This document shows positions 1-64,000 of a stretch of 64,000 nt of DNA, piece after piece (position 1 is the stretch's first letter; every line of letters begins with the position of its first letter). Below the pieces are notes generated by a model, which searched no databases, was not told where the DNA came from, and saw only the letters and a program-made list of their open reading frames with translations. The stretch lies in the NCBI GenBank assembly GCA_003339415.1, contig PDHQ01000004.1, positions 370,207 to 434,206 of the forward strand. Direction: 5' to 3'. This DNA is from Ophiocordyceps camponoti-saundersi (nom. inval.) (taxonomy: Eukaryota; Ascomycota; Sordariomycetes; Hypocreales; Ophiocordycipitaceae). A program made the position numbers and the translations under genes.

Positions 1-638
1 CTTGAAGCCATCTTCCGTCCTCCGTTATCGTTGTCGTCGTCTCGTCGTCTCCGTCCTCGTTTTCGCTCTCGTCTTCCACCGCTTTCCCCCCCTCTCCTCC
101 CCCCCGCTCCCGAGAAAAAAAAATCTCCACCACCACCAACATCGCATCGCACCGCACCGCACCGCACCTCCTCCGCCTCCGCCTACTCCTCCTCTTCTCC
201 ATCATCATCTTCTTCTATCTTGTCTTCTTCTTCTCCTTCTCCTTCTTCTTCTCTCCATCGTCAAATCGGTCGACGCGCTCGCCTCCTCTCTCGCGATTCG
301 TTGGCGCCGACTTTAGTCTTGCACGTTTCGTGCGTGCGAGTGCTCCTTGAGCAGAACATTGCACCAGGGGGGGAATGGCTCTCTTTTCCTATACTCCGCA
401 ACGGAGCACCATGTCACTTCTTTCCTCTATCTCTCTCTCTCTTCATTCATTTCTCTCTCCAGCTCTCTCCAGCTCTCTCTCTGTCTCTCTCTTTCTCCCT
501 CCCTTACCTTTCCGCTATTTACGGACTTTTTTCTACTTTTTTTTCAAACTCTTTTCTTTCTTTCCTCTGCCACCTATACCTTAACCCGCATGTCTCCGCT
601 GATATGATATGCTTGTGCTAACATTCGTTGGTGAACAG
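1..638. other. Pyrimidine-rich low-complexity stretch, 5' of SR protein
   Basis: CT-rich runs (tccttct, ctctctct) dominate. It should hold the promoter, 5' UTR and first exon of the SR gene. I could not find an exon encoding an RNP2 half-domain. The sequence ends in a clear acceptor (gtgaacag) at 638. Confidence 0.5.
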
Positions 639-1396
639 CTACGGTCGACTTGTTCGTTGCGATATTCCGGCCCCGCGATCTTCGTCAAGCAGGCTGTAAG
701 TTGTTTGCCAATTCCGATGCTTCACCGCGGTCACTGACCAAGATCTTTTGCAAGGTTCGCCTTCGTCGAGTACGAGGATCGTCGCGATGCGGATGATGCC
801 TATTACGAGATGCATAACAAGCGCATCGGCCGCGATGATCTCCTGAAGATCGAGGTTCGTGCCATGACCGCCAGCTCTCCCCTCTTTGCCAGTCAAGCTC
901 ACCGTGTTTCTCAAGTGGGCGCGAACCCCCCCTTCGGCCTCGTGGCGATTCGAGTCTGGCCGCGACCGCGACCGCCGCGGACCCCGCTCTCCCCGGCGTG
1001 GCCGATCTCCTTCGCCTCGCCGCAGCACGCGCGACTATTCTCCTCGCAAGGACGATCGCCGTGACCGCGACCGTGACCGAGACCGCGACTACGATCGGGA
1101 CAGTCGCCGCGACCGCGACCGTTCTCGCAGCCCGGACACCCGGTATGCCGAGAGCTCGACATCCTCGGCTTCATCGTTGACTGATTCGCCTCGCAGCGAC
1201 CGCGACCGTGACATCAAGGAGGAGCGCGATGACCGCGACCGTCGTGAAAACGGCACTAATGGCGAAGACCGTAAGGGTAGGAGAAACCCCCTTGTCATAC
1301 GACGAGTAGTATTGATTCTAACATCGAACAGCGGCAGGCGAAGCGGCAGACAGCCCCCCCCCGGCTGCTCCTGACGATCTTGACGTTGCTGAATGA
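639..1396 (+). CDS. SR-type RNA-binding splicing factor (5' exon not found)
   Basis: Joined exons 639-695, 755-854, 916-1270 and 1332-1396 read in one frame to a TGA. The first exons give the second half of an RRM, with the RNP1-like stretch FAFVEYEDRRDADDAYYEM. A short TPPSASWRF hinge follows, then a tail rich in RD/RS dipeptides (SPRRGRSPSPRR, many DRDRDR runs) and an acidic end finishing DDLDVAE. This is the architecture of fungal SR proteins, which act in pre-mRNA splicing in the nucleus. The frame enters exon 639-695 in the middle of the RRM, so about 30 N-terminal residues (RNP2, start codon) must lie upstream. No matching exon can be read in 1-638, which is a pyrimidine-rich low-complexity stretch. 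The product is therefore 5'-incomplete here. Confidence 0.85.
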
Positions 1397-2570
1397 TGGG
1401 TCACAGAATCTTGTTCGTATGTACAGCGGTCGAGGAGGTCCAGCCCGATTTGCTCGTTCGTTCGAGCGGCTGCGCCTGTGCCTCGCCCTGAACTCGTGTT
1501 GCTCTTTTCTTTCGATTTTTTTTTCTCATCAATTCCCCCGAGGGTCGGTCGAGGTGGTTATACGGGCGTAGAAAAAGTCGCATGTCATTCGGCCCCCCCC
1601 AGAGCAGCAGCAGCACCAGATTTTGTGATTTTGATGCCAGCTGGACGCGACGACGGACTTGTTTGCTCCGGGTGATTGTCAAGATCCCCTGTTGCGTCCC
1701 CCCTAATTTGATTGATATTCGCCAGATATAGGCAGTAGTCTAGGTTATTGCCACGGCGGAACGGAATTTGAACGCTGATGAGCCAGGGAACGGTGCGAGC
1801 ATAGCTGTCACAGTGGACGTCTAGGGAGGAGCACTCGTTAGATGTCGGTAGGCTAGGACTAAGAAGCAATCGAATCAAGGCATCATGGCATACATTGGTA
1901 GGCACCTAGTCAGGGCATCACGAGGTTTCGGCATGATGAGGTTTGGTAGGTCGTAGATGACTAAGGTGCCGTCTCTTTCTCTACAAACTCACTGGTACAA
2001 GGGCAGATGATTATTAGGCCAGCAAAGCCTCCAAACAGGTCGTTTCAGATGGAAATTCTCCTCCCGCATCATCGCTGTGGCGCATCTCGATAACCAGCCG
2101 CTCGCTCAAGGACAAATCAGAGACACGGTGGCTCTTTGCGCAGTAAACGACGTCCCATTGCCTGCGCCGACGATAAGCCGACCTGTGAAGGCCTGAAAGG
2201 CGCAGGGAGAGTGAGAGAGAGAGGTAGGGGGGAGAAATTTTTACCACCAAAGACCGATTGTCTCTCTTTGAAGAGGGCAGTTCTCATCATTGGACATACT
2301 CGCAGAGCAAGGCGCATTTACCGACGAAGCCGCGGCCAGTTCCGAGCGCCCTTTTCCGGTTCCTCTTTCTCTTCTTTGCTTTTTTCCAGTTTTCCATTCT
2401 TTCTATTCCTTCTTTTTTTCTTCCTCCTGGCGCTTTCTATCCCGTTCCAGTGCCCGCGGCGACTCCGGCCCGCGACGACAACCGACCTCGAGCCAACCAC
2501 CGACCGACCATCTCTGTGCGACTGAACATGCCATCGCCGTCGTCTTTGCCCTAACCTCCTCCCTCCCTTC

Positions 2571-2601
<31 letters not shown>

Positions 2602-2669
2602 TGTCCTCCCCAACTTCTTCTGCCTCCTCTTCGAATCGAGGCTAGGACTCTCGCCAGACTGCGTCGGTC
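1397..2669. promoter_or_regulatory. Intergenic: SR-gene 3' side and carrier promoter
   Basis: No supported gene. The right half (about 2370-2620) is a strong pyrimidine tract (ttctctttc, ctctctctct) immediately before the carrier start, as is usual for fungal promoters and 5' UTRs. The left half is likely 3' UTR and spacer. Confidence 0.45.
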
Positions 2670-3860
2670 ATGTCAGCGATACGAGGGCCTCAGCTGCAGA
2701 CGACAAAGACGATGAAGCCGTCGGACGAGTCGTTCGTCGTGCTGCGGCACAAAATATCGCAGCCCGTGGCCGCTGCCTTCTGCGCGGGGGGCGTGGCCGG
2801 CGCCGTGTCACGCACCGTCGTTTCGCCGCTAGAGCGGTTAAAGATTCTCATGCAGATCCAGAGCGCCGGCCGCGAGGCCTATAAAATGTCTGTCCTGCAG
2901 GCCCTGGGGAAAATGTGGCGCGAGGAGGGCTGGCGGGGCTTCATGCGCGGCAACGGCACCAACTGCATTCGCATCGTGCCCTACTCGGCCGTCCAGTTCA
3001 GCAGCTACAACCTTTACAAGAGAGTACGGATAGTTCTGGCTTGCCCATGACCGAGAAGCGGCCGCTGACGCTGGGGCTTTAGAGCATGTTCGAGACGCAT
3101 CCCGGAGCCGAGCTGGGTCCGGTCACTCGCCTGATATGTGGCGGTCTAGCCGGCATCACGTCTGTCTTTTGCACCTATCCCCTCGATATTGTCCGCACCC
3201 GACTATCCATTCAGTCCGCAAGCTTCTCCGAGTTGAAAAGCACGCCTCAAAAACAGTTGCCTGGCATGTGGGCGACCCTGGTACACATGTTCAAGACTGA
3301 GGGCGGCATTACGGCACTATATCGGGGCATTCTCCCCACAGTCGCCGGCGTAGCCCCTTATGTATGTCGCTGCCGTGACCTGCCCGTCTCGTCCTTCACT
3401 GATCTCGGTCTTTATAGGTCGGACTCAACTTCATGGTGTACGAATCTGTCCGCAAATACGTCACACCCGAAGGCGAACAAAACCCAAGCGCGGCTCGCAA
3501 GCTTCTTGCCGGCGCTGTATCAGGAGCCGTTGCGCAGACTTGCACGTATCCCTTGTGAGCATCTACCGCGTCCCATCACTCCCCTCATCAGTGCCTGTCC
3601 CAGGGGCTGACTGGACTGCGCTCAGTGACGTGTTGCGCCGGCGTTTTCAAATCAACACAATGTCCGGGATGGGATACCAGTACAAGTCCATAACAGACGC
3701 CATCCGCGTCATCGTGCGGCAGGAAGGATTCCGAGGTCTTTACAAGGGCATCGTGCCTAACTTACTCAAGGTGGCGCCCAGCATGGCCTCGAGCTGGCTG
3801 AGTTTCGAAATGACGCGCGACTTCTTGGTGGATCTCAAACCGAACGACGAGATCATGTAA
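2670..3860 (+). CDS. Mitochondrial carrier family protein (YPR011C/SLC25-like)
   Basis: Exons 2670-3023, 3083-3361, 3418-3554 and 3626-3860 join to a 334-residue protein. All three carrier repeats are present, with signatures [26 protein letters not shown] and [11 protein letters not shown], each followed by the usual EG.....RG segment. Carriers are six-helix inner-membrane exchangers. Overall pattern and length resemble the fungal group containing yeast YPR011C, whose characterised substrates are adenosine 5'-phosphosulfate and PAPS, and the related CoA/adenine nucleotide carriers SLC25A42/A16. Substrate assignment from sequence alone is an inference. The ATG at 2670 is the first in frame; a second at 2712 (MKPSDESF) is also possible. 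The third exon join restores YPFDV across a phase-2 intron. Confidence 0.9.
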
Positions 3861-4455
3861 TCTGTATAAAATGGCGGCAAATGCGTGACGAGTTATGCAT
3901 GCGGGCGGAGAGGGGGGTATGATGATTTCGCCTTCCCTTTCCCACACCTTTCTTCTTTCAAATCCGCATCTTTGATGTCGGTTCTCTATCTCTTTTCCTC
4001 ATTCCCTTTGTTCTCATGTCCTTGGTCTCTCAAAACCCTTTTTCTTAAACTGTCAGCTGGCATTGGCGGGCAGTTGGCTACTTTGATTAGAATAAAATAC
4101 ACAAGCATACATATCCAAAGGAGGTTGGTTTAGGGAGAAGAGAGAGACGTGAGTTGAAGATGCTAAAAAAATGACGTAAATGAGGCTGCGATGGGAGTTT
4201 GGTTGACTGAGGCTGGAGATGGTGAGGCTGAAGTCCTTCGCATCACGTGCTTCTCACTGCCCGGCAACGTACCGATGTAAAAATTACAGTACCCTAACTG
4301 CCGCTCTCGACCGCCCAAAGCTAAGCCCCGCAGAAAGCCCCGGTTGTCTTTGGTGGTTTTTTTTTTTTTCGCCTACCCTCACAGAAGCCCTTCAGAGCTC
4401 CCAAGTACGACACATCGCCAACCGGCTCGATCGAAGGAAATCGCCAATCGCCGCA
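3861..4455. other. Intergenic: carrier 3' UTR and rpl18 promoter
   Basis: No gene. AT-rich 3' UTR-like sequence with aataaaatac near 4090, then a T-run near 4358-4370 and CT-rich sequence before the rpl18 start. Confidence 0.4.
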
Positions 4456-5468
4456 ATGGGTACGTTGAATCAAGAAGAACCGCCGTCTATCATCAGTCCT
4501 CGCGTGTGCGAGTGAGCGAGCCGCGAAGAGGGAGAGGGAAAAGAGAAGAGAGGGAGAAAAGACGTCGGTTTTGCCGCACTTCTTCTCTTCTCTCTACTCT
4601 TTTTTCCCTCTTCCTCTGCCTCGCTTGCGTCTCCTTCTGGCGTCGTCCGTTTTGGGCTGTTCGCTGGGTTTTTTTGAGCATGCATTGGAACCTCGAGGCT
4701 GATTCTTTGTCCTCGTCTTTTCCTTTTCCATTGCTTGTCAGGTATCGACCTCGATCGCCATCATGTCAAGGGCACGCATCGCAAGGCCCCGAAGAGCGAC
4801 AATGTCTACCTCAAGCTTCTGGTGAAGCTTTACCGCTTCCTTGCTCGTACGTGGAAAATTCTTTCCTCTTCTTTCCCTTTCTCTCTTGCACGGGAGGAAG
4901 GCATTCTCGAACTCGAGCTGACGGGGGAAACGATTTTGTTGGGGCAAATCATGACAAGGTCGCACCGACGCCCCCTTTAACAAGGTGGTTCTTCGCCGGC
5001 TGTTCATGTCCAAGATCAACCGGCCTCCCGTCTCTCTGTCGCGCATCGTCGCCAATATCGACAAGAAGGAGGAGAAGCGCGTCGTCGTCGTTGTCGGTAC
5101 CATCACCGACGATAACCGCCTCTTGGTCTTCCCCAAGGTGACCGTGGCCGCCCTGCGCTTCACCGCTACCGCCCGCGCTCGCATCGTCGCTGCTGGCGGC
5201 GAGGCCATCACCCTCGATCAGTTGGCTCTCCGCGCTCCCACCGGCAGCAACACCCTGATCCTCCGTGGTCCCAAGAACAGCCGTGAGGTCGTCAAGCACT
5301 TTGGCATGGGTCCTCACAAGCACAAGGTAAAATACTTCCTGGTTCCTACCGTCAGGGAGGTTATGCTAATGTTTTTCTTTTCTAAACTAGAAACCCCTGG
5401 TCGAGTCCAAGGGCCGCAAGTTCGAGCGTGCCCGTGGCCGCAGACGCTCTCGTGGTTTCAAGGTCTAA
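4456..5468 (+). CDS. rpl18: 60S ribosomal protein L18 (eL18)
   Basis: Exons 4456-4459, 4742-4846, 4959-5326 and 5391-5468 give 184 residues, the normal length for eL18. It starts [20 protein letters not shown] and ends with the basic RRRSRGFKV. Family hallmarks seen are [39 protein letters not shown], and the internal [17 protein letters not shown] motif. eL18 is a structural protein of the cytosolic large subunit. The first exon is only 4 nt (ATG plus one base) followed by an intron of about 280 nt, a layout common in fungal ribosomal protein genes where the first intron carries regulatory pyrimidine tracts. The next gene, MRM2, converges from the right. Confidence 0.97.
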
Positions 5469-5718
5469 GGGGTTGAGTTGGACGGCTGTCATGGCCCTGG
5501 GTATCGGCATGAAGAGCGACGTGAGACACTTGAAATGGACGGTGTATTTTCTCTTCACGAATGGGTCCAGGTACGGCATAGGCGTGATTGGCTGTCTTAG
5601 CCAAAAGGAAGTAAAATTCAACATCTATGAACTCCATTCGCGCGGCAAGTGGTGAGGTGTTCAGCCGAGAGGGTATCAAAGTGACGTGTCTAAAAAAAAA
5701 AGTAGAGAAAAGTGTGGG

Positions 5719-7236
5719 CTAATGGCGGTCGGCTTCATCAATGAAGACGCCGCCTTTTCTATGCAGAGCGATGAAGTATGACTCGTTGCTCTCCTACGAT
5801 GTAAGGTCAGTGGAAGTGTTGAGACGTCGGAGTATGGAGAAGCTGAAGTAAAGAGGCCAAGAGGAGGATAGAAGTGAGAAGGAGGCAAAACGAGGACGTA
5901 CACTTCTGCAGGCGTTCGGTTTATCCCTGACGACCTTGTCAAACAGCTTCTTGAGGCGAAGCTCAAAGGCCTTGTCGTCAACGCCTTGGTAAAACTTGCA
6001 GACGAAGCAGCCGCCGGGACGGAGGGTATCGGAAGCGAATTCCAGGGCGGCAGCGCAGAGAGCCTTGGGGCTTAGTTTCAGGGTGAGAGATAAGGGAGAG
6101 AGAGAAAGAAAGAAAGAAAACTCACCATGCTACCGGCGTGGTCTCGGAAGGCGATGCCGCTGGCGTTCATGAGCCTGTAATGGGGATTATTCAAGGTCCT
6201 GGCGTTGAAGCCTGTGGTTTGGTCCCAGGGGGCTGACATGTCACTCAACACAACCTGTTGGGAGAGGGAGGAGGAACGGTGGATAGTTGAAGGTTTGTGA
6301 TTTCGTCAGTGAAAGGGTGTTTTTAAGAAATAAGGGGAAAGGCGGGGAGAGATGAGAGACTGAGAGGGAGGAGGACGAAGGGGGGAGAAACTTACGTCGA
6401 CGAGAGCGTTTGGAGACTCAGTTTTAGGCGAGGAGGAAGAATCGTCGGAGTGTCTCTCCCGGTCTATATAGCTGGGTGTGGCGGTAGCCGTGACGGCGTC
6501 GGCGAGATCGGCGGAGGCGGTAGCAGGTACGACACCGGCGGCGGCGGCGTCTTGCAACTGCTGCTGACGACTGTGGACGATGAACTCCTTGAGGAGCCGG
6601 CGGACGACGGGCGAGAGGAAGTCGCCCTGGAAGGAGGCGACGCCGCGCGGGGGTTGGGCTGGGAGAAGGTCTATGCCGATCACTTGTCCATTGGGACGGA
6701 CGCGGTCGACTGCTACCTTGGTTTAGTGGATTTTCATGTTAGATTGTTCTTGATTTTCTTGGGAGTGTAGGATTTGGGGTTGCGTACCTGGGACCAGCTT
6801 CCTGGTGCGTAACCCTGTTATTACGAGAGATGGTTAGTGATTGTAGTGGAAGGTTTGTTGTAAGAAGGGTGAAAAGGGGGGGGAAATCTCACCAGATCGA
6901 CGACTGTGTGATTTGGTTTAAAAAGCCGATATTTCGAATCCAGCTAAGAGAGGATGAAGCCAAGTCAGGAACCGTTCATGATCTTCTCCTCATCAAGTTA
7001 CCCATCACATCTTCTTCATTCCCAATCCAACTTTCTCCCCTGTAGAACTTGGCCTCTCTTTCAACCTTCGGATTTCAGGTCCTGACCTCGAGGAGTTTAA
7101 AAGCAGCCCTGCTCTTCAAGCCCTTGACTTTCGCCTCTCGAGCGAGCCGGTCGTTCCCCTGACGGGTTTTCCAACGGGTTGACGAGGCGGATGATGTCCA
7201 TCTTCGGAGGAGGAGGGGGATTCGTGATGAGGACAT
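5719..7236 (-). CDS. MRM2: Mitochondrial 21S rRNA 2'-O-methyltransferase MRM2 (FtsJ/RrmJ family)
   Basis: Seven exons on the minus strand: 7087-7236, 6893-6943, 6788-6814, 6396-6716, 6126-6254, 5902-6063 and 5719-5793. The product has 304 residues. The Ser/Arg-rich, acid-free start MSSSRIPLLLRRW looks like a mitochondrial presequence. Then come KGLKSRAAFKLLE (catalytic Lys), the SAM-binding motif VVDLGYAPGSWSQVA, VIGIDLLPAQPP, VVLSDMSAPWDQTTG (catalytic Asp), GGCFVCKFYQG (catalytic Lys) and RSESNESYFIALHRK (catalytic Glu region). The K-D-K-E tetrad of FtsJ enzymes is thus intact. The family methylates a uridine ribose in large-subunit rRNA. One exon is only 27 nt and encodes GYAPGSWSQ. An insertion of about 50 residues, rich in Ala/Ser/Thr, lies between GDFLSP and VVLSD. 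The first donor is the weak GTCAGG, inferred from frame. Confidence 0.93.
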
Positions 7237-7633
7237 TTCCGATTGGCGATTAAGATGATAGGGAGAAAGTCGCTTTCATTGTATCATTTTTGCGGGCTTC
7301 TTCTTCGTCTTGATTGAGAGCTTCGGTTGGTTCGCTGGGTTGATTGTCGTTGAATTTGCGGTTGTTGAAGAACTGGGATTGGGTTTGGTAGATGGGGCTT
7401 GTCTTTGATACGGGAGGGGGTAAACTTCGGTTAGAGAGTGGACGCTTACCCTAGTTGATATTCGGATTATCAAACAACATCGTTATCATCACGGTCTGTA
7501 AGGATAGGCTCCCATCATCCATCACACCCAGGCGAAGACCACCTGGTCACAGTCGTTGCGAACAGGATGTGAAGCAGACGCAATCTGCAATCAACTTCAA
7601 CCGAGCAATAACTCACTATTTGTACATAGAAAC
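7237..7633. other. Intergenic: MRM2 promoter side and coiled-coil gene 3' end
   Basis: No gene seen. It lies between two minus-strand genes, so it should contain the coiled-coil gene's 3' UTR and the MRM2 promoter. Confidence 0.35.
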
Positions 7634-9241
7634 TCACATCCCCCCCAAGAAGCTAGCATTCACACCCCGACGATCCCTCTTCAACGGCGAAAAGGCACCT
7701 CCTCCTACTCCTCCCATCATCAAGGCACCGCCTCGGGGTCCAAGCTGCGGCTTAACCATCTTCTTGTTCTTCTTCTTCATCAACGTCATCGCCGCCGTTG
7801 ATGACGATAATGATGATGCCGAGAGATTCTTCTTTTGTTGTTGCTGTTGTACTTGTGGTTGTGATTGTCGTTGCTCCGTCTCTTCCTCAATCGGCTCACA
7901 GTCGGCGAGCAAAACCGTAGTCTGGCCCGCAAGTTTGCGTCTCTTCTTCTTCTTCTTCTTGGCCTCGTCTGATACCGATTCCTTCTGCTCGTCTTGTTGG
8001 CCCGTCATCGTCACCGTCATCGTCGTCATGCTAGGCTCGCTCTCCTCCTCCTCTTTCCCCTCTTGTCCCTTCTCCTCCTCATCTTCCTCAACCACTTCCT
8101 CGATAACAGTCGTCGTCGCCGTCGTCACATCATGACCGAGATCTTTAGTACGGCGTAAGAAGGGCGTAATGGAAAAAGTCGACTTCTCGCCAACGGCAGT
8201 CTCCAGCTCGAGACCACGCTTCTTACCAGCTTTTCCCTCGTTCCCTGGCGTCACGTCGTCCAAGGCCTGCGCCGCCCGACGCTTCTTGTTGCGACCTGCT
8301 GGCATCAGGGTCTTGTTACCCGTCGTCGTTATCGTCGACGTCGTAGCCGCTCTTCCCTGTGAACTCTTTCTGACGCGCTCGAGTTCCGTCTCGCAAGCTT
8401 CCAGTTTGCTCCTCGTCTCTTTCAGCTCAGCCTTGTGCTTGTTCTTGAGACTGGCGATTCGGTTCTCGAGCTCTTGGCCCTGAGCCCGGGCATCGGCCAG
8501 TTCCCTCTTTAGCTGTTCGCTCTCTTTAACAGCCGTTTCGAGCCTGGTATTCAGATTCTCTTCCTTCCTTTGCTTCGACCGCTTCTCGTTGTCCAATTCG
8601 ACTTCTAGCGAGTCGAGTTGGCGTCGAAGGTCGTTCCTCTCCTCAACCATGACTTGAAAGCCAGCCAGCTTCGTCTGAAGATGTTGCACCTCAGGCCTTA
8701 ACCGATCCAGCTCCCTCGAAAGCGCGTATTTGTCTTCAAGCGTCTTGCTCACGTCGTGCGCCGCTCCGTTGAGCGACTGTACCTCGGCCTTGATTGGTTT
8801 TCCCCCCATTCATCAGCATATCAACAAGATAAACACGTAACTTTTCTGCGTGTTATCAGAAATTCGGACATACTCGGAGGTTGGCAATCTCAGCCTTTTG
8901 CTTCTCCATCCGTTTATCCCGCTTACGCGCCGCGTCTCTCGCTTCCTCGAGCTCGGCGCACACACGATCGTACTTGGCGGCCAGCACCTTCAATTTCATC
9001 TGTTTATCATCCATCTTCTCCTGCAGCTCCGCGTGCTCATCTTGCGACACCAACAGCTGAACTTGGAGGAGACGCGCTTCCTCGTCGCGATAGATGGAGT
9101 CTGTCTTGTGAAGGTTGTCTCGATGCTCCAGTTCCAATTCGTGAAGCCGCGCCAGTCGCTTAAAGATGTCAACGTTAGCGGATTTGCTTTGAGAGCTGTT
9201 CGTGAGCTGTTTCTCGATACCTTTCTCGTCGTCACGCCCAT
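7634..9241 (-). CDS. Long coiled-coil protein, conserved hypothetical (start uncertain)
   Basis: Two exons are clear on the minus strand: 8874 up to about 9240, and 7634-8788, joined in phase 0 (LR|AEVQSLNG). The product is almost entirely heptad-rich coiled coil from the ANVDIFKRLARLHELELEHRD segment through ELERVRK. A basic NKKRR patch follows, then a conserved-looking EKSTFSITPFLRRTKDL segment, then a low-complexity acidic/Lys-rich/Gln-rich tail. This suggests a nuclear or cytoskeletal structural protein; I do not recognise the family. The start is a problem: the coding frame runs back through GRDDEKGIEKQ with no in-frame ATG before a stop near 9330. An ATG at 9239-9241 is offset by one base, in a GGG run (see findings). 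A short first exon further upstream is the alternative. Confidence 0.7.
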
Positions 9242-10014
9242 GGTGTGACGGGGTAAGTCGTTTGCTCTTTATATCTTGTTGTTGTTTCTTCCTCGATAAC
9301 TGAAGGTATCGTGTGATGCTTTTGTTATTCTATCCTGTCGAGTTCCGTGAGGTACGAATGATGATAGTAGTAGCCGTAGTTGTAGTCGTAGCAGCAGTAG
9401 TTGTTTTTGCAGCAGTAGTATAAGCCCAGCATGCATACAGATGTTGTACGCGCAAACTGTTTTTCTCTCGTCCTTTTCGTCCGTAATAACAAGGTAAACA
9501 ATCTTCCTGTCCAGGCCTAGCGTCTTCGTCACGTTTTCACGTGACCCATCCAATCAGCCATCCCGCCGTTGACGATTTAAGAGGCGCTGCTTACCTCAGC
9601 GCCCGACAGCCAGCTGGTGGTGGGATAGCTTGCCAGCTGCCGGCGGTTTTCTGTGCAGAGGAGAAAAATGATACCTATAGCTGAAGTATCTATTCACGAA
9701 GAAGAACTGCAAAAGAGACTTCTCCAGCATGTCGCACCTTTCGTGAGGCCACCTCAGCCCAGCTCTCCACCAGCAACATCTCGAGCACTTCCATCCACCA
9801 CTCTCCTCTACTCTTCTCTCTCTCTATCTCTCTATCTCTCTCTGTATTTATTTTTCTCTTCTTCTTCACACTCCCTCACCCTTCTCTTTCCCGCACATAA
9901 CCCTCTTATCCCATCACCATCATACAAAGCATCCCCGTCCCTCTCATCCAAATACCAGAAACGAACATAGAAAACCCAACCTTCTATCAAAGAGAAGCAC
10001 CATCGTCACCAAAG
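9242..10014. promoter_or_regulatory. Divergent promoter region, coiled-coil gene / OST3
   Basis: No supported gene. It contains a TAG/CAG-rich trinucleotide-like patch (about 9360-9425) and a strong CT-rich tract (9800-9860) directly upstream of OST3. It could hide a short 5' exon of the minus-strand coiled-coil gene. Confidence 0.4.
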
Positions 10015-11248
10015 ATGCGCCTCTTCTCTATCCTCGCCGCCTTGGCCACCTCTATCGTGGCCGTCATCGGAGATGGAACCGAAAACAAGCATGAGGAAGT
10101 GATGCAGAAACGCTTCGTCGAGTTTCACGATCGTCTCCAGCAAGCGGCCGCTCCCGTCGTTCTCAACGATGCCTCCTTCAAGAAGCTCACCTCCGCTCCT
10201 CGTGACTACGCCGTAGTCGTTCTTCTGACTGCCCAGGAATCTCGTTTTGGCTGCCAGCTTTGCCGTGAGTTCCAGCCTGAGTGGGATCTTACTGCTCGTG
10301 TCTGGGCCAAGGGTGATAAGGCCGGTGAGGCTCGCACGCTCTTCGGTACTCTTGACTTTGCCGATGGTCGCGACACCTTCATTTCGGTGAGTGTTTCTTT
10401 CTTTCTTTCCCTCGCCATTCCTCCGTCTCTGCTTCTTTTCAGTTCTCGCTAATAGATTCCTTCTCCTCTTCCCCCTCCCAGCTTGGCCTCCAAACCGCTC
10501 CCGTCCTCTTCCTCTACCCCGCCACTCATGGCCCTCACGCCGTCTCGTCTCGCGATCCGAAGCGCTTTGATTTCAACAGCGGGTTCGTCACGCGGCGTGA
10601 AATGAAGCACGCCGGTACCCTACTGACTGGAAGCCTCTACAGTCCCCCGGCCGCCGAACAGGTTCACGCCTGGATTGTCAACAACCTCCCCGGACGCCCT
10701 CACCCAACCTTCAAGCGACCCCTCAACTATCTCCGCTTGGCCTCGTCATTCACCATTCTCGCTGGTCTTGCCACCATCGCGTATAATGCGGGCCCTTTCC
10801 TCATGCCCATCATTCAAAACCGCCAATTCTGGGCCATGGGCACCATGATTGCCATGCTACTCTTCATCAGTGGACACATGTTCAACCACATCCGCAAGGT
10901 GCCCTACGTCACCCCCTCTAAGAATGGCGGCATCACCTTCATCGCCTCCGGCTTCCAGAACCAGACTGGCATCGAATCGCAGATCGTTGCAGTTCTTTGT
11001 AAGCCCTGCCCCCTGTTCTCAGTTTTCATCCATCTCTCCGAACCTTGCTAACTCGTTCCAAAGGCGCCATCATGTCCTTCTGCGTCATCGCTCTCGTCAC
11101 GCGCGTTCCACGCATCGCCAACCGCCGCACCCAGATGTTCACTGTCCTCAGTATCGTGACCGTCATGACCGTCACCAACAGCTTCATGCTTCACATTTTC
11201 CGCATGAAGAATGCCGGCTATCCCTTCTCGATGCCGCCATTCATGTGA
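10015..11248 (+). CDS. OST3: Oligosaccharyltransferase subunit OST3/OST6 family
   Basis: Exons 10015-10386, 10482-10998 and 11064-11248 give 357 residues. There is an N-terminal signal peptide (MRLFSILAALATSIVAVIG), then a lumenal thioredoxin-like domain with a CxxC motif (C80-Q-L-C83, in FGCQLCREFQPEW). Four C-terminal transmembrane segments follow (about NYLRLASSFTILAGLATIAYN, FWAMGTMIAMLLFISGHMF, IVAVLCAIMSFCVIALVTR and MFTVLSIVTVMTVTNSFML). This is the complete topology of OST3/OST6, the oxidoreductase subunit of ER oligosaccharyltransferase that transiently holds substrate cysteines to help N-glycosylation. One OST3-type gene per filamentous fungus is usual, so OST3 versus OST6 is not separated here. 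Confidence 0.95.
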
Positions 11249-11833
11249 GTCCCACGTCTTTGCACCCTATCGCCTCTTCTCCATGTTAAGGAGTGATTTT
11301 TTTCTTTCTTGCTGTCGTTCAGTCGACGATAAGGGGAAAAAAACAGTCATCGGCCGGCCCTCTGAGCGGTGAGGCAAGGGGGACATACTCGCAGTCGTCG
11401 ACACCGTGGGGACACAAAGTGGGAAATAGGGGACAAACGAATGCAAAATTTGGCTTTGTACATTAACGGCGTTTCGAGAGAGCCTCTTTTCATTTCAAAG
11501 GCGCTATCGTAGACAGGGAAGTCTACACTACAGGCAGGATGGTCAGAAAAGGGGAACTGGCTAGGCAACCCAATCGAGCTTTTCATCACACCGAAAATGA
11601 CGTCGCTTTCTCCTGTGCATCCACCGACATCTTACTCGAGAGTAAACAACAAGGCTTGATTCCCCCATCGTCTGCCCGGTCGTCAGTAGCACTTTTGTGC
11701 CTCGTCAGATACCTTTTGTGTCTCCTGTCCCACGCCTTCGTCCATCCATCAAGACCAAACGAGGAAGCCAGCCATATGACGCCCCAGCATTCATCTATCC
11801 TCGGCTTCTCGACCGTCCGCTGCCTGCACTCCA
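11249..11833. other. Intergenic between convergent OST3 and RACK1 genes
   Basis: Only 3' flanks are expected here and no gene is seen. Short open frames are present on both strands but lack family features or intron logic. Confidence 0.4.
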
Positions 11834-13136
11834 TTACGCCCTCGACATGACGCCCCAGGCGCGAATCAGGCAGTCCGTGTAGCCGGCGAACAGCGTTTGT
11901 CCGTCGGCAGACCACGCAAGGCTAATGCACTCGGGATCCCGGCTCTTCTTGCCGACCGAGGCGAACTCGGGCTTGAGTTCGTCTACCTTGCTCTTCTTCT
12001 CGAGGTCGAAGATGATGATGCTGCTAGCCGTGGCGGCGCAGAGCCAGTACCGGTTAGGGGAGAAGACGAGGGCGTGGATTTCGTCATTGGCGTTGAGTGA
12101 GTACAAGTGCTTGGACTCGTTGAGATCCCACAGCATCGTAGTGCCGTCTTTGCCGCCTGAGGCACAGAGAGAGCCATCGGGGGAGATGGTGACGGTGTTG
12201 ATGTAGCCCGTGTGGCCAATATGGTCCGTCTGCAGCTTGCAGGTGGAGAGCTCCCAAACCTATCAAAGGCAAAGTCAGCAATTGGAACAAGCAGACCTCA
12301 ACAGACATGATGCTTCCGGCGACATCTTTCAGATGATATGGTATGTTTGTCTCATTGCCTCGAGAGGCTCTGAAGTAGCAAATACTTAAAAAAATTGTGA
12401 TACATCATGCGAGCGGAAGGTGGTGTAAAGAGTTTGGGAGCGCACCTTGACAAGCTTGTCCCAGCCGCTGGAGACGATGACGGGATTTTGCGGGTTGGGG
12501 CTGAAGCGGACGCAAGAGACCCAGTCGCTGTGGCCCTTGTCGTTGATGGTGTACTTGCAGTCGCCCAGCGTATTCCACAGCTTGATGGTTCGGTCACGCG
12601 AGCCCGAAACGATCTGCCGATTGTCGGCAGAGAAGGAGACGGAGAGGACGTCGTTGGTGTGGCCGACAAATCGCCGAGTCGTTTGGCCAGTGGCGAGCTC
12701 CCAAAGACGGAGAGTCTTGTCCCACGAGGCTGACAGGGCATAGGCACCGTCCGAGGAGATGACCTGCGGAAAGCGTCAGCCGCGATAGTTGGTGAAAACA
12801 TCGGGACGCACGTACGCAGTCGGAAACGATGTGAGAATGGCCTCTGAGCGAACGCTTGGGGTATCCGTACGTCGACTCGTCGCGCGTCAGGTTCCAGATG
12901 ATGAGCTCGCCGTCTCGGCTGCCTGACAGAAGCATATTGGGGCTGAAAATCAGGTTAGCAACATAGCTTATGGAATGACGAGAAGCCTAATCGAACGCAC
13001 TTTTCCATCGAGGTAGCCAAGCTGGTGACCCAGCCGGTCTGCGACGGTAAGTCAGCAGCTGACAGCTTCAGATCGCATGATGAAGGCAACTCACATGGGA
13101 CTCGAGGGTGCCCTTGAGAATCAATTGTTCAGCCAT
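11834..13136 (-). CDS. cpc-2: RACK1-type WD40 scaffold (CPC-2/Asc1)
   Basis: Five exons on the minus strand: 13095-13136, 13001-13038, 12816-12942, 12446-12763 and 11834-12259. The product has 316 residues, exactly the RACK1 size. It begins [21 protein letters not shown] and has seven WD repeats, including [60 protein letters not shown] and [15 protein letters not shown]. It ends [19 protein letters not shown]1 sits on the 40S subunit and links signalling to translation; in Neurospora the orthologue cpc-2 is needed for cross-pathway amino-acid control. High intron density near the 5' end is typical of this gene in filamentous fungi. Confidence 0.97.
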
Positions 13137-13652
13137 GACGGGTACGGCGAGGCGCGGATGGTCTTGATGAAGAGAGGAAAGGCTCTGGAAGAGGGAGTTT
13201 GACGATGGCTCGTCAGCAAAAACCTTTAGGCGGCTCTGGCTGCGTCCAGGTGATGTTTGGGAAGGAAATATTTTGTGTGGGCGGAAAATTAGGGCGGAAC
13301 GACCTGTCCGAGATACTGTGCGTGTGCACTGTACAACCAGGATAGCCATCTACCCTATAAGAAGGAGACCCTTCGGAAGATATGTGTTCACGACGACGCA
13401 GCATGCGACTTCATCTTTTGCCTGCCAAACAATCGTCGAGTTCACGAGTCAAGGCCTTCTCTCCGATCTCTATAAAACATTGCTGATACGTTGTGATTTC
13501 ATTCGCAAAATCTCACTAGCAACGGTAACTGGTCCAAGTAATGGTCATGAGGTATGCATATCATATATGTACATATGTACATACGTGGGTATCATTGTGA
13601 AGGCTTTCCTATCGCAGAGCAAGCAAGTCGTGAATCATATGATTTCAATCCC
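13137..13652. other. Intergenic: RACK1 promoter and TAF8 3' side
   Basis: No gene. There is a short alternating atatgtacatatgtacatacg patch near 13563-13583. Confidence 0.4.
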
Positions 13653-14661
13653 CTATCCGCCACTGGCCGGCATGGCGCCGGACCGCTTACCCATTCGAGA
13701 TACGTCCTTGCGGGCAAAGATGGCGTCCCCGTTAACAATCATGCTGTGGTCGGCAATCTCTATCTGTCCTGCGTTCTCGCCCGATCCCATGAAGCGACGC
13801 ATCGTCGACTCCCACAAACGAAAGCGCTCCCGACCGTGGCTGTCTCGTTCGACCAGAGTCTTGGCCTCCTTCTGCTTGCGCATCTTGGAGGCGCGAACCA
13901 GTCTGCGTAGCGCGTCCTCGCCTTGCTGAGCGGTGCGCGCGGCTTCCTCGCGGATCTTTTTTGGATCGCGGCCGCCAGTTTCGTCCTGCGGAGTGTGACG
14001 ATAGGTGTGTCGGCTTGGGAAGTCGGGGAAGGAGGCAGGAATGAAGCCCTTGGCGTCCTTGTCGGCCTGACCGCTGAGCTCTTGGGTCAGCAGCGGCAGC
14101 GTGCGGAGGGCGTCATCGGCTACAGCGACGTTTCTGTAGGAAGGGACGAGCTGCGGTCGTCGGGATAGGGGGTGTTTAAGGTGAGGTCGCAACGACGCTG
14201 TGGTGATGTTGTGGAAACGCATCGCTAGGCCGAAGTCGGTGGGGATGGGAAGCTCGCGACGCGACGACAGGGCGAATCTCTTGGTCTCTTCTACCATAGA
14301 GTCGATGACTGCGAGCGTTGCGAATAAGTAACGCAACGCATCGGGAATCACCCAGGAAGGGGCCGAACATACAAGTCTCAACCAGGTTGGTGAAGCTCTC
14401 CATGGCCTCGGGTGTCGCCGACGAGAAGCCGTCATGATCAAGAATGAGGGCTATGGACCTTTGAAGCCCTAGGCGGGCTTTGTGATGATGAGTGAGTGAC
14501 AAAGATTCGGACGCTCGCTCGGTGTCGTCAACGAGCTCGTTGATAGATTCATCCACGAGGTCGAGCCGCGCTTCTGCAGGGAGAGTACTGCTCGCTCTCA
14601 GACGTTTGGAGCAGGTTTCGGGGTTGCTCTTATCGGGAGAGAGGCTTCGCTTGGACGCCAT
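13653..14661 (-). CDS. TAF8: TFIID subunit TAF8
   Basis: Two exons (14373-14661 and 13653-14308, minus strand) give 314 residues. After a basic Ser-rich N-terminus comes a bromodomain-associated histone-fold region (ARLGLQRSIALILDHDGFSS through ESFTNLVETFIDSM). Then comes the TAF8 C-terminal domain with the diagnostic FIPASFPDFPSRHTYRHTP, followed by a basic helical stretch RLVRASKMRKQKEAKTLVER. TAF8 pairs with TAF10 in TFIID and helps nuclear assembly of the complex. The intron uses gtatgt and a cgcag acceptor. The gene is divergent from the triple-domain gene at 15346, with about 680 bp between starts. Confidence 0.9.
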
Positions 14662-15345
14662 GGCGGAGGAGCGAAATCGATGAAGTGAGTGAGGTTGATG
14701 GAAAGATCGGGAAGACGTCAAGACTTGAGGACGACTGGAAAGACGTTACCGCGGTCGGCTGAAGGTCGGCGTTTAGACATAATCAAGAAGCCGGGCAAAG
14801 ATTACTGTGCGCACCCAGGGGGTCTAGCCGCTTGACTAATAGTACACACACGTGTGTACATCTAAGTCGACATGGATAAGCGCCGCACCGCACCGCACCG
14901 CGCCGCACCGCTTGTGGGTGTAACAAAAGCTCACGATGTGTCGGACGGAGGCCTAGACTCGCCGTCGTTGGCAGGGGTCGTTTTCTCTTCCATCCGTCTA
15001 CAGCATCTGTGCTTCCTACAGCCCCTGCTCTCTAGCTCTTGGCGTGCCACGTGCACTGAAGCCTCGCACAGCTGGCCCTAGGCATCCATCTTACCTCCCA
15101 GGCTCCCACAGACCACAACAGTTTTCCCATCCTTTGCCCCCTCCCGTCCTTGGATCTTGACATCTCTGCTCTAACGATGCTTCTCCTCTTCGCCATGTGA
15201 ACTCTCGGAATGAGTCCGTTTTTCCGGCCTTGGAAGAACAGAGAGTGCCAAGGATCGGGAATGAGCTATTTGACGTCGAGCTGATGAATATATATCTACA
15301 CACATACATCTTCTTTCCCCCCTAAGCTCGAGCATCGGACGAGCA
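14662..15345. promoter_or_regulatory. Divergent promoter TAF8 / isochorismatase-AlkB-GST gene
   Basis: No gene. It contains a short tandem of gccgcaccgcacc units at about 14881-14910 and an atatatatctacacacatacatc patch just before the 15346 start. Confidence 0.4.
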
Positions 15346-17871
15346 ATGTTTTCTTTCGATACAGCCGCTTTACCCCAGCTCATTACACGCAAAGCCCTCA
15401 TCGCCGTCGACCTTCAAAATGACTTCGTCGGCGATGATGCGGCCCTACCAGTGCACGAGCCGGATGGTTTCGTCACCAGGACCGTCGCACTTGCCGAAGC
15501 TTTCCGCGCCGTGGGTGACGTCGTCTGGGTCCAGTCACACTTCGACGAGCCTCGGCCCGTCGACGCGGCGCACATTATAGTGTCGGATGAAACGTCGAAG
15601 CAGCCGCCGCCACCATCGGTATCGCGTCGGCCTGTGCGTCGCTCTCGGCCGAAACCATCCGAGGAGGACCCTCGGCCGGACCGTGACTCTACCGGCCTCG
15701 CAGACCCGGAAGCCTTTCTGAGCGGGGACACGCCCGCCTGTGTACGCCCCAAGTCACTGGGCGCTGAGCTCTCGTCCGTCGTCAAGGATGCCGTCCGTCG
15801 CGGTGACCCCATCTTGGTCAAGACTCACTACTCCGCCTTTCAAGGGACAGCTCTTCTTCGACGTCTGCAATCCCACATGGTTACGGAGGTCTTCATCTGC
15901 GGCTCTCTGGTCAATGTCGGCGTTCATGCCACCACTCTCGACGCCGCTGGTCACGGGATGAGCATTACTCTTGTCGAGGATTGCTGCGGCTATCGCAGCG
16001 ACGTGCGGCAGGCCAAGGCTGTGAAGAACCTCGTTCATCTCACGGGCTGTGACGTCGCCACCAGCGAGGATATCTTGCGTGTCATGAGGCCCTCGGAGGA
16101 GAAGACGAGAGAGAGATTGCCCACTAAAGGGAAGACGGAGGAGGATTCACAAATCGAGGTAGCGGGGGAAGAGAAGGAGAAGACGGACGAGGACGAGGAG
16201 AAATCGCCCGGCCTTTTGAAGTCTATGGCGGGGCTTAGGCTCGTGAGCAGTTCGCCGGAAGACGAGACCGCGGCCATTCATGAAGCCGTCATCACCACTT
16301 CGCCCGATGACCAGGCATCATCACCCAAGTCATCCTCAAGCGAGGAGGATGAGGAGGACGACGAAGACGATGTTGATGAAGATGACGAGGCCATCTGCGA
16401 AGGCGACACGCACGTAATCCTAAACGTGCTCCCCCCTTCCCTTGAGCATGACATGTTCGACCGGCTCCGATCCCAACTCCAGTGGCAACCCATGAGCCAC
16501 CAGGGCAACCTCGTACCGCGCCTCATCGCCGTTCAAGGCACCGTCTCAGCCGACGGCTCGGCCGTGCCCATATATCGCCATCCAGCCGACGAGTCCCCCC
16601 CTCTACTGCCCTTTTCCGAACCCGTGCTGGCCATCAAGGCCGAGGTCGAGCGTCATCTCGGCCACCCAGTCAACCACGCGCTCATCCAACTCTACCGCGG
16701 CGGAAGCGATCACATCTCAGAGCATAGCGACAAGACGCTCGACATCGTGCCAGGCTCCTACATCGCAAACCTCAGCCTAGGCGCCCGGCGAACCATGGTC
16801 TTCCGCACCAAACGCGCCGCCAGTAACCCTTCTCGCCTCATCCAACGCGCGGTGCTGCCTCACAACTCGCTTTGTCGCATGGGCCTCCGCACAAATATGA
16901 AGTGGCTCCACGCTATCCGCCAAGACCGTCGAGCTGATAGGGACAAGACGCCCCCGGAGCTGGCCTTCGGCGGAGCCCGCATCTCCCTCACGTTCCGTCG
17001 CATCGGCACCTTTCTCGATCCTCATCAGGCCCTCATCTGGGGCCAAGGCGCCAAGGCAAAGACGCGCGCCGAAGCCCGCCCCGTAATCGACGGCCAAGGC
17101 CCCGAGGCTATCGATATGCTTCGCGCCTTCGGGACAGAGAATCACGCTTCCGTCGTCGACTGGGAAGCACTATACGGCCAAGGTTTCGACGTGTTGCACA
17201 TCCGCAGTGCACCTCGCCTCTTCGCCTCGGACGACGCCGTCGTGAATATGCGCCTCTCTGTCATGCTGGCTGAGCTCGGCGTCTCGCATGCCAAGGGCAG
17301 GCTGACCACCGGCGACAACGTTGACGACGACGACGACGACAAAGACGTAGCTGTCAAATTCGTCGACAACGATGCTATGAGGACGACTGTTTCCGGTGAC
17401 ATGGCCATCATGCTCTACCTGGATTCCTGCTACGGCGGCGCTCAAACGGCTTCGCGCGGGGAACTCGGCCGTCGCTACACCCACTTCCATCGCGCCTTAG
17501 GACTTCTGGAAGACTTCCGCACAGCGAAGCCCGTCAAGGAGGCACAAGACGAGACAATGCGCAAATCCTCGTCACAAAAAGACGACCTTCCCAAGCCCCT
17601 CAAACGTCAACTCCAAGCCTGGAACGCCATCACCGCTTCTTCCTCTTCCTCTTCCTCCTCATCCTCATCCTCGTCCTACCTCTTCCTCGCCGGCACCACC
17701 AAACCCTCCCTCCCCGACTTCGCCCTCTGGCCCGTCCTGCACGCCATGGTTGAGCGCCACGGCCGAGACGTCGTCCTCGATCGCCGAGACAGTCTGCGTC
17801 GCTACTATGACGCGTTCGCGGCGCGGGACAGCGTCACCGCGCTTCTATCCCATCGACACGCAGGCTCTTGA
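15346..17871 (+). CDS. Three-domain fusion: isochorismatase-like, AlkB-like dioxygenase, GST-like
   Basis: Intronless, 841 residues. Residues about 15-255 form an isochorismatase-like fold: ALIAVDLQNDFVG (D22), ILVKTHYSAF (K159) and ICGSLVNVGVHATT, where the position of the usual nucleophilic Cys is G192. An acidic linker follows (about 255-365). Residues about 370-560 match AlkB-type Fe(II)/2-oxoglutarate dioxygenases: LIQLYRGGSDHISEHSDK with an HxD pair (H460, D462), distal H522 in MKWLHAI, and RISLTFRRI (R545, R551) for 2-oxoglutarate and substrate. Residues about 590-841 look like a glutathione S-transferase: a thioredoxin-like half (LRLSV-type helix, MAIMLYLDSCYG) and an alpha-helical half (FLAGTTKPSLPDFALWPVLH, LRRYYDAFAARDSV), interrupted by a poly-Ser run. 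Possible roles are nucleic-acid or small-molecule dealkylation with detoxification; the actual substrate is unknown. Confidence 0.88.
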   Translation: MFSFDTAALPQLITRKALIAVDLQNDFVGDDAALPVHEPDGFVTRTVALAEAFRAVGDVVWVQSHFDEPRPVDAAHIIVSDETSKQPPPPSVSRRPVRRSRPKPSEEDPRPDRDSTGLADPEAFLSGDTPACVRPKSLGAELSSVVKDAVRRGDPILVKTHYSAFQGTALLRRLQSHMVTEVFICGSLVNVGVHATTLDAAGHGMSITLVEDCCGYRSDVRQAKAVKNLVHLTGCDVATSEDILRVMRPSEEKTRERLPTKGKTEEDSQIEVAGEEKEKTDEDEEKSPGLLKSMAGLRLVSSSPEDETAAIHEAVITTSPDDQASSPKSSSSEEDEEDDEDDVDEDDEAICEGDTHVILNVLPPSLEHDMFDRLRSQLQWQPMSHQGNLVPRLIAVQGTVSADGSAVPIYRHPADESPPLLPFSEPVLAIKAEVERHLGHPVNHALIQLYRGGSDHISEHSDKTLDIVPGSYIANLSLGARRTMVFRTKRAASNPSRLIQRAVLPHNSLCRMGLRTNMKWLHAIRQDRRADRDKTPPELAFGGARISLTFRRIGTFLDPHQALIWGQGAKAKTRAEARPVIDGQGPEAIDMLRAFGTENHASVVDWEALYGQGFDVLHIRSAPRLFASDDAVVNMRLSVMLAELGVSHAKGRLTTGDNVDDDDDDKDVAVKFVDNDAMRTTVSGDMAIMLYLDSCYGGAQTASRGELGRRYTHFHRALGLLEDFRTAKPVKEAQDETMRKSSSQKDDLPKPLKRQLQAWNAITASSSSSSSSSSSSSYLFLAGTTKPSLPDFALWPVLHAMVERHGRDVVLDRRDSLRRYYDAFAARDSVTALLSHRHAGS

Positions 17872-18288
17872 AGACGGCGGGAACGTGAGTTCAGAATGGA
17901 GAAGGTAGAAGAAGCTGCTTATCGCGACGCGTCACGACGTGCCCTGCTAATGGGAAAACTTGTTATGGAGCATGAAGAAGAAACATATCAACGATATCAT
18001 GATAGGAAACGTCCATCACGAGTCTGTGGATCATATTGCACATCATCCTTACCCTCCATCTAAAGAAATCAGCACAGCAGAGACGGGAGAAGAGTGGATA
18101 ACACACACACAGACACACACACACATACACATACACACACAGGCATGGACAGAGAGAGTGAGCGACCATCATGCTATATAAAAATCCAATCAGCAGCCAA
18201 CTTCAAGGCTCAAACCTCCAGGGAAAACGCCGTCGGCCCGGGGACGATGCAGCGGAAGACAGATGTATGAAAACATAGGGTTCAGTCG
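17872..18288. other. Convergent 3' spacer with CA microsatellite
   Basis: No gene. A (CA)n-type microsatellite lies at about 18101-18141 between the two 3' ends. Confidence 0.5.
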
Positions 18289-20015
18289 TCAGTTAGCCGA
18301 ATCCCATGGCAGTGGATACGTGCCAACCCAATCCTCGACCTCGCTGCGCAACTGAACGATCTCAGGCTCATTGTCGCCATTGTCCAGATGTTCGAGGAAA
18401 AGGCTCAGCTTGCCGGGACTCTTTTCACCCTTCTCCTTGGCCGCGGCCCTCACCGTCTTGTCTAGACGGCAAGCGATGGCGACGGCCCTGTCGACGACGT
18501 CGGCGACCCTCACGAAATCGTCCTCGTTGAAGCCGCGCGTCGTCATGGCAGGCGTGCCCATGCGAAGCCCACCAGGGACCAGCGCCGACCGATCTCCCGG
18601 CACCGTATTCTTGTTGGCCGCGACGCCGACGAGCTCAAGCACACGCTCAACCCTCCCTCCGTCGATGCCGTTGGGCTTGAGGTCTGTCAGCACGAGGTGG
18701 TTGTCGGTTCCGCCCGAGACGAGGCTGTAGCCTAGACCGCCCTTGCCCTTGGCCTCGCCGAGGCGCTTGGCGAAGGCCTTGGCGTTGGCCAAGACTTGTA
18801 GTTGGTAGGCGTGGAAGTCGGCCGACTGGGCTTGCTTGAGGGCGACGGCGAGCGCTGCGATGGTATGATTGTGCGGTCCGCCCTGGTGGCCTGGGAAGAC
18901 GGATGCGTTGATAGGATTGGCCAAGTCGTAAAGCTCGTCCTGCTTGGTCTTCGGGTTCTGCCTCCGCACACCGGTTCGGTAGAAGATCAGGGCGCCGCGG
19001 GGCCCGCGTAAACTCTTGTGGCTGGTGGTGGTGACGATATCCGCGTGCGGAAAGGGACTGGGTAGCACTTTGGCGGCAACGAGACCCGAGATGTGAGCCA
19101 TGTCGGCGAGCAGATAGGCATTCACCTTGTCACAGATATCGCGCATGCGCTGATAGTCGATGAGCCGGCTGTAAGCGCTGGCACCGGCCACGATAATCTT
19201 AGGACGGTATAGCACAGCAAGTTTCTCCAGCATATCATAGTCGATGAGCCCGGTCGATTCATCCAGGCGATATGGCAGCGTCTCGAAGTACTTTGATATG
19301 AAAGAGATCTTCTTCGTCGGTGTCTGGTAGCCGTGCGATAAGTGACCGCCATGTGTGAGGTCCAGACCCATAAGCCGATCGTGCGTGTTCATCAAAGCGG
19401 AGAAGACGTAGAGATTTGCCGGCGCGCCAGAGAGAGCTGCATCGTGTTTCGTCAGACAATGTCTCAGGACGCTATACAGGCCGGAAAAATGTCACCTACC
19501 TTGGACGTTGACGCCCCATTTCTTGGGATCCAGATCAAAGGCCTCGAGAGCACGACGCTGGCAGAGACGCTCAGACTCGTCGATGAACTCGTTACCGCCG
19601 TAGTAGCGAGCGCCAGGATAGCCCTCCGAGTACTTGTCTTTCACAAATCAGTCCACGAACAGCCAGAAAACCCATTATTTGTCAAGGCTCACTCTGCATC
19701 ACGCTGCCGAGGGCATCGAGAACAGCTTGCGAGGTGAAGTTCTCCGAAGGGATAAGGTTGATGAAGTGTTTCTGCCGCCGTTTCTCCTGCGAGGCGTCTC
19801 AGCATCGAAAAAGCACTCTTCATAGATTCTTTCAACGCCACACACACATTCTCAATGATGTCGAAGACGGCAGCGTCGGCTCGTTGCAAGTGAGCCGCGA
19901 GAAGCTGCTGCTGACCATCGAGAGCCATCGACGACTTGGCCGCTCTCGGAATCCGTACCGCCACGCGACGGAGAGCGCGGGTCGTGCCTCGCAGGACGGG
20001 CGTCGCGGGAGACAT
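18289..20015 (-). CDS. SHM1: Serine hydroxymethyltransferase, mitochondrial
   Basis: Four exons on the minus strand: 19848-20015, 19693-19786, 19500-19637 and 18289-19436. The product has 515 residues. The start [21 protein letters not shown] is an Arg-rich mitochondrial targeting peptide. SHMT landmarks in order are [69 protein letters not shown] (PLP-binding Asp), [18 protein letters not shown] (Schiff-base Lys at about residue 274) and [21 protein letters not shown]. The enzyme interconverts serine and glycine with tetrahydrofolate, feeding one-carbon metabolism. The active-site stretch reads TTTSHK rather than the commoner TTTTHK, a conservative change. A second, cytosolic SHMT is expected elsewhere in the genome. 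Confidence 0.97.
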
Positions 20016-20994
20016 GGTATACGCGATGTGAGAGAGGGTCTGTCTCTCTGTGTGAAGAAGGATGGAGGAAAGGCAAAGGGCAGGAGGGACACGAAGCTGC
20101 GATGAAACCTCCAAAACGTCCCCGCTTTGTAAGGCGGCGCTTACTTTACCTACACTTACGACCCCGCTGTAGAGAAGAGAGGCATCGACTCCGAGAGAGG
20201 CAGACGCGATTCATCTCCTCGACCGTGATTCTTCTGTTTCCCTGCAATTGGTCGGTCCACGTTCTAGCTATCTTCACCTCTTCATCAGCCGAGATCTTCA
20301 GCCGAGCTCATCTTTAATTGCTTGCTTGCATCATCATATACCCGCAATATCTTTTCCCCGGCTCCGTCCCACATCTTCTGGCTTATAAAACCCTCTCTTA
20401 ACCTCCCTCAGTCCTCTCCTCTCCCTTCTCCTCCCCATCAACTAAAGATGGGCGTGATGAGACCGCTTGCTTCAGCCTCTCTGCACTCCGCTCCGCCGCT
20501 CCTCTATCGAGATTCGGCTGGAGACGGGGGCAATGCTGAAATGCTCTTGCACATTCTACCACCTTAAAAGGGCAATTTGATGGGACCTGATCCATGCCTT
20601 TGGTTGACCTCGCTTTTTCCTTCTGCCTACTTTTGTCGTGTCATCTGGCGCTGGCATTGACTTGTTTGAGCGTTTTCTGTCTCTGTACCCATTGTCGATA
20701 GCTTATATAGGCACCTACTCTTGCGGTCATATTCCATATTCATCCCTGTACATACTATCGAGTTCCTCAGCTCTCATCATGGGCTCCTCTACAGCTTGAG
20801 TCTTAGTTATACGCGTCACTAGCCACATCTCACACTCGCTGTCGCTTTGCAACCCGATGATGCTGGATTCCGTGTTCAATGCTACACGCCAGATGTCCTG
20901 TCAGTGCGGCCGTAGAAACCAGCGAAACATGAAGAAAGACTGAACCGTAGACTCCAAATATGGCCTCCTCTCAAGACGTCAATTATATGGCAAT
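20016..20994. promoter_or_regulatory. SHM1 promoter and rpl19 3' flank
   Basis: No supported gene. A TATA-like ttataaaac at about 20382 is followed by a CT-rich tract and an ATG at 20448 opening a 39-codon frame. That frame has no recognisable features, so it is not called. Confidence 0.4.
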
Positions 20995-21793
20995 CTAATC
21001 GTCGGCCATCATAGCATTCCGCTTCGCCGCCTGCCGCTCCAACTTGCGCTCGCGGGCTGCCTTGGTCTTCGCACGCTTGGCGTCCATCTCCTCCTTGAGC
21101 ATCTGCTCGCGATGCTTCTCGGCCTTGGCGCGGTGAATCTGTCAACGTCGTTTCGTCAGCACACTGTCTATCGCTCCGTCCATCGTCTTCATTGGAGATT
21201 AATAAACGTACGTGTTCGACGAGGGCGCGCTTGTGCTTGAACGTGTTACCCTTGCTGAGATGATACAGCTCGTGGTACATGTGCTTGTCGATCTTGCCGC
21301 TGGCACGGTACTTGACCAATAGGCGACGGAGGACTCGCAGACGGCGCATCCAGAGGACCTGAGAAGGCATACGGGCGTCGGCGGTACCCTTTCTCTTACC
21401 GTAGCCACGATGCCGACCCTCTCTTCGGGCAAGGTTCAGCTCGCGCGCCCGGGATCGAGAGTGCATCGTCACGGGCTTGCGAATGATGAGGCCATCGGCC
21501 ACGAGCTTGCGGATCGTCTGGCGGGAATTTGCGTTCGAGATCTCGCTCTGCTCACTGGGGTCCAGCCAGATTTTCCCCTTGCCGCAGCCGATAACGGACG
21601 CAGCGAGGCGCTTCTGAGTTCGCAGATTGACCCTAGAGAAGGGGAGAAGGGCGTCTTGTCAGTGGGTGTGCTTTTATTCGACCCGAGCCGTAACATCCCA
21701 GACGTCTCATTCTTCGCTACATCGACAGAGGAGAAAAGTCTGAAGTTCCGGGGCAGCGAATCAATCGCTAGATTCGTCAAATATGACTTACAT
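20995..21793 (-). CDS. rpl19: 60S ribosomal protein L19 (eL19), start codon split by an intron
   Basis: Exons on the minus strand: 21792-21793 (AT), 21212-21632 and 20995-21138. The product has 188 residues starting [20 protein letters not shown]. Family motifs are [60 protein letters not shown] and [14 protein letters not shown], then a long basic helix ending [10 protein letters not shown]. eL19 is part of the 60S subunit and reaches the small subunit through its C-terminal helix. The start is fixed by frame: the exon beginning G-GTC-AAT requires an AT donor exon, and AAGAT|gtaagt supplies it, so the ATG itself is spliced together. Confidence 0.95.
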
Positions 21794-23158
21794 CTTGGCT
21801 GTCGTTTATCGTGATGGCCGGTCCTCGATGGATTTGGGAGGCGTGCAGTTTGCAAGGGATTCCCGAAGGCCACAAATTTACTAGACTTCAGATTCCGCGA
21901 GGGTTTGTGGGTTCACGTGCGCCGGGTCCCCGCTACTGGCGCTAAGCGAGGGCTATGCTGAGTCAGGGAGTGTGCTTATCACGTGATATTAATCACCACT
22001 TTGGAGAGAGACTCTTCGAAGTCGACAAGAAACGAGTTCTTGTGAGTCAACACTCAACAGTAATGGAGTCATACCTACCTAGATAGCTGCATATACCTAT
22101 CCATTGACAGTTCTTGCGACATTGAAATACTCGTGTTCGAGTTAGTCAACCGAGAGAAAGGAAAGACCTTGTTGCCGTCGGGGAGAGCCGATACAGATTC
22201 TCTGCGTCCACTCAACCAGATTGCATGGGCGAGCAAGTCTTTAACTGGTGTAAACCTTTGTGAGAAAAGAGTCTGGGATGCAGTCTAAAGATCTGGCGAG
22301 TAGCCCAAAAATGCCAGTCAATGGCCGCAACATACTCATGTAGGATGTGCATATGTAAATACATAAAACCAACATGCTTCATTAACCATTACCCGGGCGC
22401 CTCTTGACTTTTCCAAAGAAAGAGAGCGGAGTGAAAATCAATGAAGCTCGTCTTGAGTTCAGGCTTTCCAACTTGAAGGTTCTAAGCATAAATTCTGTTC
22501 AACGTCTTAATGCTTTCATGCACGTGGAAGGCCAACTCAAGGTGCCCCCCTCAAGATGCTCCTTCAGAAGCATAAACCATTGGTTTTGCCCTGTCATATA
22601 GGAGTAAACCCCAACCTCCTTCAGGTTGTCATCGACGATCGGTCTCCCCTCTTCAGGCCCTTCCCGGGATCTTCGGCATTCTGCCAGGCTTACCAACGAG
22701 GCTCAACTCAATGGCATAAGGCGAGACCCACGGCAACGGCCTCAGCCTAAAAGCAACGCCCTCCAGTCCTCCCCACAGGTAAATCAGTATCTTGCGTATC
22801 CTGTGAATTTCTAAAAGAACCTTTGTCACCCACCATCTAAGACCCTCGTTAGTCTTCCTTGCGCATGAAGCATCGCAAGCTGTGGAGATATCTCTAGGGT
22901 AGGCCATCGGACTCGAAGGGGGGGAGAGAGCATCCAATCACGCGTTAGCCGGAAGCCACCCCCACTACAGTTCCGCCCTTCTCCCCGCCATCGTCATTCT
23001 TACTGCCGACGACGGGATCCGATTTAGGGGGTCCTGTTCCGACGTTACGATTGCACTCATCATACCTATCCAAGTCATTCGCTCAAGGAGCAGGAACGAG
23101 ACGAAAACAACCACCAAAAAACCCCCCCTCAAAACACCAAATTCAGCAGTCGCCTGCC
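21794..23158. promoter_or_regulatory. Divergent intergenic region rpl19 / Rho-GDI
   Basis: About 1.36 kb without a convincing gene. The middle part (about 22050-22900) is less CT-biased and holds only short frames without features. The Rho-GDI 5' flank contains acaaccaccaaaaaacccccc just before its ATG. Confidence 0.35.
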
Positions 23159-24004
23159 ATGGCCTCCTCTCATGACGATGACACGATGCCCGACGAGACG
23201 CAGGGCTACAAACTCTCGCAGCCCAAGCAGAGCTTGGCCGAATACCAGCAAATGGGTGAGTTCTCTTCCCCCCCCTCCACTCCGGAGAAATCCGTTCTTG
23301 GCAAGATTGATAGACGGCCTGGGCCTCTGACGTTCAAAACCTTTCTTACTATAGATGCCAACGACGAGTCACTCCGGCGCTACAAGGAATCTCTCGGCCT
23401 CGGTGGCGACAAGGACGTCTCGGACCCCAGTGACCCGCGCGTCTGCATCATCCTCTCCCTCACCATGGAGTCGCCCGGCCGAGAAGCCGTCACAATCGAC
23501 CTGTCCCGTCCCGGTAGCGAGGTTTCCCTCAAGGAACACCCGTTCAAGATCAAGGAGGGCGCCAAGTTCACCATGAGCGCCACCTTCAAGGTTCAGCATG
23601 AGATTCTCAGCGGCTTGCACTACGTTCAGGTCGTCAAGCGCAAGGGCATCAAGGTCTCCAAGGACTCGGAGATGATTGTGAGAGCAATTGCCCGCTTTTC
23701 GCCCATCTTCCCCCGCCCCCTTAACCCCCCCCTTTTCTCCGGCTGACGCTACCACACGCAGGGAAGCTATGCCCCTAACACGGTCAAGCAAACCACTTAC
23801 ACCAAGAAATGTTGTCTCCCCTCCCTCAATTGTCCATCGCGAAATAATGCTGACATTACTTTGCCCCTGACAGTCCAGGAGGAAGAGGCCCCTTCAGGCA
23901 TGCTTGCCCGCGGTCATTACAACGCCGTGTCGAGCTTCGTTGACGACGACAAGAAGAAGCACCTCGAGTTTGAGTGGAGCTTCGACATTGCCAAAGACTG
24001 GTGA
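23159..24004 (+). CDS. RDI1: Rho GDP-dissociation inhibitor
   Basis: Exons 23159-23255, 23355-23677, 23762-23810 and 23874-24004 give 199 residues. The N-terminal arm ([32 protein letters not shown]) and the immunoglobulin-like C-terminal domain ([61 protein letters not shown]) are those of RhoGDI. The protein extracts prenylated Rho GTPases (Cdc42, Rho1) from membranes and keeps them inactive in the cytosol. Introns 1 to 3 are in phases 1, 0 and 1; the third donor is the non-consensus GTTGTC, placed by frame and by the conserved KKFQEEE join. Confidence 0.95.
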
Positions 24005-24326
24005 CGGCCACGACTTCCCATTAGACCCTTTCGGCTACGTGTCACGAGGAAACGACGATACCACGTCTTTTTAGCTGTTGATGGCGGCATCTTGACGTTA
24101 TACAGATATAGCCATTGAGACGAGCAGGAGAAAAGGCGGAAAAAAAGAAGAGAAACACCCACTTTCAGCTCACTCGCAAGCTTGCACCTGATGGCGCACA
24201 CGGGACGTAATCATTCAATTGTGTCATCTTCCCACACGGGCGTTTGCTGTATACAGACATAGGTAATTTTCGCTGCCAATTGTAACATGACGCCATTATG
24301 AACGTTCTATCGCTCTTCATCGTCGG
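24005..24326. other. Convergent 3' spacer RDI1 / ppg1
   Basis: No gene. Only the 3' flanks of two convergent genes are present. Confidence 0.4.
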
Positions 24327-25468
24327 CTACAAGAAGTAGTCAGGCGGAGAGCTTGCTTCAGCCGCTTTTTCGCCAGCGGCCTGCTGGTCCTTGTGCGCAT
24401 CGTTTTCCGGCGCGGCGGCAAAGACGTTGAAGAAACGTTCACCTCCGTCGCTCACCTCCAACACGCTTGCCATGTTGCCGCATCGGTAACAGTAGTTGGG
24501 TGCACTCCAAACAGTACTCAGCCGGTCGTCGTACAGCACCTGGAAGCCTTCCTGGCATAGTTGATGCGCCCGGAGGATGTGACACATGTTGTTCACAGCA
24601 AGAAACTTCTTGACGACCTGGGCACCAAAAGTATATCCGGCTCCTCGTGGCGAAAGGGAAAACTCGTCTCGTTCAGGATCGGGATCAGACCACACAAGGT
24701 CGGCCATGGGCCCCTCGTGAGGAATCTCTCGAAATCGATCAATGATCTTGATCTGGTCGATGGAGTGTATAGAGGGTGACAGTCCTGGTATTCCGTGGTC
24801 AGCGACGGGGGCGGCGAGGCGAACGCAGCACAAACATACCGCCGTGCACGCAGAATATCTGGTTGTCGATGACGACGCTCAACGTTAAAAAGTCAAACAT
24901 GTCGGTGAAGTAATGCCAGACATTAGCATTGCCGTACTTGCGCGAACATTCGGTATAGAAGCCGTAAGACTGCGTGACGCCGCGAGATTCGTGGTTGCCA
25001 CGGATCAGGTGGACGCGGTTGGGATATCTCAGCTTCAAGCATACGAGAAGCGATATGGTTTCGACGCTGAACATTCCCCGATCAACGTAGTCGCCTGGGT
25101 ATCAGGTCAGCCGTCGGCGTACCAAAAAGCCGCGCCGCCGTGGGCGTCTTTACCGAGGAACAGGTAGTTTGTGTCGGGGCAGTAGCCTCCTATGCGAAAG
25201 ATCTCGATGAGGTCGTAAAACTGGCCGTGGATATCGCCGACGACGGTAACAGGTGCTTTGACGTGAACGACATTGCTCTCGCGCATGAGCAGCTCCTTTG
25301 TCTTGGCGCATATCGCCTCGATGACGGACTCGGCGAGCAATTCCCGGTTGTAGAGGCGGGCGATGCACTCGTCCAGGTCGACCGATGCTGAGGGCGCTCG
25401 CGTCAGTGACGCGGCGACCACGAGGAGATGAAGAAAGGGAAAAAGAACGTACTGGGCAGGCCTGGCAT
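24327..25468 (-). CDS. ppg1: PP2A-like serine/threonine phosphatase PPG1
   Basis: Exons on the minus strand: 25453-25468 (16 nt), 25154-25387, 24840-25094 and 24327-24784. The product has 320 residues, starting [19 protein letters not shown]. All metallophosphatase motifs are present: GDIHGQF, GDYVDRG, RGNHES, the HGGLSPS metal-ligand stretch, and the RAHQL histidine. The C-terminus ends PDYFL, the PP2A-class methylation tail. A longer C-terminal extension than canonical PP2A ([20 protein letters not shown]) and the sequence [14 protein letters not shown] class features point to the fungal PPG1/PP2A-like branch. In fungi PPG1 belongs to a STRIPAK-associated phosphatase group. The start ATG was chosen because only it joins in frame to the DLDEC exon. 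Confidence 0.9.
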
Positions 25469-27007
25469 CCTGACGAGGTGCACGGTCGAATTTCGAGGAG
25501 GCGGCAGGCTCGGCGCCGAGCGAGCAGGTTGAGGCCGGGCCGGGGATGGCGTACTGTGGTCTCATCTAGGCCGACCGTGGTGCTCTTCGGGAGACGAGAA
25601 AACGGATAGATTGATGGTAGCGCTGATCAATCATCATGGGAGGCGGAGACGGAGGAGGAGAAGGAAGAGACGGAGTTCGTCGTCGTCGGTCAGCTCAGTG
25701 CTCGGCCTCTGAAAGTGCCGCTGAAAGTGCCGCCGTAGAGGTAAACTTCACAGGAGGGGCATCCACTGTACAGCCACTGTAAGGGCTGTACTGTGGGCCC
25801 TCTCGAAATCATAGCAGCGCTACTCCAAGAGGCCCTGCCTATCTAGCGGCGGGGGGGGGGGGGGACCCCACTATCCGCGCCTCAGCTCAGCACTCGCAGA
25901 GGGCATCTGCAAGCTGTAGGAAGCCTAGATTGGAAGGCTGATTATCTACTCCGTACTTACTTGCGAGCCACTCATGAGGGATGTTGGAACCCACTGACTT
26001 GGTAGGAAAAGGTCGTTATGGCAGTGGGCAGGCTGCTGGCGATAGTAATTGAAAGCTCTCACTCTCACTCTCACATGGGCATCGAGGAACTGGTGTCTGT
26101 TGACTGTCTAAGGTCGGGGGACGAAATTCTATTGAACAGACAGAGCGAACCCTCTTGGTCAACCCCAGCAGACAGTTCGAACTTGGTTCAAAGAGAGATT
26201 TCGGGTCATGAAGTGTCATAGACGAGGCCTCAAAACTACCAGCGAGCATAGCAGAGGCGTTGGCTACAAGGTCATTCTAAGGCATGATGATGCCGTCGAT
26301 TTCCCAACTAGTGATATACGTAATGTCCGGCTCGTTATCTACACGAGTGAAAAGGACTGCAGTCGTGTGAATATCGTATACAACGTGTTGTTTAGACTCG
26401 ACGGGGTGACTGATTGAAAGCTTCCGCCACGACGTCTTCCACCCTTTCTCAACAGAACCACAGCTGCAGTGGGTCACTACTGTTGACTACTGAAGCGCGA
26501 ACATGATTCTGATAGACGTCCATCGCTTTTCCTTTTCACGTGGCAACTCGCCAGATGTTGGACATTTCCATCTGGGCAGGTATTCACGTCATGAACTCTT
26601 ATGGGGGATCCCTATGAGTGAACGATACATGTCTTTTGTTTGATAGCACTGGAAATGTTGCTTTTAATTTGACAAGCAGAACATGCCTATCTGCTATTTG
26701 AGAATCTTCAGTCTTCCCCCCTGAATTGCCGTGCTTAACTTATCAACGAGACAGCATGCAGTGTCCCCCCCTTACATGGCCATGTGCCTCGAGTTGTTGA
26801 CGAGACGACTGAAGCAATGGATATCACGGATAAAAGGCACTAATTGTGGAGAAATCATCAGAATGAGGAGCCATCTCGGCCACAAAAGGGCCTACATACA
26901 TGTACATATGTAAGATGAAGCTATTCTTCTCGGTCCTCACCCAGCGCGCATGTGAATATCGTTGGCCACTCCCGGAGAGATCATGTAGTCGTATAATCGG
27001 TACTGCC
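25469..27007. other. Gene-poor region between ppg1 and the membrane-protein gene
   Basis: About 1.5 kb in which I see no gene. It holds a G14 homopolymer (25851-25864) and a short direct repeat of gtgccgctgaaa near 25705-25735. From about 26000 the composition is more AT-rich than neighbouring coding sequence. Short frames have no family features. Confidence 0.4.
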
Positions 27008-28301
27008 TCATTCCGCTCCTTCTCTGCTCATCAGCTTCATTTCTTGGCCTGCTCTCGCCAGCTCCTCCCAACGACTTTCATCCCGCTCTCGGATGGCACC
27101 AGGGAAGAACTCGCGACGCAGAGAATACCCGACGTTTCTGTACTCAGCCTCGACCTCAAGCAGCGTCTCCATAGCCTTGATATTGCCAAAGACCTTCTTG
27201 AATTCGAGGACGAGACCGAAGCTCTCGGGCCGGCGGGCTGCGCCTGCAACGTAGATGTTGTGCAGGATGCCGATTCCGCCGACGGCGAGGAGAAACCAAG
27301 TGTTTTGCTTCAGTCCCGCGGCCGTGATAAGCAGGAGGATCCAGAGCGCGGCCAGGACGAGGAGAGCGAGGCTCGTGGGCCAGTTGGTTGCTACGAGAAC
27401 GTTGGCCTGACCGGTTGCCAGGTCCTCTAGGTTGAGGCCGTGACCGTTTCCGAGGACAACGATTGCGTGCTGGGAGCCGTTTCCTCTTGTAAGGATGACA
27501 TCACCCCAGCACTGCCTCCGGCACGCCCATTTCTCCCTTTTCCATTGAGGGAGCAGGCCTGTCAGGAGGGATAGGGCTATTCCGGTCCCGGTGATGAGGA
27601 GTACGCCCCAATCGTCAAATACGGCACATGGGATGGCGGCGATGGCCAACTGCAGGCCGATGACGGGCAAACCGATGAAGTAGACGAAATCGTGGTGAAC
27701 CGTTCCAGCCTTGACATGTGGGCTGGGCTCGTAGATCGAAACGACCAGGCCAGCCATAGGTGGTCGAGGGGCCTCGGGATCTCGCTGCTTCAGCAAGCGC
27801 CATCTCGTGTCCAGGACCTCGTCAAGCTTCTCCTTCACTTGCGGATCCTGCCACATGCCGTAGTCGCGCATGATGCGACTGATGACCCAGCTGGAGTTGT
27901 CACGAGTGTAGCCGGTACTGCCGTGGATGACCTTGCATCGACAGTCAGGGTCCAAGGGCATCAGCTTGTTCTCGCCGACAGCGGAGACGAGGGCCGAGAT
28001 GGAATAGGCCACCCATCCTTGAGGGGTGAAGGATCCATTGTGAGCAAGCCATGCGTTCGTAACATCAAAGAGACTGTGAGCCTAAACGCCTTCACTCACC
28101 AAACGAGAAGGCTACGGGAGCCAAGCCCGACCCGGCGAGCTGTGCCAGCGCCCGACCGACGATGTCGCCGCCGAGGATGAGGAGGACGCTGAAGACATCG
28201 CCGGGATTGGACCACTGCGATCGGAAGGCACCGGCCGGAGCGGAAGGGTCGCGGACGAGGCCCGTGTCACGCAAGACGAGCGTGGAGAAGAAGGGTGCCA
28301 T
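27008..28301 (-). CDS. Multi-pass membrane protein of unknown function, next to HET gene
   Basis: Exons 28100-28301 and 27008-28017 (minus strand, joined FG|WVAYSI) give 403 residues. About six hydrophobic spans are visible: VFSVLLILGGDIVGRALAQL, PVAFSFGWVAYSISALVSAV, FVYFIGLPVIGLQLAIAAIP, GVLLITGTGIALSLLTGLL, SLALLVLAALWILLLITAAG and WFLLAVGGIGILHNIYVAG. Between spans 2 and 3 is a hydrophilic loop with CRCKVIHGSTGYTRDNSSWVI. A cytoplasmic-type tail contains an amphipathic segment near AMETLLEVEAEYRNVG. I recognise the pattern from uncharacterised Sordariomycete membrane proteins but know no function. It is divergent from the HET-domain gene (start to start about 430 bp), which suggests a linked role. 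Confidence 0.8.
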
Positions 28302-28733
28302 CAAGGAGAGCTTTGGGTGATTCGAGGCGAGCGATTTGGCGGTGGCACAAATCGCCTCGAGTCTGTTGAAGATCGTCCATGCTTATCTATGTACACGCCT
28401 ATCTAGATCCTTTGTATGAGCATGTATCCGGATGCAAGTGAGAATGTAACGACGTATGCGCAATGTCGGAATGGTTTGGTGAGCTTAGATATTGATGTAC
28501 ATTTTGGTATACAAGAGGTCGCTTAGAACGTCATTGTGCTGTACTTCCGGACATACAGAGATGTAAGCTGCAGGCGGCATACCGCGCATTCTTCTTACCT
28601 GGGGCTGAATAGCATCGCCCCCTGTGTTTGTGTGTCTGCAAGTAGGCATGTGCCTTGGCCATGTTCATTGCGTCATCTCGATGTCTATCGATGCCTTTCA
28701 ACACTCCCCATTCAGTCTCCGGTCCAGAGCCAG
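28302..28733. promoter_or_regulatory. Divergent promoter between membrane-protein and HET genes
   Basis: About 430 bp shared 5' region with no gene. The HET reading frame stays open upstream through it, but without an ATG before 28734. Confidence 0.5.
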
Positions 28734-30956
28734 ATGGTCTTGGATATGACAGCATCAACATCTTCGTCAATCTCCTCCATCGGCCCCCTAGACCGACCCG
28801 GAAGCGGTAGGGATTCCTTACGAGCCTCACGCAGCGGCCATCGACCGTCTTGGCTCTGGAGAAATCCGAGATGGCTGGGCTATCCGCATGACGGATATCG
28901 AGTTACGCCCTTCCACGAATACCTCGAAGCTCGACCTTCTGATCTGCAAGGAGCATGGAATCTTTCACAGAGTCGACGAGAAGCCGCGAGCATGCAAAGC
29001 CTTCTCACCCTGGGACTGATGGAAGCCGTCATGGAAAGGCCCGTTCCCGAGAACGTCATGATCATGCAAGGCCAGTCTGGGGAGCTGCTCATGACCAATG
29101 ACGGCCTTGACGAGACCATCCAGGATTGGATCAATGCCATGCAGCATCGTGGCCAAGATGAACTCCAGACGCTTCGAGAAAGAATTGACCTCAATCTCAC
29201 CAGAGCTCAAGCTTTGCTCCTGGCACACTTCAAGGCAGGCTTTCGCGTCTTCGATCCTTTGGGCGACGACGTACCGTCCTTGGTGTGCTTCATCGGCATC
29301 GTCTGCGAATCACTGACACAGGCGAGAATGGCCTTCCCCAGCAATCAGCCGCATCTAGGACTGTCTTGGTGGATGGTGTTGCCCAAGAGTTACCAAGAGC
29401 TGATCCGGAGAGAGATGACAGAAGATGGATGGTGTCCCTCGATGGTCGAATACCTCATCAACTTGGGCTCTACCTCAGTCTTGGAATACGCCTGTAAAGC
29501 CGGACCGGTAGAGGGCGGCTACAGTCATGAGGCTTGTTCGCCAGTGTCTTGTGCGGCTTATAACGTTGATCCGGAAAACTACATTCCCAAGCACACGCAT
29601 TCATGCATGCAGAAAAATATCTTCTCGTCTGGCGATGAGAATGACTGCGGATATTGCGCCGCGCCGTTGGATCAAGTCAAAAGCCTCATCCTTAGTGGTG
29701 AAAAGCCCGTCTTGACTCTCTGCGAAGTCACAGGTCATCGGCTACCAGTCCTCGAACTTCACAAAGCGTCTGACTTTCCGTACGTAGCCATCTCTCACGT
29801 CTGGGCAGACGGACTGGGGAGTACGACAGAAAAGGGGCTTCCCGCTTGCCAGTTGCGTCGGTTGGCCTCTCTTGTGTCAGAGGTTAAGCCCGGGGCGGCG
29901 TTCTGGATAGACGGTTTGTGCGTCCCCGAGGAATCGCAAGCTCGAGAGCAGGCCATAGCGATGATGGCACGCATATATCAAGATGCGGCCGCCGTCCTGG
30001 TTCTCGACAGCGGCCTACAAATCTGCCGCTCCGACCAGCACCTGGGCACGAAATTGCTGCGCACGCTGACTTGCGGCTGGATGAGACGCCTTTGGACGCT
30101 CCAGGAGGCTGCACTGAGCAAAGAGCTCCATCTAGTCCTCGCCGACGGCCAATGTCCGCTAAAAGCTCTGATACCGCACGGTAGCCTCTACTTTCAGCGA
30201 CCTCTGCTCGATCTTGCGGCGGAACTGTTTCGACTCACAAAGTGGTCTACATACGGCTCCTACTCCCTCGGTGACGTGGCTCGAGCTCTGACCTGGAGAA
30301 ACACGTCGAAAAGGTCGGACGAAACGCTGGCCGTAGCCGGTCTGTTGGACGTGAAGCCTTCGATTCTCACCGCGATGAGGCCAGAAGAGCGTATCATGCG
30401 GTTGATGCAGGTCATGGGAAGGGTGCCCCGGAACGTGCTGTTCCTTCATGGGAAGAAGCTTCAGCTCCATGGCTTCAGCTGGGCCCCAACGTCCTTCATG
30501 GCTGCTCACGGAGGCGCAGCCCAAGGACCGCTTCTGTCAACATCTGACACCGACGCCGTAGTGACGCCCCGAGGTCTCGCCGCCACCTACTTCGCTCTCG
30601 TTCTCCCTAGAAAGATGCCGAAGAAGGGATTGAACGCTTGGCGGCTGAGAGATACCAAGACTGGGAAGCTCTACCTTGTAGCGGAGACGGAGTCCGACAA
30701 AACAGAGCCAAACGCTTGCGACCTGCTTCTGACTCCCAACGACGCCTCTCTGGGCAGCGTGGTCTCATGCGTCGGTGCTCTCATCACGGGCCACGTGGCT
30801 GAGCCTGCCTGTGAAGAGTCAAACAGCCCCTATACTGTATTCTGCCGCTTTCGACGCCGCCTGCTGTTGCATTGCGTGACCGCCTTTACGAATGATAGTG
30901 AAGTTGACGAGGTTGAAACTCCCGTGTCCGGGAAGTTATCGGTCTGCGTGGGATAG
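28734..30956 (+). CDS. HET-domain (heterokaryon incompatibility) protein
   Basis: A single exon of 740 residues from the first in-frame ATG (MVLDMTASTSSSISS). An N-terminal region of about 330 residues of unknown fold includes a Cys/His-containing patch (AYNVDPENYIPKHTHSCMQ, ENDCGYCAAP). It leads into the HET domain at about 340-480: FPYVAISHVWADGLGS, AAFWIDGLCVPEE, AIAMMARIYQDAAAVLVLD and MRRLWTLQEAALSKELHLV. The C-terminal part carries no repeat array or NACHT/WD domain. HET domains, distantly TIR-like, trigger cell death on recognition of non-self in fungal fusion. Here a sensor partner would have to be another protein; the divergent membrane protein at 27008 is a candidate by position only. 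Confidence 0.9.
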   Translation: MVLDMTASTSSSISSIGPLDRPGSGRDSLRASRSGHRPSWLWRNPRWLGYPHDGYRVTPFHEYLEARPSDLQGAWNLSQSRREAASMQSLLTLGLMEAVMERPVPENVMIMQGQSGELLMTNDGLDETIQDWINAMQHRGQDELQTLRERIDLNLTRAQALLLAHFKAGFRVFDPLGDDVPSLVCFIGIVCESLTQARMAFPSNQPHLGLSWWMVLPKSYQELIRREMTEDGWCPSMVEYLINLGSTSVLEYACKAGPVEGGYSHEACSPVSCAAYNVDPENYIPKHTHSCMQKNIFSSGDENDCGYCAAPLDQVKSLILSGEKPVLTLCEVTGHRLPVLELHKASDFPYVAISHVWADGLGSTTEKGLPACQLRRLASLVSEVKPGAAFWIDGLCVPEESQAREQAIAMMARIYQDAAAVLVLDSGLQICRSDQHLGTKLLRTLTCGWMRRLWTLQEAALSKELHLVLADGQCPLKALIPHGSLYFQRPLLDLAAELFRLTKWSTYGSYSLGDVARALTWRNTSKRSDETLAVAGLLDVKPSILTAMRPEERIMRLMQVMGRVPRNVLFLHGKKLQLHGFSWAPTSFMAAHGGAAQGPLLSTSDTDAVVTPRGLAATYFALVLPRKMPKKGLNAWRLRDTKTGKLYLVAETESDKTEPNACDLLLTPNDASLGSVVSCVGALITGHVAEPACEESNSPYTVFCRFRRRLLLHCVTAFTNDSEVDEVETPVSGKLSVCVG

Positions 30957-31647
30957 GTAGACGAATAGACCAATACCAACACCTCTGCAGCTCCAGAGAC
31001 AAGTCGAACACCATATGTGCCGCAAGACAAGTTCTATGCTTAGACAGTCTGCATGTCGTGTCTTTGTCAAATCAAGTCGACACCAAGCAAGCTCTAGGCT
31101 CGTGTCTCGCCCTACCTGGACAGAGTAGACACAAGCCGCAAGACACGAGCTCGCCTGGAACCTACGGGATCTACGGTCATAGCCTCATAGGCCTGGGTGG
31201 GAAGTCAGACTCAGGCACGTGCTGCAGCCGGTTGATAATCGGCAAGGCCCGGCCCTGGCCCGTGCGCCACCTCATGTGCCGTGACTTGCCTTCCTTCCTA
31301 CCTTGGTACATAGAGTCTCAGCCGTCCACGATAGTCGCAGCTCTGGAGCTGCATCCTCTCTGCCTTCGCCAGCCCGCCTGGATGTGACGCCTCTCATGCC
31401 ACCTGCAGGCGCTTGGGGAGGATGGTCCGTGGACTTGCGCGAGCTGACAGCTTCTCGTCCTTCTCGTCATCAGCCTGACTGTTTGTCAGCATCTCGTCGT
31501 CGAAATTAAGCGCTTAGGCCGGATGCTATATGCGCTTCTCGAGCTGAGCCCATAGCAGAGCCCGCTCGCTTCGGCAGTCACCGAGGCATCGAGTCTTACG
31601 AAGACACCGGGATCCACCGCTAAAGAGAGGCAGCGCATACTTGGAAA
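30957..31647. other. Intergenic, HET 3' side and zinc-knuckle promoter
   Basis: No gene. Two short repeated segments (gacacaagc / cgcaagacacgagc and caagttctatgc / caagctctaggc, 31020-31150) suggest minor local duplication. Confidence 0.35.
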
Positions 31648-33395
31648 ATGACGGATTCATTACGTGACCGTCAGGCCCAGGAACCCCGGTGCTACAACTG
31701 TGGCTCTCACGGTCACTGGGCCGTCGCATGCCCCGAACCTACGCGGAAGACGCCTGCGTAAGCCTCTCAGTCTCTCGCCGTCAATGCATGTGGGTGCTAA
31801 CTAGCATTCAGTGGCTTAGCCGCCTGGAGGAGTGCATCGGCCGGCAACGTCAAGAACCAAAGCTACAATTCTGGCTCTAAGAGATCAAAGGGGCCCATCA
31901 TCACCAAGTACTCACCACCCTCATTCGCTTCGAACATGGGCTCGTACCCACCGCCGCCGACGCCTCCTGGTGCCCATCCGCCTTCGGGGCTTTATCTCGC
32001 TCACTCCTTTCCTCCCGCGTTCCCGTCTGGCTATGCGCAGCCCGTCTTACCTTACCACTCATCTCCTCAGTTTGCGCCACCGGCTACTTACGGGCTACCT
32101 CATTACGGCCAGCCCTCACATCTGGGACTCCCGAGTCCCCTGCCGGGCCATCTTGCGACTAGCTGTGCGAATCTCGATCACAGGTCGCCTCGGCCACCTT
32201 TCCATGCTTCATTTCCTCACTCATCTCCATCGCAGAAGCTTTCACAAGTCAAGGCCTCTCCTGCCAGTGCGAGGCAATCGGCGTTACCGTCCTCCATCGC
32301 CACGCCGGCCACGACCAGGCTCAGTCACCCCCTTCCCCCAAAACCTCCGCCGAGTCATGATCATTTCAAGTCGCAGCGTGATCACAGAAGTAAACGGAAG
32401 ATTGACCGCCCTCACAGCCAGGAAAAGGGCGTCAAGAGCGCAAGATCTGGCGATCTCGAGGCGCTCGCGGCTGACGACTTCCTCCCCGCCGATCGCCGCT
32501 TGCCAGGCAACTCACCGGCGAGTGGACGGCACGATGAGGGGAATGTAGACGCATACCGGCCGTGTCAATCGCCGGAGAAGCGAGTCGATGCGTGTGAGGC
32601 CAACGGGGTGCGAGCCACAAGCGTAACAAAGACAGATGCCAAGAAAGATGGTGATGTTATTAGTAAGTGCATCGAGAATCTCGAGTCGGTGACCACGGGC
32701 AAGGAGGTCTCGCCTCGACCAGTCGATGAAGCGGATCGATCGATCGGCCGAGAACAGTCGCTGTCGTCGCACAGTAACGAAACAGGAGATACTGCAGTGG
32801 AGTCAGTCGGCTTCGATAATGCAGTTTCCTATACAGTGGAAGCGAGCGATGACCATGAAGATGGCGAAATCTCTAGCAATGAGGACGTTCTGAGTCTTGC
32901 TCCGCACGATGCAGCGGCGGTCGACGACAAGAGCAACTCACGGCCTGTCGAGGACCACTGGAGGCCGAAACGGCGGTATAGCGACGAGTGGGACGACGAT
33001 ACGTCGTATGCGAAGAGACTAAAGCCTCGTGGCGCTTCGCGCACCGATGACAATGTCGACGCGGATGGCGATGCGGATGGCGATATTTGGGACTCTCTCG
33101 ACGTTCCGAGACAGGCCGACCGAAAGAGACGCGGTTCGGCAGGCTCCCGGCACTCGTCCGTGTCCAGCAAGTCGTCGGACCTCAACTCACTTGAGGCAGA
33201 GCTGCTGGGCCGGCCCGTGAAGCACAGACAGGTAGAAGAAGCCACTCCGAGGCCACAGTCGCGGTCGGAGCGCAGAGCCGTCTCGAAGCCGAAAAAGCGG
33301 CGACAGAACAACACCAACTCGGCCTACAGGTATGTTGCCCGCCTCTACGCAATTGTGAGAACAAAGTTTTGACACACGACAGCCGTCGATGGTAG
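31648..33395 (+). CDS. CCHC zinc-knuckle protein, disordered, conserved fungal type
   Basis: Exons 31648-31757, 31812-33329 and 33383-33395 give 546 residues. A single CCHC knuckle near the N-terminus (CYNCGSHGHWAVACP, spacing C-x2-C-x4-H-x4-C) indicates single-stranded nucleic-acid binding. It is followed by a Pro/Tyr/Ser-rich low-complexity region (PPPPTPPGAHPPSGLYLAHS). A charged Ser-rich region then carries SDDHEDGEISSNED and KPKKRRQNNTNSAY. The last exon adds only SRRW, joined over gtatgt and a cgacag acceptor; reading through would instead give 14 less plausible residues. RNA processing in the nucleus is likely from composition, but no specific complex can be named. Confidence 0.85.
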
Positions 33396-34365
33396 GGTCT
33401 CTCTATGGCAAAATTGGTGCGCGAAAACGCCCCCCGCCGGAATAACGACAGTGATTTACCGCGCAGTTCAATATCATTTCCGCTTTGTAGCGCCTTTTCC
33501 TTTTCTCTTTCGTCGCTTAGCATCGGGCGATTAAGCATGCTCTTGATTGAGGCGATCTTTATGCCGTGAGGTTCTGGCCTCATGTTTTTTCTTCTGTATT
33601 TGTCCTTATTGATGACGTCCTCTTGGTGGATTTTATCGCGTCTCACGACCCTCACGATCAGAGCATTGCATTGACTGGCGTCTGGGCTCATCTTAGATTA
33701 TGTATCCAAAGAAGACGTAATATTCAAGATTCGGCAGTTTTAAAGTCAGTAGGTAAATCGTCGATCTTTACGCTGGTTTCTATATCTTGTCCCTCTCTCT
33801 TTCTCTGTCTTCAGAAACGCATTGCCTTGTGGTTTCTAGAAACAACTGCGAAGTGGAGGAAACGCATGAGGATGACGTGTTGGTTGGTGGATGATACCCT
33901 GAGCGTAACAACGTGGAGGGCGCGGGAGTTTTGCTTTAGACTTTATGGGTGTATGAGAGAGATGGGCTTCAAGATTGAGACGAGGCTGAAGATGATGAGT
34001 GGACTTGATTGAGAGATCTTGGGAGATCTTATGGACCAGAGAGATGGGGTTTTACGATGGAGAGACGACGAGCTACTGCTATATCAAGGCAAGGCAGAAG
34101 ATGAATGAACTATGTATAGATCAGCCATGACGACACATAATGAGGTTGACGAGGCAAGAACTGATGAAGATGATGATTTAAACTTGAATGAATGAGAGGA
34201 TACTATTATTTGCTTCTTCTTTTTGTTACGGCTAGATTGTATATGAGACAGAATTTATACTCCCCCCCCCGTTAATGACACGCCCATATCGAGAACGCAG
34301 AAAGACAAAGAAAAAAAGGGACATGAAGAATGAAAAAGAGAGAAAGGAAGGCATCATGAGGTTGA
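33396..34365. other. Convergent 3' region, no gene seen
   Basis: About 970 bp of AT-richer sequence between convergent 3' ends. Short frames are present but unsupported. Just after the GEgh16 gene's stop the sequence gcatcatgaggttgatcatgatgc forms an imperfect inverted repeat around 34351-34374. Confidence 0.4.
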
Positions 34366-34800
34366 TCATGATGCCTTTTCCTTCTCCAGCGCCTCGTCGT
34401 CTTGCTCCTCCTGGCGATCAGCTTCGGCCAGATCCTCGGCGGACCTGTTATCGGCGGTGGCCTGAGAGCGCTTGCTGACACCCTGGGCCGCGGACTGCTC
34501 ATCTTCTTGCTCCTCTTCACGATCAGCTTCGGCCAGATCCTCGGCGGACCTGTTGTCGGCGGTGGCCTGAGAGCGTTTGCTGAGACCCTGGGCCGCGGAC
34601 TGCTCGTCTTCTTGCTCCTCTTCACGATCAGCTTGGGCCAGATCCTCGGCGGACCTGTTATCGGCGGTGGCTTGAGAGCGTTTGCTAAGACCCTGGGCCG
34701 CGAGCTGCTTGTCGTCTTCCTCCTCTTCACGATCAGCCTCGGCGAGAGCCTCTGCGGATCTGTCATCGGCCGTGGCGGCGACGGTGCGCTTGTGAAGACT
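34366..34800 (-). repeat. About 105-nt tandem repeat coding KR-flanked acidic peptides
   Basis: Four in-frame copies. Copies 2 and 3 are 35 codons and almost identical in DNA; copy 1 is more diverged and 36 codons; copy 4 has a different end (ALEKEKAS) at the stop. Each unit begins after KR and contains ATADNRSAEDLA(E/Q)ADR. Near-identity at DNA level implies recent duplication or homogenisation. Confidence 0.85.
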
Positions 34801-35918
34801 CCGCGTGTCAATCTCGTTCTCACTGTCATCCTGCGAATCGACCACGTTGGAATTGTCAACGCGCTTGACCTGGTAGCGCTTCTTCAGACGATAGACGACG
34901 GCTCGCTTGATGGCGTTCTGGGACTGAGTGACGGCGCAAGAGCCTCCGAAGGGGCCGGCAGGGGTCTTGTTGCGCATACGGCAGATGCATACGCCCTGAG
35001 CTCCGCCGCAGGAAGCCTTGCAGACCATGCCCTGGGGCAGGGAGACGTTCATCCCGAACTCGGTGTTGGTCGCCAGCGAAAGACCGAGCACGGCTCCGGG
35101 GACGTTGGTGCCGATGTCGGCCTTTTGGAAGGCGTCGTTTTGAGTGCCGCAGCTTGTACCGTCGCATTCCATTTCCAGGGGACCAGCGCCATCCTGGTTG
35201 ATCTGTATCCGAGAGAGAGTCAGTTGGAGAGGTCCTGATATGCAGAAGAGAGAAGACGAGTTCTCTGAATGAAGAGAACGAACCTGGCGGTAGACGACGT
35301 TGAAGTTGCCCTTATCATCCGTCGTGGGAAGACCGCTCTGAGCTCCGGAGCCAGCAGTGTCGGCAACGGACGTCTCGCTGGCAAAGTTGCTCTTCTGGCC
35401 CTGAGCCTTGGCTCCGCCGCCGCCGCCGCCACCGAGACCGCCGAGGAGGTTGTCAAGGAGGCCGCGCATGAAGATTGTGCGCTGAGCGAGGCGCTTTTCC
35501 TTGATTTGCTTGATGCCAGCCTTGTCGAGATCGTCTTCCTGGCCGACGCCTTTGTTGTTCTTGTTGCTCTGGGTAGACTTGCTTCCACCCATGAAGTTGG
35601 AGATGGCGTTCTCGGCGTTGACGGGGCCGTTTCCTTGTGTCCTTCCCAGAGGGTTCTGCACCATTTCACGATCCCGGAGGATGGTGGTGTCGGCCTGGGA
35701 GCCGCAGCCGTTTGTAGAGCAGTCTCGAGGCGTGCCGTCGGTGACTTTTCAGGGAGAATTAGAATCATGTAGGTCGAGAATAAAGAAATCAAGATAGGGG
35801 AAGAGACTATACCACTTAGACCGGGCATCATGACGCCGTTGGATCCCATGCAAGCAACAGGGAGACCGTGTGCCGAAGCACCGACGATGAAAGCCGCAGA
35901 GACGATGGCGTACCGCAT
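34366..35918 (-). CDS. GEgh16/Egh16H-like secreted protein with Lys-Arg-separated repeat tail
   Basis: Exons on the minus strand: 35813-35918, 35284-35744 and 34366-35202. The product has 467 residues. A signal peptide (MRYAIVSAAFIVGASAHG) leads into a domain with the GEgh16 hallmarks HGLPVACMGSNGVMMPGLSG, DGTPRDCSTNGCGSQADT and the Cys-rich GMVCKASCGGAQGVCICR. GEgh16-type proteins (Magnaporthe GAS1/GAS2/MAS3, powdery mildew Egh16) are made at host contact and during penetration. After about residue 330 the protein changes to four acidic units of about 35 residues, each preceded by Lys-Arg (LSKRSQATADNRS), rich in Glu/Asp/Gln/Ala. The Lys-Arg sites fit Kex2 cleavage. A central Gly run is also present. 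The tail is unlike the ordinary family end. Confidence 0.88.
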
Positions 35919-36166
35919 CTTGAAGGAGGAAAGGGAGGTATCAAAGCGAGAAATGAGGTATTATCAAGGTGTAAGTAAAGAAGATAGCCTCCAGGGCTTC
36001 TCGGGGTTTGAATAGACAAGCAGGGTAAAAAGACAAAAAGGGGGCGACTGGCGCCAGAGAGAAGAGCTCGACAGAAGAGTAAAACAAACAAGCTGAGCCT
36101 GGATAGGGAAGAAGGCGGGGAGAAGGAAGTGGAATAAGAATGAGGATAAGAAAAGACGAGAGGATG

Positions 36167-36173
36167 TTATATA
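36167..36173 (-). promoter_or_regulatory. TATA-like box upstream of the GEgh16-like gene
   Basis: TATATAA on the minus strand, about 250 nt before the start codon at 35918. Match to consensus only. Confidence 0.4.
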
Positions 36174-37613
36174 GCTGTTTTTCTCTTTCTTTCAACCCCC
36201 CCCCCTCCCCTTGCCCATGGCTCTCAGTCTAGGAGACCTAAAACCTGGGACCGGCCCGGGGGGGAGGCCCAGGAAAGAAAGACGCGTGCTGGATGGCGAA
36301 ACGACATAGTAGAGGCTAGAAACCGAGCGAGTTGTGTGAGCAGGGTATGGAGTTTTCGATAGGAGGAGTGAGGCCTGAAACCCGATGATCCGAGAGTCGC
36401 TTAGCTGAGTGACATCAATCTGAGAAGGCGAACGTCTCCCGTCGACAAGGATGGACCGCCTTGGAGCAACGGGAGCCCCCTCCCCCCCTAGTAGCCCTCT
36501 CTCTCCGAGTAAGTACATATGTACGTACATGGATACATGAGAAGCCCTCACGTTCTACTGCTAAATCTACCTAGAGAACAAAGGACCTGTGGGGAGGGAT
36601 GCAAGGATGAAGAAAGAAAGGGTGGGAGCGCAGAGCGGAGCGGGGACTGGGCGCGGCAGAGCAGCATCCCGAGTGGCAGAGCACGTCCATCGGGGGTTCG
36701 GAACGAATCCAGGAACAAGGTTCAAGTTGGCGTGAGCATTATCACGGGTGTGAAGATGAATTTAAATTCTTTCTTTTCCCTGATTGTCATGGTTTCTTTC
36801 TCTTCATTGTTCCCTGGCAGATGCTTTGTCTCCCCCGTTGAAGACCCAGTTTTAAAAGGGGGGGAAGACGGGAAGGGGGACAGGGACCAGGGGGCAAAGA
36901 CGATTTCGGGTTTAGGGGGTTGGAAGAGGAAGAGGCAACGGACGGGGTTTCATGGCACTCGCGCTTTTGTTGCAGATCTGTCGAACGAGCGGGAATAGGT
37001 GTGTGTTAGCATAGGTACCTAGTTGTGGTTGTTGATGATTACTCGTTGACTTGGAACTATGATTACTTCTTAGTCTCTCTTTAGGGGAGGTAAAAAAAAA
37101 GGCTTAGGTTGCGGTTGAGGGGGGGAAGTTGATCAGAGGAGGGGTTGTGTTGAAAAGAAGGGGGAAAGAGAGTCATGGTTGAGTTGAGTTGAGAGTAAGA
37201 GAGAAGGGGGGTTTGCGTTTGTCATTGCCTCTTTCTCTTCCCCCATTCTGCACGGACGTATTTGGGTTGGGGTTCTGATGCTGTTGGGATTTGGTTACGG
37301 ACTGTTGAGTTGCCGTCTTACACGCTTTTTCACGCCGTGCTCTTCTCTCTGTCCCTCTCCCCTCTCTCCTCTCTCTATGATACTCACATATAGGCATATA
37401 CATACGCTCAGTCACCAGAGACATCTGATATCAGGAAACCCTCAGTCAGTACGAGATGCTCTCTCTATCGTCCATGCCTCGATTCAAGTATCTCTTCAAA
37501 ATAAAGAACGCCCCATGCTACTCATTCACCAGATCTCTCCACTGGCACGCTAACAAGGACGCCAACCCCCCTCCCCGTCTTATACGGTGGGTTCCCTCCC
37601 AGCCAAGGGGGGT

Positions 37614-37643
<30 letters not shown>
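37614..37643 (+). repeat. Poly-G tract (30 nt)
   Basis: An uninterrupted run of G, about 90 bp left of the gap. Confidence 0.95.
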
Positions 37644-37644
<1 letters not shown>

Positions 37645-37731
37645 GAGGTGGTATAGGGGTATAGAAAAGAGAGAGGAAACATTGTCTCTCTGCAAAAGAC
37701 AAAAAAAAAAACACAACCCCCCCAACAAACA

Positions 37732-37741
37732 NNNNNNNNNN
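37732..37741. other. Assembly gap (10 N)
   Basis: Ten unknown bases, flanked on both sides by C/G-homopolymer-rich sequence. The length is likely nominal. Confidence 0.99.
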
Positions 37742-37833
37742 CCCCTTCTTCCTCTCTCCCCCACCCCCCCCCCTGCCCCCAAAACGAGGCGCCCCCCCCC
37801 CCCCCCCTGTTTTCGGGGGGGTCCCCCCCCCGC

Positions 37834-37835
<2 letters not shown>

Positions 37836-37865
<30 letters not shown>
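37836..37865 (+). repeat. Poly-G tract (30 nt)
   Basis: A second run of G, on the right of the gap, preceded by alternating C and G runs from 37792. Confidence 0.95.
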
Positions 37866-37866
<1 letters not shown>

Positions 37867-39582
37867 AGGCTAGAAGACGTTGATAAACGTACGTATAAGT
37901 GATGTAACCACGTATTTCCATGCCATGACTTGAAACAAAATAGCAAATCTCCCACCGAAAGACGAGAAAAGAGACGAAGATGAAATAGACAGGGAACATA
38001 TGAACAACAAGACGTTCAACTAGACACCAAGAAAAATTCCATCAATACGACGTTTTGCAGACGGGAAAAACCAATACGACGCCCTCTCTGTTCCCGTCTG
38101 ACCAGTTACCACCACCCTGAAGCCTGAAGATGTTTTGGAATCGAAGAAGAAAGATACGACTATACAGAAACCTGTCTACCTCAGGTTGGTAGGGTTGGTT
38201 GGCAGCTAGTATGTTGAGAGGTCGCGCCATCGCAAACCCCCCCCCCCCCCTGACCTACCTAGTACTAGCATCCAAGCCAAGCATAGCCACCCCGGTGCGT
38301 CATCTTTCCCCTTCTAAGCGTTGCAGTTTGCGGCGCTGAGTCGAGCGTCGCGATTGGTTGACGAACCTCTTTTCCCCTCTCTTCTGCGGCTCTGCTGCAC
38401 CCCAGTCTCGGGTCCGACTCGGTAATCCTCTGTATCGGCCGAGTCATGCCAGCAAAAGTATCCGCCTATGTAAAATACTCTGGTAGTAATTAATGATGAA
38501 ATTTGGCTTTGCTCTTCTTATGCAGCTTCTTCCCTGCATGGCTTTCTTTCGAGCTTCTTTTGCTTACCCTGTCTTTTACGCGTTACAGAAGCCTACAACA
38601 TCTGAGGCAACACTTACCTATATGTTGTCATGTGCGTACGAATGGATATGAATGCATGTACGACGTGTATTAATAACTCGACAAGCGAGTCAAGGAGGTC
38701 ATTCCCTTTAACCCCCCCCCCCCCCCTCTATTCCGAAAATACCGAAACTCGCCATGACGAATGCCAATCAACTAGGAACTGTTCATCCTATCTTCACAAG
38801 ACACGTACGTCTGCAAATCAATCACCGAGCTGCTGCAGATTGAATAAGTGTGTATGAATTGTGTCTGTCTGTCTGTGCAAATATATAAGAAGGAGGGGGG
38901 TTGCCGCCCTGATTCAATTACATCCACGTGCAAGATATGACATGTGTAACGAGTAGAAGAAGAAACAGAAGAAGACGATGACAACGATGACGAGATCGTG
39001 GCTGTGAAAATTCATCAAGATAAAAACAGGAAAAAAAAAGAGTCAGAAATAGCAGTCGTGCATACATACATACAATCGTATACACACACCTTCACGCGTC
39101 TCAGCATGCAATGCATAAACATTGGCCACCGCACGGCCGTCAACCATCTTCTCTCGGTTTCAGGCCGTTGCCCTTCCCTGATGACCGTGTCCTCCGCCCA
39201 TTCATAGGTACGGTGGTTAGTTAGTTAGTTAGTTGGCTCAAGGTAACACGAGAAGGGGGAGGGAACCGCTTAGACCGGAATCGGCAAATCCTTCCTCGTG
39301 CGGGAAACGGCGAAACACTCAGCTGCCTCACAAAGCTGCCCATATTCGGGGGTTCGAGGTGCCCATCGTCGTCTTCATGGTCAACCACGTGTTGCTCGCG
39401 TTGAGACCTCTGAAACGTTTTCACCCCTAAGACTTGTCTTTTCGCTCCCTTTCCCATGCAAAGAGAGAGAGAGAGAGAAAAGAGAGAGAGAGGAGAACAG
39501 AGAAAGGGGGGAGAGTAAGAAGGAGAGAGAGGGAGAGAGAGGGTCTGCTGCTCTGCATTACCGTGACAAATGGAAAAACCAA

Positions 39583-41205
39583 TCACACAATCAGACAGTC
39601 GTATCCCATATCCTTGAGGTCCTGAAGCCAGTTGACGCCCGACCTCAACGCGTCGCGGTCCTGCGCCGCCCACGTTGCCTTGAGCATCTCGACCGCCGCC
39701 AGGATGTAGCCCCATGAGCATATGTTCCAGATGGCCAGCAAGCGCTGCATCGTCCACGTGCGCTTCTCGGCCTCGCGCGTCTCGACGCCGGCGATAAAGG
39801 CCGGCCAGGACGTGGCCTTAAAGTACGGGTCGTCGGACCCAATCTGCACCAGGTGCGCCAGGATGTCTGACACGAGCAGATCGGCGTCGACAGGCCTCGT
39901 TGCCCGCACCAGCGGCAACGCCTGCAGCATGTACAGGCACGCCGCAGATCGGTGCGCCGACGCCACGTGCACCCGGCTCTCCATGTCTGGCACGTCCGTG
40001 TCGGCTGATTGCCGTCGGAGCCGGGCGGCCCACCCGGGAACGTCAAAAGCCAGCGCCTGGCCGATCAGCCCCAACGCCGACGGCGACTGATCGGTAAAAG
40101 GCGTCTCGTACGACAGCTGCGACGCTGCCAGGATCACCTGCAGGATCTCGGCCGGGCACGACAAGTAGCTGTTGGCCTCGACACGCTTCATCACCGGTAG
40201 CAGCTCAAAGGCATGACGGGCGATGCGCGCCGCCAGCGCCCCCGAAGCCAACGTCGACCCTAGGATGTGATATCTGACACTTCGTCAGCCAGCCGGGCCG
40301 AGAGCCCCCCCCGGCCGACAAACCCGGGAAAGCTCACATGAAGCAGTCGGCCATGACAGTGTCCCGCAGCATTCTGTTGGACGAGCTTGCCGGAGAGAGC
40401 AGAGCCAGAATGCTGCTGGCGCCCTCGAGGTGCGTTCGCCAGCCGTGCCGCTCTAGATCGATGAGGTCGAATTTGACAAAGAAGTGCACGGCGGCGAGCG
40501 CCACCTCGCTGACGGCCGGATCCAGCGCGTCGAGCACCTCGCGAAGGTGACTCATGGCCCTTTGCTTAGCCGTGAGGGCGTCGATGAGTGCCTGTCGCGA
40601 AGCGAGGTCCGTGGCCCGCAGCTGTGCCAGGTAGCCGCCGGGATCGGTCATGGGCATGGAGGCGATGGGGCGAAAGACATTGGCCCAGTGAATGGCCGAC
40701 GTGGCGATGAGGATGTGGAGGAGCAAGGGGTGCCTGTTGGTCAAGGGTATCAACTCGCGGAAAGGGTTACTTCCCGGACCGTCACGAGCCACGAGGTCTT
40801 TGCATACACGATCGGCGACTGTCTGCATTAGCGGCGCCAGAGGGCCAAGGACGTGGACGGGGGCCGCATCTCACAGTGGGAGAGATAGTATCGCGAGTTG
40901 CGGTCGAGATCCTGGAAGACGGGGTCGGTCGGGTTGCCAACCAACATGTCATCCGCCGAGGAGCGGACCGGGAGAACCTGCTGTTGCTGCTCGACGAGGA
41001 CAGGCACCGCAGAAGAGGAAGAACATGTCGAGACAGTGGCGGATGGCGCTGTCGACTTCAGATTGTGATGTGACCAGACAAAGACGCGTCCGTAGCCGAG
41101 ACAATGCTGCTGCGAGACGGTACATTTATGGCAGATGGGCCATGATCTGTCGCAGCGCAGTCGGCGGCGACGACAGTTGTGGCACGGCTTGGAGAAGCTG
41201 GGCAT
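39583..41205 (-). CDS. Zn(II)2Cys6 transcription factor, ACR-2-like
   Basis: Exons on the minus strand: 40875-41205, 40338-40818 and 39583-40273. The product has 500 residues from MPSFSKPCHNC. The N-terminal binuclear zinc cluster is intact (CHNCRRRRLRCDRSWPICHKC, then TVSQQHC; spacing C-x2-C-x6-C-x6-C-x2-C-x6-C) and is followed by LGYGRVFVW. This beginning strongly resembles Neurospora ACR-2, the acriflavine-sensitivity control protein. The remaining helical region (NPFRELIPLTNRHPLLLHIL, LEGASSILALLSP, ACLYMLQALPLV) is the fungal-specific transcription-factor domain 2 type. It lies divergent to an MFS transporter (42596), so it may regulate that gene. The ATG at 41205 is the last possible before the cluster; the upstream frame has no ATG. 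Confidence 0.9.
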
Positions 41206-42595
<1,390 letters not shown>

Positions 42596-44449
42596 ATGCA
42601 CTCCCCTGAGCCTATTGTCCCGGAGAAAGAGGCCTCGGAAGAGTTGCCTCGTATGATTGACGTCGAGAGACTTGGCCGGCAACGGCCCGCGGAGTTCTCA
42701 TCGACATGGCTCGAGGTTGCCTTTGTCATTTCAATGCTTGGCGCCCTCTCCATGGCTGTGCGTGACTTCTGCTGGGATGCCAAACGCTTCTCGCGATCGC
42801 CTTTGCGCCTCTCTTCCTCATCCTCTCTCTCGCCTCCTTCCTGACTCCTTCGTGCAGATGGAGCGGCTTGCTGATCCGCACGGCTCCCGCAGGATTTTAT
42901 TATTGGCGGCTTTCAAGTTGTTCTGCCGGCCTTGATAAAGCCGTTTGATATCCCGTCCGGATCTCAGACCTGGCCCTCCAGCGTCTTGACCCTTGTGGCT
43001 GGTGCATTCCTCTTCCCGCTCGGGCGGCTGAGTGACATGTTCGGTGGCTACATCATCTTTAACGGCGGACTTGTTTGGTTTACGATATGGACCGCCGCCG
43101 CCGGCTTCGCCAGCGACTTCATCGTTCTGGTGCTGTGTCGTGCCATGCAGGGCCTGGGTGCCGCCGCCTTTCTCCCCGCCGGTATTTCTCTATTGGGCCG
43201 CATCTACCGGCCAGGCCCTCGCAAGAACCTCGTCTTCGCCATCTACGGCGCCCTGGCCCCTCTTGGCTTCTTCCTCGGCATCATCATAGGCGGTCTGTCT
43301 CAGGACCTGCTGTCGTGGAGATGGTACTTTTGGATGGGCGGCATCATCACCGGCGTCTGCTGTATAGGCACCATCATCACCTCTCCCCGTGACTATGCCT
43401 CGGCCCGCAGGATGAAGGTCAAGATGGACTGGTGGGGCGTGTCGACCATGGTTCCCGGCCTGATGCTCTTCATCTACGCCGTCACCGAGAGCCCCAACGC
43501 GCCCAAGGGCTGGGCGTCGCCGCAGATTGTCACCACTCTCGTGCTCGGCGTCTTGTTCCTCATCGCCGCCGTCTATGTAGAGGGCTGGGTAGCCGCGTCG
43601 CCGCTGATACCGGCCGACATCTTTCGAGTCAAGTACATGAAGAGAATGCTGCTCTGCCTCATCTTGTGCTGGGGCGTCTTCTCCATGTACTCGTTTTACT
43701 CCAATTTCTAGTGAGTACATCAGGAAGAAGGGGAAGAAGAGGAAGAAGAAAAACGACGAAGAGGAAACGAGACTGACCTGCTGGCTCATAGTATCCAGTT
43801 GATTTTGGGCCGTTCCGCACTGATCACGGCCGTATGGTACAGCCCCTGGGCCGTTGGCGGTCTCGTCCTGTCGATAATGAGCGGTTTCATCCTGCACATT
43901 CTACCGGGCCGAGTGCTCCTTATCATGTGCGGCTTGTCCAAGGTGCTCGCCGTCTTATTCTTTGCCCTTATGCCCGATAACCCTAACTACTGGGCCTGGG
44001 TGTTCCCTGCTATGCTTTGCGAAGCCGCATGCGTCGACGTGCTATGGACGGTGAGCAACGTCTTTCTTACGACCAGCCTGCCGCGCCATCGCCAGGGCTT
44101 GGCCGGCGCCCTCATCAGCGTTACTCTCTTCTTGGGTGGCGCTCTTTTCCTGGCTGTGGCCGATGTGGTCAAGGAGCAGCTAAGGGGCGCTGGATTCGAG
44201 CTCAAGGCGCAGTACAAGGGAATCTTCTGGATCGGCGTTGGCTTCGCCGTCGTCTCGCTCTTCATCTGCTTCTTCATCCGGCTCGGCCAAGCTGGCTGCG
44301 CTCTTACTTTGGAGGAGAGGAAAGTGGTCGAACTTGACGCCGACAGCGAAAAGGACCAGATCCAGCGAGAGGTACGGGCAAGCGAGTCCGATTCCGAGAC
44401 GGTCATCGGCGCCGAGGTCGAGGTCAACACTGGCAAGAAGGAGACTTGA
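42596..44449 (+). CDS. MFS multidrug-efflux-type transporter
   Basis: Exons 42596-42757, 42893-43710 and 43792-44449 give 545 residues. A hydrophilic N-terminus precedes many hydrophobic spans, beginning TWLEVAFVISMLGALSMADF. Motif A-like GRLSDMFGG and the R-x-x-Q-G-x-G motif (LCRAMQGLGAAAFLPAG) mark a drug:H+ antiporter; the number of spans (about 13-14) suggests the DHA2 group. PLGFFLGIIIGGL fits the antiporter motif C position. The protein would sit in the plasma or vacuolar membrane. The divergent ACR-2-like regulator suggests inducible export of a toxic compound. Substrate unknown. The acidic C-terminal tail ends TVIGAEVEVNTGKKET. Confidence 0.93.
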
Positions 44450-47166
44450 CTTTAATAAAAACAAACTCGTCGTGACACGCAGCTTTTTCTTTTTTTCCTC
44501 TTCACCTGTTCCATTCAATGCTCTTATGCATCTTATCCAGAATCACCTCATCCAGAAGGGGAAAAGGGGGGGGGGGAAAGGAGTACGGCGAAAACTGATA
44601 AAGACAGCGAGCAAATGGGGCGTAGGGAACTAACTCGACTGTTGAGATGGCATACGAGGCGTTGAGAGGGTTTCCCAAAAGAAAGAACAAAGAAAATCAG
44701 ATGGAAAAACATATGGGGAGGTGGAGGAGGCGGGACAGGGCTTCAGGGGGGGCGGAGAGCGGGAGAGCGGGACAGCATCGAGAAAGCATCTACTTTATCC
44801 AACTGACTCCCCTTTAATGTCGATAAGTAACTGAAGTTCCTCTTTTTGTTTGATTTTCTTGTTTCCTTTTTTGATAGATACCCCCCTCCTTCGTCTGGGC
44901 CTTGGGGGAGGGGGAAAAGTCGAGGGCATTGGTTACCTACCTACCTACCCACTTACTTACTTACCTACCTCTGTCTTCGAATGTTCGAAACCTCGATCCA
45001 ATGCCTGAGCGGTTTTTTTTTCCACTATAGAAGACGGGCAATGATGACGATCTCGGTTTGAGTCTTGGGGAAGAAGAAGAAGACAAGAGCCGAGAGAAAA
45101 GCAAAGGAACCTTGAGGTGAAGAGGGTGACTGATTGTTGATGGCGCCGTTGTAGCGCTCGCGTATCGTGCAGCCTCCCCGACACCGCGAGGGTTGCGCCG
45201 GCACTTTTGAAGGGGACCGAAGAAAGGCTTGGTTGTTCGAGGGTGCATATGCATGCATGGGTGCGTCAAGAAGATGGAGATATAGAGAGTAAGTAGGTAG
45301 TAATTGGTGGAATAACAAGCGATTTCCCCTGTAAACATGCATAGACGTATGTCAAGACGTTGCAACCATGTCAACGAGGAAAGTTGTTTGCGACGCAGAA
45401 GTGTATTCCGACTCGAGTCTAAGACTCTTTCTTCTTCCTCTTTGTATGCATCTGTATCTTGCCATGTTGGTGAAACAGGCGGCGATGTTTGTAGGCATGT
45501 CTTGCCTGTTGCCGTAGCGAGGTGAGGAGGAATGAGTCCGGGAAGAGACGAACCTTGCCAAGAGGACTGGCCTTGAGGGGAAAAATAGCTGAGACATGGT
45601 GATTTTGTTTGCCTTGGTGAGGTGAGGGTGTTGCTGTTGAAGGTGTGGGAACGAAAGGGTGACGGATACGATGGTGGGATCGATTCGGTTGCTTCCATTG
45701 CTACGATGGATTGGCCATGTTACTTGTTGCGAGATGAAGTTGTGGCATGTTGCTTTTGTGAAGCTGAGTTGGCACAACATGAGTATGGGTAGACGACTCT
45801 GAATCCATGACTGTAGCAACTCTGATAGTCGACGAGATCTCGACTTACATGTCGCGGAAAGCTTACTTCGAAAACACCGTTCTCAAAGCACATCTCCGAA
45901 AGATGGGGAGTTTGCAAGCAAAGCCTCGATATCTCGGATAGCTATCGTGCCGACTGAAACTGGGCGCTACATATGTACGTTGTCTTAGGAGGAAGAATCC
46001 CAACAAAGCCGGCTGCCTATCGAACGGAGGATTGCTGACAGAGATATACAAGAACAGACAAAAAAAAAAACCGTCGATGACGTATCAAAGGAAAGGAAAA
46101 GAAGAGGGAAGCGAACTGTGCCGTAACGCTGGATACGTTGAGATCGATGTTGACGGCAACGTCCTTCCGTCCATGGGCTTGTCTTGGGCCAGATGCTCTG
46201 AGCAAGTCTTACATTGCATACATACGTGTAAACTGACTGACGAGTTATTTGCCAAGAGCTGTGGCCAGACAAGCATTCTGCTCTCAGCCGAGAGTTTCGA
46301 ACAGTTTGTTTTTTTTTTATTTTCCTTTCTTTTTTTCTCTTCCCTCTTCCATCTTGAAAGACAAGCGTTTCCATTCCACTGCGAGAGAACAGGTAACTTC
46401 TTTCTTTGTCTCAGTAGCCCGAAGAAGACTTTCCTTTGCTTTAAACCGTTTCTAACCTAGAGCCCTTTTTTTTTCTTTGGTGTTTTAAGACTGAGGAATT
46501 GAAGACTTGTCCTTTCCCCCGGCCAGCCAAAGGTTGGACGTCTCAGGACCCGGGGGGGGGGGGGGGGTTGGTTTTTCTTTCTATCCTTTTTTTCTTCTAA
46601 CGCCAGCCCGATACTGGAGTTTGCATTCCCCTTTTCTTCTCGTCTGCTCTCCCGCACTGGAAAAAAAAAGGGGGGGGTTAAGGTAGAGAATGGATGGCGG
46701 GTTGTTGTTAGGCTGTGGCTCCTCCCGGGACATGGACATCGGCCAGGCAGCCAGACCTCAGAGCCTAGCACCATGTCGTGCCTTTCGGGGGGTGGGCAGA
46801 GAGAGGGTTCACCTAGACATGGGACAATATGCTGTTTGCTCAGCTGGGTTCGGAGGGGGAAACGGAGCATAGGAAGGGGGTGTGTGAATCTGCTCGGATA
46901 CCTCAGCTCCATGTTAACGTATGCTCCCAGCAACCAAGATACCGGAGGCGAAAGCGGGTGGCTATCAGCCTGAAGCAGGCCTTTGTTCAGAAGCATATAA
47001 TGCAGGGACGAATCCCCCGACATCAAATCAATTCATCATCAGCTCCAACAGCCTCCTCTCATCACATCCACAACTCTTCCATCCTCTTCTCACGATCGAA
47101 ACTCGCCTCCTTCGCCTCCTCAGAAAACAACAACAACAACAACAACCAACAACCAACTCTCTCAAC
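44450..47166. other. Gene-free region, 2.7 kb
   Basis: No supportable gene. Contents are T-rich runs, G-runs (44569-44576, 46552-46567), a (CCTA/CTTA)-type simple repeat at about 44935-44970, and the promoter of the secreted protein at 47167. A TATA-like tataatg lies near 46996 and CAA repeats (47130-47150) fall in the presumed 5' UTR. Confidence 0.4.
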
Positions 47167-47980
47167 ATGAAGGTCTTCGCTACTATCCTCCTTGCCGGTG
47201 CCGCCCTCGTCGCGGCCCAGGACGAGTACTACGGCTCTGGTGCAGGTGGTGGCAACGCCCTCGGTGGCGGTGATGGTGGCGATTACCAGTGTAAGGCTGC
47301 CAATGAGCAATGTTCTGCTCAAGATACTTGCTGCGCAGGATACAGCTGTAACGGAGCTGATACGGGTTCCGGCGTTGTGAGTTGCTCTTCTCTGTACTTG
47401 TTATTCACCTTTCATGAGCTGACCTTTTCACCTTGCAGTGCACGGCAGCAGCTGATTACAGTGGCGGCGATTCTTACCCCGGCGGCAACGGCGGCGGTGC
47501 CGGTTACGATTCGGTATGAAAGATTCCATCTCTCTCTCTCACCCTCTCCCTCTGAGAGGGAAGATATCAAGAACATGATGGACCCTAACCATGCCCTTCT
47601 ATAGAGCTGCCTTGGCGAGAGCACTGCCTGCTACGCCCGCGGCGGCGGCGGCGGCAACTGCTGCAGCGGTCTATCTTGCGTCACACCCCCCGGAGACCGA
47701 GCTGGACAGGGAATCGTGAGTCTTTTTCATCCCAGCCTTTTCTCTCCCAGCTTTACTGACTTCTCCCCCCCCCCCCCCCTTCCCTTCTCTTTCTTCCCCT
47801 CCCCAACAGTGTGTCTCGCCCGCCGCCTACACCACAGCCTCCGTGCCCGAGACTGGTTCTTCTTACGGCGGCTCTTCTCCCCACAAGGGCCCTAAGCGCT
47901 ACCCCAAGGTCCTGTCCAAGGCCTGGTCCAAGGCCTGGTCTAAGGCTTGGAACAAGGCCTGGACCAAGGTCTGGTATTGA
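47167..47980 (+). CDS. Secreted cysteine-knot-like protein with Lys/Trp repeat tail
   Basis: Exons 47167-47376, 47439-47513, 47605-47715 and 47810-47980 give 188 residues. Signal peptide MKVFATILLAGAALVAAQ, then a Gly-rich spacer. Two cysteine modules follow with spacing C-x6-C-x5-CC-x4-C...C and C-x6-C-x8-CC-x4-C...C, an arrangement compatible with inhibitor-cystine-knot or similar small disulfide folds. The third part is a Ser/Thr/Gly linker, a dibasic GPKR, and a tail of four tandem KAWx/KVWY units (SKAWSKAWSKAWNKAW). All introns are phase 0 and sit at or next to a Cys codon. The signal peptide, Lys-Arg and cationic-aromatic tail suggest secretion and Kex2-type cleavage. No family name is claimed and the function is unknown. 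Confidence 0.82.
47926..47976 (+). repeat. Short tandem repeat coding KAWx units
   Basis: A 12-nt unit (aaggcctggtcc type) repeated about four times, ending at the stop codon. Confidence 0.8.
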
Positions 47981-48470
47981 GCTACTGATGAATGAAGCGA
48001 GAGGAGGATGGGGATTTGGCTAGAGGAGGATTAGGAGGAGATGGTTGTTTAAAAAAGGGAAGTCTTTTCTGACTTTTCAAGGTGCTTTGGCTGTCTGGGG
48101 GTTCCTGATTTGTTGGTTGATGCTGTTGTCTAGTTGTTCTTGTTTGACTTGGTATTAATAAGACATCTTAAACAAGGAGACTCTTCCTCGTGCATGCTTT
48201 TATATATCATCGCTGTTTCTTCATCGGTGCTCCTTCATCGGTGCTGTACTCCTCTTCATCGGTAACCCTAACATCAGGGCCCCTCTCCCCTCCTATGTAA
48301 ATCAGCGGTGCACGTCTGTAGTAGGTACGAATACGTGTTTAGGTTGCCGTCTCAGTCTCACCCTCCCCCCCCTTACGGATATACATCTCCCATCCATCAG
48401 CTCCGGCACCGGACATGGGGTCGTCGAAACCTACAATTCATCTTACCAAGGAGTTCATAAGCCATCAAAT
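47981..48470. other. Intergenic, ICK-like gene 3' UTR and methyltransferase promoter
   Basis: No gene. It contains a duplicated ctccttcatcggtgctgt-like segment (about 48220-48265) and a short C run. Confidence 0.4.
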
Positions 48471-49295
48471 ATGAGCCGAAATCCTGAATCTGCCACTTAC
48501 ACGCACGGCCATCATGCGTCCGTCCTGCGATCCCATACCTGGCGCACCGCCCTCAATTCGGCCGCCTATCTTCTGCCCCATCTGCGGCCTGATATGAAGA
48601 TCCTCGACATCGGCTGCGGACCCGGGACCATCACGATCGATCTCGCCGGTTACGTGCCGGAGGGCCATGTCACCGGCGTGGATCAAGCAGGCCAGATTCT
48701 CGACCAAGCGCGTGCCTTGGCGACGGAGCGAGGCGTGACCAACGTCGACTTTGCCGCGGCTGATGCCAATCGTCTGGATTACGCCGACGAGAGCTACGAC
48801 GTCGTCATCTGTCATCAAGTTTTGCAGCATGTAAAGGATCCAGTCGGCGTTCTCCGAGAGATGAGGCGTGTTGCCAAGACCGGAGGCATCGTCGCCGCCC
48901 GCGAAACAGACTTCGGCACAATGACATGGTATCCCCAAGTCGAAGGCATGAACGACTGGCTTACGCTCTATTACAAGGTCGTTGCACATAATGGTGGCGA
49001 GGCCAACGCCGGAAGGATGGTACACGCTTGGGCTCGTAGGGCTGGCTTCTCCGCCCAAGACATCAGCTGCAGCTCTAGCACTTGGTGCTACAGCACGCCG
49101 GACGAGATTGCATGGTGGAGCGGATTGTGGGCTGATAGGACGGTCGAGTCTGACTTTGCCACGACTGCTGTCGAGGCAGGGCTGGCGACGGAGCAAGAGC
49201 TGCGGGAGACGGCCGAGGTCTGGAGAAGTTGGGGAGGACGAGAGGATGCCTGGTTTTCGTTTCTTCACGGCGAGGTGATCTGCCGCAAGAGGTGA
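48471..49295 (+). CDS. SAM-dependent class I methyltransferase (UbiE-like)
   Basis: Intronless, 274 residues. Motif I is ILDIGCGPGTITIDLA, followed by the acidic strand-2 loop (VTGVDQ), an aspartate at FAAADANRLDYADES (motif II/III region), and DVVICHQVLQHVKDPVGVLRE (motif post II/III). Rossmann-fold class I methyltransferases of this kind resemble UbiE/COQ5 and fungal LaeA-like or small-molecule enzymes. The C-terminus is not that of COQ5, and no membrane segment is present. Substrate unknown. The ATG at 48471 is used because it directly precedes the first helix and has no upstream in-frame ATG. Confidence 0.85.
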   Translation: MSRNPESATYTHGHHASVLRSHTWRTALNSAAYLLPHLRPDMKILDIGCGPGTITIDLAGYVPEGHVTGVDQAGQILDQARALATERGVTNVDFAAADANRLDYADESYDVVICHQVLQHVKDPVGVLREMRRVAKTGGIVAARETDFGTMTWYPQVEGMNDWLTLYYKVVAHNGGEANAGRMVHAWARRAGFSAQDISCSSSTWCYSTPDEIAWWSGLWADRTVESDFATTAVEAGLATEQELRETAEVWRSWGGREDAWFSFLHGEVICRKR

Positions 49296-49653
49296 GTCGA
49301 GCTGACGATTTCGTCTAGAACAAGAAGAGAATAATATCAAAGTATTATCACAAGAGCTGAGTAGGATACCTAGGAAGAGAGCTGAGGAGGGAGAGGAGGC
49401 TGTCATGTGTGCTTCGACATGAGAGAGACGGGGGAAGAGAGAGGAGCTGTCTCGTGCCGACAATGTTCCACGTCACGTGCTCATTCTCTCCATCCATCCG
49501 TACGGACCATACCATCCATCGGTCTGGGCCATCTTTCAACGCCGTGAGGATCTCGTTGGCTTCGACCATCGTCATCCTCCCTTCCTCACAGCAACAAAAA
49601 ACCTCTCCTTGGAATCTTCGCGACTGAGCCCCCGATCACCAAAAAAGTTCACC
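49296..49653. promoter_or_regulatory. Upstream region of LIS1/nudF
   Basis: No gene. It has AG-rich and then CA/CT-rich stretches before the LIS1 start codon. Confidence 0.4.
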
Positions 49654-51194
49654 ATGGGCCGCCTTCTCACCGGGCGCCAGGCCGATGAGCTGTACGTCCC
49701 CCCCCCCCCCCCCCCCTCGCTTCACCCTTCGCACTCCATTCGAGGCCCCCCCAGCTGCGCGAGCTGACGGAAGCTCTGGCGCCAGACACAAGTCGCTTAT
49801 AGCCTACCTGCAGGCCAACAATATGCAGGGCACCGCCGCTGCCCTGAGGTCAGAGCTGGGCCTCGAGGAGCAAAACTTCGATGCCGAAACAACTACAAAG
49901 TACGAGTCGCTGCTGGAAAAGAAATGGACGAGCACAGTGAGGCTGCAGAAAAAGGCAGGTCGGCCCAAATACCGCGCGTTCGTGTGTCCATCATTGTATT
50001 GATGCCCTGACCAGACGCCTGTCGCAGGTCTTGGACCTCGAGTCCCGGAACGCAACATTACAATCCGAACTTGAGCTATGCGCCCCGTCAGCCTCGTCGA
50101 AACGCGTACAAGACCCCGTGACCTGGCTTCCCCGATCGCCCCCGCACCATTCCCTCGAGTCGCATCGGGAAACGGTCAACTGCGTCGCCTTCCACCCCGT
50201 CTTTTCCTCCATCGCCTCTGGCTCCGACGACTGTACCGTCAAGATATGGGATTGGGAATTTGGTGAGCTTGAGAGGACCATTAAAAGCCATACAAGAGCT
50301 GTGCGGGACGTCGACTTTGGCGGCCCGAAAGGTGCCGTTCTCCTGGCCTCCTGTAGCTCCGACCTGACAATCAAACTCTGGGATCCGGCCGCCGGCTATA
50401 ACAACATTCGGACCTTGCAGGGTCATGAGCATAGCATTAGCGCCGTCCGCTTCATACCCCCTTCGAGCGGCAAATATGCCAACATGCTCGTAAGTGCAAG
50501 TGGAGATCAGAATATAAAGATATGGGACACCACAACCGGCATCTGTGTGAAAACCTTACAAGGCCATACTGGCTGGGTACGACATATTTCCCCTTCATCC
50601 GATGGCCGTTTCCTCCTATCAACCGGCAATGATCGGACAGTCCGTCTATGGGATATCTCCAAAACCCAGCCCGAGAACACTTTGACAATGACGGGTCATG
50701 ACAACGTCATCAACTGCTGTGCCCTTGCGCCGCCGACATCCTACCAGTACTTGGCGGCAATAGCGGGATCGGAGCCGGCGCCGACGAAGACGAGTGGCAC
50801 TGCCGAGTACATGGCGACAGGTTCTCGGGACAAGACCATCAAGATATGGGATGCCCGCGGCACCTGCATCTTGACGCTCGTCGGCCACGACAATTGGGTG
50901 AGCGCCCTGGCCTTTCACCCAGGGGGCAGGCATCTTTTGTCCGTGGCTGATGACAAGACACTGCGGTGCTGGGATCTCAGCCAGGGGGGCAAGTGCGTCA
51001 AGGTTCTGCAAGACATTCACGAGCAGTTCATCACCTGTCTGAGGTGGGCTCCGGAGCCTGTCAAGTCTGTGGCAAACGGAGAGTCTCCCGGTGGCCGGGG
51101 AAGCGCCAAAGCGGAGACGTCGGCCCCCCAGATCCGTTGCGTCATTGCTACGGGGAGCATGGATTCTTCGTTAAAGATCTTTGCGAATAAGTGA
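49654..51194 (+). CDS. nudF: LIS1/NudF dynein regulator
   Basis: Exons 49654-49691, 49786-49954 and 50028-51194 give 457 residues, the usual fungal LIS1 size. An N-terminal LisH motif ([21 protein letters not shown]) is made by joining exons 1 and 2. A short coiled coil ([27 protein letters not shown]) follows, and then seven WD40 repeats (e.g. [57 protein letters not shown]). LIS1 binds dynein and NUDC/NDEL1-type partners, and nudF is needed for nuclear migration in Aspergillus. Intron 2 begins GC rather than GT (AAG|gcaggt), the only way to keep frame and the conserved LQKK|VLDLE join. Intron 1 begins gtacgt followed by 19 C. Confidence 0.95.
49698..49716 (+). repeat. Poly-C (19 nt) in LIS1 intron 1
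   Basis: It starts 6 nt after the intron's 5' splice site. Confidence 0.9.
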
Positions 51195-51810
51195 TGAATT
51201 GTCGGCAATGCCACAGACGTAAGGCCGTGATTCGCGAGGCCAGTCACCGCAGTTAATGCGAAGGGATGCCGCGAGCGAACGCATCGGGGAAGACGCAAGA
51301 CGTTGCGACTTGCAAGCTGTTCTTTGCTACGAGCTCTCTTGACGATAGGTTCGTGATCGCGCGTCCCCCTTGTCCTCGGTGCAGACGCTTACAGACTGCC
51401 AGGTATCAAGTAGCTTACACGGCACAACATGCACAAGTTCTGGAACGGGTACGTTAATTCCAAGAGAGGTTCATTGGGCATAGTACTCGCTCAGGCCCGA
51501 GACAGGGTCCGGCGGACCGCGGAAATCTCTCCTACTCTTCACATGGCTGGGCTGAAGTGCGAGTGCAACGGGGGTTTGGCTCTTGACTCGGCTTCTGCAT
51601 GAGCGAGATGATATCCCCCCCTTTTCTCCCTTTTTCCCTCAATAAGATGATAGTCTGATCTTTTCCAGCCATCCAAAGTCAGAGAAAGCCATGTCTTTAC
51701 TCTGTTACCTGCTATGTCGAATCTTCACTGCAGTATATCTGTGACGTGGCTTGTGTCTTCCCCATCCCCTCCTTCTTTGATACTACGGAGTCGAAAGGCA
51801 ACGCATATCT
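51195..51810. other. Convergent spacer LIS1 / esterase gene
   Basis: No gene. Sequence between convergent 3' ends. Confidence 0.4.
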
Positions 51811-54363
51811 CTATGCCTTTACGCCATCGGTCGTAAAGTGTGCAGCCAGACGTCTTAGCCTACCACCGTCTTCGTCCGTGTCACTATCCTCGCTATCTTG
51901 CCAGTCGGCCTCGCACCAGGTCAACAGGGGGTCAGGCTCCATCTCTTCCATGTGGTCCGTTTGGTCCGTCTGATCCATCTGCAGCGTTGGCTGAGAATAG
52001 GTCCTGGGCGGCAACGGCGGCTTCACCGGACTCAGGGGCTCCTCGTCGTCGCCGCAGCCAAAATGGGTGTCGACGAGATGCTTGATGACGGGCCAGCCCT
52101 GGGCGTTGGAGAACTTGCGTCTCACGATGATGTTGTTATGAGCGTCGGGCTCGATCTTGACGAGGACCTTGCGCCACGACATGTCGCGGTGGTAGTTGCG
52201 GGCCATTCTCTCCTCGACTCGCATGTCACCGTCGGGCATGGGGGGGATATCGGTTGGCTGATAAAGACGATCGTGGATGATGGTCTTGGGACGGCTTTCG
52301 GGATCGATGAGGAAGTCGACAACGGGCGCGACGGGGGCGAGAACGTCGTTGAAACCCTCGAGGAATGTCGTCGTCGGAGGCGCTCGGATGTCGACTTCGC
52401 GGCGTCGAGATTCGGGTCTCAGCAGATCTGTTCTCTCGGCGCTGGGGAGGTCGTCGAAGTGAAAGGTCTGGCCGCGGCTGAGCATCTGCTTGTGTCTGAG
52501 CGGCACGAACTGGTCGGGAGAGGGTTCCCGAGAGTTGTTGGCCTTGCGTTCCCGAGAGTGATTGGCCTTGCGAAGCTTCAAGAAGCCGGCGAGGGGCGGT
52601 GCCCTGTTGGGCGAGAGGCCGGTTCTCGCCTTGGCCGGCGCTAGGGGCGGTAAGCCGTCTTCCTCGATGTCGGCCACCTCGGCGTCGGTGGGTTGGGGAA
52701 CGGCGGCCATGTCTTGGTCGTGGTCGTTTCGTCTCCTGCTAGGCGGTGGCGGCCGCTGCTGGGCTTGATTTAGGATGTGTCGACCGACGTTACTCATGAG
52801 GCCCGTGTCTCTTCTTGCTCGCTCGATACGCTCAAGGCTCTGCCAGTCGAGGAAGAGGAGGCTGCTGGTACGCAGGGGGACGATGCCGTCGTTGACGACG
52901 TTGGCATAGACGGTTCGGTTCGCGAACTTGCTGAGAGCCTCGTGAGCCGGACCCGTCGGCAGGATCTGCATCAGGGGCTTCGTCCCGGGCCGCTGCGGCG
53001 GAGGCGGAGAAGAAGACGACGAGGTCGAAGAATGACCTCCTCCTGCCAGCGAGGCTACCAGGGCACCCCATCCGCTGCGGGCGATGGTCTTGGGACCCCA
53101 GCTAAGACCCAGGTCTCGACCGCTGCGACCTACCAGACCCGCCTCGAGGGCCAGCCGGACGTAGAGCGGGTTCTCGCCGCTGACGCCCAGCATCGGCGAG
53201 GCGAGGGTGATGAAGTTGCAGGGTCGGATGAGGTCGAAGAAGGTAGGGCAGTGCTTCTGGATGTAGGCTATGGCATACGTCTGGGTCGGACCCCCGAGGG
53301 AATGTCCTATGAAGCTGATGCTCGAGATCTGGTACGACTGACGATGGCTCTGGTGATACTCGTGCGGCATGAAGGGATGAGCCTGCTGATGGCGGGGGTC
53401 GAGATCTCCGGCGAAACCCTGGGCGAAGCCGTCTTCCGCTGTCCTTCCGGTCGGGAGGTAGGGCTGGTCCGGATAGGTCATGGCCAGGACATACTTTGCC
53501 ACGCGGGTGCCGAGGAACTTGATGCCTCGCTGCGTCTTGGTCGCGTTTCCGGAGTAGCCGCGGACGATGATCTGTTCGTCTTCGCTGTCCGGGTCCATCT
53601 TGGACTTGGATTTCCTCGCGGCGGCGGCGTCGATGGCTTCCTTGAGGAAGAGAAGATCTGCTCCGATGGCGCTGTTGAGACCGTGAGTCAAGACGACGAG
53701 GTGAATCTTCTTCTTCTTCCTCTTCCTCATCTTCGTCATATCGTCAAGAACGGACTTTTCCACCATCGGAGGCCACCTCCAAAGCAAGACGGTATCCTCA
53801 ACCCTGATAGTGACCGCCGTCGAAAACACACCCGAAGACTGAAGCGAGCTCGCCTCACCCCTGGCCCGCATGACATCCTGATGCTCGACGAGCCTCCCCG
53901 GTCTAGCATCGGGGATGAGCCCCCTCTTCATAAACTCGGCATCCGAAGCGACCAACAACTCGAAGCCGACGACGGCCGATTTGGCAAAGACGGCCTGGGA
54001 AGAGACCTCGACGACCCAGGCGACGTCGCCGTAATAATCCGGCCGGAAAGCCCAGCGCGGGATCATCAGCTCGCACTCCCATGCCGACCCGGCCTTGATC
54101 TGCGGCTCGAACCGTGGCACGCCGTACTCTTCCGGCTGGGGCTGCTTCGCGTACGGCGTGAAGACGGACGGCTGGGCGGTGGCCGAGAGGGTGAAGGGCC
54201 CCGGGTAGACGGCTACCCGCTTGGCGGCCGGGCAGGTGTTTAGCAGGCGGAGGTGTAGGCTTGTGGGCTTGGGCCAGTGGCTGTCTTCGCAGGGCTTGTA
54301 GGAGATGTTGTAGCGGACGAGGTCGCCGACTTGGAGGCTTCCGGTTTGGTGGATGAGGAGCAT
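51811..54363 (-). CDS. DUF676-type serine esterase/lipase (ROG1 family)
   Basis: A single exon on the minus strand, 850 residues. An N-terminal beta-rich domain (about 1-190) is followed by an alpha/beta hydrolase: HLVVLTHGLN (H227, oxyanion region), a Lys/Arg-rich loop, and SISFIGHSLGGPTQTYAI with nucleophile S355 in GHSLGG. Then come FITLASPMLGVSG and VVNDGIVPLRTS, which carries the acid residue. The catalytic His cannot be fixed by eye. DUF676 hydrolases include yeast ROG1, YGL144C and LPL1, which are monoacylglycerol or phospholipid lipases linked to lipid droplets. A long, disordered Pro/Arg-rich C-terminal half (about 550-850) is an extension common in filamentous fungi. The substrate is inferred at family level only. 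Confidence 0.9.
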   Translation of the reverse strand: MLLIHQTGSLQVGDLVRYNISYKPCEDSHWPKPTSLHLRLLNTCPAAKRVAVYPGPFTLSATAQPSVFTPYAKQPQPEEYGVPRFEPQIKAGSAWECELMIPRWAFRPDYYGDVAWVVEVSSQAVFAKSAVVGFELLVASDAEFMKRGLIPDARPGRLVEHQDVMRARGEASSLQSSGVFSTAVTIRVEDTVLLWRWPPMVEKSVLDDMTKMRKRKKKKIHLVVLTHGLNSAIGADLLFLKEAIDAAAARKSKSKMDPDSEDEQIIVRGYSGNATKTQRGIKFLGTRVAKYVLAMTYPDQPYLPTGRTAEDGFAQGFAGDLDPRHQQAHPFMPHEYHQSHRQSYQISSISFIGHSLGGPTQTYAIAYIQKHCPTFFDLIRPCNFITLASPMLGVSGENPLYVRLALEAGLVGRSGRDLGLSWGPKTIARSGWGALVASLAGGGHSSTSSSSSPPPPQRPGTKPLMQILPTGPAHEALSKFANRTVYANVVNDGIVPLRTSSLLFLDWQSLERIERARRDTGLMSNVGRHILNQAQQRPPPPSRRRNDHDQDMAAVPQPTDAEVADIEEDGLPPLAPAKARTGLSPNRAPPLAGFLKLRKANHSRERKANNSREPSPDQFVPLRHKQMLSRGQTFHFDDLPSAERTDLLRPESRRREVDIRAPPTTTFLEGFNDVLAPVAPVVDFLIDPESRPKTIIHDRLYQPTDIPPMPDGDMRVEERMARNYHRDMSWRKVLVKIEPDAHNNIIVRRKFSNAQGWPVIKHLVDTHFGCGDDEEPLSPVKPPLPPRTYSQPTLQMDQTDQTDHMEEMEPDPLLTWCEADWQDSEDSDTDEDGGRLRRLAAHFTTDGVKA

Positions 54364-55393
54364 CGGGGGCTGTTGTTGCTTTGGGTTATCACTCTCAACT
54401 CTCTCTCAACTCTCTCGTAACTCTCTCTCAACTCTGCTGTTTCTTTTATCTCTCAACTCGTTACTTTCTCTCTCTCTCTCTGGCGAGAAGCTTCCGGGGG
54501 AAGAAGGAGTAAAATCATAGAGAACTGAACATGGACATAGAGTCAAGAGAAGGTGTGTGTAAGCATGTGATGTTATAATCTTCCTCGTTCTTTCTCTTCC
54601 GTTGACAACTTATCCGGATCCGAAGGGAGGGGAGGAGGAGAACAGGTTCAGTCCTTTCTTGGTATCGTCTCCACCTATCCGAAACAACCGGTTCGGGGAT
54701 ATGAGCTTCGCGGTGGTCCATATTGAAACATAGGCTATGGGCGAACGGGAGAGGGGAAAAGATTGGATAAAGTCTATACATCACTGTATATACATATGTA
54801 TGTTGAGGACGATGTGAAGAGAGTCAGACAGATAGATAGATAGGTAGGGAGTTTCCCCTATTGTCTCGATACTATCAGTCCGAAGGCATCATGTTACCAA
54901 TCATTCACATCCTCTTAGGTAGTCTTCTTCACCCGTCTTGTCTACTTCGTTCTGAGACTCTTCCCCCCTTTTTAGGTTTCCCTCGGCCTTGTCACCAGTT
55001 TAAGTATGGCGCGTCCGATTCGTCGGCTTGGCCGGGTTTAGCTTGAGAGGAACAGGGTTTGCTATCGAGTGTACAAGGATATGCTGGATGTATGTATGTG
55101 TGTGTGTTGGCATAGAACAGGGAGACGGTGGTAGTTACATGCTTTACTGGCGAGCTTTTCCTCCCTGGCAGTTGAAGATGTGCCTCCTTTCCATCATGTT
55201 AAAAAGGTGAATACAAATCAAGCTGGTCCCCGTATCCCCTTCCTTTCGTCCGTGCGCCGGTCTCTAAGAAACTATAGAGCTCGGGACGGTGTTGAGTCAG
55301 TTTGATGTTCATTTTAGGGCCGGAAAGGCGTATCTGGTGGGTTGTGGTTAGGGTTAAGGGTGTTGGTTGGTAGGTTCCTTTGCCGGCAGACTA

Positions 55394-55427
<34 letters not shown>

Positions 55428-56057
55428 TATGTCTAAAGAAAACCAGGTTCCTGACTTGGCTATATAGCCTGGCGTCAGACAGAGACACTTGCATATAAAG
55501 ACAGCATCGACACCTTGCTTCCTGAGAGGATGAGGTTATAGAGTGAGACATGTACGCCCATCTCGGAGAGTTGGTAGAATAGCCAGTCTCTCGTCGTCAC
55601 CTATATGCTGTACTGTATGTATGTATGTATGTAACGCCTTGAAGAATCCATCCCTCGTTCGTTCCCCTTGTCCATGGTCGTCCAACTCTCCATTACATCG
55701 GGGTTAGCGTACATATGGGAAAGATTCAGCTATCCATTGTGCTATTCGCCCATGACTGCATCCTACGTCATGCCACATACATACATACACACATATCCCT
55801 CATCCCTACCTACCTATCTATGTATGTATCTATCCATGCATTCTGTCTGCATACGAGCTAGACAACGACGCGTCATACATTCGATTCTTCCCCTTTCTTA
55901 CAGCTCTCTCGAAATCACCCTTCGCCTAGACAGCAACAACAGCAGCAGTGGAAGGGCTATGCAAATCGGCAGAAACCTCTTCCCCTCGCCCTTGTTATAC
56001 AACAGCCTTCGACGAAGAAGCAGCAGCAGCAGCACAGCAAGCCATCAGTTTAGAAAG
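54364..56057. other. Gene-poor region with AT microsatellite
   Basis: About 1.7 kb with no supportable gene: esterase promoter (CTCTCAA repeats, 54395-54480) and spacer. The (AT)n palindrome at 55392-55429 and a (GTAT)n patch at 55616-55631 are here. The right edge is 5' of the NTF2-like gene. Confidence 0.4.
55392..55429. repeat. (AT)n microsatellite inside ATGCAT flanks
   Basis: A perfect palindrome: TATGCAT at the left, about 14 AT units, ATGCATA at the right. Confidence 0.9.
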
Positions 56058-56772
56058 ATGACGTCGGAAGCCGGCTCTACGGAAAAGGACGCGCCGTCCT
56101 TTCAGTCCATCGGCGTCAAGAACACGGACATCAACGTCGGTCCCGGCGTGACGCTGACGCCGGAGAAGAAAGTCCTCGTCGGCTCCGTCCTCGACGTGAG
56201 TTGCGTTGTCTCATTCAGCTTGCTTGCTCCTCTTAACTTTGGGGGGTTCCAGCTCTTTGAAGGCCATCCGACTCTCAAACACCTGACCCTCTGGCAACCG
56301 ACGGCAACGTTTGAGGATCCCATCGCCATAGCAAAAGGCTACGACAGTTACGCGGCGCAGTGGTACGGACTGACGGTGCTGTTCCAGCCGATCAAGATCC
56401 GCTCTCACACCGTCACCTCGGGCGGGAACCCCATCGACGTGACTCTCAGCAACGCCTATACCATCAAGGGTATCAAGTCTGAGCACGTCATCGACAGCAC
56501 CGTCAGCATACACGTCGGAGCGGACGGCAAGATTGAAAAGGTGCAGGATAAGTGGGATATGAAGATTCCTCTGATGGGGACCAGCATCAGCGATGTGAGT
56601 CTTCGATTCTTTCAACTCTAAATCCTTGCCTGGATGGTGCTTTTGTTTCTGATGAGAACGTCTTTGAATGCAGGCTTTCCGCAAGTTGAGTGCAGGCACC
56701 ACGTCCAAGCTCGTCACCGTTCCAAAGACGGAAGAGGAGGATAAGAAGATGCAGAGAGAGCGCGGTGACTGA
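56058..56772 (+). CDS. NTF2/SnoaL-like fold protein, conserved hypothetical
   Basis: Exons 56058-56195, 56253-56594 and 56674-56772 give 192 residues starting MTSEAGSTEKDAPSF. A GHPTLKHLTLWQPTATFEDP segment, then YAAQWYGLTVLFQPIKI and DGKIEKVQDKWDMKIP form the alpha+beta layout of NTF2/SnoaL-like proteins common in fungi. The function is unknown. An in-frame upstream ATG at 55959 would add an Arg/Ser-rich stretch (MQIGRNLFPSPLLYNSLRRR) that could act as a mitochondrial presequence; the longer form is possible. A Lys/Glu-rich tail ends KKMQRERGD. Confidence 0.8.
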
Positions 56773-56853
56773 GGTTTTGATCTTGTGTCAGTCAGCTGAA
56801 GAAGAGAGAGCAGCATGTAAACGGTTCTGTTCTATATGTAAGACATGACTTGA

Positions 56854-56886
<33 letters not shown>

Positions 56887-58173
56887 TGCATGTAGGCAAA
56901 TCAACGTCTGCGACGCTCACCCTTTTCGTAAAGCAGAAGCTGAAGTTGTCGACAACTCGAGACTAGAGAAGAGGTCGAATTTATGCCGTCATTATTATCT
57001 CCGTCATTCCACCGCGAACGATGGGAGCTCCGAGGAGGTTAAGAAGCAGGCCACAATAGCGGATGTACATTTTTTATGCAAAAGCCGCTATCAAGACTGC
57101 GAAACGAACGTTGGGCCAATAAGATGGAGGAAAAGGAACCTGTAGGGAAGGCGGAAAACTGACAGGAATGCATGTAATAACGCTGCAACCCCAATGCCCT
57201 TCCGAGCTGTCATGGGTCCATGGATGATGCCTGTTGGTACTGACGAGTTCATAACATTACTACGTCAACTCTTCTCAACAACTGCCTCTGAGTCTCGATA
57301 TCATGATTTGCTACTAGTTAGTTCTCTATTATACATACATACATACATACATACATACATAGGGATAGTTACGGATGGGTAAACATGGCAGTCTCTGTCA
57401 GATTTCTGACTCTGCCTGTCAACACCCCCCCTGTCCCCCTCGTCTCTCCCGGGGTTCCCCCCCCACCCGTCGTGTATCCTCCGCTCACATTCCGGAGAGC
57501 TGTGTTTTGCAATCTCCTCATGGTAAAAAAGAAGGTTACCCGCTTTCTCCTATCAGATCCATGTTCACGATGAAAGTCTTGAGCTCTGATGAGATTATCG
57601 AAAGTAGCCCGAGTAGAAACTTGGATTTCAAGGACACACAGAAACATGTGTAGTACATATAATATATGTATGTATGTACATACATACATATGTATAAATG
57701 CTTGCTTGAACCTGAACAAGGCGGTTTACCGAAAGATGGAGAGAGATGCTATAATATCGAGTTTATATCGTGGAGATGAAGACATCAGATCGACCGAATT
57801 CCAACTCGACACAACTCGGCAGCCATCACCGCTTCCTATAGCAAACTCTGCAAGTGTAACATGCATAACCCATGTCCTTAACACTGCAACCTGGGGGAAA
57901 CCTCGCCAAGGGCCGGAGATTAATATAGGGGCCGTCATTCTTCGGTAGAGTCGTACAGTACAAGACGATGTTTATTCATATTATGGCTGCTATTTGTTTG
58001 TTTTTGTGTGATACCAGTATAAAAGCAAGTGTTTGCTACGATTCTGCCTTCTCCCTCGTCTTCAACCCCCAGTTACAACCCGTTGACCAGAAGCCCTCGC
58101 TCGATAGAGAGAAGCATCGTCAACTCCCCCCGTCCGCAACCCACTCTACCGCTCCTCCATCGCCACCATCACG
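56773..58173. promoter_or_regulatory. Intergenic with TATG/ATAC microsatellites; promoter of GPI-type protein
   Basis: No gene. Microsatellites are (TATG)n 56859-56888, (ATAC)n about 57330-57360, and a palindromic tatgtatgtacatacata near 57666-57690. A TATA box (TATAAAAG, 58018-58025) lies about 150 nt before the next start codon. Confidence 0.5.
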
Positions 58174-59214
58174 ATGAAACTCATAACAACCTTTCTTCTC
58201 GGCAGCACGGCTGCTTTGGCCTTGACTACTTCATCCGAGACCTGCAAGAAGCAAGGGGAAGACTGCGTCCATGGTGTCGCTTCCGAGTATTGCTGCCACG
58301 GCCTCGAATGCGTCGTTCCCTCTGGCGGCAAGCCCTTGCTCGGTCTCAAGGGCAAGGTAAAATCGACATCTAATCCATACCCTGACTCACGTACATGCTA
58401 TTGACAAGTATAAACACCCTGTGTGTACATATAGTGCAAGGAGACAACCCCCAAGCCGGAGACGTGCAAGAAAGAGGGCCAAAAGTGCAACCGAGGCGTT
58501 GCCGCTGAATTCGGATGCTGCCACGGTCTCGAGTGCGTCGTCCCGGCTGACGGACAATCTCTGCTCGGACGCGAGGGCGAGGTAAGCCTCTGATGATGAC
58601 ATCTATCCATCTCGATTCTGACAAGTTCCAAAGTGCAAGAAGACGGAACCAAAGACTCCTTCACCTCCCACGCCCACTGCTCTGCCTCCTCACAACTCGA
58701 CTTCTTCGCCTCACAAGTCGGTCCCTCAACCTTGTACGACGACCTTCATCGCCCTCAACACAACTTCCTCATCCCATCAGAAGCCTTCTTCTTCTTCTTC
58801 TGCCGGCTCCAAGACCTGTAAGAAGGAGGGCGAGAAATGCAACCACGGCGTTGCCCCCGAGTTCGGATGCTGCCCTGGCCTCGTCTGTCTTTCGCCCCCT
58901 CTCGGCCCGGGTCCGCACAAAGTTGGACGTGCAGGAGTGGTGAGTTTACAAGCTCCCATCGTTGATATCTCACCAGCTTTGTGCTGACATACCGCTTCTT
59001 GCAGTGCTCTCGACAAAGTGAACCCAGCAGCTCAACCTCGGACTCTTCTCATACCGTCGCTTCCCCCACGTCTGATTCAACCCCTGAAGCTACCTCGAAT
59101 GAGAACAAGGGCAAAGCTCCTTCACTCGTCAGTGGCTCGCCTGGAAAGGCTCACGTCGGCGGCTTCATGGCTCTCGTTGCCTCCCTGGCTGTGGTTTTTC
59201 AGGCCGTTCTCTAG
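58174..59214 (+). CDS. GPI-anchored-type surface protein with three cysteine modules
   Basis: Exons 58174-58356, 58435-58581, 58634-58939 and 59005-59214 give 281 residues. After a signal peptide (MKLITTFLLGSTAALALTTS) come three similar modules, about one per exon, each with C-x6-C-x7/8-CC-x4-C (e.g. ETCKKEGQKCNRGVAAEF, then GCCHGLECVVP). The middle of exon 3 is a Ser/Thr/Pro-rich linker. The C-terminus is a Ser/Thr-rich stalk (SEPSSSTSDSSHTVASPT), then a small-residue site (SGSPGKAHVGG) and a hydrophobic end (FMALVASLAVVFQAVL), typical of GPI attachment. Each intron is phase 0 and each following exon starts with a Cys codon. The module matches the one in the secreted protein at 47167. The function is unknown; a cell-surface location is likely. 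Confidence 0.85.
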
Positions 59215-59422
59215 ACAAGTCGTGGGGGGGAGTTGGCTGTGGTTGAGGAGAGCTGTGTTCTACCTTTCATGTCATCATAGTTGTTGCCTTCGTATCCATG
59301 TCTTCTTTCAATTCACTTTTTGATATTGACGAGTTATCTCGATATTACTTGACAGGAAATTTACTAAAAGACTTCCTTCACAACCTGACCATCATCTATG
59401 TACATCTCGTAAAGCAACTGGC
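59215..59422. other. Convergent spacer
   Basis: A short 3' spacer with nothing notable. Confidence 0.3.
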
Positions 59423-59812
59423 TCAGTCGTCACCAAGAATCCTATGATAGGCTCGCATATACGGAGCCAGTCGATCATCATCGAACCGAGGCCGGGGACG
59501 ATCCGGAACGAATTCCACCCCCGGGAGGTTGCGTAACTGATTCGGGTTGCCTCTGTAACGTGCTCCGAAGGGATTCGGATCATTGCGATGCCCGCTCGGA
59601 TACCATCGACCGACAGGAGGCGCCATCGGAGCCTGCCGGAGCCCGTTTGGAGGGCCAGGTGGAGAGACGGCGGTTCTGGCTGCAAAGGCCCCCTTTGGAG
59701 AGCCCGGACGACCTCGAGGGTTGATGATATTATATGCTTCATGCCGTGGAAAGCTGGCTGCCGTTGTGAAGCCGAGGAGAGTTGCGTAGAAGAGGACTGA
59801 TGAAGGGTGCAT
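59423..59812 (-). CDS. Small secreted Pro/Arg-rich protein
   Basis: Intronless, 129 residues. A signal peptide (MHPSSVLFYATLLGFTTAAS) is followed by a low-complexity Pro/Arg/Gly/Asn-rich mature part (PGSPKGAFAARTAVSPPGPP, RNDPNPFGARYRGNPNQL), ending YHRILGDD. There are no cysteines after the signal peptide. It looks like an intrinsically disordered secreted protein of unknown role. It is convergent with the GPI-type gene, about 210 bp apart. Confidence 0.65.
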   Translation of the reverse strand: MHPSSVLFYATLLGFTTAASFPRHEAYNIINPRGRPGSPKGAFAARTAVSPPGPPNGLRQAPMAPPVGRWYPSGHRNDPNPFGARYRGNPNQLRNLPGVEFVPDRPRPRFDDDRLAPYMRAYHRILGDD

Positions 59813-60988
59813 TGTTTGGTTGTATAGTTATAGTGATGGTGTTTGCTTCTCTATCTGACGGGGAGTTGTGCTCTCACGCATGAGCCACTACGAAGAGGAG
59901 GAAATGGGCTTCGTCTTACAAACACGACTCTCTCTCGCCCCCTCGGTGAATAGTTCGGTCATGCCGACCCGTCGGAAGTCACTGAAAGAGGAAGAAGATG
60001 AGGCACTTTTGGAGAATATAACAAACATATATGTGTAGCATCATGTATGTACAGAGCATCAGATATAACTCGAAACGGGTATCGCGGCAAAAAGAGGTTG
60101 AGAAAGCCGCCGGGTGGTGTGTAGATGAGGTTCACAAGTGATTGGAGATGGGCGGAAAAGACAGCTGAAGAGGTTAAGATAGGTGACAACCTAGACTTCT
60201 AGGCATCTCTGCCGCTACCATATGATGAGCCTTTACACACGAAACGACAGGATGAGGACGATATTTCCAGTCTACCATCTCTTATAGCATATCTCGGGTT
60301 CATGCATAACTATCAACAATAAACTACGCAATACGGCCTTGGAGACCGAGGGAAGTTGAGGTTTTAACGAACCATGCACATGTATGTATGTATATCGCAT
60401 CTTGGCCGCCGGTAAAGCCAAGCCTTGAATCATTTAAACACGCGAGTGAAACTACCGTCCATCATCTCATCGATTCGCAACTCTCTGCTTTATTTTGCTT
60501 ACATGTAGGGGCTTGAAGTTCCGGCAACTCTCCTCCCGAGAGGCACAGCCATACCAACGTCCTCGTACTACAAGCAGACACTATATCCTCATCCGGCTCG
60601 CCTATACATAGAGGTGTTGCCGTCAAACCCAACCAACACTGCCATCCAAGAACTTCATTGAGCAGTGATCACGTTGCCAAGTCAAAACCCCTCAGGGGGG
60701 GGGGGGGACAACAACCTCGAGGCTCGTCCCGAGAATGTTGCAGTCAAGACAACCGCGGGGTTTCCTGATTATGACGCCTTTCGTTGCATCACCATGACGA
60801 AGAGAAGACGTCATCAGCACCTCTCGTATATATCCTGCCTATAACTTATAACACACAAGGGAATATCACTCGGATGAAACCTCGGCAACAAACAACTTTA
60901 CCTTTACACACACACAATTCCTCACCAGCTTTCAGAGAAAGAAAAGAGAAAGGTAGAGAGGTTAGGAAAAAAAAGACAGAAAGAAAGC
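59813..60988. other. Intergenic, 1.2 kb
   Basis: No gene. It contains a TATATA-like patch near 60826 upstream of the small protein at 60989 and a G run (60696-60708). Confidence 0.4.
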
Positions 60989-61275
60989 ATGAGCGGAATA
61001 ACAGACGAAGCGGCCATCGAAGGCCACGACCTCATCCAGAGAGCCGAGGAAGAAGAAGAGAGGGTAATCTTTACCATCTGTAGACTGCCTCCCTACCTAC
61101 CTATCCAAGTCTAATCGAGAACCCATAGCTTCACTCCCATGATCGCGACACCTCGCAGACCAAGAAACAGACAGAGGGCGCCCCGGGCGACTCCGAGCCA
61201 GGAGGAGACAGGACGACGACGAGCGGACAGTCGACGCTCGACAAGGTCAAGGAGGTGCTTCACCTGAACAAGTGA
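60989..61275 (+). CDS. Small hydrophilic Glu/Lys-rich protein
   Basis: Exons 60989-61063 and 61129-61275 give 73 residues: MSGITDEAAIEGHDLIQRAE, then acidic and polar sequence, ending STLDKVKEVLHLNK. No signal peptide, cysteines or membrane span. The DK(V)KEVLHLNK ending resembles small fungal hydrophilic stress-type proteins. The function is unknown. The join gives an exact frame to TGA, but the acceptor could also be the cgcag about 30 nt downstream. Confidence 0.55.
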
Positions 61276-61520
61276 TGCTACGTACACATAAACTCTCTTT
61301 AGCCTGATACGAGGCTTGGCTTTCGTGCGTTCCCGCGTCAGCCGGCTTCGTCTTGAGAGTCACGGCTGTGAGGACATCATCATCTCCTCTTCACGAATTC
61401 GAAGCCATTAAGCAGTTTCAATTTCAATATAAACACTAGTTACTGAAGTGAAGACAAGCCAAGTCTTATAACCGATACCTCGTAGAAAAAAAACCAACCA
61501 GTAGGTCGGCCCTCCTGAAA

Positions 61521-63299
61521 TCAACGCGTACGGCACATACGGCCGTCCTCGCCGACGTGCCAATCCTCGCTGCCGACGCCCGCCGTGACGTAGAGCAGAC
61601 CGTCCTTGTCATACTTCTTCTTAATCTTCAGTAGACGCGGGTAGTTTGCGCCGAAGAAGGTGTCCTGGAAATTCGGTTGCTGGAAATCGGCCTCGTTCAT
61701 GTAGGCGCCGCCTCCCGGAGCGGCTGCCTCCTGCAGCGGCTGAAACTCTTGCGTGATCCTGTCTCTCTGCTGTTTCACATATTCTATCGGGGCACCATCC
61801 TTCAGCAGTATCCCGACCAAGTTGTGGACGATGGTCCGCCGCCACTGAGGCAGCACGGCATTGGAGCTGCCGGAGCCGAATCGCGACACATCCAGGGCGA
61901 CTCCGTAAATACCTCCTCCTCTCTTGATGATCTCGCGCGAGACCTCGGGAAGCTTGGCCAGTGCGGAACGGGGGTATAGATGTCCGCCGTACACGGCGCC
62001 GGATATGGCGCCGGTGAGGGAGAAGCTGTCGTTGGATGGCGTGCCGAAGTAGTGAGCCATGTGCTGTTGGTACGAGGAAAACTCGGAAAAGCTGGCTTGC
62101 AAGCTGAGACCTTGGCTACTAACCGCAGCTTCCAGCGGCTTCATGGCGAGTCGGACCTGGGCCTCGGTCATATTGTAGCCCGTCACGGCGAGGCCACGGA
62201 ACGTTGTCCCGATGACGAAGTAGACGAGGGTGAGACCGGCATCGACCATTGCGGGAATCGCAGAAATAAGGGGATCCCAAGCCTTTTGAACGTCGCCGTC
62301 ATGGCCTTGCGGAGCCGTCACGGTGAAGTTTGCGCCCCCGACACGAACGCTGGGATGAGCCTTGACGGTGGCGGAGAGGACGACGCCAAAGTTGCCGCCG
62401 CCACCGCCGCTCAAGGCCCAGTACAAGTCGCGATGCTTATTCGATGCCGACGCTGTGACGACTCGGCCCGACGGCGTCACCACCTCGAAGCTGAGCGTGT
62501 TATCGGCGCTGAGGCCGAAGGCATTGCTGAGAGCCGAGTGGCCGCCGCCCTGTGTGTAGCCCCCGGCTATGCCGACCGTCGGACACTCTCCCCCGACAAC
62601 CACCAAGCCGGCCTTGCGAGCGGCCTCGTTGGCCTCGAAGCCCCAGACGCCGGCACCTATGCGGAGAGCCTTTCCTACGTAACGCTTGTCGGCCCAGTCC
62701 AGGATCCGTGTCTCCTTCAGGTGCTGAGTCCACAAGGCGAGAGCGCCGGCGCCGGTCGATCGACCCAAGAAGTCGTGCCCCGTGTTCCTGATGACGAGCC
62801 TGATGTTGTGCTTGCGGGCGAAGCTGAGCGTTGCAGCGACGTCGTTGGCCTGCCTAACGTCTACGGCGTACCGCACGTAGCTGCCCACCCGGCAAGCCGT
62901 CTCCCTCGGCTGGAAAGGGTCGCAGCTAAGGTTGGCAAACAGGGTTGACATGACCGACGACGACGACGCGATGCTGCAGGTACGAGAACTCCTGGTCAAT
63001 TGTTGCCCGCCACAGACGATACCTCATGCTTCTCCTACTCACTGGACGGTGGCGTCGCGCCAACGACGACGCAGCTCAGAGCAGAGACCCTCGTCGTAGT
63101 TGGGGTCATGGCACGGTGAGCCCAGCGGCACCGTGGCCACGAGACGGCCGCCGACCGTCTCGTTGAGCCGCGCCCACTCACCCGCACGCGGCCAGCAGGC
63201 GTCTCCGGGATAGCATTTGCAATGGTTCCCGTACAGGCTTGAGGCGCCAACACCGGCGACGATCAGGGCAGACGAGATGGCAGCGCCTAGAGTGAACAT
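61521..63299 (-). CDS. Secreted FAD-linked oxidase (BBE/PCMH type)
   Basis: Exons 63043-63299 and 61521-62991 (minus strand) give 575 residues. A signal peptide (MFTLGAAISSALIVAGVGAS) is followed by a Cys-rich N-terminal segment (NHCKCYPGDACWP). The PCMH FAD-binding domain has RLVIRNTGHDFLGRSTGAGA with the covalent His H158 and GGECPTVGIAGGYTQGGGHS with C222, so bicovalent flavin attachment is plausible. The GGGGGNFGVVLSATVKAHP motif and a C-terminal BBE domain ending near YYDKDGLLYVTAGVGSEDW-like sequence are present. Such enzymes oxidise sugars, alkaloids or polyketide intermediates. No other biosynthetic genes are near, so no pathway is claimed. Confidence 0.93.
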
Positions 63300-63626
63300 G
63301 GTGTCGCCTTTGTCGGATTGGCGATACTGTTGCCGGCCTCACCCAGCTTTATATACCCAGATATACAAGTAGGCTTGAATCTCGATCAGCTCTGGCCACC
63401 CTCCCTGCCGAGCTACATAAAATGATCCTACATACAAGAAGGGATGAGGTATCATTAAGGCTGATGGCCAACGGTCGGCGTGAATATGTCGAGCGTTGAT
63501 CTTGGCGTCCATGTATCCGGAAAGCTGCAAGATCCATCTTGGATACTACTACATACTCCGTCTAGGAACGTGAGACAAGTGGCAGTTGCCCGGAGCCGGC
63601 CTCAAGCATTGATGCTGGCATCTCCA
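63300..63626. promoter_or_regulatory. FAD oxidase promoter and neighbour's 3' flank
   Basis: No gene. It includes the TATA box and sequence leading to the stop of the next minus-strand gene. Confidence 0.4.
63347..63355 (-). promoter_or_regulatory. TATA box of the FAD oxidase gene
   Basis: TATATAAAG on the minus strand, about 50 nt before the start codon at 63299. Confidence 0.5.
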
Positions 63627-64000
63627 TCACTGAGCCACGCTCAGTTGCAGTGCCGTGTCCACATCCTCCTCCATCCTTTCCAGCCGCTGGGTCAAGACGC
63701 TGTCGTAAGGCGAAAATTCCATCATTTTCATGACAAACGACCCCTGCGCGCCCCAGGTGCAACCATGCAAGTTATCACGTATATGCGCGAGTAAGACTTT
63801 GGCGGCTTTGTCGTAGTAAAGCCCGGAATTACTCATCTCCTGAAGCACGTCGAGCGCCATGGCCGCGTCGCCAAGCCGGTTCCAGTGAATCCTGGCCAGC
63901 CTGACATAGAATGGAGTGGAAACGCCGAGCACGAATGAGCAGAGGCCCAGCGCCTTGATGCGAGGCAGCACCTGCAGCGCGAAGGGCGACGGGCGTGCAA
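63627..64000 (-). CDS. C-terminal end of an unidentified protein, cut by the window edge
   Basis: Open frame on the minus strand from the window edge to a TGA at 63627-63629, about 123 residues. The helical sequence includes FALQVLPRIKALGLCSFVLG, HWNRLGDAAMALDVLQEMSN and FSPYDSVLTQRLERMEEDVD. It looks like the end of a helical, soluble protein. I do not recognise the family; a fungal-specific transcription factor C-terminus is one possibility, but there is no diagnostic motif. Confidence 0.6.
   Translation of the reverse strand, partial: ARPSPFALQVLPRIKALGLCSFVLGVSTPFYVRLARIHWNRLGDAAMALDVLQEMSNSGLYYDKAAKVLLAHIRDNLHGCTWGAQGSFVMKMMEFSPYDSVLTQRLERMEEDVDTALQLSVAQ

Follow-up and report, generated by a model that had tools for sequence, protein, structure and literature searches.

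Amidases of the isochorismatase superfamily that employ a cysteine nucleophile rely on an Asp-Lys-Cys catalytic triad; EntB is an active isochorismatase. Glutathione S-transferases (GSTs) carry a glutathione-binding [E/Q][S/T] pair at the start of helix 3, and their cis-proline precedes strand 3. From ALKBH2, an APIM motif for PCNA binding is known. In E. coli AlkB, Asp135 is able to form hydrogen bonds with the amino groups of A and C, as described in the available text of two papers (PMC7968990, PMC11065319). According to the same text, the D135T variant surpasses D135S on N1-methylguanine (m1G) and retains activity on m1A and m3C in tRNA, with a kcat/Km of 15.7 per min per uM for D135T on m1G given in the review (PMC11065319), and natural AlkB homologues with Ser at position 135 are noted in the accessible part of PMC7968990.

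All three protein families meet in one gene of Ophiocordyceps camponoti-saundersi, located in the 64,000-nucleotide stretch of DNA analysed here, which we call the window. The gene is a single open reading frame of 841 codons plus stop with an ATG start. A Pfam scan of the 841-aa protein identified an isochorismatase domain (PF00857, residues 17-242, E 1.5e-26), a 2OG-FeII_Oxy_2 domain (PF13532, residues 355-551, E 5.8e-33) and a domain named 'Isochorismatase, thioredoxin-like' (PF24470, residues 621-698, E 4.2e-29). A GST_C_2 match at residues 775-823 (E 9.2e-05, 22.9 bits) fell below the curated cut-off of 24.9; other GST_C models exceeded their own cut-offs in three of seven rescanned fused relatives (P0008, P0019 and P0111). 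The features are:

15346..17871, plus strand: whole gene, an uninterrupted reading frame with domains assigned by Pfam and matched in relatives
15394..16071, plus strand: isochorismatase-fold domain, residues 17-242 (Pfam PF00857)
15409-15411, 15820-15822 and 15919-15921, plus strand: retained D22 and K159, and Gly192 at the nucleophile position (alignment)
15550..15696, plus strand: variable insertion in the isochorismatase domain, residues 69-117 (mean identity 0.29; pLDDT below 50 at 79-116)
16096..16389, plus strand: acidic disordered linker, residues 251-348 (mean identity 0.22; pLDDT below 50 at 252-346; net charge -22 for 252-346)
16408..16998, plus strand: AlkB (2OG-FeII_Oxy_2) catalytic domain, residues 355-551 (Pfam; all five active-site residues kept across the 120 listed relatives; ALKBH2 the best match)
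16723-16725, 16729-16731 and 16909-16911, plus strand: metal ligands H460, D462 and H522 (alignment)
16735..16737, plus strand: Thr464, the counterpart of E. coli AlkB Asp135 (alignment and column counts)
16978-16980 and 16996-16998, plus strand: 2OG residues R545 and R551 (alignment)
17014..17181, plus strand: AlkB-associated tail, residues 557-612 (IWGQGA...DW..YG), common to stand-alone fungal AlkBs (alignment)
17206..17439, plus strand: thioredoxin-like (GST N-terminal-like) domain PF24470, residues 621-698 (Pfam and alignments)
17440..17859, plus strand: GST-C-like helical domain, residues 699-838 (AF2 model and GST matches)
17638-17676, plus strand: poly-Ser tract of 13 residues (765-777) inside the GST-C-like domain (column counts)

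The linker at about 251-348 stands between the isochorismatase and AlkB parts. The full-length structure model is weak overall (mean pLDDT 68.7, pTM 0.40) and does not give the placement of the domains relative to each other.

A search with the full-length protein returned 1670 proteins at E values up to 1e-3 among 7992 scored, of which the best 120 were listed. All of these 120 carry PF00857, PF13532 and PF24470 according to the precomputed Pfam column, and the order isochorismatase, AlkB, PF24470 was found in each of seven fused relatives that we rescanned. Mean identity of the same 120 to the window protein declines from 0.71 in the AlkB domain through 0.58 in the isochorismatase and 0.55 in the thioredoxin-like domain to 0.34 in the GST-C half. 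The closest among the matches listed, from Ophiocordyceps camponoti-leonardi, is 80% identical over the full length; other named relatives include Fusarium, Trichoderma, Metarhizium, Claviceps, Colletotrichum and Verticillium, genera of the Sordariomycetes. One relative, P0129 from a 1190-base Golovinomyces contig, may be a contamination. An initial annotation, made from the sequence alone, had described a single 841-residue frame in which an isochorismatase-like and an AlkB-like domain precede a GST-like end. Reading frame and Pfam assignments agree with that description, and two of the checks it had named, a domain search and a comparison of orthologues, recovered the three Pfam families, with GST_C_2 only below threshold, and the shared arrangement. 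As judged from these sequences, the triple fusion is real, conserved, widespread in databases and already endowed with a Pfam domain of its own, PF24470.

The AlkB part contains both the HxD...H iron site and the RxxxxxR 2OG site of AlkB/ALKBH2-type dioxygenases, and H460, D462, H522, R545 and R551 are retained together in 120 of the best 120 of 1670 relatives, so that the complete metal and 2OG sites named in the initial annotation are conserved across the listed family. Its assignment of this region as an AlkB-like repair domain is likewise borne out: among solved proteins, human ALKBH2 comes nearest (E 1.5e-15 by sequence, 6.4e-19 by profile) and is also the best Foldseek match (E 2.2e-11), and ALKBH3 is the second AlkB family among the solved relatives in the sequence search. 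Among the three domains, only this core looks like a complete enzyme. Regular-expression searches of 121 proteins found neither an APIM motif nor a peroxisomal tail in any of them, and a PIP-like pattern in three.

The acidic residue two positions after the metal Asp, D135 in AlkB, is replaced by Thr in 119 and by Ser in one of the best 120 of 1670 relatives, and Lys463 lies opposite Lys134 of E. coli AlkB in the alignment. In the full-length model, pLDDT drops below 50 at residues 457-468, the stretch that includes H460, D462 and T464. While the protein is by its sequence a member of the AlkB superfamily, we do not claim canonical m1A/m3C specificity for it. A search with the AlkB part alone yielded 791 matches, many of them Basidiomycota by name; in the best 120 listed, the corresponding motif reads HSDKT in 115, HADKT in four and HCDKT in one. 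Since HxDKT thus prevails among these proteins too, the change from Asp to Thr is older than the fusion. The host genome (45.7 Mb) contains three further PF13532 matches. One of these, at locus L004 (1390-2064, minus strand), has an HSDDE motif; the other two, labelled by eye, are a protein with a GRF-like tail and an ALKBH1-like protein. The presence of an HSDDE AlkB beside the HxDKT type in the same genome suggests a division of labour.

In the isochorismatase-fold domain, D22 and K159 are both kept in 118 of the best 120 of 1670 relatives, and the nucleophile column holds Gly in 120 and Cys in none. The catalytic Cys of nicotinamidase, N-carbamoylsarcosine amidase and biuret hydrolase is therefore absent from all listed relatives, and on this ground we reject an active Cys amidase. 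Gly together with Asp and Lys is the EntB/PhzD-type combination, and the Gly and Lys columns align with E. coli EntB, which itself has Gly there. As EntB is active, the loss of Cys does not prove the domain inactive. In 52 aligned rows, Y162-S163-x-F165, G186-S187, N190 and C213-x-G215 are invariant, which suggests that the pocket still binds something. A search with this domain alone, under length limits that hide the fused proteins, gave 15 matches, 14 of which (four with fungal names) resemble the fusion's own domain. Read partly by eye, the nucleophile position of the 15 holds 7 Gly, 7 Ser and 1 Cys, the sole Cys belonging to a remote hydrolase (P0255, 27% identity).

For the GST-like end of the initial annotation, the fold stands and its composition could be refined to a thioredoxin-like domain followed by a GST-C-like domain. 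An AF2 model of residues 600-841 predicts the thioredoxin-like plus helical GST fold with confidence (pLDDT 85.1, pTM 0.82), in agreement with GST matches from profile searches; a PDB search with the single sequence returned nothing useful. The poly-Ser tract 765-777 is missing from six aligned relatives. In the alignment with the rho-class GST 3qav, G684-D685 occupies the position of the glutathione-binding [E/Q][S/T] pair, and such a pair occurs in none of the best 120 of 1670 relatives. The cis-proline column holds Pro in 60 of the 120, with 5 gaps, and Ala in the window protein.

AlkB plus tail also occurs alone in Basidiomycota and some Ascomycota, where the aligned stand-alone proteins stop near the tail '...DW..YG.GF.VL'; the AlkB core therefore came first. 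We calculated a tree of 238 AlkB segments (quick method, SH-aLRT support only; P0113, P0129 and P0200 left out), in which 92 of 235 inner branches stay open. A branch with support 98 sets apart all 120 fused rows, along with 11 rows from the AlkB-only search that include fragments, split gene models, three proteins with PF24470 and a 300-aa Blumeria protein. The label fused or alone changes 3 times on this tree, compared with 79.3 times in shuffles, and the starred branches make at least 2 changes unavoidable, which calls for a second origin or a loss, so that a single clean origin is not shown. The tree fits one fusion event followed by a few losses or split annotations; a second independent origin may also have occurred. 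Two cases of separated halves were seen: in Sporothrix epigloea (P0242/P0231) they are the consecutively numbered gene models 003193/003194, and in Staphylotrichum tortipilum (P0248/P0122) 32672/32673, reflecting fission or annotation error.

Two genes border the fusion. Upstream and divergent lies a frame with a TAF8 C-terminal domain (13653-14441, minus strand; PF10406, E 3.1e-17), a TFIID subunit; downstream and convergent lies serine hydroxymethyltransferase (18289-19395, minus strand; PF00464, E 3e-140), an enzyme of one-carbon metabolism. Elsewhere in the window we noted a frame of 806 aa that encodes a HET (heterokaryon incompatibility) domain (28536-30956, plus strand; PF06985, E 1.5e-09) and a 432-aa Egh16-like frame (34366-35664, minus strand; PF11327, E 6.3e-28). 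The C-terminal end of the latter carries 3.7 copies of a 105-base tandem repeat (90% matches); each peptide unit closes with Lys-Arg, which resembles Kex2-processed repeat precursors.

For Fusarium graminearum, five AlkBs are reported in the available text of PMC10826363: ALKBH2 (FGRRES_09872), with 933 aa and PF13532, and four others of 228-443 aa. The 27 Fusarium rows among the best 120 of 1670 relatives measure 907-949 aa; since only FGRRES_09872 fits this range, it is probably the orthologue of the fusion, matched by length only. The same text treats ALKBH2 as a putative m6A eraser, describes a dramatic climb of its expression at ascospore formation, and reports normal growth, perithecia and ascospores after single deletions of m6A factors, naming only MTA1 and ALKBH1 among the knockouts. 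The terms isochorismatase, glutathione and MMS had no match in its main text. As stated in the accessible part of a review, ALKB2 co-evolves with cytosine methyltransferases, with a less strong correlation in fungi, and RIP takes place at meiosis (PMC9246332). The host genome has two DNA_methylase loci, seen as three exon-wise matches (L012, L013 and L014) on contigs C17 and C583; their frames of 604 and 1177 aa are perhaps of RID and DIM-2 type, a guess by size.

Taken together, the protein is probably a nucleic-acid dealkylase of the ALKBH2 type, dependent on Fe(II) and 2-oxoglutarate, that sits between two retooled domains, an isochorismatase fold at the N-terminus and a GST fold at the C-terminus, which would have come to enclose AlkB in a Sordariomycete lineage. 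What the sequence establishes is one gene in a conserved arrangement, with a complete AlkB site and neither a Cys nucleophile nor an [E/Q][S/T] pair. The AlkB core would strip DNA or RNA bases of alkyl groups, which leave as aldehyde (formaldehyde in the case of methyl). Both flanking domains would have lost the usual chemistry of their families and may serve ligand or partner binding, or dimerisation of the protein, and thereby control or place the core. The need for this activity might be greatest around spore formation, where 3-methylcytosine, a by-product of cytosine methyltransferases, would be one plausible source of damage. This reading draws on the invariance of the five AlkB residues in the best conserved part of the protein, on ALKBH2 as nearest solved structure, on the uniform Gly at the nucleophile position and the missing GST pair, and, from partly available sources, on the rise of the likely F. 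graminearum orthologue at ascospore formation (PMC10826363) and the fungal correlation of ALKB2 with methyltransferases (PMC9246332), set beside the two methylase loci of the host. Counted against it are the Gly of EntB, the weak full-length model, the orthology by length and the deletions described in PMC10826363, of which MTA1 and ALKBH1 are named, that left growth and sexual development intact.

Activity on tRNA or mRNA instead of DNA, with the flanking domains serving RNA or partner binding, appears somewhat unlikely: the classification of the putative orthologue as an m6A eraser (PMC10826363), ALKBH3 as second AlkB family and the action of D135T on m1G, m1A and m3C in tRNA, as far as described in PMC7968990, would fit an RNA demethylase, but sequence and fold are closest to ALKBH2. 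The latter variant also raises the question of which lesion is repaired. Since engineered D135T is active on m1G in the available account (PMC7968990), guanine lesions are a candidate substrate of HxDKT enzymes, provided that this behaviour carries over to a distant fungal enzyme, as we infer by analogy. In a speculative and, in our estimate, unlikely extension, HxDKT enzymes, whether fused or not, would be natural guanine-lesion AlkBs that act on m1G or N2-guanine adducts beside a separate HxDDE AlkB; in the fused form, isochorismatase and GST-like pockets without chemistry would detect a metabolite and in this way control the repair core in spores.

The flanking domains admit two enzymatic readings. 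The isochorismatase domain could be an active Gly-type hydrolase of the EntB/YecD kind, acting on a small molecule tied to alkylation or base breakdown. Retention of Asp22 and Lys159, the alignment of its Gly with that of EntB and of the third-ranked solved match, 3txy, the conserved pocket motifs and a best NCBIfam match to PRK11440 (presumably E. coli YecD) speak for such a bifunctional enzyme, yet this match reaches 40.1 bits, far under the cut-off of 195, and the one to EntB is confined to a part of the domain (25.1 bits, with -2.1 for the N-terminal Asp segment), whose halves are split by the variable insertion. Moreover, the top two solved sequences, 1ilw and 5zn8, carry the Cys that their mechanism needs, and Ser in 7 of the 15 domain matches indicates that the position drifts; we thus regard hydrolase activity as quite unlikely. 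Highly improbable is the combined alkylation-damage role of the initial annotation, in which AlkB repairs while the GST conjugates electrophiles to glutathione. With the [E/Q][S/T] pair absent from all 120 listed relatives, such a detoxification chain is not supported; the cis-proline column is variable, and no folded domain is less conserved than the GST-C half. To an artefact of gene joining or assembly we assign next to no probability: the adjacent gene models in Sporothrix and Staphylotrichum could hint at one, but the frame is uninterrupted here and every one of the 120 listed relatives carries the three domains, which speaks against it and excludes a chance joining of neighbouring genes.

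The fusion, then, is a real finding and not a new system. Of the undescribed system that the initial annotation had proposed, the novelty stands insofar as none of the papers listed by our literature searches deals with the triple fusion; on the other hand, the fusion is widespread in databases, has PF24470, and its likely orthologue bears the name ALKBH2 in the text available from PMC10826363. We therefore see in it a conserved variant on the ALKBH2 type of enzyme that, it appears, has not been described. Its architecture is widespread in moulds, including crop pathogens, biocontrol agents and insect pathogens, and would offer a clear example of a DNA/RNA repair enzyme that has apparently taken on two enzyme folds as partners without enzymatic function, as well as a direct way to ask whether nature uses the engineers' D135T solution for N1-methylguanine.

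Compared with known systems, the fusion shares the AlkB fold and the HxD...H metal site with human ALKBH2 and ALKBH3, its closest solved relatives; unlike human ALKBH2, which has D-E after HxD, it has K-T at this place, along with two extra domains and an extra C-terminal tail. The stand-alone fungal HxDKT AlkBs P0127 from Phellopilus (281 aa) and P0161 from Polytolypa (346 aa), 59% and 56% identical over the AlkB domain, have the same K-T after HxD and the same IWGQGA... tail, and PF13532 is the sole Pfam domain in P0127, P0161 and P0192. From the EntB/PhzD/YecD branch, the fungal isochorismatase domain differs in its long internal insertion and its fusion to AlkB. Ure2p-like and Pi-class GSTs, finally, resemble the end of the fusion in their thioredoxin-like plus all-helical GST fold, whereas the fungal domain lacks the [E/Q][S/T] pair and varies in its cis-proline column.
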